From contig JAJTGQ010000005.1 of the NCBI GenBank assembly GCA_021299455.1, forward strand, positions 1 to 54,875: a DNA stretch of 54,875 bases. Reading direction: 5' to 3'. Every line of letters begins with the position of its first letter. The first letter of the stretch is position 1. Below are positions 1-54,875 of this stretch, one piece after another. Under the pieces are notes generated by a model that ran no database searches, was not told the DNA's origin, and saw nothing but the letters and a program-made list of their open reading frames with translations. The DNA comes from Flammeovirgaceae bacterium. GTDB taxonomy: Bacteria > Bacteroidota > Bacteroidia > Cytophagales > Cyclobacteriaceae. Position numbers and translations under genes: made by a program.

Positions 1-6
1 CGATTG

Positions 7-324
7 TCAACAAGATGGCCTTGGCTTTGTTGGACAAAGAGAAATCCACCAAAATGTCCAAACGATCAAAACGGTTGACCGCTGCATTGGATGATGATTA
101 CAGAAGTTTGGTGCTAAAATGTTAAAAGCGATTTCCCTGGGCACGTTACGAAGTGGTACATCGTGATTATCGAGGGTGTTGATTTGAAATGTTACCGACT
201 GGGTGGTGGCAAAGTTAAAATTCGCAAGGGAAATGTCTGTGGAATCAGGTTTCCCATCGTGCGCGATTTCCCTTACGCATGCGGCACAAAGGACGGATAA
301 AGAAAGAAGTAATAATTTTTTCAT
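7..324 (-). pseudogene. Lipoprotein gene fragment, probably frameshifted
   Basis: From an ATG at 324 the reading frame begins with a typical lipoprotein signal peptide (MKKLLLLSLSVLCAAC, lipobox Cys at residue 16) followed by a segment that resembles the N terminus of Bacteroidota LruC-type surface lipoproteins (STDISLANFNF...TTQSVTFQINTLDN). After the residues DVPLRNVP, near base 140, the frame continues with low-quality sequence rich in Cys, His and Trp and stops at base 7. A different frame between about 1 and 95 reads as plausible protein (RFDRLDILVDFSLSNKAKA) but is cut off upstream by stops. The gene is therefore either frameshifted or decayed, or it holds a sequencing error; the window edge prevents a decision. 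An upstream in-frame start exists at 381 but would precede the signal peptide with an unlikely extension. Confidence 0.45.
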
Positions 325-441
325 GCTACTTGGTTGCTTATTTAGATGGCCGCAAAGTAGCTGATGCCGTAAGCCGCGCACGAATTATTCGACAAAGCAG
401 ATGCTTCTATCGACTAATTGCTTTGTTAATTAGACGAAAGA

Positions 442-1125
442 TTAGAAGAAACTCAGTTGATTCATCAATAAATTGCGATAGGAGTCTCCTATCGGAATCA
501 ATTTTTTCCCGATAATGATAACCGTTTCTTCTATAGCATTTATTTTGTCGATCCGCACAATATGCGAGCGATGCACTCGCACAAATTCATCTACTGGAAG
601 TTTGGCTTCCATTCCTTTCATTGTGCCGTGAACAATGTAGCGGTCTTTTTCTGTATAGATATTTACATAATCGCCATACGCTTCTACGTAGTTGATGGCC
701 GAAAGACTTAGGTTGATCAATTGATTATTTGCTTTTATAAACATGCTGTCGTTTATCGGCTTGGCAGTGACCGCCAATTTACTTTCGATTCGGTTCACGG
801 TTTTTAGAAATCGTTCCAGCGAAACAGGCTTTAGTAAAAAGTCAGTAACCTCTACTTCAAATGCTTCTAGCGCGTATTTTTCTTTTGAAGAAGAAATGAT
901 GATCTCTGGCCTCTTAGTAAGCGTGCGTATAAAATCTAAACCGGATAGTTCGGGCATTTCCACATCCACGAAGATTAAATCCACCGGATTGCTTTGTAGA
1001 AAGTATCGCGCTTCTAAAGCGGAGCTGAAAGAGCCTTTCAGTTCCATAGATGGAACGCGCTTGGTCAACGTTTCCAATGCCAAACGTGACATATTATCAT
1101 CATCAATAATGGCGCAGGTTATCAT
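442..1125 (-). CDS. LytTR-family response regulator
   Basis: This 227-residue protein has an N-terminal receiver domain (about 1-118; acidic pocket IDDD near residue 8, phospho-acceptor Asp in IFVDVEMP, conserved Lys in LLKPVSLERF) and a C-terminal LytTR DNA-binding domain (about 130-227, INYVEAYGDYVNIYTEKDRYIVHGTMK, FVRVHRSHIV). It should be a phosphorylation-controlled transcription factor. The ATG overlaps the stop of the receiver gene upstream by 4 bases (ATGA-type coupling), and that gene in turn overlaps a hybrid kinase, so all three are probably made from one mRNA and act in one phosphorelay. Family assignment is firm; the target genes are unknown. Confidence 0.93.
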   Translation of the reverse strand: MITCAIIDDDNMSRLALETLTKRVPSMELKGSFSSALEARYFLQSNPVDLIFVDVEMPELSGLDFIRTLTKRPEIIISSSKEKYALEAFEVEVTDFLLKPVSLERFLKTVNRIESKLAVTAKPINDSMFIKANNQLINLSLSAINYVEAYGDYVNIYTEKDRYIVHGTMKGMEAKLPVDEFVRVHRSHIVRIDKINAIEETVIIIGKKLIPIGDSYRNLLMNQLSFF

Positions 1126-1535
1126 AGTACTTTTGTTTTAGTAAGTGAAGCCATTCGCTTTTGAATGTTTTCTAGTCGTACTTCCAGCTCCTCGGGATTG
1201 AAAGGTTTTATCAGATAGTCATCAGCACCGGCACGCAGTGCTACGATTCGGTCATTACTGGTATCATTTCCGGATAAAACTAAAATCGGGATCTGATGCC
1301 ATTTGGTAGATGCGCGCAACTCGCGAATAAGCGATAGTCCATCCATGCCTTCCATGGAAATGTCGACCACCATCGCTTGCGGCTTACTCAACTTCAACAT
1401 TTCTAATGCTTGTTCGCCATTTTCGGCAAGCAACACTTCGTATTGCTTTTTAAAGTACGCTGCCAGTAGCAGGCGCAAGGCAGGCTCATCATCAACTACC
1501 AATAAATAAGGCTTAATTTGATCTGTAGATTTCAT
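1122..1535 (-). CDS. Stand-alone receiver-domain response regulator (CheY/OmpR-REC type)
   Basis: The protein is 137 residues and consists of a single receiver domain without an output domain. Visible signature residues are the acidic pair in LLVVDDEPALR (about residues 13-16), the phospho-acceptor Asp in AMVVDISMEGMDG (about residue 58), the Ser/Thr position in ILVLSGND, and the Lys in YLIKPFNPEEL. It is translationally coupled on both sides: its start overlaps the stop of the hybrid kinase gene by 4 bases and its stop overlaps the start of the LytTR regulator by 4 bases. It probably serves as a phosphotransfer or sink intermediate for the kinase, whose HPt domain is the likely donor; this partner assignment is inferred from position only. 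Confidence 0.92.
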   Translation of the reverse strand: MKSTDQIKPYLLVVDDEPALRLLLAAYFKKQYEVLLAENGEQALEMLKLSKPQAMVVDISMEGMDGLSLIRELRASTKWHQIPILVLSGNDTSNDRIVALRAGADDYLIKPFNPEELEVRLENIQKRMASLTKTKVL

Positions 1536-4500
1536 TTTAGTCTGGATTTTAATTCGGGGATTTCGTTATTCATACTTTCAATCAATACTTCTGCTTGCGC
1601 CAGTAAACTGGCCATTTGATCAACATCTTTTCCTTCTCGCGAAATGCTCTCCAACGATCCGGCAATTTCTTTCAACTCATTCACACCCAAGTAGGCACCT
1701 TGTGGCTTGAATGAATGTGCTACTTTCGCCAGTGAATTGAAATTTTTAGAAATAAAATCTGTCTTAGCCCGTGCCAAAAATTGAACTGATTGTTTCTCGA
1801 ACAGACTAAGCATTTCATTGGCAAATGATTGATCGCCTGGCGCAATTTGAGTGAGATAGTTCAAATCAATAAGTTTATTGGAAACACGAATACCCGCTTT
1901 TTGTTTTGCAACCGTACCCGTTTTCACTGAAAGCAGTTTACTGATTTTAGCATGAAGCTCTTCTACTTTAAATGGTTTGGATATGTAGTCATTCATTCCA
2001 ATTTCTTTCACTCGCTGTTCCGGATTATAAAGCACCGAAGCGGTCATGGCCATAATGGGAACGCTGCACTTGGGTTCAGCTAATGTTGATCGAATAAGGC
2101 GGGTCGCCTCCAGCCCATCCATAATCGGCATTTGCACATCCAATATCACTAGATCAAACGAATGCTTCTTTAGTTGGTTCAAAGCTTCCTGGCCATTTTC
2201 AACCAGCGTTACATTCAAATCCCATTTATTCAAAGTGTTGCGCACAACCAATTGATTGATTTTATTGTCTTCGGCAACCAGCACTCGTTTATTTTTAGAA
2301 GAACCGAGTGCACTGAATGGACTTGAAGTAGGAACTATATCTTCGATCGCATGCGCGGCAGGCTTAAATGGTAAGACTACTACAAACGAAGAGCCAACTC
2401 CCAGTTCGCTATCGACCAAAACATTTCCTTTCATCAGCGAAGTCAGTTCTCTAACGATACTCAATCCCAATCCTGTGCCTCCGTATTGAATCGAAATCTG
2501 GTTATTTGCCTGTGTAAAGCTCTCGAAAATACTTTCTAACTTTTCTTTCGCAATACCAATGCCTGTGTCGCGTACAGCAAACTCAATCACGTATTCTTCT
2601 TGTCTTTTTTGCGCATGACACGCCAGTGTTACACTTCCTTCGGTTGTAAATTTGATTGCGTTCGAAATCAAGTTCATTAATATCTGATTGACACGAACGA
2701 CATCACCCACTAACCAATTGGGAAGTGCCGCGTCTAGTGATACAAGCAATTTGATTCCTTTATGATTCGCTAGAGGATTTAACCCATCTACCAACGTAGT
2801 GATCAATGACTTTAAACTAAAGGGTTGATCAGCAACTTGCAGTTTGCCCGCTTCGATTTTAGCCAGGTCAAGAACGTCATTGATAAGCGAAAGCAAATGT
2901 TCGCCCGATGCTCGGATACCTTTGATGTATTGATTGTTGGTTGCACTGAGTTCAGATGCGGATATCAGATTGGCAAGTCCCAACACACCGTTGATAGGCG
3001 TGCGCAATTCATGACTCATGTGTGCCAAAAATTCTTGTTTGGCTTTCATAGAAGTCTCTGCTTCCCTTTTTGCATTTAGTAGCTCCGCTTCATTTTGTTT
3101 ACGTGCAGTAATATCGTGATACACCCACATGTGCCCCTTGTATTGCTCGTCTACATAAATAGGCACATAGTCACGATCAAATACACGACCATCTACCAAT
3201 TTTAATTCATCACCCGATACATTTTTACGTTCGATCAATAAGTGATTGATGCGAGTAACAAAACCTTCGGGGTCAGCAAAATATCCTTTGCTTTGTTCAG
3301 CAGACTGACTGCAATCTGCACCTACCATCATCTCAGGTGTGGCAGGAATTCCAAACATGGAGCAAAACAATTGATTGGTTAAAACAATCTTTCGATTTTC
3401 ATCTTCAACTAACACACCGGCATGCATCGTTTGCAATAACCGGCTCAAGCGAGCAGAAGTAGATTTGATCAGAGACTCTTCTTTCTTACGAAGTGAGATA
3501 TCGCGAATAATGGCGCTAAAAATATATTCGCCATCAATCTTTGTTTCTCCGAATGAAATTTCTAGAGGCACTTCATGTTGATCGCGATGCAAACCGGGCA
3601 ACTCAAGACCAATCCAGCTATGTAGTTTACGTGTGCCGGTGGCTACATAATTCGCCATGGCTTTTTCGTGAAGAGCTCGTAAGTAATCCGGAATAATCAA
3701 GTGTAACTTTTCGCCTTCCAATTCTTGCTTGGTGTATCCAAATATTTTCTCGGCTACTTCATTGACAAACAAAATAGTGCCGGAACGATCTACCGTGATT
3801 ACCACATCCGAAATGGTATCAACAATAATGCGCTTAAGCGCTTCCGATTTTTGTAATTCTTTGCGAATGGCTTTGGCTTCGGTCACATTTCGAACCAGTG
3901 CCAAACACTCGTCATTGTTCATGTAAACAATGCGAGCTTCAAAAAAGAGTTGCTGACTTTTGTGCTGAGACGTGTGCTCAAAAGTTACCAATTCTTGGGT
4001 GGCAATCGATTTTAAAAAATTCTGATGATACAGACTTACGAGCTGCGATTCTATAATAGTTTCTATAGGTCGAACTTTTCCGCTTTTGCTCACCACGAAT
4101 AAGTGATTATCCTTTTGACGGATTCTAAAAATCGAATCCGGAATGGCTTTGAGAACAGTAGTTTGGGCTTGCTCTTTCTCGCGTAGTTTTTTTATGAGGG
4201 TTGTATTATTGAGCGCAAGAGAAGCATACGAAGCAAGAAACTCGGCTGTCTCAAATTCATCGTCCGAAAAGGCAGAATCGGAAATTCGATTAATAACCAA
4301 TGCTCCCCAGCTCTTATCTCCTTGTTTTAATGGAAATATCATCAACTGTTCTTTCGGCATTAATACATTGGGTGGGTAAAGAGTGCGCTTATCCAAATGC
4401 GCATTTTCAATTCGTTCAGCTACTCCAATCGCCAGCACATCTCCTATAATGCCACAACCTATAGGAATTGACCAAGCACTTAAATCCGGGTTTGATACGG

Positions 4501-4702
4501 TTGGCCCTTCTACAATGATTGGCCGCAACAGATTCTCTTCCGGTATGGCCAGATATACAGCCATCGTATCGTAGTGCATTAATTTACACAGACCTTGCAC
4601 CAAGCTTTGAGTTACCGCGCTTTCCTCTTCAGCGGCAATCATTTTACGGGAGATCGTCAGAATCTCTTGGCGTTTGTTAGCAAAAAGGGAGTTAGCATTC
4701 AT
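1532..4702 (-). CDS. Hybrid sensor histidine kinase (GAF-PAS-PAS-PAS-HisKA-HATPase-REC-HPt)
   Basis: A large soluble-looking sensor kinase. Domains, numbered from the ATG at 4702: GAF about 8-170; a weak PAS about 180-280; PAS about 290-410 (ISDVVITVDRSG, FGYTKQELEG); PAS about 415-540; HisKA with phospho-His in FLAHMSHELRTP (about residue 563); HATPase with N box NLISNAIKF and G boxes DTGIGIAKEK and GGTGLGLSI; a receiver with Asp in LVILDVQMPIMDG (about 854); and a C-terminal HPt with His in AHSFKPQG (about 996). No transmembrane segment is evident, so sensing is probably cytoplasmic through GAF/PAS. The start is chosen at 4702 because AAGGAGA lies about 10 bases upstream and the GAF domain follows directly; ATG 4777 and the longest frame (to 4855) are alternatives. 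It is the first gene of a three-gene overlapping operon with two response regulators. Confidence 0.92.
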   Translation of the reverse strand: MNANSLFANKRQEILTISRKMIAAEEESAVTQSLVQGLCKLMHYDTMAVYLAIPEENLLRPIIVEGPTVSNPDLSAWSIPIGCGIIGDVLAIGVAERIENAHLDKRTLYPPNVLMPKEQLMIFPLKQGDKSWGALVINRISDSAFSDDEFETAEFLASYASLALNNTTLIKKLREKEQAQTTVLKAIPDSIFRIRQKDNHLFVVSKSGKVRPIETIIESQLVSLYHQNFLKSIATQELVTFEHTSQHKSQQLFFEARIVYMNNDECLALVRNVTEAKAIRKELQKSEALKRIIVDTISDVVITVDRSGTILFVNEVAEKIFGYTKQELEGEKLHLIIPDYLRALHEKAMANYVATGTRKLHSWIGLELPGLHRDQHEVPLEISFGETKIDGEYIFSAIIRDISLRKKEESLIKSTSARLSRLLQTMHAGVLVEDENRKIVLTNQLFCSMFGIPATPEMMVGADCSQSAEQSKGYFADPEGFVTRINHLLIERKNVSGDELKLVDGRVFDRDYVPIYVDEQYKGHMWVYHDITARKQNEAELLNAKREAETSMKAKQEFLAHMSHELRTPINGVLGLANLISASELSATNNQYIKGIRASGEHLLSLINDVLDLAKIEAGKLQVADQPFSLKSLITTLVDGLNPLANHKGIKLLVSLDAALPNWLVGDVVRVNQILMNLISNAIKFTTEGSVTLACHAQKRQEEYVIEFAVRDTGIGIAKEKLESIFESFTQANNQISIQYGGTGLGLSIVRELTSLMKGNVLVDSELGVGSSFVVVLPFKPAAHAIEDIVPTSSPFSALGSSKNKRVLVAEDNKINQLVVRNTLNKWDLNVTLVENGQEALNQLKKHSFDLVILDVQMPIMDGLEATRLIRSTLAEPKCSVPIMAMTASVLYNPEQRVKEIGMNDYISKPFKVEELHAKISKLLSVKTGTVAKQKAGIRVSNKLIDLNYLTQIAPGDQSFANEMLSLFEKQSVQFLARAKTDFISKNFNSLAKVAHSFKPQGAYLGVNELKEIAGSLESISREGKDVDQMASLLAQAEVLIESMNNEIPELKSRLK

Positions 4703-4933
4703 TGTGAGATCGTCTCCTTGCAAAGTGCGTGCGAGCAACTGGGTAAGGCTATAAAAAGAGTGAATTAACCGAATCATGCCACCAATTGGTCGAAAAACAA
4801 CAGTTTTCGATGAAGCCGCCAATACATTTGTTTCTTTGGCAAGCAAAATAAGCAATCAACTGTTCCAGTTTGGGAAAAAAATCTAAAATGGGAGAAGTTG
4901 GCAGTCTATGCCTCTTAAACTAAAAGTTATCAA

Positions 4934-5047
4934 ATGAAGTTCGGTTTTTATCTAATGTGTGCAGTGGTTGTTCATGCTTATGGGGGATATGTGCTGCTGG
5001 GTGTCTTTTTCAACCGTTTCACTAAACTTTTTAAACATGAAGATTGA
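4934..5047 (+). pseudogene. Out-of-frame N-terminal membrane segment of the glycosyltransferase 2 gene
   Basis: An ATG at 4934 opens a 37-residue frame (MKFGFYLMCAVVV, YVLLGVFFNRFTKLFKHED) with one hydrophobic segment. It ends at TGA 5045-5047, ten bases after the ATG of the downstream GT2 frame. Membrane GT2 enzymes usually start with exactly such a transmembrane helix just before the first beta strand (here KVALVVACYNE). Removing one T from GATTGAAAAA would join the two frames in register (KHED-EKVALVV). This is either a one-base frameshift that shortens the enzyme, a sequencing error, or a small coupled ORF. The first two are more likely, because the N-terminal helix belongs to the family's normal architecture. 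Confidence 0.55.
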
Positions 5048-6062
5048 AAAAGTAGCATTGGTGGTAGCTTGTTACAATGAGCAGCCTATTTTAAAGGAAA
5101 AAATCCAGAATTGCCTGGCACTGAGTTATCCAGAAGAAAAATTAGATATCGTTTTTGTGACGGATGGTTCAACCGATGGCTCGACTGACATGCTGATGCA
5201 ATATCCTCGCCTCACAGTTTTTCATGAACCGAAGCGAGCTGGCAAGCGGATCGCCATTGAACGTATCATGCCAATGATAGATGCACCTATCATCGTCCTC
5301 ACCGATGCCAACAGTATGCTCAACAGCGAAGCTCTGAATGAAATTGTGAAACACTATCATGACCCTAAAGTAGGCGCGGTAGCGGGCGAGAAAAAAGTAT
5401 TAGCGATCGGTACAGGTGCTGGCGAGGGTTTATATTGGCGATATGAGTCATTTTTAAAAAAAGTAGACAGCCATCTTTTTTCAGTGGTAGGTGCTGCCGG
5501 TGAGCTATTTTCCTTTCGTAAGGAATTGTTTGTACCGTTGCCTTCGCAAACCATTATTGAAGATTTCGCTTTGTCACTCTCCATTGTTGAGCGTGGTTTC
5601 AAAGTAGCTTATGAGCCGAATGCATGGGCAGAAGAAAAACCATCTTCAAACATGGCCGAAGAATGGAAGCGTAAAGTGCGAATTTGTGCCGGGGGCTTTC
5701 GCGAAATAGTGAGTTATGCACGGCTGTTTAACGTGATCAAATATCCGTGGCTTAGTTACCTACTGATTTCGCATCGCGTGTTGCGATGGGCGGTGGTTCC
5801 ATTTATACTTCCGCTCTTGCTACTAGCAACCTATTTCTTAGCGAATACCGATAAGATGTTTCAGCTCTTTTTTGCTTTGCAAATAATAACTTACTTGTTG
5901 GCTTTGGTTGGCGTAGGGCTGCGTCACCAGACCAAGCTTCCTTTTTTTATTGGTATTCCCTTTCAGTTTGTGATGATGAATGCCGCAGCTTACGTAGGTC
6001 TCGTTCACTATTTACGCGGAGTTGATCATGGCGTCTGGAAAAAAATAAAGCGTGTTGAGTAA
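5037..6062 (+). CDS. Membrane glycosyltransferase family 2 (cellulose-synthase-like fold)
   Basis: A GT-A-fold processive-type glycosyltransferase. From the ATG at 5037 it shows VALVVACYNEQ at the N terminus, a D-rich loop DGSTDGSTDM (about 41-50), a TDAN (DxD-like) motif near 88, AGEKKVL, GAAGELFSFRKE, a catalytic-base-like IIEDFALS near 172, and an R/W-like motif in EEWKRKVRICAGG near 208, followed by about three C-terminal transmembrane helices. It would move a sugar from a nucleotide donor to a lipid or polysaccharide at the inner membrane. The usual N-terminal helix is present just upstream but in another frame (4934-5047). The longest open frame begins at 4959 but its first 26 residues read as out-of-frame peptide, so 5037 is preferred. 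Substrate is unknown; it is not part of a visible polysaccharide cluster. Confidence 0.85.
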   Translation: MKIEKVALVVACYNEQPILKEKIQNCLALSYPEEKLDIVFVTDGSTDGSTDMLMQYPRLTVFHEPKRAGKRIAIERIMPMIDAPIIVLTDANSMLNSEALNEIVKHYHDPKVGAVAGEKKVLAIGTGAGEGLYWRYESFLKKVDSHLFSVVGAAGELFSFRKELFVPLPSQTIIEDFALSLSIVERGFKVAYEPNAWAEEKPSSNMAEEWKRKVRICAGGFREIVSYARLFNVIKYPWLSYLLISHRVLRWAVVPFILPLLLLATYFLANTDKMFQLFFALQIITYLLALVGVGLRHQTKLPFFIGIPFQFVMMNAAAYVGLVHYLRGVDHGVWKKIKRVE

Positions 6063-6079
6063 AACTCGACACGCTTTTT
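6048..6079. terminator. Bidirectional hairpin terminator between GT2 and rho
   Basis: The stem AAGCGTGTTGAG (6048-6059) pairs with CTCGACACGCTT (6065-6076) with one G-T wobble and a 5-base loop. A T-run follows on the plus strand, and an AT-rich T-run follows on the minus strand. It lies across the stop of the plus-strand glycosyltransferase and downstream of the convergent minus-strand rho gene, so it can serve both. Confidence 0.75.
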
Positions 6080-6098
6080 AAGCTCTTTTTTCTTAAAA

Positions 6099-7685
6099 TT
6101 ATCCGTTCATAGATATCAAAAACTCCTCGTTGTTGCGGGTGCCCTTCATTTTTGATTGTAGGAATTCCATCGCCTCAACCGGATTCATATCAGCCATGAA
6201 CTTCCTCAAAATCCAAACACGCTGAAGCTCTTCTTCCTTCATCAACAAGTCTTCACGTCTTGTTCCCGAGGCCGGGACATCGATGGCTGGATAAACTCGT
6301 CTGTTAGAAAGCTTGCGGTCAAGCACCAATTCCATGTTGCCTGTTCCTTTGAACTCTTCAAAAATTACCTCGTCCATTTTCGATCCTGTGTCAATCAAGG
6401 CAGTGGCAATGATTGTCAATGATCCGCCATTTTCAATTTTACGAGCAGCCCCGAAAAAGCGTTTTGGCTTATGCAAGGCATTGGCATCTACACCTCCAGA
6501 AAGAATCTTTCCCGAAGAAGGAACCACCGTGTTATAAGCTCGGGCTAAACGCGTAATCGAATCTAACAAGATCACTACATCGTGACCGCACTCAGTCATC
6601 CGTTTTGCTTTTTCCAATACAATGCTGGCGACCTTTACGTGTCTTTCAGCTTGTTCATCGAAGGTAGAAGCAATTACTTCTGCCCTAACGCTGCGTGCCA
6701 TATCGGTTACCTCTTCCGGGCGTTCATCGATAAGCAACACCAGCAAATACACCTCGGGGTGATTTTCCGCAATGGCATTGGCAATATTTTTCAACAAAAC
6801 CGTCTTACCGGTTTTAGGCTGCGCGACAATCATACCACGTTGTCCTTTTCCGATAGGTGAAAAAAGATCCATGATTCGCATGGACATATTATCGTGTGTG
6901 GTGCTCAATTTCAATTTTTGCTCCGGAAAAAGGGGTGTCAAATATTCAAATGCCACACGGTCGCGAATCTCTTCTGTTGTTTTGCCGTTGACGCTATCCA
7001 CTTTCAGCAAGGCAAAATATTTTTCGCCTTCTTTTGGTGGACGAATTTGGCCGCGAACCGTATCGCCTAACTTTAAACCAAATAGTTTTATCTGCGAGGG
7101 TGACACATAAATATCATCCGGGCTAGCCAAGTAGTTATAATCTGAAGAGCGTAGGAATCCATATCCGTCTTGCATAATTTCAAGAACACCTTCATTGGAA
7201 ACAACGCCATCAAAATCTTTTACCAGATTTTCACGTCTTGGCTGATGCTGCTGATTGGACTGTTGGTTTGGATGAGATGGTCTATCTTCTCGTCTTTCTT
7301 GTTGTGAAGGGGTTTCTACATTACCCGATGGGGCCTCAGTAGGCTGCTCTTCAAAACTAGTAGCGCGCTGATCAATTTGAAAATCCAACGTTTTAAGCAT
7401 CTCTTCACTGCTCACCCCTTCATTTCCATTTTCCGGTTGCACTTCCGCAGGAGCGGGCGCGACATTCTCGCGTTTGCGAGGCCTCATTTTACGTTCTGGA
7501 TCACCTCCTTCACTTGATTTTTTAGGCGCGGGAGAACTGCCTGCACCGGTTACTGCCTGCAGGTCTAGTATCTTATAGACTAATTCTTCTTTTGCCAATT
7601 TCTTAGCATTTTTTACACCGAGGCCCTCGGCTAATTCCTTAAGCTCAGAAATGAGCTTATCATTGAGTTCATCAATTGTGTGCAT
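6099..7685 (-). CDS. rho: Transcription termination factor Rho
   Basis: A hexameric RNA-dependent ATPase that ends transcription. The 528-residue product has a Rho_N helical domain (about 1-45, [21 protein letters not shown]), a long low-complexity insertion (about 47-160, rich in P, E, Q, N and S with charged patches), the cold-shock-like RNA-binding domain (about 160-240, [21 protein letters not shown]), Walker A in [12 protein letters not shown] (about 288-299), Walker B in [16 protein letters not shown], and the Q/R-loop region [21 protein letters not shown]. coli Rho has 419 residues, so almost all the extra length lies in the insertion, as is usual in Bacteroidota. It is monocistronic, ends at a shared hairpin, and is divergent from serS. 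Confidence 0.98.
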
Positions 7686-7896
7686 GTAGGATCAAATAGA
7701 TAGGTTAGAGAACAAAAAATATATTTTTAATGAAAATGCTGATAGACAGCGACAGACAAAACATTATACCACTATAGACTTAACTAAGAAATAAAGTACC
7801 AGAATATTTATTGATTGATAGTCAGCGAGACCGCATTGACCCTGCAAGTATAAAGCAAAATTTGAATACTATCAAATCAGCTCAAAATTTATTGGC

Positions 7897-7904
7897 TATT
7901 TTTG
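7897..7904 (+). promoter_or_regulatory. Putative Bacteroidota -7 element for serS
   Basis: TATTTTTG fits the Bacteroidota -7 consensus TAnnTTTG and ends 18 bases before the serS ATG, which predicts a short leader of about 12 bases. No clear -33 TTG at the expected spacing was found, so the call rests on one half-site. The 237-base divergent rho/serS gap holds nothing else I can name. Confidence 0.4.
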
Positions 7905-7922
7905 GCCTCTTAATCGATAGAT

Positions 7923-9197
7923 ATGTTGCAATTACAAGTATTACGGGAAGAAACAGACCGCGTGCTAGACGGTCTGGCGAAAAGGAATTTCAAAGATGCC
8001 GAAGAGTTAGTGCTGAAAGCACTAGAATTAGATAAGAGCAAGCGATCTATTCAAACCGATACACAGGAGCGAGAAACCCAATCCAATCAAGATTCAAAAA
8101 AGATTGGTGAATTGATGAAGGCAGGAAAGGCTGAAGAAGCGACTCAACTGCGTAATCAAGTGACACAGGCAAAGCAAATCATCAAAGACAACTTATCTAG
8201 GTTAGAGTCTGTTGAAAAGGATCTACAACAAGTGTTGTATAAAATCCCCAACGTACCGGCTGCAAAAGTACCAGCTGGCAAAAGTGCAGAAGATAATATT
8301 TATGAACAACAAATTGGGCAAACGCCTAATCTGGGTGCGGACGCTCAACCTCATTGGGAGCTGATAAAAAAATATGACATCATAGATTTTGAGTTGGGCG
8401 TAAAGATTGCAGGTGCTGGGTTTCCTGTTTATAAAGGCAAGGGTGCAAAACTTCAGCGCGCATTAATCAACTTTTTTTTAAGTGAAGCGGACAAAGCTGG
8501 CTACACCGAGATGCAGCCTCCTATTGTGGTCAACGAAGCATCTGGGTATGGAACTGGTCAACTTCCGGATAAAGAAGGGCAGATGTATTTTATCAATGAG
8601 GATGGCTTGTATTTAATCCCCACTGCAGAAGTACCTATCACTAATCTCTATCGAGATGTGATGTTAAGTGAAGATGAGTTACCGGTAAAAAATGCAGGCT
8701 ATACACCTTGCTTTAGACGAGAAGCTGGCAGTTGGGGTGCTCATGTACGTGGATTAAACCGACTTCACCAGTTTGACAAAGTAGAAATTGTTCAAATCAG
8801 TAAACCAGAAAATTCTTACCCATTATTGGAAGAGATGAGCCAGCATGTAGCCGGACTGCTCGAAAAATTAGAGTTGCCCTACCGGAGATTGTTACTATGC
8901 GGTGGCGATATGGGCTTCAACTCTGCTATGACCTATGACTTCGAGGTTTTCTCAGCCGCTCAGCAGCGCTGGCTGGAGGTAAGCTCCGTTAGTAATTTCG
9001 AAGCTTTTCAAGCCAACCGTCTAAAATTGCGCTATAAGAACAAAGAGGGCAAAACACAACTGCTTCACACCTTAAACGGAAGTGCATTGGCACTTCCACG
9101 AATTGTGGCCGCTATTTTGGAAAACAATCAGACAAAAGAGGGAATTAAGATTCCAAAAGCATTGGTGCCATGGACAGGGTTTGAATGGATAGATTAA
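7923..9197 (+). CDS. serS: Seryl-tRNA synthetase
   Basis: Charges tRNA-Ser with serine (class II synthetase). The 424-residue protein has the N-terminal antiparallel coiled-coil arm that binds the tRNA long variable arm (about 25-110, K/E/Q-rich heptads), followed by the catalytic core. Visible are TGQLPDKEGQMYFI, the motif 2 region CFRREAGSWGAHVRGLNRLH with its Arg residues for ATP, and motif 3 in GSALALPRIVAAILENNQ. The Bacteroidota variant REAGSWGAHVRGL replaces the E. coli FRSEAGSAGRDTRGL. The ATG at 7923 is preceded by a -7 element and gives the standard N terminus. It is monocistronic as far as visible. Confidence 0.98.
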   Translation: MLQLQVLREETDRVLDGLAKRNFKDAEELVLKALELDKSKRSIQTDTQERETQSNQDSKKIGELMKAGKAEEATQLRNQVTQAKQIIKDNLSRLESVEKDLQQVLYKIPNVPAAKVPAGKSAEDNIYEQQIGQTPNLGADAQPHWELIKKYDIIDFELGVKIAGAGFPVYKGKGAKLQRALINFFLSEADKAGYTEMQPPIVVNEASGYGTGQLPDKEGQMYFINEDGLYLIPTAEVPITNLYRDVMLSEDELPVKNAGYTPCFRREAGSWGAHVRGLNRLHQFDKVEIVQISKPENSYPLLEEMSQHVAGLLEKLELPYRRLLLCGGDMGFNSAMTYDFEVFSAAQQRWLEVSSVSNFEAFQANRLKLRYKNKEGKTQLLHTLNGSALALPRIVAAILENNQTKEGIKIPKALVPWTGFEWID

Positions 9198-9243
9198 GAA
9201 TTTACTTTTTGTTTAAGCTGCATTTCGTATAACTTTACCGTTT

Positions 9244-10002
9244 GTGGATCCAATTGAAAAAAATGAGTATCCAATACTTGGGAAAGCTCCAATTGTATTG
9301 GCCATTCTACAAATTCAATATCGCTTGAAGCAAGATGTTAGCAATGCTTCGTTTGCTAAAATTCATTCTTTGATAAAAGAAAAGTATCCTATTCTGAATG
9401 AGAGTAGCTCAGCTCAATTGCAGGTTAACCCAAAAGACGTTAACACTCCTGTTTCTTTAAAGTACCTCCGAAGTGACGGCTACAATTTTTCCACAAAAGA
9501 TGGTATTAAGAGTTTCTCAATATCAAATACAGCGTTTACTTATCAAATGGGCTCGCCTTATAATTCATGGGCAGAATTTAGTAAAGAAGCATTAGAAGTT
9601 TGGAAGATTTGCGGCCTAGAACAAAAAATTGAGATTGTTTTAAGGCATTCGATACGATATGTAAATGCTTTTGAAATAAAAGAAGAAACTGGAATTGTTG
9701 AGCCATCCGACTATTTTAATAGTTTTCTGGTTGTCGATCAAAAGTATCCAAATTATAACAGATATATGTTTCAGTACACAGTTCCTCTTGAGCCGTCTGG
9801 AATTATTTCGCATATTGGAATGGAAATACGCGAAAGTTTTACAAATGTTTTTCCTTTTGTTTTTGACATTGACGTAATTGATATGAAAAATGTCGAATAC
9901 GATCCAATCAAATTAAAATCATCTTTTGACAAACTGAGAGAATACAAAAATTCAATCTTTTTTAACACACTGAAAGAAAGAACTATTCAAATATTCAAGT
10001 AA
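9244..10002 (+). CDS. TIGR04255-like protein of unknown function, cassette gene 1
   Basis: A 252-residue soluble protein without signal peptide or membrane helices. The start NEYPILGKAPIVLAILQIQYRL and the internal pattern (a short Lys/Asp-rich region, SFSISNTAFTYQMGSPYNSWAEF, then RHSIRYVNAFEI) match what I know of the sporadically distributed TIGR04255 family, whose members begin with a K-x-P-I-x-E/A-A motif. Function is not established. The start is GTG (9244) just after an AT-rich stretch with a weak TAACTTTA -7-like sequence. It is the first of three closely spaced genes (14-base gap, then a 4-base overlap) with A/T-rich codon use that differs from serS and gldA on either side. This suggests horizontal acquisition as one unit. 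A defence or toxin-like role is a guess only. Confidence 0.7.
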   Translation: MDPIEKNEYPILGKAPIVLAILQIQYRLKQDVSNASFAKIHSLIKEKYPILNESSSAQLQVNPKDVNTPVSLKYLRSDGYNFSTKDGIKSFSISNTAFTYQMGSPYNSWAEFSKEALEVWKICGLEQKIEIVLRHSIRYVNAFEIKEETGIVEPSDYFNSFLVVDQKYPNYNRYMFQYTVPLEPSGIISHIGMEIRESFTNVFPFVFDIDVIDMKNVEYDPIKLKSSFDKLREYKNSIFFNTLKERTIQIFK

Positions 10003-10016
10003 TTTTTTTAATAGCT

Positions 10017-10460
10017 ATGGCTTTAATCAGCGGGTATCACCAGTCTCTAGAAAGAAATGTTAAAACGGAAGTTGTTCTAGATAAAATAAAAATGGACTCC
10101 CGAAACGGAAGCTTTTTGAAGGACTATATCAATATCGAACAACTAAGAGCTTACACACCCGCAACTACATACGATGTCTATTTAGAAACTAAATTAAGGC
10201 AGCTTACTAGCAAACTGTTTTCAGAGATTTCAGTTAATTCTGCAGCAAGAGACATTGTCCAAAATAAACAATTCAAAGAAATAGTTGCATATGGAGAAGC
10301 AATTGTCCCTCACATTTTAAACTCTTTGAAGAGGGAACCCAGTATTTTAATTTGGGCTTTAAACTCTATTCTTAAGTCAAAAATCTCAAACAAACCGCTT
10401 TCCATTCAAGAAGCAAGTAATGAATGGATTAAATGGGGTAAAAATATTCACCTAGTATGA
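10017..10460 (+). CDS. Small HEAT-like helical protein of unknown function, cassette gene 2
   Basis: A 147-residue protein with no signal or membrane segment. Its C-terminal half (KQFKEIVAYGEAIVPHILNS...WALNSIL, ending EWIKWGKN) resembles a recurring bacterial family in which a single HEAT-like pair reads roughly G-x-x-A-I/V-P-x-I-L followed by W-x-W-A-L and a C-terminal W-x-x-W-G. I recognise the pattern but not a named family or function. The gene starts 14 bases after the TIGR04255-like gene and its stop overlaps the ATG of the next gene by 4 bases (ATGA), so it is certainly co-transcribed. The coupling suggests the second and third products are made in equal amounts and may interact. Confidence 0.6.
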   Translation: MALISGYHQSLERNVKTEVVLDKIKMDSRNGSFLKDYINIEQLRAYTPATTYDVYLETKLRQLTSKLFSEISVNSAARDIVQNKQFKEIVAYGEAIVPHILNSLKREPSILIWALNSILKSKISNKPLSIQEASNEWIKWGKNIHLV

Positions 10461-10945
10461 CTTTACCGTCTTTGAGAGGTGAACTTCACTTGTTCCCTAA
10501 TCTCATTGAACATTCAAATTTTTGTTTCAAAAGCCCAATTGATCAAAAGTATAATTGTATTGCTTGGGCAATTATCAAAAATAATGTTTGGGTAGAACCC
10601 ACGGATGGGAATTTTGACGGAATCTTTTGGCCGGAGCTGGTACCTAAAGGTTTTTCCCATGATCACCTAATACAATTGTTCACTTTTTTCGAATATCGTG
10701 CTTGCGATGATTCAGGTTTTGAAGAAGGATTCATGAAAGTCGCACTTTATGGAACAGGCGAAATATGGTCTCATGCTTCTCGTCAACTGGTCAATGGAAA
10801 GTGGACGAGCAAGATGGGCGTCTGTGAGGATATTGAGCATGAATCACCTTATGATTTAGAGGGAGCAGGTTATGGTAAGGTTTACCAATTGATGAAGCGC
10901 GCGAATTCATCATATAAGCTGGCTAAAAATCAAAAAACAAAGTAA
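10457..10945 (+). CDS. NCIAWA-motif protein of unknown function (DUF7689-like), cassette gene 3
   Basis: A 162-residue soluble protein. Conserved-looking blocks are YNCIAWAI near residue 34, an aromatic stretch with WVEPTDGNFDGIFWPE, the FEYRACDDSGFEEGFMKVALY segment, and SHASRQLVNGKWTSKMG followed by DIEHESPYDLEGAGYGKVYQLMKR. The Cys in NCIAWA, the His in SHASRQL and the acidic/His residues in DIEH could form a Cys-His catalytic centre of a papain-like fold, but this is inference from spacing only. It resembles a family I believe is catalogued as DUF7689. It is coupled to the preceding gene by a 4-base overlap and ends the AT-rich cassette, 86 bases before the gldA operon. Confidence 0.6.
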   Translation: MTLPSLRGELHLFPNLIEHSNFCFKSPIDQKYNCIAWAIIKNNVWVEPTDGNFDGIFWPELVPKGFSHDHLIQLFTFFEYRACDDSGFEEGFMKVALYGTGEIWSHASRQLVNGKWTSKMGVCEDIEHESPYDLEGAGYGKVYQLMKRANSSYKLAKNQKTK

Positions 10946-10973
10946 TTGCTCTTTACTTTTTTCTAAAAAAATA

Positions 10974-10981
10974 TATTTTTG
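10974..10981 (+). promoter_or_regulatory. Putative -7 element of the gldAFG operon
   Basis: TATTTTTG followed by CACC matches the Bacteroidota -7 consensus TAnnTTTG. It lies 50 bases before the gldA ATG, after the end of the accessory cassette, and would give a leader of roughly 45 bases. It implies that gldA is transcribed independently of the upstream cassette. Confidence 0.45.
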
Positions 10982-11031
10982 CACCTCGAAATGGGATTGA
11001 ATAATCTGTCAATCTCCAATTAAAAAATTGT

Positions 11032-11961
11032 ATGGACATTAAAATTGAAAACCTCTCTAAGCGGTATGGTCCTCAGCGGGCCGTAGATAACATATCGTTT
11101 GAGGTAAAAGCCGGAGAAATCCTAGGCTTTTTGGGGCCGAATGGAGCCGGCAAAAGCACTACCATGAAAATGATCACGGGCTATCTCTCAGTCGGTGATG
11201 GAACTATTTTCATTGGTGGAAAAAAGTTGCAGGAGTCAGGGGACGAAATCAAACGACACATTGGCTATCTGCAAGAAAACAATCCACTCTACCTGGACAT
11301 GCCGGTGATTGAATACCTAGGTTTCTGCGCTGCTTTGCAGGGGGTGGAGAAAGGTATGATCAACGAACGTATCCGCAAAATGGTGAGCGTGTGTGGCCTC
11401 AATGCTGAAAAACATAAAAAAATTGGTGAGCTATCGAAAGGGTATCGTCAACGGGTAGGGCTCGCACAGGCGTTAATCCACGATCCGGAAATATTGGTGC
11501 TAGACGAGCCGACTACCGGCCTCGACCCCAATCAAATTGTGGAAATCCGAAAATTGATTCGCGAAATAGGAAAAGAAAAAACGGTTATTCTCAGCACACA
11601 CATCCTACCGGAAGTGGAGGCGACCTGCGATCGAATCCTCATTATTAACAAAGGAAGAATTGTGGCCGATGGCACGTCTGAAACATTGCGCAAGCAGGCT
11701 ACTGGAACGGAATTACTAAAAGTCAGGATTGAGGACGGATCCGCGGCTGAAATTCAGAAAGCATTGGTTCAGTTGAGCAATGTGTCAAAAGTAGACCTTA
11801 CTGATGTTGCCATGAATCGATTTGAAATTCAAAGCAAATCGGGATTGTCATCTACCCGAGCGGTATTTAGACTTTGCGCAGAAAAAAATTGGGTGATCAC
11901 CGAAATGATTCCGCTGGAAACCCGGTTGGAAGATGTATTCAGAAACTTAACGATGAATTGA
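11032..11961 (+). CDS. gldA: Gliding-motility ABC transporter ATPase GldA
   Basis: A 309-residue ABC ATPase: Walker [14 protein letters not shown] (about 35-47), Q-loop in [13 protein letters not shown], signature [15 protein letters not shown], Walker [14 protein letters not shown], and H-loop in ILSTHILPE. It also has the roughly 80-residue C-terminal extension typical of ABC-2-type gliding/export ATPases. It powers GldF/GldG, encoded directly downstream (1-base gap, then 11 bases). In Flavobacterium johnsoniae GldA, GldF and GldG are required for gliding, but homologues occur in non-gliding Bacteroidota, so the name marks homology and does not prove motility. General Bacteroidota ABC-2 exporters are the alternative. 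Confidence 0.85.
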
Positions 11962-11962
11962 G

Positions 11963-12685
11963 ATGAGAACGATTTGGATCATTGCACAAAAAGAGTTGGG
12001 ATCATTTTTTGATTCCCTAATCGCCTATATATTATTGACGTTGTTTCTGGGATTCAGCGGGTTCTTTACATGGATGTATGGCAACGATATCTTTTTAGTC
12101 GGGCAGACTACGTTGCGTGGATTTTTCAATATTGCCTATTGGTCGCTCTTCTTTTTTATTCCAGCGCTCACTATGCGTTTGCTGGCCGAAGAAAGAAAGA
12201 CAGGTACTATTGAATTGTTATTGACCAAGGCAGTTACCGACCGGCAAGTAGTAATTGGTAAATTTTTGGCCGCCTTACTATTGGTTGTTGTTGCACTGGT
12301 GTTTACCCTTCCCTATGTAATCACGTTGGCAAATATTGGTAATCTTGATCAGGGCGAAGTAATTTGCGGGTATCTAGGTCTGCTGCTGATTAGCGCAAGT
12401 TATGTGAGCATTGGATTGTATGCGAGCAGCATTACCAATAACCAAATTGTTGCATTTCTGACGGCTTTATTCATTGGTCTTTTCTTTCACATCATATTTG
12501 GCGTGTTAGCCAGTAATGTGCAGGGTATTGTTGGCGAGATTTTTAATCAGCTTAGTTTGTCTACTCATTTTGAGAGTATCTCCAGAGGAGTAGTCGATAC
12601 GCGTGATTTGATCTATTTTATTTCAATTGTATGTGTGGGGTTGCTCTTGTCCGAGTCATCGCTCACTAAAAGAAACCTTTCTTAA
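11963..12685 (+). CDS. gldF: Gliding-motility ABC-2 permease GldF
   Basis: The 240-residue integral membrane protein has about six hydrophobic segments (FFDSLIAYILLTLFLGFSGF at the N terminus; others near residues 55-80, 98-125, 135-155, 165-190 and 220-235). It carries the ABC-2 permease signature region LTMRLLAEERKTGTIELLLTKAV. It is the membrane channel partner of the GldA ATPase, whose stop codon is one base upstream. GldG follows after 11 bases. The length matches known GldF proteins (about 240 residues). Confidence 0.88.
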   Translation: MRTIWIIAQKELGSFFDSLIAYILLTLFLGFSGFFTWMYGNDIFLVGQTTLRGFFNIAYWSLFFFIPALTMRLLAEERKTGTIELLLTKAVTDRQVVIGKFLAALLLVVVALVFTLPYVITLANIGNLDQGEVICGYLGLLLISASYVSIGLYASSITNNQIVAFLTALFIGLFFHIIFGVLASNVQGIVGEIFNQLSLSTHFESISRGVVDTRDLIYFISIVCVGLLLSESSLTKRNLS

Positions 12686-12696
12686 GTTGAACTGTT

Positions 12697-14214
12697 ATGC
12701 ACAAGAAATTATATACCAGCCTAGGACTACTTCTACTCATCATCGTTGCCATCAATTTTGTTAGCAATGAATTTCATTTGCGTTTTGATTTTACTGAAGA
12801 TGGTGAGTACACACTCAGTGAAGCAACCAGCGAAATCATCGATGACCTGGAAGATCCTGTCACCGTAAAAGCCTACTTCTCTCAAAACCTTCCACCCGAT
12901 GTAGCTAAAACGCGTCAGGATTTTCAGGAAATGCTAATTGAATATTCGAATCGATCAAATGGAAAAGTGGTGTATGAGTTCATTAATCCAAGCGAAAAAG
13001 AATCCATCGAACAGGAGGCGAACAAAAATGGCATTCGCACTGTGATGATCAACGTGCGAGAGAAGGATCAAGTAAAACAGCAAAAAGCATTTATGGGTGC
13101 TTTGGTTTTACTGGGTTCCGGTCAAGAAGTGATTCCCTTCATTCAGCCGGGAGCAGCCATGGAATATGCGTTATCAACTGCTATCAAAAAATTGTCTGTT
13201 AAAGAAAAACCGATCATTGACTTTTTGCAGGGACACGGAGAACCCACTCTTGACGAGTTAGCCCAAGCTCGGCAAAGTCTTGATATCTTGTACACGACTC
13301 AAGCAGTAACGCTCAGTGATACAACGGATATTGCTCCCACAGCAAAAACACTTGTGATCATTCGCCCAACGGACACAATTCCATCTTCTCATTTTCAGAA
13401 GATAGAAAGCTTTGTTGCCCGAGGGGGACGTGTGCTGGTCGCTATCAATCGTGTAGACGGTAACTTTCAAAATGCAACTGGAAGCGCTGTGAATACTGGA
13501 CTAGAGCAATGGCTACTTGCGAAAGGAATTGAAGTTGAAGACAATTTTGTGATCGACACAAAATGTGGGTCGGTGACGATGCAACAACAAACTTCGTTCG
13601 GTATGTTGCAGCAACAGATTCAATTCCCCTACATCCCTGTGGTCTCCCGATTCTCCAATCATCCATCCGTCAAAGGCATCGAAAGCGTTATCCTTCAGTT
13701 TGCCAGTTCCATTAAATACACAGGGGATACGACTAAAAAGTTTACAGCCCTCGCTTTCTCTTCTGAGCAATCGAATGCTTTCCGGTCACCCGTTTACTTT
13801 GAACTACAAAAACAATGGACACAAAATGATTTTCCACAAAACGGGTTAGTGCTGGCCGCAGCCGTTGAGGGAAAGTTATCAGGTAATTCACGGACAAAAA
13901 TGATTGTGATTGGTGATGGCGACTTCCCGATCAACGGATCGGCTGACAAAGCCAGACAACTTTCGCCTGACAACATCAATCTTCTGGTAAATGGAATTGA
14001 CTGGCTATCGGATGATACGGGATTGATTTCTTTGCGAACAAAAGGTGCTACCTCACGCCCGATTGAGGCGCTGGAAGACTCCACCAAGACTTTGTTAAAG
14101 TATGGAAATTTCTTTTTGCCCATTTTACTGGCACTGGGCTACGGTATCTATCGTTCACAGCGCAATAAAATGAGACGTTACAAATGGATGAGTGAGAATT
14201 ATGAAGAAGCTTAA
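12697..14214 (+). CDS. gldG: Gliding-motility ABC transporter auxiliary protein GldG
   Basis: A 505-residue protein with an N-terminal membrane anchor (about 6-24), a large extracytoplasmic region of the ABC-transporter auxiliary type (GldG/IFT52-like; IIDDLEDPVTVKAYFSQNLPPDVA, IDFLQGHGEP near 170, and the GGRVLVAINRVDG region), and a C-terminal membrane helix (FFLPILLALGYGIY) followed by a basic tail. It works with GldA and GldF in the same operon. Its final codons overlap the ATG of the DUF4340 gene by 14 bases. The order GldA-GldF-GldG-DUF4340 is consistent with one exporter unit. Confidence 0.88.
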   Translation: MHKKLYTSLGLLLLIIVAINFVSNEFHLRFDFTEDGEYTLSEATSEIIDDLEDPVTVKAYFSQNLPPDVAKTRQDFQEMLIEYSNRSNGKVVYEFINPSEKESIEQEANKNGIRTVMINVREKDQVKQQKAFMGALVLLGSGQEVIPFIQPGAAMEYALSTAIKKLSVKEKPIIDFLQGHGEPTLDELAQARQSLDILYTTQAVTLSDTTDIAPTAKTLVIIRPTDTIPSSHFQKIESFVARGGRVLVAINRVDGNFQNATGSAVNTGLEQWLLAKGIEVEDNFVIDTKCGSVTMQQQTSFGMLQQQIQFPYIPVVSRFSNHPSVKGIESVILQFASSIKYTGDTTKKFTALAFSSEQSNAFRSPVYFELQKQWTQNDFPQNGLVLAAAVEGKLSGNSRTKMIVIGDGDFPINGSADKARQLSPDNINLLVNGIDWLSDDTGLISLRTKGATSRPIEALEDSTKTLLKYGNFFLPILLALGYGIYRSQRNKMRRYKWMSENYEEA

Positions 14215-15151
14215 CAACAAAATTTTATTCGGAGTTTTAATTGGACTGGCTGCCATTTTTGCTTTATCGCGCGTCTTTAGAGCCTCTAAGCGTCAAAGCA
14301 ATCTGCGCACAGAATTACTGAAGATTGATACCGCTGCAGTAAACAAGGTGCTGCTGTTTGCCGCAGTGGAGAAGGGCAAGGAGATTGCTCTTAATCGAGA
14401 AGGGAACAAATGGATTGCAAAAAAGGAAAAAAGCACCGCTCGCACAGAACAAGGATCGGTCAACAATGCAATTGCAACGTTGGCCAACTTAAAACCGTTG
14501 CGACTGATTACGAAGAAAAAAGAAAAATGGAATGACTATAGTGTGGGCGATTCCGGTACCCGAGTTCAATTATACAAAGGAGACGTGGTGCTTGCTGACA
14601 TGCATGTGGGGCGCGTTGGTTTCAATCAATCATCGGATGGTCAATTCAATCCGGGCGGAATTTTTACTTATGTGCGGCTAACAAACGAAAACGAAGTATA
14701 TGCGGTGGAGGGATTTTTGGAATCTTCGTTCAATAGAAGCTATAAGGACTGGCGCGACAAATCATTTTTGCGAGTTACGAAAGAACAAATTACAGAAGTC
14801 CAATTTTTGTATCCGGCAGATAGCAGTTTTGTGCTGACCAAAAAAGACAAAAGCTGGTGGATTGGTAGCGACCAGGCTGACTCGACAAAAGTGAATAGCT
14901 ATTTGTCTCAATTAGAATTTAAGAATGCCAACGATTTTGCAGATGAATTTTTGGCGATGGGCAAAGGAGATGTATCGATCCAGTTGAGAGGCGCACCCGG
15001 TGTGATTGCTAATGTTGAGGGCTGGAAAAGGCCGACTGATTGGGTGTTAAAATCATCGTGGCAGCCTGCAGTATATTTCTCTTCTGAAAATTCCGGATTG
15101 GTCAAAACGCTTTTCGAGCCAAGAAAAAATTTCTTGATAGACAAGAAGTAA
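14201..15151 (+). CDS. DUF4340 domain-containing membrane-anchored protein
   Basis: A 316-residue protein with an N-terminal signal anchor (ILFGVLIGLAAIFALSRVF) and extracytoplasmic DUF4340 repeats (the pattern KVLLFAAVEKGKEIALNREGNKW, then a later copy EVQFLYPADSSFVLTKKDKSWW). DUF4340 proteins commonly follow GldG-type genes and are thought to belong to the same ABC-2 export unit; the exact role is unknown. The ATG at 14201 overlaps the gldG stop; a GTG at 14192 is a less likely start. The last 33 codons exist a second time as a diverged remnant at 16513-16611, on the other side of the ATPase gene at 15218-16375. The present 3' end may therefore have arrived with that segment. Confidence 0.88.
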   Translation: MKKLNNKILFGVLIGLAAIFALSRVFRASKRQSNLRTELLKIDTAAVNKVLLFAAVEKGKEIALNREGNKWIAKKEKSTARTEQGSVNNAIATLANLKPLRLITKKKEKWNDYSVGDSGTRVQLYKGDVVLADMHVGRVGFNQSSDGQFNPGGIFTYVRLTNENEVYAVEGFLESSFNRSYKDWRDKSFLRVTKEQITEVQFLYPADSSFVLTKKDKSWWIGSDQADSTKVNSYLSQLEFKNANDFADEFLAMGKGDVSIQLRGAPGVIANVEGWKRPTDWVLKSSWQPAVYFSSENSGLVKTLFEPRKNFLIDKK

Positions 15152-15217
15152 AACAGTGTATGCTTTAAAGGATGGCCATTCAGTTCGGCTCAATGTTATC
15201 GAAGCCAGAGAATACAC

Positions 15218-16375
15218 TCATTTTAAAATGGCATCAGTATTTCTCCAACCTACATAGTTCCCTAATTGTGTCTTTAAGTCATCGTCTCCGCCATAGACAA
15301 CTATTAGATTGTCAACGGCTTCATTGCTCAGGTGCTGCCAGTATTGAAGATTTGAAAAGTAACTACTGTTGCGTGTCTTGCCCGATTTTATTTCAATAGG
15401 TACCAACTGGCTATCGTGCTCAATTAGCAAGTCAATTTCCTTTCGATCCTTGCTAAGCCAGTAAAATACATGCGGTGTTTTTCCGGCATTCAGCCTGCGC
15501 TTGATAAACTCATTGATAATAAAGTTTTCAAACAGGCCACCTTTCAAATAATGGGTAGTAAGTTGTGAGATGCTCTCAATGCCCAACAACGAACATGCCA
15601 CACCCGTATCGTAAAAATAGAGCTTGGGCGACTTCACAAGTCGTTTGTTAAAATTTTTATGGTGCGGTTGCAAAAAATGAACGATATAACTAGCCTCTAA
15701 TACAGAGAGCCACGCTTTTGCTGTATTGGGGCTAATGCCTGAATCGCTGGCCAATGCGTGTATATTGAGTACTTGCCCCGTTCGTCCTGCGCAAAGTTTT
15801 AGAAATTGCGAAAAGCTATGCAGGTTTTCAATATTCTTTAATTGTCGCACATCTTTTTCAATGTAGGTGTTGATATAAGCCGGATAAAAATCGGTAGGGT
15901 GTATGCCTTTAGCATGTAGGCGCGGATAACCTCCGTTAAACACTTGCGTCTCCCAATTGGTCGGCTCGTAGGTTGTCTTTTTTAATTCATCAAAAGAGAA
16001 CGGCAACAGTTTTAGAATAGCCGTTCTGCCCGCCAAACTTTGGTTTATTTTTTCGGACAGCAAGAAATTCTGCGACCCCGACAGTACCACATGTATGTCT
16101 TTCGAATCGACAATGCTCTGTAGATACGAGAATATATCAGGCGTATACTGTACTTCATCGAGTACCATACCATCGGGAAAATTGCCCAGAAACCCGCGCG
16201 GGTCTTCAATCGCCTGGCTGCGATTGTCGATATCCTCCAGCGTAACATAAGGCAAATCGGTGTAAATGGACTTTAGCAGCGTAGTTTTCCCCGTTTGACG
16301 TGGGCCTGTAAGAGTTAACACAGGGAACTGCTTCCGCAACGTTACTATTTTGGCAGAGAGATGCCTATTAATCAT
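15218..16375 (-). CDS. AAA ATPase with DUF4143 domain
   Basis: A 385-residue protein of the common AAA_14/DUF4143 family. Walker A is TGPRQTGKTTLLKSIY (about 23-38), Walker B is GMVLDEVQYTPD, and sensor 1 is VVLSGSQNFLL. The C-terminal DUF4143 domain carries KLYFYDTGVACSLLGI and a PD-(D/E)XK-like stretch KEIDLLIEHDSQLVPIEIKSG (E-I-D, then E-I-K). These ATPases are patchily distributed, often mobile, and of uncertain function; nuclease-like or defence roles are speculated. The gene stands alone on the minus strand between two copies of the DUF4340 3' end, directly behind a large palindrome at 16385-16421, which marks it as an insertion into the gld/CPBP junction. Confidence 0.93.
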   Translation of the reverse strand: MINRHLSAKIVTLRKQFPVLTLTGPRQTGKTTLLKSIYTDLPYVTLEDIDNRSQAIEDPRGFLGNFPDGMVLDEVQYTPDIFSYLQSIVDSKDIHVVLSGSQNFLLSEKINQSLAGRTAILKLLPFSFDELKKTTYEPTNWETQVFNGGYPRLHAKGIHPTDFYPAYINTYIEKDVRQLKNIENLHSFSQFLKLCAGRTGQVLNIHALASDSGISPNTAKAWLSVLEASYIVHFLQPHHKNFNKRLVKSPKLYFYDTGVACSLLGIESISQLTTHYLKGGLFENFIINEFIKRRLNAGKTPHVFYWLSKDRKEIDLLIEHDSQLVPIEIKSGKTRNSSYFSNLQYWQHLSNEAVDNLIVVYGGDDDLKTQLGNYVGWRNTDAILK

Positions 16376-16384
16376 GAACCAATT

Positions 16385-16421
16385 TTAGACAAATATGCAA
16401 TTAAATTGCCTTTTTGTCTAA
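16385..16421. repeat. 37-bp near-perfect palindrome upstream of the DUF4143 ATPase gene
   Basis: The outer arms TTAGACAAA and TTTGTCTAA (9 bp, perfect) enclose an inner palindrome GCAATT-A-AATTGC. Pairing positions symmetrically about 16403 gives 16 of 18 matches. It ends 10 bases upstream of the ATPase ATG (minus strand), so it could be an operator for autoregulation, a leader hairpin, or an end structure of a small mobile unit. Which of these applies cannot be told from sequence alone. Confidence 0.7.
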
Positions 16422-16493
16422 TTAAAGCCCATTTTTGATAGTATTTTGACTGCATTGACTAACTGCCGGGTACTGGTTATCGGTGGATTCTCC

Positions 16494-16503
16494 CGCCTAG
16501 GCG
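16494..16503. repeat. 10-bp perfect palindrome at the remnant junction
   Basis: CGCCTAGGCG is fully self-complementary and abuts the point (16504) where similarity to the DUF4340 3' end begins. No second copy is present near 15151, the other end of the presumed insertion, so a role as a recombination site is only a possibility. Confidence 0.35.
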
Positions 16504-16611
16504 ATCTTGATATCTTCATGGCACCCTGCGGTTTACTTCACTTCAGAAAATTCAGGGTTGGCAAAATCTCTTTTTGAGCCGAAGAATAACTTTCTGTCAG
16601 CAAAGAAGTAG
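16504..16611 (+). pseudogene. Remnant second copy of the DUF4340 gene 3' end
   Basis: In the plus-strand frame, 16513-16611 encodes SSWHPAVYFTSENSG and continues to LFEPKNNFLSAKK and a TAG. It aligns without gaps to the last 32 residues of the intact DUF4340 protein (15053-15151), with 24 of 32 residues identical by hand alignment and many third-position differences. An in-frame stop lies just upstream and there is no start, so it is not a gene. It is best explained as the original gene end left behind when the ATPase-containing segment entered. Its last 79 bases lie antisense within the 3' end of the CPBP protease gene. Confidence 0.8.
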
Positions 16612-17438
16612 CAACCTAATCCTATTGTTAGCAGACTTAAAATCACAAGGAGAAGAGATCCTTCTGCACCGAATTTACCACCTGTGAGCAGATCGGAAGA
16701 GCGCGGTGTTGGCCTTAGTATCCCGAATTCTTGATGCCCACTTACAGCAAATCCGAGTACGGAGCCTTGTACAAAATTCCAAGACCAATGCAATCCAATG
16801 GCCGCTGAAATAGAATTCGTCTTTAAAGTCAATAATCCCATCAAAAATCCACCAAGTAAGATGGTTGCAAAGCCAACCCATGTGAAATGATCATTGCCGA
16901 CATGAATAAACCCGAAAAAAAAGGAAGAAAAAAGCAACGCAAAAAATGGCGCCATTCTCTCTTGAAGATTGGTGAGTATGTATCCTCTTACTAAGGCTTC
17001 CTCTCCTATCGCCACAAATAAGTAAATAAAAAGGCCAACCAATAATTTTATTGAGAAACCCACGTATGTAAATTCAATAATCCCCAGCAAATAAACTAAG
17101 AAAGCAAAAACCACCATGATGATGGCGCCAATAGTAAAACCATTTAACAATGATTTTCCTTCAAATATGAATCGATAAAAAGAAAAAGTTCTGTACTCAA
17201 TCCCCTTAATCATTAGCCAAGAGGCGCCAACAACTCCTGCCACATTCACGAATTGCATCGCTGTCGTATAAGCAATACTATTATCTAAGACATCCCGTCT
17301 GCCTTCTTGCATCAAATCCAAAAAAAAGGGAGCAAATGGAATAAAAAAGAGCAATGCAATAATAAAAACCAGAAAAAGGTAAAGAACAAGCCTCCACCAA
17401 TTGCTTTCAATTTGAGGCTTTCTGTAAATATCTGTCAT
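16533..17438 (-). CDS. CPBP-family intramembrane metalloprotease
   Basis: A 301-residue membrane protein with about eight helices and the three Abi/CPBP motifs: EE-x3-R in GEEALVRGY (about residue 143), F-x3-H in FGFIHVGN (about 174), and the third His in GLHWSWNF (about 216). The family contains Rce1-like CAAX proteases and bacterial proteins linked to bacteriocin self-immunity; the substrate here is unknown. Its last 26 codons (ending in the tail DFANPEFSEVK) run antisense to the DUF4340 remnant. The two genes therefore probably overlapped convergently before the ATPase insertion. Its start overlaps the stop... of no upstream gene on its left, but its ATG overlaps the stop of the MMPL exporter gene by 4 bases, indicating co-transcription. 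Confidence 0.9.
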   Translation of the reverse strand: MTDIYRKPQIESNWWRLVLYLFLVFIIALLFFIPFAPFFLDLMQEGRRDVLDNSIAYTTAMQFVNVAGVVGASWLMIKGIEYRTFSFYRFIFEGKSLLNGFTIGAIIMVVFAFLVYLLGIIEFTYVGFSIKLLVGLFIYLFVAIGEEALVRGYILTNLQERMAPFFALLFSSFFFGFIHVGNDHFTWVGFATILLGGFLMGLLTLKTNSISAAIGLHWSWNFVQGSVLGFAVSGHQEFGILRPTPRSSDLLTGGKFGAEGSLLLVILSLLTIGLGCYFFADRKLFFGSKRDFANPEFSEVK

Positions 17439-19852
17439 TCGGCAGAACCGGCCCTATCGTGTATTTTGATTTTGGATAGATCGATTGCTTCGTCTTCTTC
17501 TTCACCATAGAATCCAGGATCGAAATCATCGATCAGCAGCTTCTCTGCTTTTGATTTTTTAGGTTTGTCAAAAGTCATAATGAGCGCAGGAAGTAAAATG
17601 AGATTGGTGAACATAGAAATCACTAGTGTAGTAGAAGTAAGCACTCCTAGTGCTATGGTTCCTCCAAAAGAAGAAAAAGCAAATAAAATAAATCCAGCAA
17701 ATAGCACAATAGAAGTATAAATAATACTCTTGCCCGTCTCCATGATACTCTCACTCACCGAAACCGGAACAAAGAATCCATTGGCCAATTGTTCTTGTCT
17801 GTACTTCGCCAAAAAACGAATTGAGTTATCCACTGATATACCAAACGTGATACTGAAAATTAATGCGGTGCTTGGCTTCAAAGGTATTCCCAAATAGCCC
17901 ATGATACCGGCTGTAATCATCAACGCAATCACATTCGGCACTAATGAAATGATGATCATTCGCACGTTTGAGAACAACATGGCCATCGACAAGGTGATCA
18001 GTATAAAGGCGAGTAGCAAACTCTCTTTCAAATTATCAATCAAAAATTTATTTCCCTTTATAAATAACTTAGTTGTTCCAGTTACGCTTGTCTGAATATT
18101 TGTGCCCCCAAAAATTTGATTCATGCGTGGTTCAATCACCTCATGCACCAAAGAATCTAACCGCTTAGAGCCAATGTCTGCAATCTGCATGGAGATGCGC
18201 ATTTTGGTGAAAGTCGAATCCACAAAAGATTTTAGCAGCCCCGTGTTGTCTGTCTGTCCTTTCATGTAACGGAGGATATATCCACTCTCGGCTTTACTTG
18301 GTAGCGCGTATTTTTCCGGATTGTAATTGTAGAAGGCTTGCTTCGATGCTTTCACCAAGCTAATAACAGACACAGGGCGAGACACCACAGAAATCGAGTC
18401 AATAAAACTCTCAAACTCATCTATCTTCTCTAGATTCTTGATGTTCAAAACACCCCTTCGCTTACCCGTATTTACTTCTATCTCTAATGGCAGAATACCA
18501 CTGAAGTTGCTTTCAAAAAATTGAAGATCTTTTTTGATCTGACTTCCTTCAGGCACATCATCCATCATAAAAGAGATCGACTCCAGGCGCAACATACCAA
18601 ATGCAGCAACAATCGTAATAGCTAACGAAGTAAAGTAAATAGCCGGACGGTACCGATGCACGATAATGTCCACATAAAACAAAAAGGAACCCAGTATTTT
18701 AAAATTGAGATGGCGCAAGTGCTTTGGCGTGGGCTCAGGTAGCCAGGAAAAAATACCGGGTATCATAATCAGGCTCACCACAAACAACGCCATGATATTG
18801 ATGCCCGCAACAATCCCGAATTCGCGCAACACCAAAATATCTGTTGTAAGTAATGTCAAGAAGCCAATGGCAACGGTGAGGTTAGTGAGGAACATGGCCA
18901 AGCCCATTTTATTTACAACAGCCGCTATCGCTTCCTCTTTATCTCTTCGTTTGGCAAATTCTAAATGATATTTATTAAGTAGGTAGATCGCATTCGTTAT
19001 CCCGATAGTAACAATAACGGGAGGAATCAGGCCGCTCAACAATGTAATTTTGTAACCGAACAATGCCAGCGTACCCATCACCCACACCACCACAATTCCA
19101 ATAATAATCATCGAGAACAAGACAGCACGGAATGATCGAAAAAAGAAAAACATGATAACGCCCGTTACCAATGCGGAGAGGTATAAGAAAATCTGCATTT
19201 CCTTTCTCACCTCCGTGGCCATCATCGCACGAATGAAAGGAAGACCCGCATATCGCAATTGAATGCCCGTGTCTTTTGCAAACTGATCGCCCAACTCAAC
19301 CAAGGCTTTTGTCATCGCAATGCGCTTAGACGAATTCATCACTTCTTTGGTGATCGAGATCAACATCATGGTTGCGCCATTCTCTTGATTAACGATCTGC
19401 CCCATATAAAACTTCTGGTTCCGAATAGCTCCCATTAGGCTGTCGAGCTGGGCTTGATCTTTGATCTGTTTCGGGTAGTGACCGTCTAAGTAGAAACGGG
19501 TATTGGCCGTGTCTTTTCGAATGATTTTTACTTCAGGTAAACTCAATAGATCATTTACGCCTGGAATTTCACGAATGGCTTTGTTCAACTCGCGAAAACG
19601 ATTGAAATTATCGAGTGTATAAATGGCACTATCCCGCAAACCAACGGCTATGATGTTGCCATCTTCCCCAAACTGGGCTTTGAATTTCTGGAGAAAGACC
19701 ATTTCGGGGTCATCTAAAGGCACCGTACGAGCCAGGTCATAACTCATCTGTACTTTAGTGGCATGGTAGCCCATAAATACGGTGATGAGCAGGATAATTC
19801 CGATGAGTGTTAACCTGAACTTAATAATGAATTGAGCGATGCGTGTCCACAT
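17435..19852 (-). CDS. MMPL/RND-superfamily exporter
   Basis: The 805-residue protein has the duplicated RND/MMPL layout. Each half starts with one membrane helix, then a large periplasmic loop (about 30-230 and 430-630), then a five-helix bundle. Characteristic segments are MSYDLARTVPLDDPEMVFLQ after the first helix, GLIPPVIVTIGITNAIYLLN in bundle 1 and ALIFSITFGISVDNSIRFLAKYR in bundle 2 (the G-x-x-x-D motif). It resembles predicted lipid/hopanoid or fatty-acid exporters more than drug pumps; the substrate is unknown. The hydrophilic C terminus carries an acidic patch (DDFDPGFYGEEEDEA). It is coupled to the CPBP gene by a 4-base overlap and lies 46 bases downstream of the sterol-desaturase-like gene. 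Confidence 0.9.
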   Translation of the reverse strand: MWTRIAQFIIKFRLTLIGIILLITVFMGYHATKVQMSYDLARTVPLDDPEMVFLQKFKAQFGEDGNIIAVGLRDSAIYTLDNFNRFRELNKAIREIPGVNDLLSLPEVKIIRKDTANTRFYLDGHYPKQIKDQAQLDSLMGAIRNQKFYMGQIVNQENGATMMLISITKEVMNSSKRIAMTKALVELGDQFAKDTGIQLRYAGLPFIRAMMATEVRKEMQIFLYLSALVTGVIMFFFFRSFRAVLFSMIIIGIVVVWVMGTLALFGYKITLLSGLIPPVIVTIGITNAIYLLNKYHLEFAKRRDKEEAIAAVVNKMGLAMFLTNLTVAIGFLTLLTTDILVLREFGIVAGINIMALFVVSLIMIPGIFSWLPEPTPKHLRHLNFKILGSFLFYVDIIVHRYRPAIYFTSLAITIVAAFGMLRLESISFMMDDVPEGSQIKKDLQFFESNFSGILPLEIEVNTGKRRGVLNIKNLEKIDEFESFIDSISVVSRPVSVISLVKASKQAFYNYNPEKYALPSKAESGYILRYMKGQTDNTGLLKSFVDSTFTKMRISMQIADIGSKRLDSLVHEVIEPRMNQIFGGTNIQTSVTGTTKLFIKGNKFLIDNLKESLLLAFILITLSMAMLFSNVRMIIISLVPNVIALMITAGIMGYLGIPLKPSTALIFSITFGISVDNSIRFLAKYRQEQLANGFFVPVSVSESIMETGKSIIYTSIVLFAGFILFAFSSFGGTIALGVLTSTTLVISMFTNLILLPALIMTFDKPKKSKAEKLLIDDFDPGFYGEEEDEAIDLSKIKIHDRAGSAE

Positions 19853-19898
19853 ATACGACCAAATCTAAGGAATTTTACGGTCTAAGAAACTGGAATTT

Positions 19899-21167
19899 TC
19901 AGGCGATTGAAAGTCGATCTGCTTTGCCCCGTTGCTGTAGCGCGAAGAAAACGGTGGCACTGAATGACAACGCGAAGTAGAAAATTAAAACGGGCACTAT
20001 GAATTCAAAAAACCGACTCGCCCCAAACCAATCTCCTTGCTGAAAGATGATATAAATACCCAACACAACTCGAATGCCTTCCCAAAAAATAGCCGAAAAA
20101 TTTTTGTCCATCAAATCCGTGAGTGCATAAACCGTTAGAAAAATAAACGCACCATAGATGAACATATTAGGGTTGCCAATTTTGGCAATGTTGCCAAACA
20201 GATAACTCAGAAATAGTAACAACACGAGCATTTGCATCCAGCTCCAAGCCATCAATCCCTTTACATTAGCAGGGTCATATTTTTGAAAATGATACACGTC
20301 TTTGATTTTTTCAACCGGGTATTTTTTTGCTACATCAGCTGGTCGCCAACCCAATGGCATAAACCATATTTTAAATTTGTCCTCAAGGCGCTCAGCTCTC
20401 CACGCGTCTTTGATCAATAGCCATAAGTGCATGAAGTTTATCTTGATCGGATTCCATGTTTGAACGGGGCGAGTAACTCCATACACTGCTGGCACAGTCG
20501 GCATTTCTTCCTGATAGGTTCCAAACAACTTATCCCAAAAGATAAAAATCTGCCCGTAATTTTTATCCAAATATTCAGTGTTGATAGCATGATGCACGCG
20601 ATGGTGCGAAGGGGTCACAATGATTTTTTCTAAAAAGCCCATTCGTCCAATGTGCTGCGTGTGATACCAGAATTGAGCAAACAAATGAAGTGGTGCTACG
20701 ATCGCTATTACTTCTTGCGGAACTCCCAAAAAAGCAGCCGGTAACAAGAAAATGGCAAATATTTTTAGAATAGATGAAATGCTTTGCCGTAAGGCACAGG
20801 CTAGATTAAATTCTTCACTGCTGTGATGCACGATGTGATTGTTCCAGAACAAATTATATTCATGAGCAATGCGGTGAACCCAGTAGCCGGCAAAATCTAA
20901 GGCAATAAAAGCAATGGCATAAGTGATCCAGCCTGACGGGACATGCACGACAGCCACTTTGTCCATCAGCCAGCCGTAGGAAATAATAACAACACTTAAC
21001 CCCAAAACATCTTTCGTCACGTTAGTCATGCCCGAACTAAGGCTCGAAAGCATGTCGTTAGTGCGAACCGTGTCATTGCCTTTACGCCAGCCCCACCATT
21101 TTTCAAATAATACCAACACCAGAAAGGAGGGCATCGCATAGAGTAGAATTCGTCCGTAAGTTTCCAT
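19899..21167 (-). CDS. Sterol desaturase/fatty acid hydroxylase family membrane enzyme
   Basis: A 422-residue integral membrane di-iron oxygenase-type protein. Histidine boxes are visible in HRIAHEYN (about 96-103), HIVHHSSEEFN (about 110-120) and TPSHHRVHHAINTEY (about 183-197), the expected H-x3-H, H-x2-HH and HH-x2-HH pattern. About four helices precede and flank the boxes, and an extra C-terminal block of about 130 residues adds further helices. It would hydroxylate or desaturate a membrane lipid; the lipid is not identifiable. It is followed on the same strand by the MMPL exporter, which makes a shared role in lipid modification and export plausible but unproven. Confidence 0.92.
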   Translation of the reverse strand: METYGRILLYAMPSFLVLVLFEKWWGWRKGNDTVRTNDMLSSLSSGMTNVTKDVLGLSVVIISYGWLMDKVAVVHVPSGWITYAIAFIALDFAGYWVHRIAHEYNLFWNNHIVHHSSEEFNLACALRQSISSILKIFAIFLLPAAFLGVPQEVIAIVAPLHLFAQFWYHTQHIGRMGFLEKIIVTPSHHRVHHAINTEYLDKNYGQIFIFWDKLFGTYQEEMPTVPAVYGVTRPVQTWNPIKINFMHLWLLIKDAWRAERLEDKFKIWFMPLGWRPADVAKKYPVEKIKDVYHFQKYDPANVKGLMAWSWMQMLVLLLFLSYLFGNIAKIGNPNMFIYGAFIFLTVYALTDLMDKNFSAIFWEGIRVVLGIYIIFQQGDWFGASRFFEFIVPVLIFYFALSFSATVFFALQQRGKADRLSIA

Positions 21168-21193
21168 CAGTCGTTAAAACTGCAAAATTCTAT

Positions 21194-22522
21194 TTAATTG
21201 GAAAAGCCCTTGATCGTTCGAAAAAGCGAAAGTGCGTGGCGATCAGTCAGGCCTGAAACGAAATCAATTACGTTTCTTAAAACACCATAAGTGTCATTTG
21301 GGTTTTGCTCGATGCTATACCGGACTTCTTCAGGCAGCAACAAAACTAGGTTGGCATATTTTCTTGATTCATTTTTGTTTGCCAAATGAAAACCAGCGAT
21401 GACAAATTCGCTCAACAGTCCGGGCAACACTTCATGACCAGATGCTTCAATCTGAACCACATGCCTGGATCGGTAAATTTTCTCGACAGATACGTTTCCG
21501 ATTGAGTCTAAAGCTGGCTTAGACGGGCAAACGTCTGTCAAAGCAATGTCAAATTTGCAATCCAAAATCGCTTGTTCCTCAGAAAGAAAAATTTCGGTGC
21601 ATTCGTCAACCAACTTACCGATGGCCAAAGCTCGCAGTACGCCTAGCTTTTCATTTAAGCTGATGTGTTTCTTCAATTTTTCCGTGTTGAATTGACTTCC
21701 CAATATGGATGCCATCATATCCACCGTTTCATCAAAATCGACTAACCCCATTCGGCAACCATCCTCCAGGTCAATAATGTTATAGCATATATCATCGGCA
21801 GCCTCCACCAAAAATGCGAGTGGGTGACGACACCAAACTGTTTTGCCCGCAGGTAGTAATCCTAACTGATCTGCTGCCCTGCTGAAATAGTCTTCTTCTG
21901 ATTGAAAGAATCCGAATTTCTTTTGACTCTTTTTTGATTTATTTCGTGATGGGAATAACGCAGGGCAAGGATATTTTGTAAACGCCCCCAAAGTGGCCGC
22001 TGTTAACTTCAATCCATATTCCTTCTTATTCAATAAACGAAACCCTTGTGCATTGCCTTCAAATTTGATCAAGTCATTCCACTCTGCCTCACTTACTTTT
22101 TCTTTGAATTGCTTTCCATACGAGTCATGCAGAAAAAAATCAGAAAGAGCATCCTCTCCCGCATGACCAAACGGTGGATTTCCTAAATCATGCGCCAACG
22201 AAGCTGCCGCTACGATCGCTCCGAAATCAAAAAGAGAAAAATCAGATTGCAATTGGGGATGTCGTTGCAGAATTATCTCTCCCACCCGTTTGCCTAATGA
22301 GCGACCTACACTGGATACTTCCAGACTATGTGTTAACCTTGTATGTACGAAGTCATGCTCAGGTAGCGGATGTACCTGTGTTTTATCCTGAAGCCTTCTA
22401 AATGGATGGCTAAAAATAATGCGATCATAGTCTTGCTCAAAAGCACTACGCGAAGGTTCGTTAACGCCTGACTTTTGATCGAGTCGCTGCGGAGAGAGAA
22501 GCTGAGACCAGATCATTGTCAT
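21194..22522 (-). CDS. dgt: Deoxyguanosinetriphosphate triphosphohydrolase (dGTPase)
   Basis: An HD-domain dNTP triphosphohydrolase of 442 residues that cleaves dGTP to deoxyguanosine and tripolyphosphate. Key segments are FRRLQDKTQVHPLPEHDFVHTRLTHSLE (first His near residue 60), AAASLAHDLGNPPFGHAGE with the metal-binding HD pair (about 110-127), and FLVEAADDICYNIIDLEDG with the further Asp ligand (near 230). The length is typical of type I dGTPases. The ATG overlaps the stop of the scramblase-like gene by 4 bases; a second ATG six bases later is an alternative start. Confidence 0.95.
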   Translation of the reverse strand: MTMIWSQLLSPQRLDQKSGVNEPSRSAFEQDYDRIIFSHPFRRLQDKTQVHPLPEHDFVHTRLTHSLEVSSVGRSLGKRVGEIILQRHPQLQSDFSLFDFGAIVAAASLAHDLGNPPFGHAGEDALSDFFLHDSYGKQFKEKVSEAEWNDLIKFEGNAQGFRLLNKKEYGLKLTAATLGAFTKYPCPALFPSRNKSKKSQKKFGFFQSEEDYFSRAADQLGLLPAGKTVWCRHPLAFLVEAADDICYNIIDLEDGCRMGLVDFDETVDMMASILGSQFNTEKLKKHISLNEKLGVLRALAIGKLVDECTEIFLSEEQAILDCKFDIALTDVCPSKPALDSIGNVSVEKIYRSRHVVQIEASGHEVLPGLLSEFVIAGFHLANKNESRKYANLVLLLPEEVRYSIEQNPNDTYGVLRNVIDFVSGLTDRHALSLFRTIKGFSN

Positions 22523-23109
22523 TCCTTCAATACCAAATCAATACACATCACGGCTGACAATATCAACATCCTCAACGGGTGATCAGCGGGCACTTCCGAA
22601 CTGATTTGCAAAATATAATTATCTGCCGAAGTGAAAAGTTCCTTTCCAAGGCCACTCCACTTTTTTGTCACTGTTGCAAACTCTTTTCCGTCATTGGAAA
22701 TAAATTTAAAATCCCAACTCGTCCATTTTCCCTTCAACATACAAAGAGGGCGTTCACTAGCATCCAACACTTGAAATTTCCCTCCAATAGAAAAGAGTTT
22801 TTGCTTAAATTTTCCAATTACATTGTTTCGTTCATCCACCACTTCTACGTTGGACAAAAATATGGAGATGCCCCTGCGAACGGTCAAAATCTTTTGGCCC
22901 TCTGGGGTCTTGATCTCCATGTTAAAGGGAGTCATCCGCTTGTAATCCGTGAAGCGAAACATCTTGGTAAAAAAGCCAAGCCCTTCTTCCCGGCATTGTA
23001 ATACAACTTGTTTTGAGTCCGGATCGATAATATCAAAGCTATTGGCGGCCTTAAAGATTTTAACATGCTCTTTTACGAAGAAGAGGTTTTTATTAATAGA
23101 AGGGTGCAT
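22519..23109 (-). CDS. Phospholipid scramblase-related (LURP1/tubby-like fold) protein
   Basis: A 196-residue protein without signal peptide. It shows the beta-rich scramblase/LOR pattern: an N-terminal FFVKEHV, repeated short strands such as FDIIDPDSKQVVLQCRE, FNMEIKTPEGQKILTVRRG, VVDERNNVIGKFKQK and FQVLDASERPLCMLKGKW, and a hydrophobic C-terminal helix (PLRMLILSAVMCIDLVL). The strands have the tubby-like rhythm of D-x-x-G/N turns. Bacterial members have no proven scramblase activity, so only the family is claimed. It lies one base downstream of glyS and overlaps dgt by 4 bases, so all three are probably co-transcribed. Confidence 0.8.
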   Translation of the reverse strand: MHPSINKNLFFVKEHVKIFKAANSFDIIDPDSKQVVLQCREEGLGFFTKMFRFTDYKRMTPFNMEIKTPEGQKILTVRRGISIFLSNVEVVDERNNVIGKFKQKLFSIGGKFQVLDASERPLCMLKGKWTSWDFKFISNDGKEFATVTKKWSGLGKELFTSADNYILQISSEVPADHPLRMLILSAVMCIDLVLKE

Positions 23110-23110
23110 A

Positions 23111-24652
23111 TTAGATTTTTTTTAGAAGAGTAGTCATTGAAACTGAATCTTGAATCTTAGATTTTAAGTTTAAAATTGATATTCGCTCCTGCTTCATCGA
23201 ATCCCTATCGCGAATGGTTACGGTATCATCTTGCAGTGTTTGGTGATCGATGGTAATGCAATAGGGTGTACCAATGGCATCCATTCTGCGGTAGCGTTTT
23301 CCAATATTGTCTTTGTCTTCATAGAAGCAACGGAAGTCAAACTTCAAATCATTAAAAATAGATTCTGCTTTCTCTGCTAATCCGTCCTTTTTCATTAAAG
23401 GAAGAATAGCCACTTTGTGTGGAGCCAAAGCTGGGGGAATACGCAGTACTACACGATCAGATCCATCTTCCAACTTTTCTTCGGTATATGCCTTTGATAG
23501 GATGGACAAAAACATCCGATCTAATCCGACAGAGGTTTCAACCACATAGGGAATGTAGTTTTGGTTGTCCTCCGCATCAAAGTATTGCAGCTTTTTTCCG
23601 GAATATTTTTCGTGGCTCTTTAAATCGAAGTCCGTACGACTGTGGATACCTTCCAACTCTTTGAATCCCATGGGAAAATTAAATTGAATATCGCAGGCAG
23701 CATTGGCGTAGTGCGCTAGGTTCAAGTGATTATGAAAGCGATAATTTTCTGCACCGAGACCTAATGTCTGATGCCATCGCATCCTTTTTTCTTTCCAGAA
23801 TTCATACCACTTCATCTCTTCACCCGGCTTCACAAAAAATTGCATCTCCATTTGCTCAAACTCACGCATCCGGAAGATGAATTGACGTGCTACAATTTCA
23901 TTGCGAAATGCTTTTCCTATTTGCGCGATCCCAAAAGGTATTTTTAATCGGCTCGTCTTCTGAACATTCAAGAAATTAACAAAAATGCCTTGTGCGGTTT
24001 CAGGGCGCAAATAGATTTTGTTGGTGTCCTCTGCTAGCGAGCCCATTTCCGTAGAGAACATTAAGTTAAACTGGCGCACGTCTGTCCAGTTTTTTGTGCC
24101 AGAAATAGGATCTGCCACTTCTAGATCGATGATCAAATGCTTCAGAGCCTCCATATTGGAGCTATTCATGGAATCTTTCAGCCGTGTGTTTGCTTCGTCT
24201 ATCTTGTTCTGATACTCCACCACCCGCCCGTTGGTGCTCAGAAACATCGCTTTATCAAAATTCTCAAAACGCTTGGCCGCTTTCTCTACTTCTTTATCAA
24301 TCTTATCTTGAATTTTGGCGATGGCATCCTCCACGAGTACATCTGCCCGGTATCTCTTTTTAGAATCCTTATTATCAACCATCGGGTCGTTAAAAGCATC
24401 TACGTGACCGCTCGCTTTCCAAATAGTGGGGTGCATGAAAATAGCCGAATCGATGCCTACAATATTGTCATGCATCATGGTCATGAACTTCCACCAATAT
24501 TCTTTGATGTTATTTTTAAGCTCAGCCCCGTTTTGCCCGTAGTCATAGACGGCACTCAGCCCGTCATAGATTTCACTGGAAGGAAAAATAAACCCATACT
24601 CCTTGGAATGAGAGATGATATTCTTTAACAGATTGTCTTCTTGATTTGCCAT
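23111..24652 (-). CDS. glyS: Glycyl-tRNA synthetase (alpha-2 type)
   Basis: A 513-residue class II synthetase of the eukaryote/Bacteroidota-like single-subunit type. Evidence: GFIFPSSEIYDGLSAVYDYGQNGAELKNN at the N terminus, LMFSTEMG, YLRPETAQGIFVNF, RNEIVARQFIFRMREFEQMEMQFF (motif 2 with Arg), VVETSVGLDRMFLSIL (motif 3), and a C-terminal anticodon-binding domain (PPALAPHKVAILPL, ending in TVTIRDRDSMKQERI). ATG 24652 (MANQEDNLLK) is preferred over the codon 9 bases upstream because the homologous N terminus starts here. A -7 element ends only 6 bases before it, so the mRNA may be almost leaderless. The last 20 residues are longer than usual. Confidence 0.97.
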   Translation of the reverse strand: MANQEDNLLKNIISHSKEYGFIFPSSEIYDGLSAVYDYGQNGAELKNNIKEYWWKFMTMMHDNIVGIDSAIFMHPTIWKASGHVDAFNDPMVDNKDSKKRYRADVLVEDAIAKIQDKIDKEVEKAAKRFENFDKAMFLSTNGRVVEYQNKIDEANTRLKDSMNSSNMEALKHLIIDLEVADPISGTKNWTDVRQFNLMFSTEMGSLAEDTNKIYLRPETAQGIFVNFLNVQKTSRLKIPFGIAQIGKAFRNEIVARQFIFRMREFEQMEMQFFVKPGEEMKWYEFWKEKRMRWHQTLGLGAENYRFHNHLNLAHYANAACDIQFNFPMGFKELEGIHSRTDFDLKSHEKYSGKKLQYFDAEDNQNYIPYVVETSVGLDRMFLSILSKAYTEEKLEDGSDRVVLRIPPALAPHKVAILPLMKKDGLAEKAESIFNDLKFDFRCFYEDKDNIGKRYRRMDAIGTPYCITIDHQTLQDDTVTIRDRDSMKQERISILNLKSKIQDSVSMTTLLKKI

Positions 24653-24658
24653 AAGTCG

Positions 24659-24666
24659 CAAAGATA
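24659..24666 (-). promoter_or_regulatory. Putative -7 element for glyS giving a near-leaderless mRNA
   Basis: On the minus strand this reads TATCTTTG, a match to TAnnTTTG, with GCG following. It ends 6 bases before the glyS ATG, so a start site about 7 bases downstream would fall at the start codon itself. Confidence 0.4.
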
Positions 24667-24731
24667 TAAATTAGTCGATAGGTGTTTTGTTGGAACGCCC
24701 CGACTGGAGCTCTTTCCCGAAAAAAAATAAA

Positions 24732-26000
24732 TCAAACTGGCCGATTGGGAAGCCGAAAAATAAACGTTGTTCCCTCACCCAACTTGGATTCGAAACGGAT
24801 AACGCCTCCTAATTTTTCGATGGTTTCCTTCACTATAAACAGACCTAAACCAGATCCCTTGGACCTTTCGGTGGCCCGGAAAAACATGGAAAATATTTTT
24901 GACTGATATTGCTCGGCTATTCCAATTCCGTTATCGGTGACGGAAAATTCCGTATCGCTGCCTACCTGGGTCACGCCTATTTTTACAAATCGGTGCTCCT
25001 TACCTGTATCTTGGTATTTTATGGCATTGGAAACCAGGTTATTAAAAATTACTGAAAGTCGTACGGGATCGGTGTTTATGTTCAAACTACTATCGGGAAC
25101 ATCCACTCGGAAGCTTAATTCCAGAGCGCCCTCGTTGTAAATTAGCGTGTCTATGATTTTCTGGAGAAATAATTTTAAGTCGATCTGCTCAGATTGGGTT
25201 TCTTGCCGGCTATTACGAGCATAATCAATAATATCCCGGATGAACCGATCTTGAGTCTCCACCCGGTCTTTGATCATACGAATACAGGACTTGATTTCCG
25301 CCAAATCCTCGGATCGACTCGCGATTTCCGCCAGACCTAAAATGGAACTAAGTGGCGATCGTAGGTCATGCGAAGCTTTATAAACAAAACTATCCAACTC
25401 GGCATTGGTCTTACTCAGCTCATTATTCTGAAGTAAGATTCGCGCTTCCGATTGCGTCACCAACCGATCAAAAAAAATGATTAACAACACACCCATTAAT
25501 AGTGTAATCAAAAAGTTCACGATAAAATAAAAGTGAGCCTGATCGGGCGAGAACTCTTCTGGCTTCAAGATGGCAATCAAAAAAAGAATGAAGCTGATGG
25601 CTGTTAACCCAACCCCTTTCCAGCTCTCTCTGTACCCAAAAACAGCCAACGCGCCAAAACAACTCAATATAAAGTAAAGCGGAGTACCGGTTTGAAGTGG
25701 GTCATGATCGAGCACTGAAAAATAAAAAGCGAGCCCGTTAGACCGAAGGAAGTGTAAATACAAAGCCGTATCAGTCCATCCTTTTCTCAATATCCAAATA
25801 GCGACTATAGAAATAACAAAACCAATGAATAAACTAGTCGGATCTCCTTGCGGATTGAATAAGTTCACGACAAAAAAAAAGAAATCGATGAACATGTACA
25901 TCAGGATGAGGTACCCGCCCAGAATGATCTTGCGTTTTTGCGCCTCTGATTCTATTTTTTGGCTCCCCGAAATAAAAGACGACAATCCCACCGGAAACAA
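24732..26000 (-). CDS. Membrane sensor histidine kinase, paralogue B
   Basis: The 422-residue protein has about six hydrophobic segments in the first 185 residues, a short coiled linker, HisKA with phospho-His in KASHDLRSPLSSILGL (about residue 211), N box FNNLVSNAIKYQD, and G boxes DNGIGIAEQYQ and GSGLGLFIVKETIEKLGG. No receiver domain follows. It is a close paralogue of the kinase 20 bases upstream in the same operon, sharing the motif FFRATERSKGSGLGL / FYRASEKSKGSGLGL and the same overall layout. A stop codon directly precedes the TTG at 26000, so the start must be this TTG, the GTG at 25991 or a later codon. No response regulator is adjacent, so the partner is unknown. Confidence 0.9.
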   Translation of the reverse strand: MFPVGLSSFISGSQKIESEAQKRKIILGGYLILMYMFIDFFFFVVNLFNPQGDPTSLFIGFVISIVAIWILRKGWTDTALYLHFLRSNGLAFYFSVLDHDPLQTGTPLYFILSCFGALAVFGYRESWKGVGLTAISFILFLIAILKPEEFSPDQAHFYFIVNFLITLLMGVLLIIFFDRLVTQSEARILLQNNELSKTNAELDSFVYKASHDLRSPLSSILGLAEIASRSEDLAEIKSCIRMIKDRVETQDRFIRDIIDYARNSRQETQSEQIDLKLFLQKIIDTLIYNEGALELSFRVDVPDSSLNINTDPVRLSVIFNNLVSNAIKYQDTGKEHRFVKIGVTQVGSDTEFSVTDNGIGIAEQYQSKIFSMFFRATERSKGSGLGLFIVKETIEKLGGVIRFESKLGEGTTFIFRLPNRPV

Positions 26001-26020
26001 GTTTTAGTATATGCGATATT

Positions 26021-27319
26021 CTATCCTAAAGGTATGACAATTTGAAAGGTTGACCCCAGCCCCACTTTTGAAGTGGCGCTAATCGAACCTTTCAGTTTCT
26101 TAATCGTCTCACTCACAATGTAAAGACCTAAACCAGAGCCTTTCGATTTTTCTGAAGCGCGGTAGAACATGTCAAAGATTTTAGTCTTGTGTTCCTCAGA
26201 AATACCGACACCATTGTCTTGGACTTCTATTCGAAGTTGATTGTTTGTTGAAACAGCGGAGATTTCAACGTTTGGGTTTTCCTTGGCAGGATCATGATAC
26301 TTAAGTGAATTACCAATTAGATTGCTTAAAACTACACGAAGTCTGGCACGATCGGTTTCAACTTCCAAATCTACGGGCATATTGTACTTGAGATAGATAT
26401 TCTCAAAACCTTCAGCATACTTAAGTCCATCTACTACTTCCTTAGTTAACTCCAATAAACTGAACTTATCTTTCTTCAACTCTAGCCTGGCGTTGCGTGA
26501 GTAGTCGATAATTTCCCGAATAAAGTCATCCAGTATGTTGATTCGACCCCGCATCATGCCTAAGCACATTTTTATCTCTTCGGGGTCATCCGTTCGTTGC
26601 GCTACTTCAATTAATCCCAACATCGAACTGAGTGGGGCTTTCAAATCATGGGATGCACTATACACAAATCTGTCCAGCTCTTGATTTGTTTTTGAAAGCA
26701 AATCGTTTTTTACTAAAATTTCATTTTCAGAATGGAAGTTAATCGATAACAAAAAATGAAAGATCAGGGAACACAGCACAAGCGCGATTAAGAAATTTGT
26801 GATGAAGCTAACTCTTACATACTCTTCCGCATAAACCAATTTTTGTTCTTCAGGTGTATGTATAAGAATCTTAACTTCGTATATATAGGAAAGCAAAAAG
26901 AGTACGACAGAAACCAAACAAAATAAAACCGCAGCAACTCTGTATTTATAGCCGTATAGAGCAAAAGCCAAGAGGCAACAAACAATCAAATAAATATAGG
27001 TGCCAGCACGATAAGTATCGTTTGATGCAAAAACATAAGCCAAAAAATTGGCGGTAATCAATAAAATAAAGTTGGTGGATTGATAGTAGGCATGCCTGTT
27101 TAAAAATATGCACAGGGTTGAAACAAAAATTCCAAGCAGGTAAAAACCCCTAAAATTAGATATCCCATTCGAGGTATCAATTACAATATACAGCGCGCAA
27201 ACAAAGATCGACACAAATGCCATCTGTGCGCGAAGAATGGCCGATTTGTACTCCGCTCGAGATGTAATAAATGTATCCTTGCCGATAAGTATTTTTCTGA
27301 TAATTTTTTTAAAGGCCAT
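26021..27319 (-). CDS. Membrane sensor histidine kinase, paralogue A
   Basis: A 432-residue kinase. An amphipathic N terminus (about 1-30) is followed by about six membrane helices (30-190), a linker with coiled-coil character (HSENEILVKNDLLSKTNQELD), HisKA with His in SASHDLKAPLSSMLGL (about 223), N box LSNLIGNSLKYHD, and G boxes DNGVGISEEHK and GSGLGLYIVSETIKKLKG. It ends without a receiver. The membrane part has no recognisable periplasmic domain, so it may sense within the membrane. It is the first gene of a two-kinase operon and is divergent from the UspA gene, with a 97-base gap between them. Confidence 0.92.
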   Translation of the reverse strand: MAFKKIIRKILIGKDTFITSRAEYKSAILRAQMAFVSIFVCALYIVIDTSNGISNFRGFYLLGIFVSTLCIFLNRHAYYQSTNFILLITANFLAYVFASNDTYRAGTYIYLIVCCLLAFALYGYKYRVAAVLFCLVSVVLFLLSYIYEVKILIHTPEEQKLVYAEEYVRVSFITNFLIALVLCSLIFHFLLSINFHSENEILVKNDLLSKTNQELDRFVYSASHDLKAPLSSMLGLIEVAQRTDDPEEIKMCLGMMRGRINILDDFIREIIDYSRNARLELKKDKFSLLELTKEVVDGLKYAEGFENIYLKYNMPVDLEVETDRARLRVVLSNLIGNSLKYHDPAKENPNVEISAVSTNNQLRIEVQDNGVGISEEHKTKIFDMFYRASEKSKGSGLGLYIVSETIKKLKGSISATSKVGLGSTFQIVIPLG

Positions 27320-27416
27320 GCATGTTTGGCAAAGCTTAAATATAGTACACTGTCTTCACTTCAAAAAAGGCAACAGAAAGGTTCTTTTGTTACTTCTTTT
27401 ATTAACTTGACGAACC

Positions 27417-28268
27417 ATGAGCGGTTACTTTAAAAAAATAGCATTAGCCATTGGCTTCTCTCCCACTTCACGGGCACTTTTGAAAGAAGCTTCCAGATTG
27501 GCCTATTTGTTTAGGGCTCAGTTAATTTTAATTCACGTGGGCACTCATGGATCGGAAGAGGAATCAAAAATGAGCGAGCTTATTCAATCTGTCAATGTGG
27601 GTGATCTTAATCCTATTGTCCTTTGGAAGGAAGGTGATCCAGTTAAAGAAATTTTGAAAGTATGTAGCACCGAGAACATTGATTTGCTGATAGCCGGGGC
27701 ACTGAAAAAAGAGAACTTGTTGCAAAACTATATTGGCACGGTAGCGCGCAAGATCATGCGAAAAGCAAATTGTTCTATTCTGATGATTCAAAATCCTAAT
27801 GAACAAACGGGATCTGTCAATAACATTGTTGTAAATGCTGAAGACAGCCCCTACATTGAAGATGCAATTAAGGCCGGTTGTTACTTGGGCAAAATGGAGA
27901 ATGCGCAATGGGTTCATATCGCCCGGGAACTGAAGTTATTAGGCCTCGCTCTTTCCGCCAACGAGCAATGTACAGAAGACGAATACCATGAAAGCATGCA
28001 AGGTATGGTGCGCGAAGAAATCGATGAAGTGCAAAAAATACTGGCCCGCATTCCCCATGAAAATCTGAAAGTCAATATCAAAATGCTCTCGGGAAAATCG
28101 GGGTATGAACTGGCGCGATTTGCTGAACGCAAAAAGGCAGAGTTGTTGATTGTAGGTGCACCCGCCAGAAGATTTTCACTTTTCGATCGGGTATTCCCTC
28201 ACGATCTGGAATACATCTTTGCCAATTTACCTTGTAATCTGTTGCTTATTAATCCACGCACTAAATGA
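27417..28268 (+). CDS. Tandem universal stress protein (UspA family)
   Basis: The 283-residue cytoplasmic protein consists of two UspA domains (about 1-135 and 145-283). In the first, KIALAIGFSPTSRALLKEA starts the fold and the ATP-binding-type glycine motif lies in LLIAGALKKENLLQNYIGTVARKIMRKANCSIL. In the second, LLIVGAPARRFSLFDRVFPHDLEYIFANLPCNLLLI carries the corresponding G-2x-G-9x-G-like region in degenerate form. Its stop overlaps the start of the cation/proton antiporter gene by 4 bases (ATGA). Usp domains are frequently paired or fused with CPA-type antiporters, so regulation of the transporter in response to nucleotide or stress signals is a reasonable inference. Confidence 0.93.
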   Translation: MSGYFKKIALAIGFSPTSRALLKEASRLAYLFRAQLILIHVGTHGSEEESKMSELIQSVNVGDLNPIVLWKEGDPVKEILKVCSTENIDLLIAGALKKENLLQNYIGTVARKIMRKANCSILMIQNPNEQTGSVNNIVVNAEDSPYIEDAIKAGCYLGKMENAQWVHIARELKLLGLALSANEQCTEDEYHESMQGMVREEIDEVQKILARIPHENLKVNIKMLSGKSGYELARFAERKKAELLIVGAPARRFSLFDRVFPHDLEYIFANLPCNLLLINPRTK

Positions 28269-29491
28269 GCAAACTGAGCCAACATGAAATTATGGCATTG
28301 CTCGTGCAACTTAGCGTGATGTTGATAATGGGAAGGTTGTTCGCGGAGCTGGCACGAAAAGTAAAACAACCTGCGGTAGTGGGTGAAATTATTGCGGGGC
28401 TCATTCTGGGTCCAACTATTTTGGGGATGTTTCAACCCGATTGGTTTGACACATTATTCCCAAGTGGCTCTTCTTCTCTGGTGTTAGATGGCTTTGTGCA
28501 AATTGCGGTCGTGATGTTGCTGTTCATTGCTGGGCTTGAGGTAGATCTGCACATTGTATTACAACAGGGGAAACAGGCCATCTATACCAGTTTTTTTGGC
28601 CTGATCATACCCTTTATGTTTGGCTTCACTTTTCCGTATTTCTATCCTGAGTTTTTTGAGAGTACAGACCCATCTCGCCATCTAGCCTACTCTCTTTTCA
28701 TGGGTACTTCAATGGCCATAACAGCGCTACCTGTCATCGCTCGAATTTTAATGGATTTGAATATTCTGAAGTCCAGAATGGGCATGTTAGTGATATCCTC
28801 AGCCATGATCACAGATCTTGTTGGGTGGCTAATCTTCTCCGTGGTACTAGGAATGATTGGCAAAGAACAAAACATGTCAATTGTAAACACGCTTTTGCTT
28901 ACCGTGGGATTTACTGTAGCAATGCTTACGATTGGCCGGGGTATTGTGAATAGAGCATTGCCCTGGGTAAATAAAAATTTCGCCTGGCCAGGCGGCCTCT
29001 TATCGCTTTCATTAGCGCTTTGCTTTTTGGGGGCTGCATTTACCGAATACATCGGCATCCACGCAGTGTTTGGCGCTTTTATTGTCGGTGTTGCCCTAGG
29101 CGACTCTGAGCATCTAAGTGAACGAGCCAAAGAGATTATTCATCAATTTATCAACAACATCTTTGCACCGCTCTTTTTTGTGGCCATTGGGCTCAAGGTT
29201 AATTTTATTGCCAATTTTGACTTCGCGTTGACGATGGCCATCATTGCGATTGCATTCGCAGGAAAAATAATTGGCAGCGGGTGGGGCACCCGGCTTGGCG
29301 GATTTTCCTGGCGGGAATCTATTGCCGCATCCTTTGGTATGAACGCGCGCGGTGCTATGGAAATTATTTTGGGTCTAGTGGCATTGGAGAATGGACTAAT
29401 TGGCGAACGTGTTTTTGTGTCTTTGGTCATTATGGCATTGGTCACCAGCATGACTAGCGGCCCCTTAATGAAATGGGTGCTAAAAAAGTAA
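28265..29491 (+). CDS. CPA2-family cation:proton antiporter
   Basis: The 408-residue membrane protein has about 12 hydrophobic segments. CPA2 features visible are QPAVVGEIIAGLILGPTILG near residue 40, VVMLLFIAGLEVDLH near 80, TALPVIARILMDLNIL with the ITDLVGW region (the ND/DD-type ion-binding Asp near residue 182), and IHAVFGAFIVGVALG near 270. The C terminus ends just after the last helix, so there is no RCK/TrkA-N or Usp domain in the same chain; the Usp function is encoded separately just upstream. It exchanges Na+ or K+ for H+ at the inner membrane; which ion cannot be told from sequence. Confidence 0.94.
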   Translation: MSKLSQHEIMALLVQLSVMLIMGRLFAELARKVKQPAVVGEIIAGLILGPTILGMFQPDWFDTLFPSGSSSLVLDGFVQIAVVMLLFIAGLEVDLHIVLQQGKQAIYTSFFGLIIPFMFGFTFPYFYPEFFESTDPSRHLAYSLFMGTSMAITALPVIARILMDLNILKSRMGMLVISSAMITDLVGWLIFSVVLGMIGKEQNMSIVNTLLLTVGFTVAMLTIGRGIVNRALPWVNKNFAWPGGLLSLSLALCFLGAAFTEYIGIHAVFGAFIVGVALGDSEHLSERAKEIIHQFINNIFAPLFFVAIGLKVNFIANFDFALTMAIIAIAFAGKIIGSGWGTRLGGFSWRESIAASFGMNARGAMEIILGLVALENGLIGERVFVSLVIMALVTSMTSGPLMKWVLKK

Positions 29492-29554
29492 AACACAGGT
29501 ATTTGGCAGATGCCCGACATTGGCGTAATTTTATAGTCAATAGAAGATATTCTT

Positions 29555-30049
29555 ATGCAGCAGGCAACCATCGGAACTCACACTTTTGAATTTACTTCTT
29601 CCGAGGGAACCACCTATGTCGATGGCCAACCATTGAAGTGGGATTTTGTTTCTATTGAAGAAGGTCACTACCACATCCTCTATGATAATAAATCGTATCG
29701 GGCAGAGTTAGTGAGGATCGATTCTTCTTCCAAAACAGTTACGCTTAAAATTAACGGAAATAACCATTCGGTTAAACTAAAGGACAAGTTTGACTTGCTT
29801 CTTGAAAAAATGGGAATTGCCACCACTAACAGCAATAAACTAAGCCACATCAAAGCTCCGATGCCAGGTTTAATCATCGATTTGAAAGTTAAAGCAGGAG
29901 ACTTTGTAAAAACGGGGGATGCATTGCTAATTTTGGAGGCGATGAAAATGGAAAACATTCTAAAATCACCGGGCGATGGTATGGTAAAAAATGTGACCGT
30001 AAAAAAAGGTGATAGTGTGGAAAAGGGTCACATCTTGGTCGAGTTTTGA
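29555..30049 (+). CDS. Biotin carboxyl carrier-type protein (biotinyl/lipoyl domain)
   Basis: The 164-residue protein has an N-terminal beta-rich region (about 1-90) and a C-terminal biotinyl domain (about 97-164) with HIKAPMPGLIIDLKVKAG, the biotin-attachment motif EAMKMEN (modified Lys at the second position of the MKM triplet, near residue 132) and VKKGDSVEKGHILVEF. It would carry CO2 for an acyl-CoA (propionyl- or acetyl-CoA) or pyruvate-type carboxylase. No biotin carboxylase or carboxyltransferase gene is nearby, so its partner is encoded elsewhere, or this is a second carrier. It lies in the same-strand run after the antiporter with a 63-base gap. Confidence 0.9.
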   Translation: MQQATIGTHTFEFTSSEGTTYVDGQPLKWDFVSIEEGHYHILYDNKSYRAELVRIDSSSKTVTLKINGNNHSVKLKDKFDLLLEKMGIATTNSNKLSHIKAPMPGLIIDLKVKAGDFVKTGDALLILEAMKMENILKSPGDGMVKNVTVKKGDSVEKGHILVEF

Positions 30050-30086
30050 TGGCAATACTGTGAATGTCATTAACCATATTTGCTAA

Positions 30087-30449
30087 ATGGACATTAAAGA
30101 CACTCTATTTAAATTTTTACGCCTTGATAATCTATTCAGTCATTTGACAGGCTTTGTAGAAACCCAAGCTGCTCTTCTAAAAATGGAAGTGCGAGAAGAA
30201 GTAGCTAAAATTCTGGCTCGTGGATTAGTTCTCGGCTCCATACTCTTGTTGGCTTTTTTGTTCTTGCTTTTCCTGAGCGTTGGCCTTGCGCACTACCTGA
30301 ATGGCTTCTTCCATGAAGCATACATTGGTTACTGGATTATCGCTGGATTATATGGGTTGCCATGCATTCTCTTCCTCTTGCTTAGAAAACAAATAAGCAC
30401 AGCTTTTGAAAAATATTTTTCGAACCATCTCAAACAGAAAGAGAAATAG
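30087..30449 (+). CDS. Small membrane protein, phage-holin/YqjE-like family
   Basis: A 120-residue protein with an amphipathic N-terminal helix containing FVETQAALLKMEVREEVAKI, then two hydrophobic hairpin helices (about 46-70 and 78-98), and a basic C-terminal tail. This is the holin-X/YqjE-like layout often found in bacterial chromosomes beside YtxH/YqjD-type proteins. There is no sign of phage genes around it, so lysis function is not implied; a membrane-associated stress role is the usual guess. The next ORF starts at 30451, one base after its stop, so the two are co-transcribed. Confidence 0.8.
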   Translation: MDIKDTLFKFLRLDNLFSHLTGFVETQAALLKMEVREEVAKILARGLVLGSILLLAFLFLLFLSVGLAHYLNGFFHEAYIGYWIIAGLYGLPCILFLLLRKQISTAFEKYFSNHLKQKEK

Positions 30450-30450
30450 C

Positions 30451-30843
30451 ATGGAACTATTGGAATCACAAGACCCGGAAAAAATACGATTGATTGAAAC
30501 ATCCGATCGGCACAAGAAAGCGCTTGAAAAGGAAATGAAATCAATGTCGGATAAAACAGAAAGGGTGGTAAAAAACGCCTTGATTATTGGAGGCGTTCTG
30601 GCTGCCACTTATTTTGTGGTAAGCCAACTTTCCTCCTCAAAAAAAAAGAAAAACAGAGCCAAAGCGAAAGCTTTATTGACTAATCCGACTGATGAAATAG
30701 AAGAGGAAGACGAAACACCAAGCGTGTTCTCTCAAATCAGTGCCAAGGTAGCTGACACGGCTACTATTGTTCTGATCGACCTGGCAAAAGACGCCTTGGC
30801 CGAGTTCTTAAAAAACAGAAAACAACAAAATGGCGATACTTAA
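30451..30843 (+). CDS. Small single-helix membrane protein of unknown function
   Basis: The 130-residue protein has a charged N-terminal part (SDRHKKALEKEMKSMSDKTE), one hydrophobic helix (about 37-57, ALIIGGVLAATYFVVSQL), a strongly basic stretch (SSSKKKKNRAKAK), an acidic stretch (DEIEEEDET), and a C-terminal helix ending in KNRKQQNGDT. I do not recognise a family. ATG 30451 is chosen because an earlier TTG in frame (30406) lies inside the preceding gene. It overlaps the GGGP synthase gene by 14 bases. With the holin-like protein it probably forms a small membrane pair. Confidence 0.75.
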   Translation: MELLESQDPEKIRLIETSDRHKKALEKEMKSMSDKTERVVKNALIIGGVLAATYFVVSQLSSSKKKKNRAKAKALLTNPTDEIEEEDETPSVFSQISAKVADTATIVLIDLAKDALAEFLKNRKQQNGDT

Positions 30844-31594
30844 AAGTTTAGAGCAAAGCCGTGCTCTTGGAAAAAAATCAATTGCCGTTTTGGTCGATCC
30901 GGATAAGGTAGATAGTCCATCCGAGCTAGATCCACTTATTCGGTTGGCCAATGAAAATTGTGTCGACTTCTTTTTTGTGGGGGGGAGTCTAGTGACTACG
31001 ACTAACCTCAATGAGGTAATCAAACACATAAAAGAGAATGTATCTATTCCGGTGATCCTGTTTCCGGGAAGCTCTCTGCAAATCGATCCATCAGCGGATG
31101 CCATTCTTTTTTTGTCTCTGATTTCAGGGCGTAACCCTGATCTTCTTATTGGACAACATGTTATTGCCGCGCCCATATTAAGAAATAATAAAATTGAGGT
31201 AATGCCTACCGGCTATCTACTCGTCAATTCTGGCAAGACCACCTCAGTAGCCTACATCAGCAACACCACTCCTATTCCCGAAGACAAATACTCATTAGCC
31301 GCTTGCACCGCACTAGCCGGAGAAATGCTTGGCCTTCGTTTGATCTACTTGGATGCGGGCAGTGGTGCAGAACGAGAAATCAATGCGAAAATGATTGGTT
31401 CGGTTCGCAAAGCTGTAAATGTTCCCTTGATTGTTGGCGGAGGCATCAATACGAGTCGAAAGGCCATTATAGCACTGGAAGCAGGTGCCGATTTGATTGT
31501 GATTGGCAACGCACTCGAAAAAGATCCCAATCTGCTGACTGAAATCTCAGACAAAATCTACGACTGGAACCAAGGTGTCAAGTCGGCAGGCTGA
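30830..31594 (+). CDS. Geranylgeranylglyceryl phosphate synthase family protein (group II bacterial GGGPS)
   Basis: A 254-residue TIM-barrel prenyltransferase: IAVLVDPDKVDSPSELD at the first strand (magnesium/polar head site), FFFVGGSLVTTTN, VILFPGSSLQIDPSADAILFLSLISGRNP, GYLLVNSGKTTSVAYISNTTPIP, YLDAGSGA, and the phosphate-binding end PLIVGGGINTSRKA with DLIVIGNALEK. It joins a long-chain prenyl diphosphate to glycerol-1-phosphate. Archaea use the reaction for ether lipids; in Bacteroidota such enzymes have been shown to be active, but their physiological product is less clear. No G1P dehydrogenase or DGGGP synthase gene is in view. It overlaps the preceding small membrane gene by 14 bases. 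Confidence 0.92.
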   Translation: MAILKSLEQSRALGKKSIAVLVDPDKVDSPSELDPLIRLANENCVDFFFVGGSLVTTTNLNEVIKHIKENVSIPVILFPGSSLQIDPSADAILFLSLISGRNPDLLIGQHVIAAPILRNNKIEVMPTGYLLVNSGKTTSVAYISNTTPIPEDKYSLAACTALAGEMLGLRLIYLDAGSGAEREINAKMIGSVRKAVNVPLIVGGGINTSRKAIIALEAGADLIVIGNALEKDPNLLTEISDKIYDWNQGVKSAG

Positions 31595-31646
31595 AAAGCT
31601 ACATTTCTCACCTAAATAATCGGTTTCCCAATCCCTAATTAATTCC

Positions 31647-31654
31647 TATTTTTG
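31647..31654 (+). promoter_or_regulatory. Putative -7 element of the kdsA operon
   Basis: TATTTTTG followed by CAAG matches TAnnTTTG and lies 33 bases before the kdsA ATG, predicting a leader of about 25 bases. The promoter would drive kdsA, the transaldolase-CBS gene and the KdsC-like gene together. Confidence 0.5.
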
Positions 31655-31686
31655 CAAGCCCATTTTGGGTAAAAAACCGTTGAATC

Positions 31687-32538
31687 ATGGAAAAAAAGAT
31701 AGTTCGGGTAGGAAATATAGAATGTGGAAATGATGAGCTTTTCCTCATCTCAGGTCCTTGTGTGATTGAAGAGGAAAAGATTATGATGGAAACAGCAGAG
31801 AAATTGATGGTTATCTCTGAGCGCTTAAAAATCAAAATCATCTATAAATCCTCTTTTCAAAAAGATAACCGCAGTAGCCTGAAATATTATACCGGTCCCG
31901 GTTTATCCAAAGGAGTTGCCCTCCTCGCAAAAATTAAGGAACAATTTGGCTTTCCGTTGCTCACCGATATACACTACCCGGACCAAGCAGCGGCAGCAGG
32001 GGAAGTAATTGATGTATTGCAAATTCCAGCCTACTTGTGCATGCAAACGGACCTAATGGTAGCAGCAGCAAAAACCAAACGCGTCATTAATATCAAACAT
32101 GGCCAGTTTTTGGCACCTGATAACATGAAGCACCCGGTTGGCAAATGTGTGGATAGTGGAAACGATCAAATCATTTTAACGGAGAGGGGATTCACCTTCG
32201 GTTACAATGATTTAATTGTTGACCCTCGAAGTTTCTATCACATGAATAAAATTGGTTATCCGGTGGTCTTTGACGTCACTCATGCCATCCGAAAATACGG
32301 CATACCAAGCGCTGATGCAAAAGGAGGAGCCCGCGAATTTTTACCGGTGCTTTCACGAGCGGGTATAGCCGCAGGCGTTGACGGTGTTTTCATTGAAGCA
32401 CACCCTGATCCTGACAAAGCTTTGTGCGATGCTGCTAGCCAATTAAATATTAATCAACTAGAAGAATTCTTAAAACCACTTATCGAATTACACAATGTGG
32501 AAGTGAAATTCCGCGAAAAGTCTCTCATCACTCACTAA
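31687..32538 (+). CDS. kdsA: 3-deoxy-8-phosphooctulonate (Kdo-8-P) synthase, metal-dependent type
   Basis: Condenses phosphoenolpyruvate with arabinose-5-phosphate to Kdo-8-phosphate, the first committed step of lipopolysaccharide Kdo synthesis. The 283-residue TIM barrel shows LFLISGPCVIEEE (about 16-28), YKSSFQKDNRSS, LLTDIHYPDQ, QIPAYLCMQTDL, KHGQFLAPDNMKHPVGKC, and the C-terminal VDGVFIEAHPDPDKALCDAA with the catalytic His/Asp region. The Cys in GPCVIE sits where the metal-binding Cys of Aquifex-type enzymes lies (Asn in the E. coli metal-independent enzyme), so this is predicted to be metal-dependent. It is followed after 12 bases by the transaldolase-CBS fusion and then by a KdsC-like phosphatase. 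Confidence 0.96.
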   Translation: MEKKIVRVGNIECGNDELFLISGPCVIEEEKIMMETAEKLMVISERLKIKIIYKSSFQKDNRSSLKYYTGPGLSKGVALLAKIKEQFGFPLLTDIHYPDQAAAAGEVIDVLQIPAYLCMQTDLMVAAAKTKRVINIKHGQFLAPDNMKHPVGKCVDSGNDQIILTERGFTFGYNDLIVDPRSFYHMNKIGYPVVFDVTHAIRKYGIPSADAKGGAREFLPVLSRAGIAAGVDGVFIEAHPDPDKALCDAASQLNINQLEEFLKPLIELHNVEVKFREKSLITH

Positions 32539-32550
32539 AAAAATCAAAAC

Positions 32551-33558
32551 ATGGAATTGTATTTAGACTCAGCAGACCTGAAGGAAATTGAAGAAGCCTT
32601 TCAACTTGGCTTTCTAAACGGCCTCACCACTACTCCTACTTTTATGCACCGCGGTGGTGTAACAGACGTAGATGGATTAATCGTAAAATTATCTAAGATC
32701 GTGCCCGTTCTCCAGATCGAAGCGTTGGGAAACACCGCTGAGGAAGTACTGGCTGAGGCAAAAAGACAACTCAATCTTGGTCTTGATCCTAAGAAAACCG
32801 TTTTTAAAATTCCTGTTTCATTAGAAGGTGTTAAAGCATGTAACATGCTCCGTAAAGACGGGCTATTAGTCAATGTACACTTGGTGTATACGCTGCAGCA
32901 AGCCTACATGGCTATGCACGCGGGTGCTACTTATGTTTGTCCGCTTGTTGGTCGCTTACAAGACCAAGGTCATGACGCATTGGATTTAGTTGCTCAGTGT
33001 GTGAACGCAGTTGATCATTACGGGTATGATACGAAAATTATGTTCTCTTCTGTACGCTATGCAGAACATGTTCGCAACGCAATCAATATTGGCGTGCACA
33101 CAATTACCGCCCCGTGGAAGGTAATGAAAGCCCTTACGGACAACAATCTAACCGCGCTCGGCACCCAACAGTTTGTGGAGCATACAAAGTTGATGACCGT
33201 TCGCGTGAAGGATGTCTTAAACAGTAAAAATCCGATTGTTTCTTCTGACACATCTGTAACAGACGCATTGGTGAAAATGACAGAATACGGCTTTGGAAGC
33301 ATAACCGTTACTAAAGATAACAAAGTTGTAGGTGTTTTCACCGATGGCGATTTGAGAAGAAAATTGCAAGAAAATGGCCGTGATATATTGACCAAGAAGA
33401 TCGGTGAGTTTCAATACAAGGAGCCTGTTTCTATTGATGCTGACGCACTTTTAAATGAAGCGGCTGATCTTTTCAAGAAGACAAAAGTAGACACCATTTT
33501 GGTAACAGATGGAGGCAAGCCAGTCGGCATGCTTGACATTCAAGATTTGAAAGATTAA
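32551..33558 (+). CDS. Transaldolase (fructose-6-phosphate aldolase-like) fused to a KdsD-type CBS pair
   Basis: The 335-residue protein has two parts. Residues 1-215 form a TalC/FSA-type class I aldolase barrel (MELYLDSADLKEI start; Schiff-base Lys86 in VFKIPVSLEG; PLVGRLQDQG; ITAPWKVM). Compared with E. coli FSA the N-P motif Asn28 is Thr (TTTPT) and the Gln59 position looks like Glu57, as in transaldolases, so substrate or chemistry may differ. Residues about 225-335 are two CBS domains (ALVKMTEYGFGSITVT, VVGVFTDGDLRRKLQ, PVGMLDIQDLK), strikingly like the CBS pair of arabinose-5-phosphate isomerase KdsD, including the FTDGDLRR box. It sits between kdsA and a KdsC-like gene. A role in supplying or regulating arabinose-5-phosphate is inferred from this position. 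Confidence 0.93.
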   Translation: MELYLDSADLKEIEEAFQLGFLNGLTTTPTFMHRGGVTDVDGLIVKLSKIVPVLQIEALGNTAEEVLAEAKRQLNLGLDPKKTVFKIPVSLEGVKACNMLRKDGLLVNVHLVYTLQQAYMAMHAGATYVCPLVGRLQDQGHDALDLVAQCVNAVDHYGYDTKIMFSSVRYAEHVRNAINIGVHTITAPWKVMKALTDNNLTALGTQQFVEHTKLMTVRVKDVLNSKNPIVSSDTSVTDALVKMTEYGFGSITVTKDNKVVGVFTDGDLRRKLQENGRDILTKKIGEFQYKEPVSIDADALLNEAADLFKKTKVDTILVTDGGKPVGMLDIQDLKD

Positions 33559-33567
33559 TTTTTATAG

Positions 33568-34248
33568 TTGGAAGCGGCCGGTATACAATCTTTGTTCGCG
33601 GAAATTGGCGGAAGGTTTTGTATACCGGCCGTTGACATTCAGCGCAAGCTGGAAAACATCAAGGCTTTTGTTTTTGACTGGGATGGCGTATTTAATGATG
33701 GAAGTAAACGTGACCAAACAGGCAGTGGTTTTTCTGAACCTGATGCAATGGGAACCAACATGCTGCGCTTTGGTTACTGGCTTAAGCACAAATCATTACC
33801 AACCACTGCAATCATTACTGGCGAAGAAAACGAATCGGCCTTATTCTTAGGGAAGAGAGAAAGGTTTTCATCCCTTTACTTTAAGGCTTCAAATAAGTTG
33901 AAGTCGTTTGAGCACTTTCTGGCCACCCATCATTTAAAAAGTAACGAGGTGGCCTTTTTTTTCGATGACGTACTGGATATATCTCTGGCCAGTCAATGTG
34001 GTCTTCGGCTTAATTCCTATCGACCATCTAATCCTCTATTCAACCATCATCTCACATCCAAACAGCTGGTTGACTATTCTACCTCAGGCCAATCTTACGC
34101 AGTGAGGGAAGGCTGTGAATTACTCATAGGCCTTCAAGGCAACTATACTGACGCCATTACAAACAGGCAACACTTTTCCGAGACATACCAAAGCTATCTA
34201 GCCGAGAGACAAAAGGTTGACACACAAGTTTACACTGGAATAAGTTAG
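33568..34248 (+). CDS. KdsC-like HAD-superfamily phosphatase
   Basis: The 226-residue HAD protein probably removes phosphate from Kdo-8-phosphate. HAD motif I is AFVFDWDGVFNDGSK (nucleophile Asp near residue 37), motif II is in AIITGEENES, motif III Lys is near YFKASNKLKS, and motif IV is FFDDVLDISLA, in place of the usual GDDxxD in KdsC. An N-terminal stretch (IQSLFAEIGGRFCIPAVDIQ) and a C-terminal extension of about 60 residues are longer than in E. coli KdsC (188 residues). The start is TTG 33568, nine bases after the stop of the fusion gene; TTG 33592 is an alternative. No ATG precedes the HAD core. A 14-bp perfect inverted repeat lies over this start region. The stop overlaps the convergent LytTR gene by 3 bases. 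Confidence 0.8.
   Translation: MEAAGIQSLFAEIGGRFCIPAVDIQRKLENIKAFVFDWDGVFNDGSKRDQTGSGFSEPDAMGTNMLRFGYWLKHKSLPTTAIITGEENESALFLGKRERFSSLYFKASNKLKSFEHFLATHHLKSNEVAFFFDDVLDISLASQCGLRLNSYRPSNPLFNHHLTSKQLVDYSTSGQSYAVREGCELLIGLQGNYTDAITNRQHFSETYQSYLAERQKVDTQVYTGIS
33575..33631 (+). repeat. Perfect 14-bp inverted repeat over the start of the KdsC-like gene
   Basis: CGGCCGGTATACAA (33575-33588) is exactly complementary to TTGTATACCGGCCG (33618-33631), separated by 29 bases. The arms are GC-rich at their ends and lie 7 bases into the coding sequence. In mRNA they would fold into a strong hairpin just behind the TTG start, which could limit initiation or mark a transcript end after the transaldolase-CBS gene. 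Confidence 0.75.
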
Positions 34249-34994
34249 ACAACTTTTTTCCGAATTTGCTTGGCATAGGTGCGGCTAACCGGAAAACTTT
34301 TTCCGCTTTGCATTTTAACGACCATGCCTCCATTAAAATGACGTTCAATTTCCTTTAGATGATTTACGTTAACAATCGTTGATCGGTGGACGCGAATGAA
34401 CGTATCGGGATTCATCATTTCTTCTAATTTTCCAATACCTGAAGAACTTACAAACTGATCATTTTTTGTAACGATAATAGTATAGTCACCAGATGCTTCC
34501 AGGTACACAATTTCATCCATGGGCAAGTTGAATAACTTCTCCGATTTCTGAACGAAAATATGAGACTCGTAGGTGCCTTTGTGATTGACTTGATGTAGGC
34601 TGCCTAATAGATTTTCCAAATCCCCTTCGTCCATTTTTTTGCGCTTCAGAGCCCTGGCTACTGCTTGCCTAAATCGTTCTTCATCGAGTGGTTTCAGCAG
34701 ATAATCAACCGCATTTTTTTCAAAAGCCTTGATGGCATATTGATCATAGGCTGTAATGAAAATGACATAGGGTTCGTGATCTATTTCATCCAACACTTCA
34801 AAGCCAGTCATACCGGGCATTTGTACATCTAGAAAAATCAAATCTGGAGTCAGCTTATTGATTTTCTCTACTGCTTCCGAGCCTTTAGAACGTTCATCTA
34901 ATAGCTCTATTTCTTCAATTGATTCTAGGTATTCTCGTAGCAGGTCGCGCGCAAGCTTTTCATCATCAATAATCAGGCAGGTTGCTTTTTTCAT
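34245..34994 (-). CDS. LytTR-family response regulator of a LytS/YehU-type system
   Basis: A 249-residue regulator with a receiver domain (about 1-120; IIDDEKLAR, Asp in LIFLDVQMPGMTG near residue 56, Lys in YLLKPLDEERFR) and a C-terminal LytTR domain (about 145-245; VYLEASGDYTIIVTKNDQFVSSSGIGKLE, FIRVHRSTIVNVNHLKEIERHFNGG). It binds DNA once phosphorylated by the neighbouring kinase, whose stop overlaps its ATG by 4 bases. Its 3' end overlaps the stop of the convergent KdsC-like gene by 3 bases. Targets cannot be read from sequence; autoregulation is common for this family. Confidence 0.94.
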   Translation of the reverse strand: MKKATCLIIDDEKLARDLLREYLESIEEIELLDERSKGSEAVEKINKLTPDLIFLDVQMPGMTGFEVLDEIDHEPYVIFITAYDQYAIKAFEKNAVDYLLKPLDEERFRQAVARALKRKKMDEGDLENLLGSLHQVNHKGTYESHIFVQKSEKLFNLPMDEIVYLEASGDYTIIVTKNDQFVSSSGIGKLEEMMNPDTFIRVHRSTIVNVNHLKEIERHFNGGMVVKMQSGKSFPVSRTYAKQIRKKVV

Positions 34995-36109
34995 ATGAGC
35001 TGAGTTTCAAGTTTTATTTCCTTGGCGATTGTCGTCTTGGGGTTTTTACTTTTCACAAAAAAACGAACGCGGTAGCCACTCTCCGAAGCGTTGATCTGAA
35101 GACCTGATTGCGGACCGAAATAACTTTTCAAACGAAGATCGGTGTTTGCAATGCCAATCCCGCTAGAACTTCCGTCCATGACCTTCTTTGCTTTTGATCC
35201 TAAACCGTCATCGCGTACTTCAAATAAAACTACATCTTTTGATCTTCGAACCAATAACGAAATAGTCCCGCCCTCTTCTTTGGGTCCTATGCCATACTTC
35301 ACAGCGTTTTCAACAAGAGGTTGCAAAATCATGGGTGGAATTTCTATGCTCAAGCAAGATGAATCAATCTCCTTCTCAAAGCGAAGCCGGTCACCAAATC
35401 GAACCTGCTGAATTTTAACATAGTTTTCAATAAATTCAATCTCGCTGCTTAGTTGAACCAATTCTTCTCCATGAGAGTCGAGTGCGTAACGAAAAATATC
35501 CGATAGATTTGTAATTACTCTTCTTGCCTGTTCTTTGCTGGTGTGAACTAGTGTACTGATTGAATTAAGTGTATTGAAAAGAAAATGGGGATTGATCTGT
35601 GACTTTAACAAGGATATTTGCATCTCTCTGTTTTTAATCGCCAAAATACTCTTCTCTTTTTCCTGGCGCTGGATTCCCTGGAAGTACCGAATAACGTAGT
35701 ATACACCTACTGTTATTATATACTGGTCATGAAACCGTAGCGCATCCCAGCTCAATAACGCCAACATGTATTCTTTCCAATGAACGAAGTAAACGAATCC
35801 CTCCAGGTAATCATTGAAGAAATAAGAAAGTGTGCCCATCACAAAGAAGAACAATATGATGCCGGCCACGTGCCCCACTACTTGAAAAATCGGTTTAAAA
35901 TTGGAGAGCCAGTGTGACCATAGGAAAATAAGAATAATTGAAATGATTAACGCCTCATACAAAAAGAAAGCATTCCACAGGACGTAATAGGCGGGATTGT
36001 CGAATTGCCATTCAATAATGGCGCTGATGGCAAAATTGATAAAATACCAAAGGCAGATCAGCCAATAGGCACGTTTCCAAATGGACGGTATGCGTTCAAG
36101 CCACTTCAA
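34991..36109 (-). CDS. LytS/YehU-type sensor histidine kinase (His_kinase family)
   Basis: The 372-residue kinase has about four N-terminal membrane helices (about 15-150), a short coiled linker (QRQEKEKSILAIKNREMQ), the His_kinase domain with phospho-His in LKSQINPHFLFNTLNSISTL (about residue 177), and a HATPase domain (ILQPLVENAVKYGIGPKEEGG; DDGLGSKAKK; SSGIGIANTDLRLKSYFG). It is coupled by a 4-base overlap to the LytTR regulator. The start codon is TTG (36109), with an AGGAGA sequence about 12 bases upstream that supports it; there is no nearby in-frame ATG before the first helix. Confidence 0.93.
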   Translation of the reverse strand: MKWLERIPSIWKRAYWLICLWYFINFAISAIIEWQFDNPAYYVLWNAFFLYEALIISIILIFLWSHWLSNFKPIFQVVGHVAGIILFFFVMGTLSYFFNDYLEGFVYFVHWKEYMLALLSWDALRFHDQYIITVGVYYVIRYFQGIQRQEKEKSILAIKNREMQISLLKSQINPHFLFNTLNSISTLVHTSKEQARRVITNLSDIFRYALDSHGEELVQLSSEIEFIENYVKIQQVRFGDRLRFEKEIDSSCLSIEIPPMILQPLVENAVKYGIGPKEEGGTISLLVRRSKDVVLFEVRDDGLGSKAKKVMDGSSSGIGIANTDLRLKSYFGPQSGLQINASESGYRVRFFVKSKNPKTTIAKEIKLETQLI

Positions 36110-36248
36110 GTCAGTAAGATCTCCTTTAAATTTAATGAAAAGGATTTAATGATTATTAGCCCATTAAATATCCGGCAAACCTACATTTATTTCGTTAAGT
36201 CAGAATAAAGGCCAACTCTAGAAAATGCTATCTTGTGGCTTGTATAAT

Positions 36249-37454
36249 ATGAAATACTACCTGGCGTTATTTTGCGCCCTTGGCACATTCATCACGGCAG
36301 CTCAAAAGGTAACTGTTTCCGGCAAGGTAGTCGATAAGGAAACCAGAGAACCGCTGCCTTTTGCCTCTGTGGGCATTCTAGGAAAATCTATTGGCACTGT
36401 TACAAACCTACAAGGTGAGTTCGATTTTCATCTAAACAGTGTTTTCAAAGACAATATTTTTGCAATCAACATGCTCGGCTACAAAACCTTTGAAGCCCCG
36501 GTCTGGTCTTTGCTCACCGACTCGCTCATCATTCAATTAGAAAAATCAACTGTTGTACTAGACGAAGTGGTTGTTTCCGATTCACTAAAAGGAGGAGACA
36601 TTCTACACATTGCCCTTTCAAGAATTGATGAAAACTACCCCAAACGCCCATTTATTATAGAAGGCTTCTACCGCGACCTAAAGAAAGTAGCTAACACCTA
36701 TGTTTCGCTCCTAGAGGCAGCCGTGTCTATCTATGACGAAGATTATAATGAGCCAAGAAACAAATTCAAATTAAGAGAAAGAGTCGCTTTAAAAGAAGTT
36801 CGCAGAAGCATCGGATATAGTAGTAAATTCACTTCCTTTTTTGATCAGGGAAATCTATTGGAGGACCTGCTCCTGCACAATAGTATCCGCTATCGTCATT
36901 TCCCTGAAGAAGATGAATTTCTAAAACAGTTGACAAGAGAAAAAGATACTGATTTTAACAATAAACCGGTCTATGTGGTAACCCATAAACTTGACCAAGT
37001 AAAGCTCTTGATAGACAAAAAAACTTTTGCAATCCTTCATCTTGAAGACGAGAATACATCCGATCTTTTTGTAGGTAAAAAGCGAGGTCTGGTGAGCAAA
37101 CTTGTAAAGGTCAAAAGGGTAATCGATTTTAAAGTGTTTGAAGGGGTGTTGTATCTTAATTATCTGAGCGTAAACTCTCAGATTAATTGGTTTGATGGTG
37201 AAACCAACGAATTGAAATTTGAAACTGAACTTAATCAGATTCTCTTGATTAACTCAGTGGAACCCAACACGTCCAAGAAGATCGGATTGGGGCAAAAAAT
37301 GAAAAACTATGGTCTTCAATATCAAGACCAGGCATATAATAAAGCGTTTTGGGATAATTACAATGTTTTAAAAGAAAGCCAGTTGGATAAAAAAATAATT
37401 AGCGACCTGGAACGCGAACAATCCTTAGAACACCAATTTGGTGACAACCACTAG
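36249..37454 (+). CDS. Secreted protein with CarbopepD-reg-like beta-sandwich domain
   Basis: From ATG 36249 the 401-residue product starts with a signal peptide (MKYYLALFCALGTFITAAQ) and then a carboxypeptidase-regulatory-like domain (about 20-105: KVTVSGKVVDKETREPLPFASVGILGKSIGTVTNLQGEF). The remaining 290 residues are soluble, with beta-rich patterns and no TonB plug or barrel, so this is not a SusC receptor. Similar stand-alone proteins are common in Bacteroidota and their function is unknown; a periplasmic or outer-membrane location is likely. An earlier in-frame start at 36225 would add eight residues before the signal peptide. It is transcribed alone, divergent from the LytS gene. Confidence 0.88.
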   Translation: MKYYLALFCALGTFITAAQKVTVSGKVVDKETREPLPFASVGILGKSIGTVTNLQGEFDFHLNSVFKDNIFAINMLGYKTFEAPVWSLLTDSLIIQLEKSTVVLDEVVVSDSLKGGDILHIALSRIDENYPKRPFIIEGFYRDLKKVANTYVSLLEAAVSIYDEDYNEPRNKFKLRERVALKEVRRSIGYSSKFTSFFDQGNLLEDLLLHNSIRYRHFPEEDEFLKQLTREKDTDFNNKPVYVVTHKLDQVKLLIDKKTFAILHLEDENTSDLFVGKKRGLVSKLVKVKRVIDFKVFEGVLYLNYLSVNSQINWFDGETNELKFETELNQILLINSVEPNTSKKIGLGQKMKNYGLQYQDQAYNKAFWDNYNVLKESQLDKKIISDLEREQSLEHQFGDNH

Positions 37455-37520
37455 ACAAGTTGTTTATTAGTATGGGGTCAAAAACCACTTTACCAATTCT
37501 AACTCTCAATATTTTTTGTT

Positions 37521-37784
37521 ATGTTTAACATTATGATTCGTTGGTCAGAACTCGCGAAAAATAGTTTAGAGCAAAAAATAAGTTTGTTGTATCAACACGC
37601 ACAGTTTGTAATGGCCATCAGGTATTACCGCTACAAAGTGAACTTGTACCTACTTGGCGATGACTACATTGAAGTTTTCGTAAATCATAAGAAAGCTACA
37701 ATTGAACAAATCTCATTACTCGATCGAGGACATACGAGAATGAATTTCTATTCGGATCAAATTAAGCTATCGACCCCATGGTAG
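37521..37784 (+). CDS. Small hypothetical protein, possibly conserved
   Basis: An 87-residue soluble protein (MIRWSELAKNSLEQKISLLYQHAQFVMAIRYYRYKVN, then LYLLGDDYIEVFVNHKKATIEQISLLDRG). The pattern, a helix followed by two or three beta strands with charged ends, looks like a real small domain; I do not recognise its family. It has no signal or membrane helix. Codon use matches the neighbours, and a good terminator follows its stop, which supports that it is a gene. ATG 37533 (MIRWSEL) is an alternative start. Confidence 0.65.
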   Translation: MFNIMIRWSELAKNSLEQKISLLYQHAQFVMAIRYYRYKVNLYLLGDDYIEVFVNHKKATIEQISLLDRGHTRMNFYSDQIKLSTPW

Positions 37785-37823
37785 AAACGATAAAGCCCAA
37801 AAATTGGGGCTTTATTGTTTCTA
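37782..37823. terminator. Bidirectional hairpin terminator
   Basis: TAGAAACGATAAAGCCC pairs with GGGCTTTATTGTTTCTA across an 8-base loop, with one G-T wobble. It sits between the convergent small ORF (stop 37784) and the minus-strand zinc-ribbon gene (stop 37836). The T/A-rich stem ends suit termination on both strands. Confidence 0.8.
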
Positions 37824-37835
37824 GACAGAAAGGAT

Positions 37836-38594
37836 TTATGCTGTAGCGGTAGCTTCTACTGGCTTTGCCTGCTGCCTTAGCACCACTGTTTTCTTTGCTT
37901 TATAACCGCAATAGCCACATAGGTAATGCTTGATAATTTCGCCTTCTTCAGAGAATGTGGGACTCTTTGTTATTTCTTCCCTCACTACTTTGAAAGTTTG
38001 ATAATTACATTCCGGACATTGAATAGCATGCAAGTGCCCAGCATATTTTTCAATTTGAATGTGGCCTGATTCTTCGTCTTTCCATACGTCATAGTCAACT
38101 GAAAATACGTTTTCTTCAGCTTGCATCCCTTCATCCAAATAGGCATCTTCTTCTTCCTCACTCAATAGTTTCATAGGTTTTCCAGTCTTGGGAGAAATAC
38201 GTGGCTTATAACGAAGAACTTTCAGTCTTTTTTCTATGAAAAAAGGATAGTAGAATTTTAATAAGTTCTGTATAATCAATGCGGCAATTAATCCAAAGGC
38301 AATCGTCATAAACGCCCGAACAAAAAAGAGAACGGCACTAAACTTTACAATGCCCGAATTTCCAAGGAAGCACGCACCAATGACCAAAACAATCGATGCA
38401 ATCCACAAATATTTAATTTCATGCTTATTGATGAAATCATACTTGTTTTTATTACCCTCTGTCGTAGACAGCTTTAAAAAATATCCTAAGACAATCAAAA
38501 TGGCTACAGCCCAAAACGCATAAGAGAGATTTGCCGCTAAGGCATTCCAAGAATCATATTTGTGAGGGTCTTCTTCTAGTAAGTAATCATTCAT
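37836..38594 (-). CDS. Membrane protein with C-terminal zinc ribbon, function unknown
   Basis: A 252-residue protein with three to four N-terminal hydrophobic segments (about 20-42, 63-82, 86-112). A cytoplasmic-looking acidic region (LLSEEEEDAYLDEG) is followed by a zinc-ribbon domain with two Cys pairs: CPECNYQTF (near residue 192) and CGYCGYKAKK (near 230). The tail is rich in A, T and P. The pairing of membrane helices and a zinc ribbon resembles redox or trafficking adaptors, but no function can be named. It has its own -7 element (38644-38651) and ends at the bidirectional terminator, so it is monocistronic. Confidence 0.8.
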   Translation of the reverse strand: MNDYLLEEDPHKYDSWNALAANLSYAFWAVAILIVLGYFLKLSTTEGNKNKYDFINKHEIKYLWIASIVLVIGACFLGNSGIVKFSAVLFFVRAFMTIAFGLIAALIIQNLLKFYYPFFIEKRLKVLRYKPRISPKTGKPMKLLSEEEEDAYLDEGMQAEENVFSVDYDVWKDEESGHIQIEKYAGHLHAIQCPECNYQTFKVVREEITKSPTFSEEGEIIKHYLCGYCGYKAKKTVVLRQQAKPVEATATA

Positions 38595-38643
38595 ATTTTA
38601 TAGGTTTATCGTAGTCTTTAATTGAAATTTACCCTGTCGAAGT

Positions 38644-38651
38644 CAAATATA
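38644..38651 (-). promoter_or_regulatory. Putative promoter of the zinc-ribbon membrane gene
   Basis: On the minus strand the -7 box reads TATATTTG (TAnnTTTG), with a TTTG at the -33 region about 22 bases further upstream, close to the Bacteroidota consensus spacing. It would give a leader of about 43 bases before the ATG at 38594. Confidence 0.55.
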
Positions 38652-38702
38652 GATAAAAAGCTTAAAATTTAAACAAAAAAATAACTCATAAAAGTTCAGC
38701 CC

Positions 38703-39479
38703 CTAAGCTTGCTCGGCTAAGCACCTGCTGCTAAACTCCATAACAGCATTTAATGCCCCCCGCCTATCCTCCATCATCCCCATATGAGCCGAGTGCTCTA
38801 GTGGGTGGTATACAAATTTTGGCGCTAGTTCGGCAATTTGTTTTGACACAACCTCCAGAATTATAGAATCGTGGATACCGGCAATGACTAAAAGGTAAAT
38901 GGGCAGTGAACGAAGAAAATCTACCGATGATTGCCGATCCCGCATCGCTTCTGTATAAGAAATAACCGTTTCGAGAGGAGTCTTGGCTGCCATTTGGTTT
39001 ACCTTCATAAGGTATTTGTCTTTATCATCATAAAAAAGGCCCTGCACAAATGTGCTTGCAAAGGGAGCAACCCCATTCTTTTGTACAAAATCTATCGTTT
39101 TGTTTCGATTTGCCTTCTTTTCATCACTGTCGGCAAAAGCCGTAGAGTGAAAAAGGCCAATGCCCGAAAAAGCATCGACCTTTTTTCTGGCCATAGCTAA
39201 TGTTATATAACCACCCAGCGAGTGCCCAATCAAAATTGATTTTTGAATACCGGATTCTTGCAACCAAACCAACATTTGGTCAGCAATGTCGTCTATAGAA
39301 AACGGGGTGGACGGCAACTGACTTTTACCAAAACCCGGCAAATCCGGGGTGATAACCCGAAAATTCAAAGAGAGTTCGTCAGCAAAACCGTCCCAGATTT
39401 GGTGGTTCTCGCAAAATCCGTGTAGTAATACGATCGGGAAACCTTTTCCTTGATCCTTAAAATAAATTTGCTGACTCAC
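38703..39479 (-). CDS. Alpha/beta-hydrolase fold enzyme
   Basis: A 258-residue soluble hydrolase: oxyanion-hole motif VLLHGFCENHQIW (about 17-29), nucleophile elbow in IGHSLGGYITLA (Ser near residue 87), an acidic residue in VIAGIHDSI near 205, and the catalytic His in LEHSAHMGMMEDR near 234. The gene starts with GTG directly after the dxs stop codon, so the two are co-transcribed. The substrate is not predictable; esterase/lipase-like activity on small esters is usual for this family. Confidence 0.9.
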   Translation of the reverse strand: MSQQIYFKDQGKGFPIVLLHGFCENHQIWDGFADELSLNFRVITPDLPGFGKSQLPSTPFSIDDIADQMLVWLQESGIQKSILIGHSLGGYITLAMARKKVDAFSGIGLFHSTAFADSDEKKANRNKTIDFVQKNGVAPFASTFVQGLFYDDKDKYLMKVNQMAAKTPLETVISYTEAMRDRQSSVDFLRSLPIYLLVIAGIHDSIILEVVSKQIAELAPKFVYHPLEHSAHMGMMEDRRGALNAVMEFSSRCLAEQA

Positions 39480-41405
39480 CTAGGCAATGGAACGAACGGA
39501 TTCAAGCATAGAAAGAACAGAACGCTCGATGCCTTCGGGATCAAAACCGCACTCCTTGTGTAATTCTAATTGTTCTCCGTGTTCGACAATACGATCGGGT
39601 ATGCCCAGCCTTCTTACTTCACATTGGTAATTATTATCCGCCATAAATTCGAGCACTGCACTTCCAACACCACCTTCGATACAACCGTCCTCAACCGTAA
39701 TTACTTTCTTAAAAGAAGAAAAGACTTCATGCAATAAGTTTTTATCAAGAGGCTTTGCAAAGCGTAAATCATAGTGTGCAATTTGCAGGTCTTTTTTGCT
39801 AAGTTTTTCACAAGCCTCTACCACATAATTTCCAATGTGACCAAAGCTTAATACAGCAAGCTCGTTTCCTTCTCTGATTTTCCTTCCGGTTCCGATCTCA
39901 ATTTCTTTAAAGGCGGTCTTCCACTGTGGCATAACACCCTGGCCTCTGGGGTAGCGAATAGAAAATGCCTGTTCGGTTCTTGGAAGCTGCGCGGTGAACA
40001 TCAGATTTCTCAGTTCCTCCTCATTCATAGGAGAGGCCACGATCATGTTCGGCAAGCATCTGAAATAAGCTACATCATAGGCACCGTGGTGAGTAGGTCC
40101 ATCGGCACCTGCAAAGCCAGCTCTATCTAAGCAAAAGTTGACTGGCAAATTTTGAATGCACACATCATGCACTACTTGGTCGTACGCACGTTGCATAAAC
40201 GAACTGTAGATGTTGCAAAAAGGAACAAGACCTTGGGTTGCCAATCCAGCTGAAAAAGTTACCGCATGCTGCTCTGCGATACCCACATCAAAAGCGCGTT
40301 CCGGCATTTCTTTCATCATGATATTCATGGAGGAACCGGATGGCATCGCGGGCGTGATGCCCATAATTTTATCATTGCTTCTGGCCAGTTCAACCAAGGT
40401 ATGTCCAAACACATCCTGGTATTTCGGAGGTTGGGGCTTGTCGTAGACTTTCTTGTGGATCTCACCAGAAATCTTGTCAAAGGTACCAGGTGCGTGCCAG
40501 GTCGTAGCGTTGCCTTTTTCAGCCGGCCCGTAGCCTTTTCCCTTGGTGGTAATGCAATGCAATATCTTTGGACCTTTGATCTGTTTTAGATCATTGAGAA
40601 CAGACACCATATGGTCTACATCGTGACCATCTACCGGCCCGAAATACCTAAGATTAAGTGATTCGAAAAGGTTGCTCTGGCTAAGCAAAGTCGATTTAAT
40701 TCCTGTCTCTACTTTTGATACAATGTCTTGGGCACTCTTTCCTATAGAAGAAAGCTTACCAAGGAGATTCCACACGTCATCCTTGAGCTTATTATATGTC
40801 TTTGAAGTGGTAATATCCGTCAAATAATCCTTCAAGGCGCCCACGTTGGGGTCTATCGACATGCAATTGTCATTGAGGATAATCAACAAATTGGTGTCTG
40901 AAACTCCTGCGTGATTTAAGCCTTCGAAGGCCATCCCTCCCGTAAGCGCGCCATCTCCAATGATGGCAACGTGCTGCTTGTCATCCAAGCCCAAATACTT
41001 TGAAGCCACCGCCATGCCCAATGCGGCAGAAACCGAAGTGGACGAATGTCCCACGCCAAAAGTATCATAAATGCTTTCCTTTCTTTTAGGGAACCCAGAA
41101 AGCCCCTTGTAAACACGATTAGTGTAAAAATTATCTCTTCGTCCAGTGACTATTTTGTGACCGTACGCTTGATGACCCACATCCCACACCAACTGATCAT
41201 AAGGGGTATTATAGACATAATGAAGTGCTACGGTAAGCTCGACAACGCCCAAGCTCGCCCCAAAATGACCGCCATAAACGGAAACATTGTCTATAATATA
41301 ATGCCTCAGTTCATCACATAGTTGAACCAGTTGAGCCTGATCCAATTTTTTCAGGTCATCAGGGCTATTGATACCAGCAAGCAGTTTTCCGGGAGTTATC
41401 AACAT
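39480..41405 (-). CDS. dxs: 1-deoxy-D-xylulose-5-phosphate synthase
   Basis: Thiamine-diphosphate enzyme that joins pyruvate and glyceraldehyde-3-phosphate in the first step of the MEP isoprenoid pathway. The 641-residue protein shows GHFGASLGVVELTVALHYV, WDVGHQAYGHKIVTGRRD, the ThDP motif IGDGALTGG (near residue 148) with the matching NDNCMSIDPNVGAL, SRYLGP-type segment LRYFGPVDGHDVD, and the transketolase domain AEQHAVTFSAGLATQGL and RAGFAGADGPTHHGAYDVAYFR. The ATG at 41405 gives the standard N terminus, but a -7 element ends only 8 bases upstream, so the mRNA may have almost no leader. An alpha/beta hydrolase follows directly downstream. Confidence 0.97.
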   Translation of the reverse strand: MLITPGKLLAGINSPDDLKKLDQAQLVQLCDELRHYIIDNVSVYGGHFGASLGVVELTVALHYVYNTPYDQLVWDVGHQAYGHKIVTGRRDNFYTNRVYKGLSGFPKRKESIYDTFGVGHSSTSVSAALGMAVASKYLGLDDKQHVAIIGDGALTGGMAFEGLNHAGVSDTNLLIILNDNCMSIDPNVGALKDYLTDITTSKTYNKLKDDVWNLLGKLSSIGKSAQDIVSKVETGIKSTLLSQSNLFESLNLRYFGPVDGHDVDHMVSVLNDLKQIKGPKILHCITTKGKGYGPAEKGNATTWHAPGTFDKISGEIHKKVYDKPQPPKYQDVFGHTLVELARSNDKIMGITPAMPSGSSMNIMMKEMPERAFDVGIAEQHAVTFSAGLATQGLVPFCNIYSSFMQRAYDQVVHDVCIQNLPVNFCLDRAGFAGADGPTHHGAYDVAYFRCLPNMIVASPMNEEELRNLMFTAQLPRTEQAFSIRYPRGQGVMPQWKTAFKEIEIGTGRKIREGNELAVLSFGHIGNYVVEACEKLSKKDLQIAHYDLRFAKPLDKNLLHEVFSSFKKVITVEDGCIEGGVGSAVLEFMADNNYQCEVRRLGIPDRIVEHGEQLELHKECGFDPEGIERSVLSMLESVRSIA

Positions 41406-41413
41406 TGCAAAAT

Positions 41414-41421
41414 CAAAGTTA
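41414..41421 (-). promoter_or_regulatory. Putative -7 element for dxs
   Basis: On the minus strand it reads TAACTTTG, an exact TAnnTTTG match, and ends 8 bases before the dxs ATG. A near-leaderless transcript is implied, as for glyS. Confidence 0.4.
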
Positions 41422-41538
41422 TCACGTCTGTCTTTCTAAACAGACACTCAAGGTAAGTTGTTTTTAAAAGATTTTAAGCCTCACAGCAGGAAATTTACGG
41501 ATTTGTAGATAAGAACGGTTTTATCCAACGGATTTGGA

Positions 41539-41546
41539 TATTTTTG
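41539..41546 (+). promoter_or_regulatory. Putative -7 element for scpA
   Basis: TATTTTTG followed by CCATCC matches TAnnTTTG, 13 bases before the scpA ATG. With the dxs element it forms a divergent promoter pair in a 154-base gap. Confidence 0.45.
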
Positions 41547-41559
41547 CCATCCGAAATTT

Positions 41560-42324
41560 ATGGAACAAAAGCCTTTTGAAATTCATTTGCCCCTTTTTGA
41601 GGGCCCGTTTGACTTGCTTCTTTTCTTTATCGAGCGAGATGAACTCGAGATCAACGACATTCCCATTTCAAAGATTACAAACGATTTTCTGGAGTATTTA
41701 CGCCAGTTGGAAACCATGAATATAGAAGTGGCCAGCGAGTTTATTCTGGTAGCCGCTACGCTGATGCGTATTAAATCAAAAATGCTACTTCCTCGCCCGC
41801 AATTAGATGAGCAAGGAAATGAAATCGATCCGCGGGAAGAATTGGTGAAACACCTGATGGAGTACAAAAAGTACAAATCAGTGGTGGAGCAGTTCCACAA
41901 AATGGAAGAGACCGAGCTGATGAAGGAGAAGCGAGGTAACTTGATGAAAGAGCTAAAACAGCTGGCGGAGATCACAAATGTTGAAGCGGAATTACAAGAT
42001 GTTGACCTTTTTAAGCTATTGATGGTTTTTGAAAAGGTCTTGAAACGACAAGATGAAGAGAAAAATAAGCCTGTTCACCAAGTTATTCAGTATCCATTTA
42101 CGATTGAGGGCCAGAAAGAGTATATACTAAACGAAATTACAAGTAAGCCCCGTGTTCCTTTTATTGAGTTGTTCGAAAAAGCACCAACCCGCATCGCTTT
42201 AATTTTTAACTTTCTGGCTATTCTTGAAATGCTAGCCAACGGAATGATATCCATACAACAAGGAGAAGGCTTTAACAATTTTTGGGTGATGAAGAAAGAC
42301 GAGATCGAGGAGACAGCTCAATAA
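41560..42324 (+). CDS. scpA: Chromosome segregation and condensation protein ScpA
   Basis: A 254-residue kleisin subunit of the SMC-ScpAB complex. The N-terminal helix region carries FEIHLPLFEGPFDLLLFFIERDELEINDIPI, the middle is charged and helical (DPREELVKHLMEYKKYKSVVEQF), and the C-terminal winged helix ends VPFIELFEKAPTRIALIFNFLAILEMLANGMISIQQGEGFNNFWV. It bridges the SMC heads and binds ScpB; scpB and smc are not in this window. Its stop lies one base before the convergent TolC-type gene's stop, with no terminator visible between them. Confidence 0.95.
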   Translation: MEQKPFEIHLPLFEGPFDLLLFFIERDELEINDIPISKITNDFLEYLRQLETMNIEVASEFILVAATLMRIKSKMLLPRPQLDEQGNEIDPREELVKHLMEYKKYKSVVEQFHKMEETELMKEKRGNLMKELKQLAEITNVEAELQDVDLFKLLMVFEKVLKRQDEEKNKPVHQVIQYPFTIEGQKEYILNEITSKPRVPFIELFEKAPTRIALIFNFLAILEMLANGMISIQQGEGFNNFWVMKKDEIEETAQ

Positions 42325-42325
42325 G

Positions 42326-43852
42326 TCAACGGACGTTATCTACCAACCCACCCGTTAACCTAACCAACTCAATTCGACTCGATAGACCGTCAAAAATTGC
42401 TGCCACTTTCTCTAAAGCTGACGATCGATAATTTTCCTGGACAATTCGTAGGTCAATAGCGCTCAACGCTCCATTCTTGTAACGCTCATTTGCTAGGGTC
42501 AGATTTAATTCTGCGGCTTGCAACTTGGTCTGTGCAATTGATACCAATTGTCTTCTCAAATTGTACAAGTCGAAGGTGGCTAACAAGCTATTCTCCAACG
42601 AAAGCTTAAGTTGATCGGTGGTGAGTTTAGCGATCTTCTCCTGAATTTGTGCATTGTCGATCGTTCGCCTCAATTGACCTCCATTAAAAAGTGTGAACCT
42701 AAGGGAAAGGTTGGCATAGCCTCCATACGAATTACCTGTTTGTGTCAGAGGAGCAAATGTTGTTTCGTTTACACTCAGGTAGACAGGTTGATTGGTATCG
42801 CGATTGACAAACCCCACCGTATTTTCTATCTGATTACCAGTATTCGTTCGAAAATTGGCATTTAACTGATCTAAACTACCCGTACCACCTAGATTCAACA
42901 ACAACGTTGGTGACAAGTTTGCCTGCGCACTGCGTGTCGCATTTTGAAACAACTCTTGGCTAATGAATTGGTTTCGAAGGTTGGTGTTTGATTGAACCAT
43001 CTTTGCCTTCAAATCATTGTATTGATAAACTTGCTCTTCAAATTCCAGGGGATCTGTAAACTGATAGGTCCTATTAATGTCTTCATTTAGTAAAACGTTC
43101 AAATTGCGAACTGAATTCTTAACTACAATTTCTTGTCGCAATACGTTGGCTGAATCAGTGAGGTAATTGTTTTGTTCCTGCAATACATCAAACGAAATAG
43201 CAGAGCCAAGATTCTTTTTCAACTTCACATACACATACCTCTCTTTTGAGTACTCTCGATTTTTGACCAACACCTGCAGTCGTTCCATTTCCAAACCTGC
43301 TTGATAGTAACTCAATATGATCGACTGTACGGTGTTTTCCATCACAAATGCCGCATTGCCCTTGCTTAGAGCTTCCAATTGCTCCAACCGTTTTTTCGTA
43401 ATCGACACTGCGAACCCGTCAAACAGTGTGAATTGAATATCCAGTTGCCCAAGTACATTGTTTGAAACATTTCGCCCAGCTACAGCAAAAGGATTAGCAG
43501 GCTTTCTTTCTACAACACTATTGTTTTGTGATCCCGTGAGGTTAATAGAAGGAAGCAGCCCGGCCTGACCCCAGTTGTTGTTGAGCGAAGCAGCTTCCAC
43601 ATTTAGCTTTTGAATTTGTACCCCAAAATTATTTTGTAATCCGATTTGCACAGCTCGAGCAAGACTGAGAGTATCTTGAGCTTGTGAGGTAGAGAAGGCT
43701 ACAAGCTGTAAGCCAAAAGCTGCAAGCACCGAGGTTACCATCATTACCCTCGAGGCATGAGGCATTATTCTTTGAAGGCTAAAAGCCTTTAGTGTGACGC
43801 TTGTGGCTTGCAGCCTACAAACCGCGGCCTTGATTTTACTTAACTGAAACAT
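42326..43852 (-). CDS. TolC-family outer membrane efflux protein with repeat-derived N terminus
   Basis: Outer-membrane channel of a tripartite efflux system. The mature part (from about residue 60, QDTLSLARAVQIGLQNNFGVQIQKL) has the TolC pattern: two repeated OEP domains with long helical hairpins, AGLLPSINLTGSQNN, the ETTFAPL region, YKNGALSAIDLRIVQENY, and a short C-terminal tail. The first about 58 residues are odd: CRLQATSVTLKAFSLQ and FGLQLVAFSTSQAQ are encoded by an imperfect inverted-repeat sequence (43698-43820), and the signal peptide (from Met37/38) seems to be built partly from it. ATG 43852 overlaps the stop of the pump gene by 17 bases; ATG 43765 or 43744 are alternative starts. 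It is the third gene of the adaptor-pump-channel operon. Confidence 0.88.
   Translation of the reverse strand: MFQLSKIKAAVCRLQATSVTLKAFSLQRIMPHASRVMMVTSVLAAFGLQLVAFSTSQAQDTLSLARAVQIGLQNNFGVQIQKLNVEAASLNNNWGQAGLLPSINLTGSQNNSVVERKPANPFAVAGRNVSNNVLGQLDIQFTLFDGFAVSITKKRLEQLEALSKGNAAFVMENTVQSIILSYYQAGLEMERLQVLVKNREYSKERYVYVKLKKNLGSAISFDVLQEQNNYLTDSANVLRQEIVVKNSVRNLNVLLNEDINRTYQFTDPLEFEEQVYQYNDLKAKMVQSNTNLRNQFISQELFQNATRSAQANLSPTLLLNLGGTGSLDQLNANFRTNTGNQIENTVGFVNRDTNQPVYLSVNETTFAPLTQTGNSYGGYANLSLRFTLFNGGQLRRTIDNAQIQEKIAKLTTDQLKLSLENSLLATFDLYNLRRQLVSIAQTKLQAAELNLTLANERYKNGALSAIDLRIVQENYRSSALEKVAAIFDGLSSRIELVRLTGGLVDNVR
43698..43820. repeat. Imperfect inverted repeat inserted in the TolC-type gene start
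   Basis: GCTACAAGCTGTAAGCC...AAAAGCTGCAAGC on the left matches GCTTGTGGCTTGCAGCCTACAA on the right in inverted form (13 of 15 in the core 43706-43720 against 43799-43813). A short inner hairpin GGCT-AAA-AGCC lies at 43778-43788. The motif of alternating CTTGCAGC/GCTTGTGGC steps looks like the small dispersed repeats of Cytophagales genomes. Confidence 0.55.
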
Positions 43853-46800
43853 GCGCGTGCTTACTACTCAAATACGAATAGATGGCTGGTATTACAAACA
43901 AAGTGAGTACGGTGGCAAATAACATTCCGCCAATTACGGCAATACCCATTGACACGCGGCTTTCTGAACCCGCTCCCAGAGCCAAGGCAATAGGCAATAT
44001 GCCCAGAATCGTAGAGAGGCTCGTCATAACGATGGGGCGAAAGCGAGAAGCTGCCGCTTCCTTCACTGCATCGAGCACTGCCAAGCCTTGCTCTTTCCGC
44101 TGGTTCGCGAACTCTACAATCAAAATTCCATTTTTCGTTACCAGGCCAATCAACATGATGATTCCTATCTGACTAAAAACATTCAAGGTTTGATTAAAAT
44201 ACCAGAGTGATATGAGTGCACCTGCTAGGGCCAATGGCACGGTAAACATAATTACCAGCGGATCTTTGAAGCTCTCAAATTGGCCTGCTAAAATCAAATA
44301 GATGATCGCCAGTGCAATCAAGAATGCGAGATAAATACTAGAAGAACTTTCCGCAAACTCTCGCGAGGCTCCATCCAAACTAGTGGTGTAACTTTCATCC
44401 AACACTTCGTCAGCAATTTTTTGCATTTCTTTGATACCATCGCCCAAGGCAACGCCTTTTGCTAATTGAGCTTGTACTTTTGCAGAAGAATACCGATTGA
44501 AACGGAACAACTGAGGTGGACTGCTACGCTCTTCAAATGTGACGAGGTTATCAAGTTGTATCAAATCACCTCTTTTGTTTTTCACATAAAGAGTTTTTAG
44601 ATCTAATGGCTCGTTGCGATTTGCGCGCTCGACTTGCCCAATGATCTGATATTGCTTTCCGTCCATAATAAAATTTCCAAAACGGGAGCCACTTAACCCA
44701 AGTTGAAGCGTTTGCGAAATATCCAACACATTCACACCAAGGTTTCTGGCTTTATCGCGATCAATAGTAATACTGATTTCCGGCTTGTTAAATTTTAGAT
44801 CGAGATCAACAAAAGCAAAAAGTGGACTTGCCGATGCTTTCAACATAAATTGGGGCAGCACTTTTTTCAATTTCTCAATATCTGCAGCCTGAATTACGAA
44901 TTGAAGTGGAAATCCACCTCTGCGATCTCCAATGGTTTGCGCCTGTGTAGTAAAGGTTCTCACACTTGAGTATTTTCTCACCTTGCCGGTGATATCATCT
45001 ACAATTTGTTGCTGGGTTCTATTTCTATCCTTGGGATCCTTTAGAATGACCCTAACAAAACCGGAATTTACCCCCGCACTTCCAAATCCGGGAGCAGTAA
45101 CGCTCACCATCCCGCTTCGCTCGGGTACCTCTTCGCTGATAAATTGTGTAAGCTCTTTAACGTTCCGATCCATGTACTCAAAAGTGGCACCCTCTTGTGC
45201 TTGTGCTTGCAATCGGAATTCACTTCTGTCTTCCAACGGAGATAGCTCGGACGGTGTCGATTTTCCAAGAAAATAAATGACCGCCCCGGACAATACTATC
45301 ACCACAAACCCCAGCCATCTTCGCTTCATAAAACCGTCCAGTGCAGATGCATAGGCGTTTGTAAGCCCCATGAAAAATGGCTCTGTCTTTCTATACAACC
45401 AAGGCTGCACAGCTCTGCGTTTTAGAATTTTTGAACTCATCATTGGCGTAAGCGTGAGCGAAACAAAAGCGGAAATCGCAACCGCACTTGCCACTACCAA
45501 TCCAAACTCCCGGAACAATCTTCCTGTTAAGCCTTGCAAAAAAATCACGGGAAGAAAAACAGCCACCACAGACACGGTAGTTGAAATGACCGCAAAATAA
45601 ATTTCTGTTGATCCCTTTCGCGCTGCTTCTTCAGGGTTTTCGCCTTGTTCTACTTTCACATAGATATTTTCCAGCACTACAATGGCATCATCTACCACGA
45701 TGCCAATAGCGAGTACAATTCCCAGTAAGGTCAAGACATTAATGGTGAACCCCAATAAGTACATCACAAAAAAGGATCCTATGAGGGAGATCGGAATAGT
45801 GGCAATGGGTATGACGGTCGTCCGCCAGTCGCGCAAGAAAATAAAAATGATGGAAAGAACGAGGAAGAAAGCAATTAGTATGGTCTCGCCCACTTCAAAA
45901 ATAGATGCCCGGATATACTTAGTGGAGTCATAACTCATTTGGTAACTAACATCGGGCGGCAAATCGCGCGTGATCTGATCTAGCTTTTTATAGAGTCTAT
46001 CAGCAATGTCAATATTGTTTGCTCCGGGTTGAGCTACAATTGCAAGCGCACAACCCGGGATGCCATCTCTTCGTAAAATAGTCCGTTCATTTTCTGCCCC
46101 CAACTTGGCGTAGCCAATATCACTTAAGCGAACAACATTGTCACCTTGCTCTTTAATGATTAGATTGTTAAAATCCTCTTCACTGTTTAACCGCCCCATG
46201 GTTCGAACTGTTAGCTCCGTATTCTGCCCCTCCACACGGCCAGATGGTAACTCCACATTTTCTCGATTCAATGCTTGCAGAACATCTGACGGGGCTAACT
46301 TTAAGGAGGCCAATTTGATGGGATCCATCCAAAGCCGCATCGAGTATCGTTGTTGACCCCATATCTGCACAGAACTAACCCCTGGAATCGTCTGAATTCG
46401 TTCTTTAAACAAAACCTCAGCTATCCGAGAAGTTTCCAATAGGTTTCGCTTATCGCTTCGTACCGTAAGAAAAATAATTGGGCTGGAGTCTGCATCCGCT
46501 TTTTCAACAACGGGTGGGTCAACATCTTGTGGTAGTCGATTAAGAGCACCCGACACTTTATCGCGCACGTCATTCGCTGCGGCTTCGATATTCACGCCCA
46601 ATTCGAACTCCACGGTAATGCTACTTCGGCCTTCACGGCTCACTGATGTAAGTGTTCGAATACCTGGTACACCGTTAATCGCATCCTCGAGCGGTTCGGT
46701 GATTTGAGATTCAATAACATCTGCGTTGGCTCCAATGTAGCTGGTCTGAACGGTGACTACCGGAGGATCTACACTCGGAAATTCACGCACACCAAGAAAC

Positions 46801-46892
46801 GAAAATCCAATTACACCCAATAGAATTATGGCCAACGACATCACAATCGCCAAAACGGGTCGATTGATACTAGTGATAGAAAGGCTTGCCAT
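43836..46892 (-). CDS. RND efflux pump permease (AcrB/HAE1 family)
   Basis: A 1018-residue inner-membrane drug/metabolite pump. Typical RND blocks are the N-terminal ITSINRPVLAIVMSLAIILLG and FPSVDPPVVTVQTSYIGANADVIESQITEPLE, helix 4 with LLGIVLAIGIVVDDAIVVLENI (the proton-relay DD pair near residue 400), GLTGRLFREF, the second half with YLILAGQFESFKDPLVIMFTVPLALAG, GLVTKNGILIVEFANQ, and EAAASRFRPIVMTSLSTILG. It uses proton motive force and works with the adaptor (12 bases upstream) and the TolC-type protein (overlapping downstream). Substrates are not predictable. Confidence 0.97.
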   Translation of the reverse strand: MASLSITSINRPVLAIVMSLAIILLGVIGFSFLGVREFPSVDPPVVTVQTSYIGANADVIESQITEPLEDAINGVPGIRTLTSVSREGRSSITVEFELGVNIEAAANDVRDKVSGALNRLPQDVDPPVVEKADADSSPIIFLTVRSDKRNLLETSRIAEVLFKERIQTIPGVSSVQIWGQQRYSMRLWMDPIKLASLKLAPSDVLQALNRENVELPSGRVEGQNTELTVRTMGRLNSEEDFNNLIIKEQGDNVVRLSDIGYAKLGAENERTILRRDGIPGCALAIVAQPGANNIDIADRLYKKLDQITRDLPPDVSYQMSYDSTKYIRASIFEVGETILIAFFLVLSIIFIFLRDWRTTVIPIATIPISLIGSFFVMYLLGFTINVLTLLGIVLAIGIVVDDAIVVLENIYVKVEQGENPEEAARKGSTEIYFAVISTTVSVVAVFLPVIFLQGLTGRLFREFGLVVASAVAISAFVSLTLTPMMSSKILKRRAVQPWLYRKTEPFFMGLTNAYASALDGFMKRRWLGFVVIVLSGAVIYFLGKSTPSELSPLEDRSEFRLQAQAQEGATFEYMDRNVKELTQFISEEVPERSGMVSVTAPGFGSAGVNSGFVRVILKDPKDRNRTQQQIVDDITGKVRKYSSVRTFTTQAQTIGDRRGGFPLQFVIQAADIEKLKKVLPQFMLKASASPLFAFVDLDLKFNKPEISITIDRDKARNLGVNVLDISQTLQLGLSGSRFGNFIMDGKQYQIIGQVERANRNEPLDLKTLYVKNKRGDLIQLDNLVTFEERSSPPQLFRFNRYSSAKVQAQLAKGVALGDGIKEMQKIADEVLDESYTTSLDGASREFAESSSSIYLAFLIALAIIYLILAGQFESFKDPLVIMFTVPLALAGALISLWYFNQTLNVFSQIGIIMLIGLVTKNGILIVEFANQRKEQGLAVLDAVKEAAASRFRPIVMTSLSTILGILPIALALGAGSESRVSMGIAVIGGMLFATVLTLFVIPAIYSYLSSKHAHVSVK

Positions 46893-46904
46893 TGTTAACT
46901 TATT

Positions 46905-47984
46905 TTACTGTTTTGTGTTTTGAATTTTGCTCACTTCGATGTCGATTCCCTGACGAAGCTGTAAAATGCCAGTGGTCAGTAATGTGTCTCCGGCCTTCAA
47001 CCCGGATAAAACTTCTAAGGAATTTTCTGTTCGGATACCGGTCTCAATTCTAACTTCCTTTGCTGTTCCTCTATCGGCAATAAATACTTTTTTTCCACCC
47101 TGATCAGGTATCACTGCTTCTGTGGGAACTAACAATGCGTTGGGAAGAGATTCGAGAATCAATTCAACTTTCACAAACTGACCGGGTAACAAATTGCCGC
47201 TTTTGTTATCTGCTTGCGCTCTAATTTTCAAGGTACGGGTCTCCTGATCGATTCTTGGTTCTATGGCATAGACCACTCCTTCGTAAACAGTAAGGTCATT
47301 CTCTACCCGGCAAAATATTTTTTCATCTGCCTTCACTTGCGAACTATAACGAGCTGGAATGGCAAACTCGATTTTTGCAGGAGAAATGTTGTAAAGAGTC
47401 GCCACTACCGTGCTTGGCGAAATGTATGCTCCCAAACTTACGTAACGAAGGCCAATCACTCCGTCAAACGGAGCCTTGATACGCGTCTTCTCCAGCTGCG
47501 CTTCTAATATTCGAATATCAGCTACGGTTGTGTTTAGCCGATTAAGTGCGTTATCATATTCTTCTTTACTGATTGCGTCTTTTTCAAGCAGTTTACGTTG
47601 ACGAAACTCATTATCCTGATTAAGCTTCTGATTATATTTTTGCTTTTGTAACTGTGCTTTTAAATCATCGTTGTTGATCTCTAACAACAAACTTCCTTTG
47701 ACTACTGGTTTTCCTTCTTGAAAAGAAATGCTAACAATTTTTCCTGACGATTCGCTCTTTAATTCCAGTGACTCGTTAGGAAGCACCGATCCCGTGACTA
47801 CCAACTTATTGTCTAGTTTTGATTCTTGAAGAATCAATGCCTCCACCAATAGTTTGGGTTTAGCACCGGGCGACATGACTGTTGGTTTTGATGACGAGGA
47901 CGATTTAAACCATCCTAATTTTGGAAGGGCAATCAAAAAAATGACCACCAAAACAATGAAGGCAGTAATTAGAGTCTTTTTCAC
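46905..47984 (-). CDS. RND efflux periplasmic adaptor (membrane fusion protein)
   Basis: The 359-residue protein has an N-terminal signal anchor (TLITAFIVLVVIFLIALPKLG, about 4-24), a half lipoyl domain (SLELKSESSGKIVSISFQEGKPVVKGSLLLEI), a coiled-coil hairpin of moderate length (LQKQKYNQKLNQDNEFRQRKLL, then ALNRLNTTVADIRILEAQLEK), the second lipoyl half (TRIKAPFDGVIGLRYVSLGAYI), and the beta-barrel and membrane-proximal domains (LPGQFVKVELILES; LLVPTEAVIPDQGGKKVFI; GLKAGDTLLTTG). It links the inner pump to the outer channel. It is the first gene of the efflux operon; no local regulator gene is present. Confidence 0.96.
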   Translation of the reverse strand: MKKTLITAFIVLVVIFLIALPKLGWFKSSSSSKPTVMSPGAKPKLLVEALILQESKLDNKLVVTGSVLPNESLELKSESSGKIVSISFQEGKPVVKGSLLLEINNDDLKAQLQKQKYNQKLNQDNEFRQRKLLEKDAISKEEYDNALNRLNTTVADIRILEAQLEKTRIKAPFDGVIGLRYVSLGAYISPSTVVATLYNISPAKIEFAIPARYSSQVKADEKIFCRVENDLTVYEGVVYAIEPRIDQETRTLKIRAQADNKSGNLLPGQFVKVELILESLPNALLVPTEAVIPDQGGKKVFIADRGTAKEVRIETGIRTENSLEVLSGLKAGDTLLTTGILQLRQGIDIEVSKIQNTKQ

Positions 47985-48069
47985 GGATAGATAATTTCTT
48001 AATGATGTGTGTATAGAACTTTTTCAGGTGCGACTATTCCACCCAATTATAAATGATTAAAAAGTTGTT

Positions 48070-48675
48070 TTAGTTCAGTTTCAAAAATTGACTATGTAAA
48101 TGCAAAATCTGAGGAACAAGAAGTTGGGTCTCATCATTGTAGACCACTACGTCTGCTACCTTTTTCTTCTCTTCTTCCGGCAATTGAGTGGCCATGATCT
48201 TAACGACTTCCTCCCTCAAACGATGAGGATCCCTCGCGAGGACCCGTTTGATTCTCAATTCTTCTGGAGCTGTTACGAGTAATACTTTATCGACCCTCAG
48301 GTAAGCACCCGACTCAATCAACAACGCAGCCTCTCGTACCACATAGGTGGCTTCTCTATTTTGATCAAGCCAACGATCTGTGTCGGCTGCTACTCTGGGA
48401 TGAACCATTTGATTAAGAAGAGTTCTCTTTTCTTGGTTCTCAAAAATTACTCGGCTTAGGTATTCTCTATCCAGACTACCATCTGACAGATAGGCCAAAT
48501 CTCCAAATTCTTTTTTGATTTGAGCGATTAGTATTCCGTCAGTGGTCATTATACTTTTCGCTCGGCTATCTGCGTCATAAACCGGCACTCCCAGGCAAGT
48601 AAATATTTTGCATATAGTACTTTTCCCCGAACCAATGCCACCTGTTATCCCGATTTGAAAAGGCTTTGATCTCAT
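48070..48675 (-). CDS. coaE: Dephospho-CoA kinase
   Basis: Catalyses the last step of coenzyme A synthesis, phosphorylating dephospho-CoA at the ribose 3'-OH. The 201-residue P-loop kinase shows ITGGIGSGKSTICKIF (Walker A, about 9-24), VPVYDADSRAKSIM, ATYVVREAALLIESGAY with the lid-side Glu, and LLVTAPEELRIKRVLARD. Its start overlaps the stop of the YbbR-like gene by 4 bases, which places it at the end of the nusB-to-coaE gene run. Length and motifs are normal. Confidence 0.96.
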   Translation of the reverse strand: MRSKPFQIGITGGIGSGKSTICKIFTCLGVPVYDADSRAKSIMTTDGILIAQIKKEFGDLAYLSDGSLDREYLSRVIFENQEKRTLLNQMVHPRVAADTDRWLDQNREATYVVREAALLIESGAYLRVDKVLLVTAPEELRIKRVLARDPHRLREEVVKIMATQLPEEEKKKVADVVVYNDETQLLVPQILHLHSQFLKLN

Positions 48676-49607
48676 CTCTGAGAGATTTTGATCCGAACGG
48701 TGTCCATGCGGATTAGTTCTGCGAAGGCAGGATTATTTTGTAACGTTGGTTTTACCACTCCATCCTGATCTGGTGTTTGAGTTGACACGATGGCATTGAT
48801 CTCTGAGAGAAGGTTTTTGAATTCTTCCTCCCGTTTGGCGGGAATGCGAAACCAAGCATCGATGCTATCACTTGGAAGGGTTTTCATTTTGCTGGTCAAT
48901 TTCAAGGTGGCTTTAAAATCGATCACTCGCCCTACTTCAAACATTACCTTGACACTAGGTGGTTCGACAAAAAAAGTTTGTCGTTCCATAAGAATCTCCA
49001 GTTGTTCGGAAACATTTTGATCTGTTGACTCACCACGAATTTTTACAGAAACAAAGTCAGGCATCTGATGAAGTAGGCTCTTGGGGCCGGTTAGAACAAC
49101 TGAGTCGGGGAGAATGACTATGGGACTAGTCCTGCCAAATCCCTCTTCAAAACTAAAGTCAGTGAAATCCGGTTCAACCTTGAATTTGTGAAAATCTTTT
49201 TCATCAATGCGCAGCCTGAGCGTGTCCGAACTCAAGAAGTTGATTGTGAGTTTTTCTAGCTGAGGCTGTAAAAGAGGTACTAAAGAAGCGCTTACTATTT
49301 TAGTTGTCTCTACTGGTCGATCTAGCGTTATGACCAATACCGGAACCTTTAATCCAAACTGATTTCGAAAAAGATCCCAACCGTTTCCGCTGACATTGAT
49401 TCCAATACGGTCTGGCAGCTCGTCAATTGGAACAAATTTTTCCTGGTCAAATTCAAATCTAAGTGGAAACTCAATAGTGGTAACGTGGTTCTTGTTAAAA
49501 GCATTGAAAAGCCAAAAAACGCTGGCCGCGAGCACGCAGAGTACAATGGCCTTCCAATTGGCTCGGTCAAATCTTAATAAGTTACCTAAAACCCGAAAAA
49601 AACTCAT
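48672..49607 (-). CDS. YbbR-like domain protein
   Basis: A 311-residue membrane-anchored protein: one N-terminal helix (WKAIVLCVLAASVFWLFNAF, about 18-37), then tandem YbbR-like beta domains on the extracytoplasmic side (about 40-130: TIEFPLRFEFDQEKFVPIDELPDRIGINVSGNGWDLF; second copy with PIVILPDSVVLTGPKSLL, about 165-230). YbbR/CdaR proteins in Firmicutes regulate the diadenylate cyclase CdaA; no cyclase gene is visible here, so that role is not claimed. It overlaps coaE by 4 bases and is separated from yajC by a hairpin. Confidence 0.85.
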   Translation of the reverse strand: MSFFRVLGNLLRFDRANWKAIVLCVLAASVFWLFNAFNKNHVTTIEFPLRFEFDQEKFVPIDELPDRIGINVSGNGWDLFRNQFGLKVPVLVITLDRPVETTKIVSASLVPLLQPQLEKLTINFLSSDTLRLRIDEKDFHKFKVEPDFTDFSFEEGFGRTSPIVILPDSVVLTGPKSLLHQMPDFVSVKIRGESTDQNVSEQLEILMERQTFFVEPPSVKVMFEVGRVIDFKATLKLTSKMKTLPSDSIDAWFRIPAKREEEFKNLLSEINAIVSTQTPDQDGVVKPTLQNNPAFAELIRMDTVRIKISQR

Positions 49608-49677
49608 GCCTGGTAAAGGTACGGATTAATAGAGTGCTGGGTTTGAGATCCAACTTTTCAAATTGACTTCTAAAGAC

Positions 49678-49708
49678 AGTGTCTCCCATAAATTAGGAGA
49701 CACTTTTT
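49678..49708. terminator. Hairpin downstream of yajC
   Basis: AGTGTCTCC (49678-49686) pairs perfectly with GGAGACACT (49696-49704), 9-base loop, followed by a T-run on the plus strand. It lies just after the yajC stop on the minus strand, where the trailing sequence is less T-rich, so it may act as an attenuator or 3'-end stabiliser rather than a strong terminator. Confidence 0.6.
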
Positions 49709-49714
49709 CGGGAT

Positions 49715-50023
49715 CTAGTTCTTGGCTGCTTCGGCCTTGGTCGACTCCATTGAAATGGCGGACTTTGAGAACTTAATTCTTCCTCCACGCTCAACCTCAA
49801 GTATAAACGTGTCGCCTTCCAATTCTGCCACGCGGCCGTGAGCACCGCCAATAGTGACTACATAATCACCTTTCTTAATTTCCTCAGTAAATTTCTTTTG
49901 GTCTTTTGCCTTTTTTTGTTGGGGGCGGATCATAAAGAAATAAAAAATCCCCACAATTGCCACCATCAAAATAATTTGTGTGTAAGCTCCACCCGGGCCG
50001 GCCTGTAATAAAATTGAGTTCAT
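49715..50023 (-). CDS. yajC: Preprotein translocase subunit YajC
   Basis: The 102-residue accessory subunit of the SecDF-YajC complex has a single N-terminal helix (IILMVAIVGIFYFFMIRPQQKKAKD, about 17-34), then the soluble domain (KGDYVVTIGGAHGRVAELEGDTFILEVERGGRIKFSKSAI) and a short charged tail. RPQQKK directly after the helix is the family hallmark. secDF is not in this window. It has its own promoter region, because a terminator lies between it and the DUF1573 gene upstream. Confidence 0.96.
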   Translation of the reverse strand: MNSILLQAGPGGAYTQIILMVAIVGIFYFFMIRPQQKKAKDQKKFTEEIKKGDYVVTIGGAHGRVAELEGDTFILEVERGGRIKFSKSAISMESTKAEAAKN

Positions 50024-50148
50024 TTGTTAATAATTTTTTAATGTCAAATTGATGGGCAATAACTTGGTATCTTACTACAACACAAAATTTACGCCACCAA
50101 CTGATCGGTTTGAAAATATTTTGCCTGCAAGTTATCCCTTAAAAAGAA

Positions 50149-50174
50149 CATCCCAAACCATAAGGCTTGGGATG
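50149..50174 (-). terminator. Terminator after the DUF1573 gene
   Basis: CATCCCAA (50149-50156) pairs with TTGGGATG (50167-50174), with two further C-G pairs inside. On the minus strand it is followed by TTCTTTTT. It lies about 30 bases after the DUF1573 stop and separates that gene from yajC. Confidence 0.65.
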
Positions 50175-50204
50175 CAAATAATGATTCGATATTTCTCTAC
50201 GATC

Positions 50205-50750
50205 TTACTGTGCGGTTGGGCCATTGGCTCCATCTGGCTTGGCAGTAACCATTGCCTTGAATTTTAGAGTCGTAGTTTTTGGCCAGGTATTAGCCGTCAC
50301 CGTGATGGTCTTATTGTTGATACCTGGCTTTCCTTTTGTGTCAAATTCCGCCTTTACAAAACCTTCACCCCCAACAGGAATTGGAGTCTTTGTCCAGTCT
50401 GGAACCGTGCAACCACAAGAAGGTGCAGCGTTTTGAATGATTAACGGAGCCTGTCCCGTATTTTTCACTTTATAGGTGTAGGTTACCTTTTTTCCTTCGT
50501 CTATCGTGCCAAAGTCATGGTCTGTGGTGCCGAATTCCATATTGGGAAGAGGCCCCTCGGGCTTCTCTTCAACTGGCGCTGCCTCCGGAGTTGCTGTTGG
50601 CGCGGGAGTAACAGTCGTGCCTTTATTACCCTCCATTTGAGCCAATCTTGTTTCCAATTCAGCAATTCTCTTTTCCGATGCCTTATCGCGGCAACCAATA
50701 ACTAGCGCCATTATCGTTAGAATGGCCAATACTTTTGTTGTTGTTTTCAT
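50205..50750 (-). CDS. DUF1573 domain lipoprotein
   Basis: The 181-residue protein starts at ATG 50750 with a lipoprotein signal (TTTKVLAILTIMALVIGC, lipobox Cys near residue 20); the longer frame to 50774 would add eight residues ahead of it and is rejected. A short coiled-coil stretch (DKASEKRIAELETRLAQME) and a P/A/T-rich linker precede the DUF1573 Ig-like domain (about 75-180: MEFGTTDHDFGTIDEGKKVTYTYKVKNTGQAPLIIQNAAPSCGC). The family is abundant in Bacteroidota envelopes and has no clear function. It sits between the YtxH-like gene and yajC, in the nusB run. Confidence 0.92.
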   Translation of the reverse strand: MKTTTKVLAILTIMALVIGCRDKASEKRIAELETRLAQMEGNKGTTVTPAPTATPEAAPVEEKPEGPLPNMEFGTTDHDFGTIDEGKKVTYTYKVKNTGQAPLIIQNAAPSCGCTVPDWTKTPIPVGGEGFVKAEFDTKGKPGINNKTITVTANTWPKTTTLKFKAMVTAKPDGANGPTAQ

Positions 50751-50827
50751 AGTAAGTTCTGTTTCGAATAACAAAATTAAAAATTTCTTCTTTTTAAATT
50801 CAGCTTAACCTCTTCTTTAACAAATCT

Positions 50828-51139
50828 TTAACTGTTTTTGTTGCCTCGCAATTGCTCAAGCAACTCATCCACGTCATCCAATAACCGTTGCGCCTTGTCT
50901 TTTGCTTCGGTTACCACCTTTTGCCCCTGCGATTTAGCCTCCGTTGGGTTTGGAGCCTCGGTGCCAGCTACTAAATCAGAGATGTAGCCCTCTAGCAGCT
51001 TTTTATACTTGTCTAACTTGAAAGAGAGTTTTTCACGGGTGTTGGTGCCTTTATCGGGGGCATATAATATTCCCAAAATCGCTCCGGCAGCTGCGCCTGC
51101 CAGAAAAGCCATCAATGTATTATTTCCTTTTTTGCTCAT
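50828..51139 (-). CDS. YtxH-domain protein
   Basis: A 103-residue protein with a glycine-alanine-rich membrane helix (MAFLAGAAAGAILGILYAPDKG, about 10-28) and a long charged helical tail (TREKLSFKLDKYKKLLEGY; TEAKDKAQRLLDDVDELLEQL). YtxH proteins are general-stress-type membrane proteins without proven activity; the tail resembles apolipoprotein/LEA-like helices. It lies between nusB and the DUF1573 gene on the same strand and is probably co-transcribed with nusB. Confidence 0.88.
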   Translation of the reverse strand: MSKKGNNTLMAFLAGAAAGAILGILYAPDKGTNTREKLSFKLDKYKKLLEGYISDLVAGTEAPNPTEAKSQGQKVVTEAKDKAQRLLDDVDELLEQLRGNKNS

Positions 51140-51184
51140 AGTCTTTTGTCTACATCAGGGATCGCAAACATACGATCTTTCCAA

Positions 51185-52309
51185 TTATTTGTTGTCAATC
51201 AAGCCACGACCACTTTTTTTCATTGCCCCGGATTCTTTCATTTTTTTTGAAATCACATCGAGAATCCCGTTTATAAACTGGCGACTCTTGGGGGTGCTAT
51301 ATTCCTTGGCTAATTCGATGTACTCGTTAATCGTAACTTTCACGGGAATATTGGGGAAATTAACCATTTCGGCCAACGCCATTTCCAATATGACACGATC
51401 CGTTAGTGGCAATCTATCAACCTCCCAGTTTTTTGTGTTTTGTGCGATCAATTCCTTATAGGATTCATCCAACTCAATGGTATTTTTGAATAACCTATCT
51501 ATAAACAGTTTGTCGTCTTCCCAATCTAAAGAAACCTTTTGCAACTCCACCTTTTGCCCATCAAAAGACTTAATCGTCTTTTCGGCAAGGCTCTTGATAA
51601 TGTCTTTGTCTTCCGCCCAGCGAATATCTTGTTCCTCAAAATAGTCGTTGATGGTGTTACTGCCTAAGATTACCTTTCTTAAGAAATATTTTAAAAATAC
51701 TTTCTGCGAATCGAGTTCTTGCGATTTCGATTCTATGAATTTCTGATATTCTTTGTCTTCCTTTAGTATCTCTCGAAACCAATCCCGAACCAGGGTTATC
51801 TTATTGGACCATCCGGCAGAGCGCAACAACTCCTTTTTCAACTCCGGGTTGTCGATGAGTGCCTGAATAATTGGCTGATTCGGAAAATTTGCATGAATGG
51901 ACTTCTTCTCACCACCGGCCACTTCGGCCAATGCTATTATCAGACCTAATGTGTTGTGATAGGTTTCTGTTAGCTTCTGAATTTCGATGGTGATATTCTT
52001 TCCGAGAAATTGTTGATCTTTTCGAACTTGCTTTTCGAATAGGCTGGTCGCATCAGCTACGGCACTTGAGATTGCTTTCTCTGTCTGACCAGTAGCCGTT
52101 ATTTTTTTAAACTGATTTTCGAAAACTTGTTTTGCTTCCTTCTTTTGCTTTCGAAGGGACTCTTTATCCTGCACCTCCATGCTATTCAAGTCGGGGCTAA
52201 AACGCTCATCTAACAAATCAAGAGAGAGGAGGTAATTTGCTTCTTTGCATTGCTCGAAAGCAAATAGGCTTTGCATGATTTTGATGCGGATGGTACGTCT
52301 GTTAAGCAT
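51185..52309 (-). CDS. nusB: Transcription antitermination factor NusB with long N-terminal extension
   Basis: The C-terminal part (about 230-365) is the NusB fold: DYFEEQDIRWAEDKDIIKSLAE, FIDRLFKNTIELDESYKELIAQNTKNW, PLTDRVILEMALAEMVNFPNIPVKVTINEYIELAKEYSTPKS and FINGILDVIS. NusB binds boxA RNA with S10 during rRNA antitermination. The N-terminal about 200 residues are a predicted helical extension usual in Bacteroidota, against a family norm of about 140 residues in all. The start MLNRRTIRIKIMQSLFAFEQ at 52309 matches the family; the longest frame (to 52375) is out of character upstream. It heads the minus-strand run to coaE. Confidence 0.93.
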   Translation of the reverse strand: MLNRRTIRIKIMQSLFAFEQCKEANYLLSLDLLDERFSPDLNSMEVQDKESLRKQKKEAKQVFENQFKKITATGQTEKAISSAVADATSLFEKQVRKDQQFLGKNITIEIQKLTETYHNTLGLIIALAEVAGGEKKSIHANFPNQPIIQALIDNPELKKELLRSAGWSNKITLVRDWFREILKEDKEYQKFIESKSQELDSQKVFLKYFLRKVILGSNTINDYFEEQDIRWAEDKDIIKSLAEKTIKSFDGQKVELQKVSLDWEDDKLFIDRLFKNTIELDESYKELIAQNTKNWEVDRLPLTDRVILEMALAEMVNFPNIPVKVTINEYIELAKEYSTPKSRQFINGILDVISKKMKESGAMKKSGRGLIDNK

Positions 52310-52398
52310 TCGGCTAAAGAACGTTTGAATGAGGCGGCAAATTACGGAAAGAAGTTGGAAAACAGAAGATCGCAATGGAATTCAGAAAACAGAAAGTC

Positions 52399-52450
52399 GA
52401 AGTCAGAATTCTATTTTTGACTTGGTTTGATAAGTGGCAATTCTAACTTC
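52399..52450. repeat. Inverted repeat in the nusB/ABC-exporter divergent gap
   Basis: GAAGTCAGAATT (52399-52410) matches AATTCTAACTTC (52439-52450) in inverted form, 11 of 12. The loop holds a TATTTTTG (52412-52419) that fits the -7 consensus on the plus strand, 113 bases before the exporter ATG. Nearby AGAAAACAGAAAG steps look like a degenerate dispersed repeat. Confidence 0.45.
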
Positions 52451-52532
52451 AAAATTCTATCATCTGTCTTCGCTACGTTTTAAATTTTTTTAGACTTGAA
52501 CCAAATGAAGTACCTTTCGTTTTTATCGGGGC

Positions 52533-54317
52533 ATGAAAGAACTTTTCTATCTTAACAAGTATCTCCTAAAGTACAAAAAGCTGATGATCCTGGGGCTGAT
52601 CTGGGTCATCATCTCGAACGCCTTTCAAATTCTCCCCGCGCAAATGGTTCGGTACTCAATCGATTTAGTCACCGACAATATTCGCATCTATCGGTCCCTA
52701 GACAAAAGCGTTGCTCAGCAGGCATTTTTTAACGTGTTCTCTAAAGGAATATTGATCTATGCCCTCCTTATTCTGGGCATGGCGCTATTGAGAGGCTTCT
52801 TTCTCTACCTGGTTCGCCAAACGTTGATTGTTATGAGCAGGCTTGTCGAATTCGACTTGAAAAATGAAATCTTCGAGCATTACGAATCGTTACCGCTTAG
52901 CTTTTATCGTAGAAATAACACGGGCGACTTGATGAATCGAATTAGTGAAGACGTCAGTCGGGTTCGCATGTATTTGGGGCCCTCGATCATGTATGGGCTG
53001 ACTCTCATCACTTTGTTTATGATGCTGATCCCAATCATGTTTAGCATCAGTCCAAAATTGACACTATACGCGCTGTTGCCCCTACCGATTTTGTCCATCA
53101 GTATTTTCTATGTCAACAATATCGTTGAACACCGCTCTGAACTGATTCAAAAAAGTCAATCGAGATTGAGCACTTTTGTGCAGGAAGCCTTTTCGGGCAT
53201 TCGGGTAATTAAATCTTTTACGCGCGAAGCGGAATCTGTTGCCAATTTTTCAACAGAAAGCAACGAATACAAGAAGCAATCTTTAAAGCTTACCAAAGTG
53301 CAAGCTTTATTCTTTCCGGTTATTATGGGACTTATTGGCTTAAGTACCGTGTTCACAGTTTACGCGGGTAGTGTAGAGGTCATCAACGGCTCACTAACAT
53401 TTGGAAACATTGCTGAGTTTATCATTTATGTAAACTTGCTAACCTGGCCGGTCGCTTCGCTGGGGTGGACAAGCAGCCTGGTGCAGCGAGCAGAGGCGTC
53501 ACAAAAACGCATCAACGAATTTTTAAAAACAAAGACCGACATTGTTTCTGAACAGAATATTCAACGAGAGATTCAAGGTGAAATTGAATTTCAACACGTT
53601 TCATTTACCTATCCCGATACAGGAATTCAGGCTATTAAAAATCTCTCTTTCAATATTAAGCCCGGAGAATCGATTGCCATCATTGGCGGCACGGGATCGG
53701 GAAAAAGTACAGTGTCCAATCTCATCTCTAGATTATATGATGTTACCCAGGGAGAAATTAAGATTGATAAAATTTCTATCAAAGATTATAATTTAATCAG
53801 TCTGCGAAGTCAGATGGGGGTAGTGCCACAAGATGTTTTTCTTTTCAGCGATACCATCTTCAACAACATTGCTTTTGGTTTGAAAACAGCTGATGAAGGC
53901 AAAGTGATTCAGGCCGCTAAAGATGCGGATGTGTACGATAATATCATGGGTTTCCCGAGTGCTTTTGCCACCCGGGTGGGAGAACGAGGCATCACGTTAT
54001 CGGGAGGACAAAAACAACGAGTGTCCATTGCACGAGCTGTAGCAAGAGAGCCAAAGATTTTGATTTTAGATGACGCACTATCCGCTGTTGACACAAAAAC
54101 AGAGAACACGATCCTCAACAGTATGAAGAAGATCATGAAAGGGAGAACGAGCATCATAATTTCTCATCGCGTATCATCCGCAAAGCTAGCGAACAAAATT
54201 ATCGTGCTTCAAGATGGGGAAATGGTGGAAGAGGGAACACATGAAACTCTGGTTGCCAAAGAGGGAGCCTACAAAGAATTGTATGAAAAACAGATGCAGG
54301 TGGAAGAGGTTAGTTAA
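52533..54317 (+). CDS. MsbA-like ABC exporter (fused permease and ATPase)
   Basis: The 594-residue half-transporter has a type I exporter membrane domain with about six helices (about 1-320; coupling segment FVQEAFSGIRVIKSFTREAES) and a nucleotide-binding domain (about 340-590). Walker A is IIGGTGSGKSTVSNL (near 386), Q-loop in GVVPQDVFLFSDT, signature LSGGQKQRVSIARAVA (near 489), Walker B ILILDDALSAVD and H-loop IIISHRVSS. It probably dimerises and exports lipid or peptide. It resembles MsbA/LmrA, but lipid A flipping is only a guess. It is divergent from nusB. Confidence 0.95.
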   Translation: MKELFYLNKYLLKYKKLMILGLIWVIISNAFQILPAQMVRYSIDLVTDNIRIYRSLDKSVAQQAFFNVFSKGILIYALLILGMALLRGFFLYLVRQTLIVMSRLVEFDLKNEIFEHYESLPLSFYRRNNTGDLMNRISEDVSRVRMYLGPSIMYGLTLITLFMMLIPIMFSISPKLTLYALLPLPILSISIFYVNNIVEHRSELIQKSQSRLSTFVQEAFSGIRVIKSFTREAESVANFSTESNEYKKQSLKLTKVQALFFPVIMGLIGLSTVFTVYAGSVEVINGSLTFGNIAEFIIYVNLLTWPVASLGWTSSLVQRAEASQKRINEFLKTKTDIVSEQNIQREIQGEIEFQHVSFTYPDTGIQAIKNLSFNIKPGESIAIIGGTGSGKSTVSNLISRLYDVTQGEIKIDKISIKDYNLISLRSQMGVVPQDVFLFSDTIFNNIAFGLKTADEGKVIQAAKDADVYDNIMGFPSAFATRVGERGITLSGGQKQRVSIARAVAREPKILILDDALSAVDTKTENTILNSMKKIMKGRTSIIISHRVSSAKLANKIIVLQDGEMVEEGTHETLVAKEGAYKELYEKQMQVEEVS

Positions 54318-54401
54318 GGCAGCACTTAATAGTGATGCCAGAAGCTAAACACCTTTTAAGAAAAATGCCTAACATTTATAAATTTAAAAATCGACTGTAA
54401 T

Positions 54402-54809
54402 ATGAAATTACTATTTCTCCTGCTAACTACTACGTTTTTTTCCTATGGACAAGAGCTTGTCGTGCTTAAGGATAACACAAAGCTAGAAGCGAGAAAAACA
54501 AAGCCTCGTAAAAATGCTTTTATAATAACACTATTAAATGGTGACAAGAGAGAGATAGCCAATAAAGATGTAGCGTTAATAGTGAATACAAGGCTCGAAG
54601 AGGAGCATTTTTGGAAAATAGAGGCAAACATTAATAGTGTGTATTTTGATGGAGATACTACATATGTAAAAGCAAAGCGCATAGTTGTTGGCAAAATATC
54701 TATTTTTGAATATTATGTAAGATCAATGACTCCCAACGGCAGGGAAATCGCTTTTAAGAAATTTTCAGATAACAAAATGATTGTGAAGTATTTGGAGCAA
54801 GGGCAGTGA
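54402..54809 (+). CDS. Small secreted protein of unknown function
   Basis: A 135-residue product with a clear signal peptide (MKLLFLLLTTTFFSYGQ, cleavage near residue 17) and a beta-rich mature part (VVLKDNTKLEARKTKPRKNAFIITLLNGDKREIANKDVALIV, then FDGDTTYVKAKRIVVGKISIFEYYVR). No family is recognised. The short strands with D/N turns suggest a small beta-sandwich or barrel in the periplasm. It follows the ABC exporter on the same strand after 84 bases; its codon use is more A-rich than that gene's, so the two need not be functionally linked. Confidence 0.7.
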   Translation: MKLLFLLLTTTFFSYGQELVVLKDNTKLEARKTKPRKNAFIITLLNGDKREIANKDVALIVNTRLEEEHFWKIEANINSVYFDGDTTYVKAKRIVVGKISIFEYYVRSMTPNGREIAFKKFSDNKMIVKYLEQGQ

Positions 54810-54814
54810 TATTG

Positions 54815-54822
54815 TATTTTTG
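54815..54822 (+). promoter_or_regulatory. Putative -7 element near the window end
   Basis: TATTTTTG matches TAnnTTTG and would drive a gene beyond the window edge. About 10 bases later TGAGTTACG and CGTAGCTCA can pair (one wobble) into a hairpin with an A-rich loop. Confidence 0.35.
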
Positions 54823-54875
54823 ATTCATCAAAATGAGTTACGTGAAAAAAAATGCGTAGCTCAAATCCCCTTAGA

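Follow-up and report, generated by a model that had tools for sequence, protein, structure and literature searches.

A fusion protein encoded in the window (the whole stretch of 54,875 nucleotides analysed here), which joins a barrel of the transaldolase/fructose-6-phosphate aldolase (TAL_FSA) family to a KdsD-type pair of CBS domains, probably stands in for KdsD as a non-homologous source of arabinose-5-phosphate (A5P), by whatever chemistry; this role is proposed from comparative sequence evidence. The first-pass annotation had suggested that A5P comes from the aldolase in place of the SIS isomerase, and the genomic evidence strongly supports this idea: the near-exclusion of fusion and kdsD, the linkage of the fusion gene to kdsA and the loss of the Schiff-base lysine in relatives from one family (f53) all argue for such a replacement. 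Kdo is usually essential in the outer membrane; A5P supply is the first committed step towards this sugar and normally runs through the SIS isomerase KdsD/KpsF/GutQ. The fusion ORF is not a product of chance, as relatives occur in 86 of 396 genomes of its class. The relevant features are:

30830-31594: PcrB-family (prenylglyceryl phosphate synthase-like) gene, just upstream of kdsA
31687-32538, + strand: kdsA of the divergent "KdsA2" lineage (Kdo-8-phosphate synthase); TIGR01362, 336 bits against a cut-off of 314
32551-33558, + strand: TAL_FSA-CBS fusion, putative A5P-forming enzyme; uninterrupted ORF of 335 aa
32551-33198, + strand: aldolase barrel, approximately residues 1-216, placed by Pfam TAL_FSA (3-220), residues and the AlphaFold2 model
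32806-32808, + strand: Lys86 codon of the fusion
33196-33555, + strand: KdsD-type CBS pair, approximately residues 216-335 (first CBS 219-273, FTDGDLRR), placed by Pfam, TIGR00393 and PDB matches
33568-34248, + strand: KdsC-like HAD phosphatase; NF007019 (KdsC) 48 bits against a cut-off of 208, PDB KdsC 2r8e at E 1e-8

The genes for KdsA, the fusion and the phosphatase lie on the same strand, separated by 12 and 9 nt respectively, and of the Kdo-type genes these three alone stand together in the window. The position of the fusion between kdsA and a KdsC-like phosphatase gene, as annotated earlier, is borne out, with KdsA passing the TIGR01362 cut-off and the HAD protein resembling KdsC at a score far below the KdsC cut-off. 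The HAD phosphatase is listed from a TTG at 33568, its true start may lie further in, and the NF007019 score was taken from 33589; a Pfam search at E 0.001 gave no match for 33568-34248. The protein is a putative divergent Kdo8P phosphatase.

Domain architecture and structural model of the fusion

Pfam, NCBIfam and PDB matches agree in assigning an FSA/TalC-like barrel and two CBS domains to the one ORF, the architecture given in the first-pass annotation. Pfam TAL_FSA covers residues 3-220 with 118 bits, two CBS stretches at the C-terminus score 72 bits and the Pfam search found no SIS domain in the fusion. The NCBIfam model TIGR00875 (fsa_talC_mipB) scores 156 bits, below its cut-off of 246, while TIGR00393 (KpsF/KdsD) aligns over positions 153-267 only, which is the CBS half, with 73 bits against a cut-off of 203.7. 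In the PDB, the barrel matches the TalC-type transaldolases 3r8r and 1vpx, and the C-terminus matches the CBS pieces of the arabinose-5-phosphate isomerases 4o9k, 3fna and 3k2v. The FTDGDLRR box typical of arabinose-5-phosphate isomerases is present in the CBS part as described.

The AlphaFold2 model of the fusion, computed from an alignment of 57 rows that included 20 TalC rows and 11 KdsD CBS pieces, has a mean pLDDT of 93.2 and a pTM of 0.75. Its top Foldseek matches are again the TalC transaldolases 3r8r and 1vpx (TM by target length 0.91-0.94, rmsd 1.3-2.0); the TM of ~0.93 against 3r8r belongs to a model whose alignment contained TalC rows. The fusion resembles KdsD/KpsF/GutQ in having at its C-terminus a matching type of CBS pair that includes FTDGDLRR, in its probable place in the pathway and in that the two are nearly exclusive in genomes. 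It differs from them in the lack of a SIS domain, the catalytic domain being a non-homologous class I aldolase barrel. In a rough CBS tree with just two, very distant, outgroups, the CBS pair of the fusion falls beside, and not inside, 12 KdsD pairs. Among 85 fusion rows, mean pairwise identity is 85.6% in the barrel versus 66.3% in the CBS pair.

Remodelled active site of the barrel

The active site was compared between 85 fusion rows and 24 ordinary TalC proteins of the phylum. Asp6, Thr26, Thr27, Glu57, Lys86, Asn108, Arg135, Ser167 and Arg169 are common to both sets and, with the barrel fold, make up the likeness to the TalC/FSA family (TIGR00875; 3r8r, 1vpx, 1l6w). In contrast, Asn28 to Thr, Thr110 to His, Phe132 to Leu, Ser130 to Cys and Ala166 to Ser are switched in 85/85 fusion rows relative to TalC; N28T, T110H, F132L and S130C, together with a score below the family cut-off, the added CBS pair and the location in Kdo operons, set the fusion apart from that family. 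The barrel residues listed for the window fusion are Asp6, Thr28, Glu57, Lys86, Asn108, His110, Cys130, Leu132, Arg135, Ser167 and Arg169. With 41 further fusion rows from outside family f53 (126 rows in total, 120 of them distinct), the four substitutions N28T, T110H, F132L and S130C are fixed in 126/126, the Asn of the NP motif and the active-site Thr and Phe of the TalC family being replaced throughout by Thr28, His110 and Leu132. Fourteen of the 15 listed positions are invariant in all 126 rows; the exception, position 137, has Gln (123 rows) or His (3 rows). The Schiff-base residue Lys86 is retained in every one of the 126 rows as well as in 24/24 TalC proteins.

Three residues had been singled out in the first-pass annotation. 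Lys86 and Thr28 in place of the NP-motif Asn are both seen in the fusion. A Glu at the position of Gln59 is likewise present (Glu57), but it is the normal residue of TalC, found in 24/24 of the proteins compared, and was rejected as a special feature of the fusion; of the pair Thr28/Glu57, therefore, Thr28 alone is unusual. T110H, F132L and S130C had escaped notice at that stage. Mutant names place FSA Tyr131 and T. acidophilum Phe132 at Leu132 of the fusion, so that FSA Ala129, to judge from the same names, should match Cys130. A title in the reference list of PMC6298115 claims improved dihydroxyacetone affinity for the FSA Ala129Ser variant, and by analogy the loss of the TalC Ser in the fusion (Ser130 to Cys) may point to a smaller donor of the glycolaldehyde type.

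Distant relatives of the fusion (38-44% identity) that keep the CBS pair were found in four genomes of family f53 (G383, G453, G409 and G432; loci L198-L201). In these proteins Lys86 is changed to Arg or Ser and Arg135 is lost, and KdsA was absent at E 1e-40 from 4/4 of the genomes. Each adjoins a gene of ~570-620 aa. The f53 relatives look catalytically dead and are perhaps regulatory proteins made from an old enzyme.

Distribution of the fusion and of kdsD

All counts of distribution given here depend on profile cut-offs. In the window's own genome (96.5% complete, 176 contigs), a profile search for a canonical kdsD (SIS plus CBS) found no kpsF/kdsD over cut-off. Its three kpsF matches are the CBS pair of the fusion, IMP dehydrogenase and a CBS-only protein, and its four SIS matches are GlmS (two; ORF of 611 aa from ATG), GmhA and N-acetylmuramic acid 6-phosphate etherase. 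One further TAL_FSA gene, on another contig, is an ordinary talC (TIGR00875 281 bits, above cut-off).

The class was sampled with 396 genomes, at least 95% completeness being requested, in which the fusion was counted at E ≤1e-60 and kdsD at kpsF E ≤1e-30. The fusion was found in 86 of them, about a fifth, and kdsD in 241, with both in 3 and neither in 72 (Fisher p ~1e-37 for exclusion, in a test that ignores ancestry). The 86 fusion genomes comprise 81 with near-full-length relatives (57-100% identity), 1 with a partial relative and 4 with distant relatives (38-44%). The three genomes with both genes are G432, a member of f53 with a weak kpsF match (E 1e-44), G519, where KdsA2, fusion and kdsD occur together, and G574, which has KdsA2 beside the fusion plus a canonical KdsA (43% identity) and kdsD. 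Once the four f53 genomes are set aside, kdsD occurs in 2 of 82 fusion genomes. Of the 72 genomes with neither gene, 70 were asked for KdsA, which was absent at E 1e-40 from 67; the other three hold a KdsA2-like fragment of ~150 residues (G357), a match of 44% identity (G526) and a KdsA2 of 71% identity (G680). In G041, a further genome with neither gene, the search for KdsA gave nothing stronger than E 1e-33. In each of the families f1, f3, f5, f55, f60, f79 and f91, some genera have the fusion alone and others kdsD alone, a pattern that suggests gain or loss on more than one occasion.

A phylum-wide sample of 296 genomes held the full-length fusion in five, all with kdsA, and the best kpsF matches in these five (E 4e-20 to 9e-16) are at the level of the fusion CBS pair. 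Within this sample, kdsA occurs in 72/73 genomes of the window's class (counted by eye), and 65 of the 67 kdsA-bearing class genomes without the fusion have kdsD at E ≤2e-82, the other 2 having weaker matches (~1e-45). In the wider phylum, G023, G200, G268 and G284 carry KdsA without the fusion and without kdsD over cut-off, so that other A5P sources or search misses exist.

A second collection of 50 fusion genomes, reached through the best 80 of 185 relatives' loci and searched as whole genomes, shares at least one genome (G298 = G146) with the class sample. Here kdsD over cut-off was found in 1/50, the remaining 49 being without it. A full-length kdsA over cut-off is present in 48, while one genome (G335) has the gene divided between two contigs and in one (G343) it was not found. 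The one exception, G303, has a module kdnA-kdnB-kdsA2-fusion-HAD plus a canonical kdsA and kdsD elsewhere. In G343, a 2.2-Mb assembly, the fusion (L081) has an intact active site, and the missing KdsA is perhaps due to the small assembly. Fusion genomes with a record title are mostly metagenome assemblies. Taken with the near-exclusion in the class sample, the retention of kdsA in the second collection bears out the link between fusion and kdsA foreseen in the first-pass annotation. Against the pattern named there as counter-evidence, a canonical kdsD together with fusions spread independently of kdsA, stand the lack of a kpsF/kdsD match over cut-off in the window's own genome and the presence of kdsA in most of the fusion genomes tested.

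Operons around fusion relatives

The operon survey covered 98 fusion loci, some of which represent the same genome reached twice. Upstream, kdsA lies on the same strand in 66 of the 89 loci with at least 2 kb of flank, and kdnB and kdnA were found in 35 and 33, respectively, of the 80 loci with at least 4.5 kb. Downstream, a HAD gene is present in 68/86 loci (at least 1.5 kb of flank) and kdsB in 28/82 (at least 2.6 kb). None of the six genes sought was found in 12 of the 98 loci. In the operon of G091, KdnB matches 5k8c with 409 bits, KdnA matches 5k8b with 435 bits and KdsB scores 213 bits on TIGR00466 (cut-off 155). The longest common operon thus covers the route from A5P to CMP-Kdo together with the two enzymes of 8-amino-Kdo formation, the fusion standing where the A5P step would be.

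The divergent KdsA2 lineage

In a KdsA tree of 55 rows, the fusion-linked KdsA proteins (KdsA2) form a group of 37 with support 100/100, on a long branch apart from other Bacteroidota KdsA. The KdsA2 gene stands at 31687-32538 of the window and also at L149, L152, L167 and L168. Residues switched in KdsA2 are A60D, S67Y, R119M, K138H, Q202R, P204Y and S247C; A60D, R119M, K138H, Q202R and others occur in 62/62 KdsA2 rows, some from the same genome, as compared with 18 canonical KdsA. Distances of fusion and KdsA2 over 55 loci are correlated (Mantel r 0.77, 0/2000 permutations as high), for which shared ancestry alone could suffice.

Thirty-six members of the KdsA2 group come from fusion genomes and one comes from G249, a kdsD genome of the window's order. 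In G249 (one contig, 7.0 Mb) the operon reads kdnA, kdnB, kdsA2, HAD and kdsB, with no fusion between kdsA2 and HAD; HAD and kdnB were assigned by profile, whereas kdnA and kdsB were recognised by eye. Elsewhere the genome has a full kdsD (kpsF 320 bits). The KdsA2 of G249 carries the same switched residues as other KdsA2. In G606, a second genome of this genus, a KdsA2 (79% identity) is encoded between kdnB and HAD; the fusion is missing here too, and kdsD is present. In G190, from the same family as these two genomes, fusion and KdsA2 are on different contigs, each alone. No other observation speaks as strongly for A5P as the product of the fusion as this change of partner: the KdsA2 lineage occurs with kdsD in one genus and elsewhere with the fusion.

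Proposed mechanism and alternative explanations

The reading that we prefer, tentatively, is that the fusion is a natural Schiff-base ribose-5-phosphate (R5P) 2-epimerase, which would convert R5P to A5P on Lys86 and feed the A5P to the KdsA encoded directly upstream. We know of no natural enzyme that epimerises R5P to A5P. A precedent is the class II L-ribulose-5-phosphate 4-epimerase, which is related to aldolases and epimerises its pentose phosphate through retro-aldol cleavage followed by aldol addition; unlike the fusion, it is a metal enzyme of another fold. The barrel would descend from TalC/FSA transaldolases, with Lys86 most likely forming a Schiff base with the C1 aldehyde of the sugar or of a two-carbon unit. 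The remodelled pocket of Thr28, His110, Cys130 and Leu132 would favour a glycolaldehyde-type over a dihydroxyacetone-type unit, and the retained Arg135, Ser167 and Arg169, which we take to be the phosphate-holding residues, would hold the phosphate. Along one path (a), R5P would undergo retro-aldol cleavage to a Lys86-bound glycolaldehyde enamine and glyceraldehyde-3-phosphate, followed by aldol addition to A5P; along the other (b), R5P would give a C2 enaminol on Lys86 and then A5P. The probable role of the KdsD-type CBS pair is to respond to a signal from the pathway or from a nucleotide, through which feedback may act. CMP-Kdo, proposed earlier as CBS ligand, was dropped from the evidence, the literature search having found no paper on 3K2V, which we assume may hold a CMP-Kdo-like ligand.

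Passages of PMC9947464 and PMC6298115 describe the formation of A5P by FsaA in vitro from glycolaldehyde and glyceraldehyde-3-phosphate, and a passage of PMC9947464 states that the TalB F178Y variant yields R5P as a by-product, so that the scaffold can apparently make both C2 epimers. A strict aldolase, forming A5P from free glycolaldehyde and glyceraldehyde-3-phosphate with no action on R5P, is a close and only somewhat less likely alternative: the FsaA reaction and the exchange of TalC Ser130 for Cys, read through the Ala129Ser title, speak for it, but it needs a glycolaldehyde pool, and no glycolaldehyde-forming gene was recognised by eye among the neighbouring genes inspected. R5P is abundant in cells, and free glycolaldehyde is not, to our knowledge, an abundant metabolite, which favours R5P over glycolaldehyde as the starting compound; both are favoured over an acid-base isomerase. 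Such an enzyme would interconvert ribulose-5-phosphate and A5P through His110 and Glu57, without a Schiff base on Lys86. This would equal the KdsD reaction with its usual substrate, and His110 is new and fixed in 126/126 rows; nevertheless we judge it unlikely, since Lys86 is kept in all rows outside f53, and the four f53 relatives in which it is replaced by Arg or Ser come from genomes with no KdsA at the threshold used. Less probable still is a transaldolase-like reaction, in which A5P would be released from octulose-8-phosphate and dihydroxyacetone passed to glyceraldehyde-3-phosphate. It would account for the retention of Glu57 and of Arg135, Ser167 and Arg169 from TalC, and octulose is described in a passage of PMC5854111 as occurring in organisms, possibly through an alternative pentose phosphate route; yet Asn28, Thr110 and Phe132 of TalC are all replaced and a source of octulose-8-phosphate would be required.

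Two further readings concern what the fusion is for. KdsA2 might use an aldose phosphate other than A5P, made by the fusion, as its remodelling (switched positions including R119M and K138H) and the distance of the HAD protein from KdsC would allow. This reading is lowered to an improbable one by the swap genomes G249 and G606, in which KdsA2 of this lineage is accompanied by a normal kdsD instead of the fusion, the same residues being switched in G249, and by the KdsB, KdnA and KdnB genes in the operons. Fold and family would also fit a standard transaldolase or FSA that has gained a regulatory domain and is functionally unconnected to kdsA, but this is very unlikely in view of the separate talC in the window's own genome, the remodelled and fixed active site, the near-exclusion with kdsD and the conserved operon. 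The version in which such an ordinary transaldolase stands beside kdsA by chance was rejected on the first three of these grounds.

Relation to known pathways

Among the papers listed in searches of the open-access PMC literature, which covers few subscription papers, none describes a TAL_FSA-CBS fusion in its title or the opening lines of its abstract. If the replacement of KdsD is real, a missing Kdo step would be filled in many Bacteroidota by a widespread non-homologous enzyme, the fusions would make up a further enzyme family, one in which a transaldolase scaffold carries out an altered reaction, and the naming of such proteins as "transaldolase" or "fructose-6-phosphate aldolase" would call for caution. 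It would also suggest that KdsD inhibitors would not act on fusion-bearing bacteria. Were R5P epimerisation the reaction, a second, independently evolved route into Kdo would exist in about a fifth of the sampled class genomes.

The operons resemble the Kdo8N pathway in that relatives of the KdnB oxidase (5k8c), of the KdnA transaminase (5k8b), both of which we take to be Shewanella proteins, and of KdsB flank many fusion relatives, and they differ from it in adding an A5P-forming candidate and a divergent KdsA. The occurrence of KdnA and KdnB in the operons of many Bacteroidota relatives suggests that 8-amino-Kdo may be part of their lipopolysaccharide. Among the relatives, the genes for KdnA and KdnB lie at 9109-11425 of L149, 5500-7780 of L152 and 6906-9246 of L169. 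In seven fusion loci a phosphoglycerate kinase gene replaces kdsA, the identity of the kinase having been checked by profile in L059 alone; L043, L050, L057, L059 and L062 are among the relatives with this gene before the fusion.
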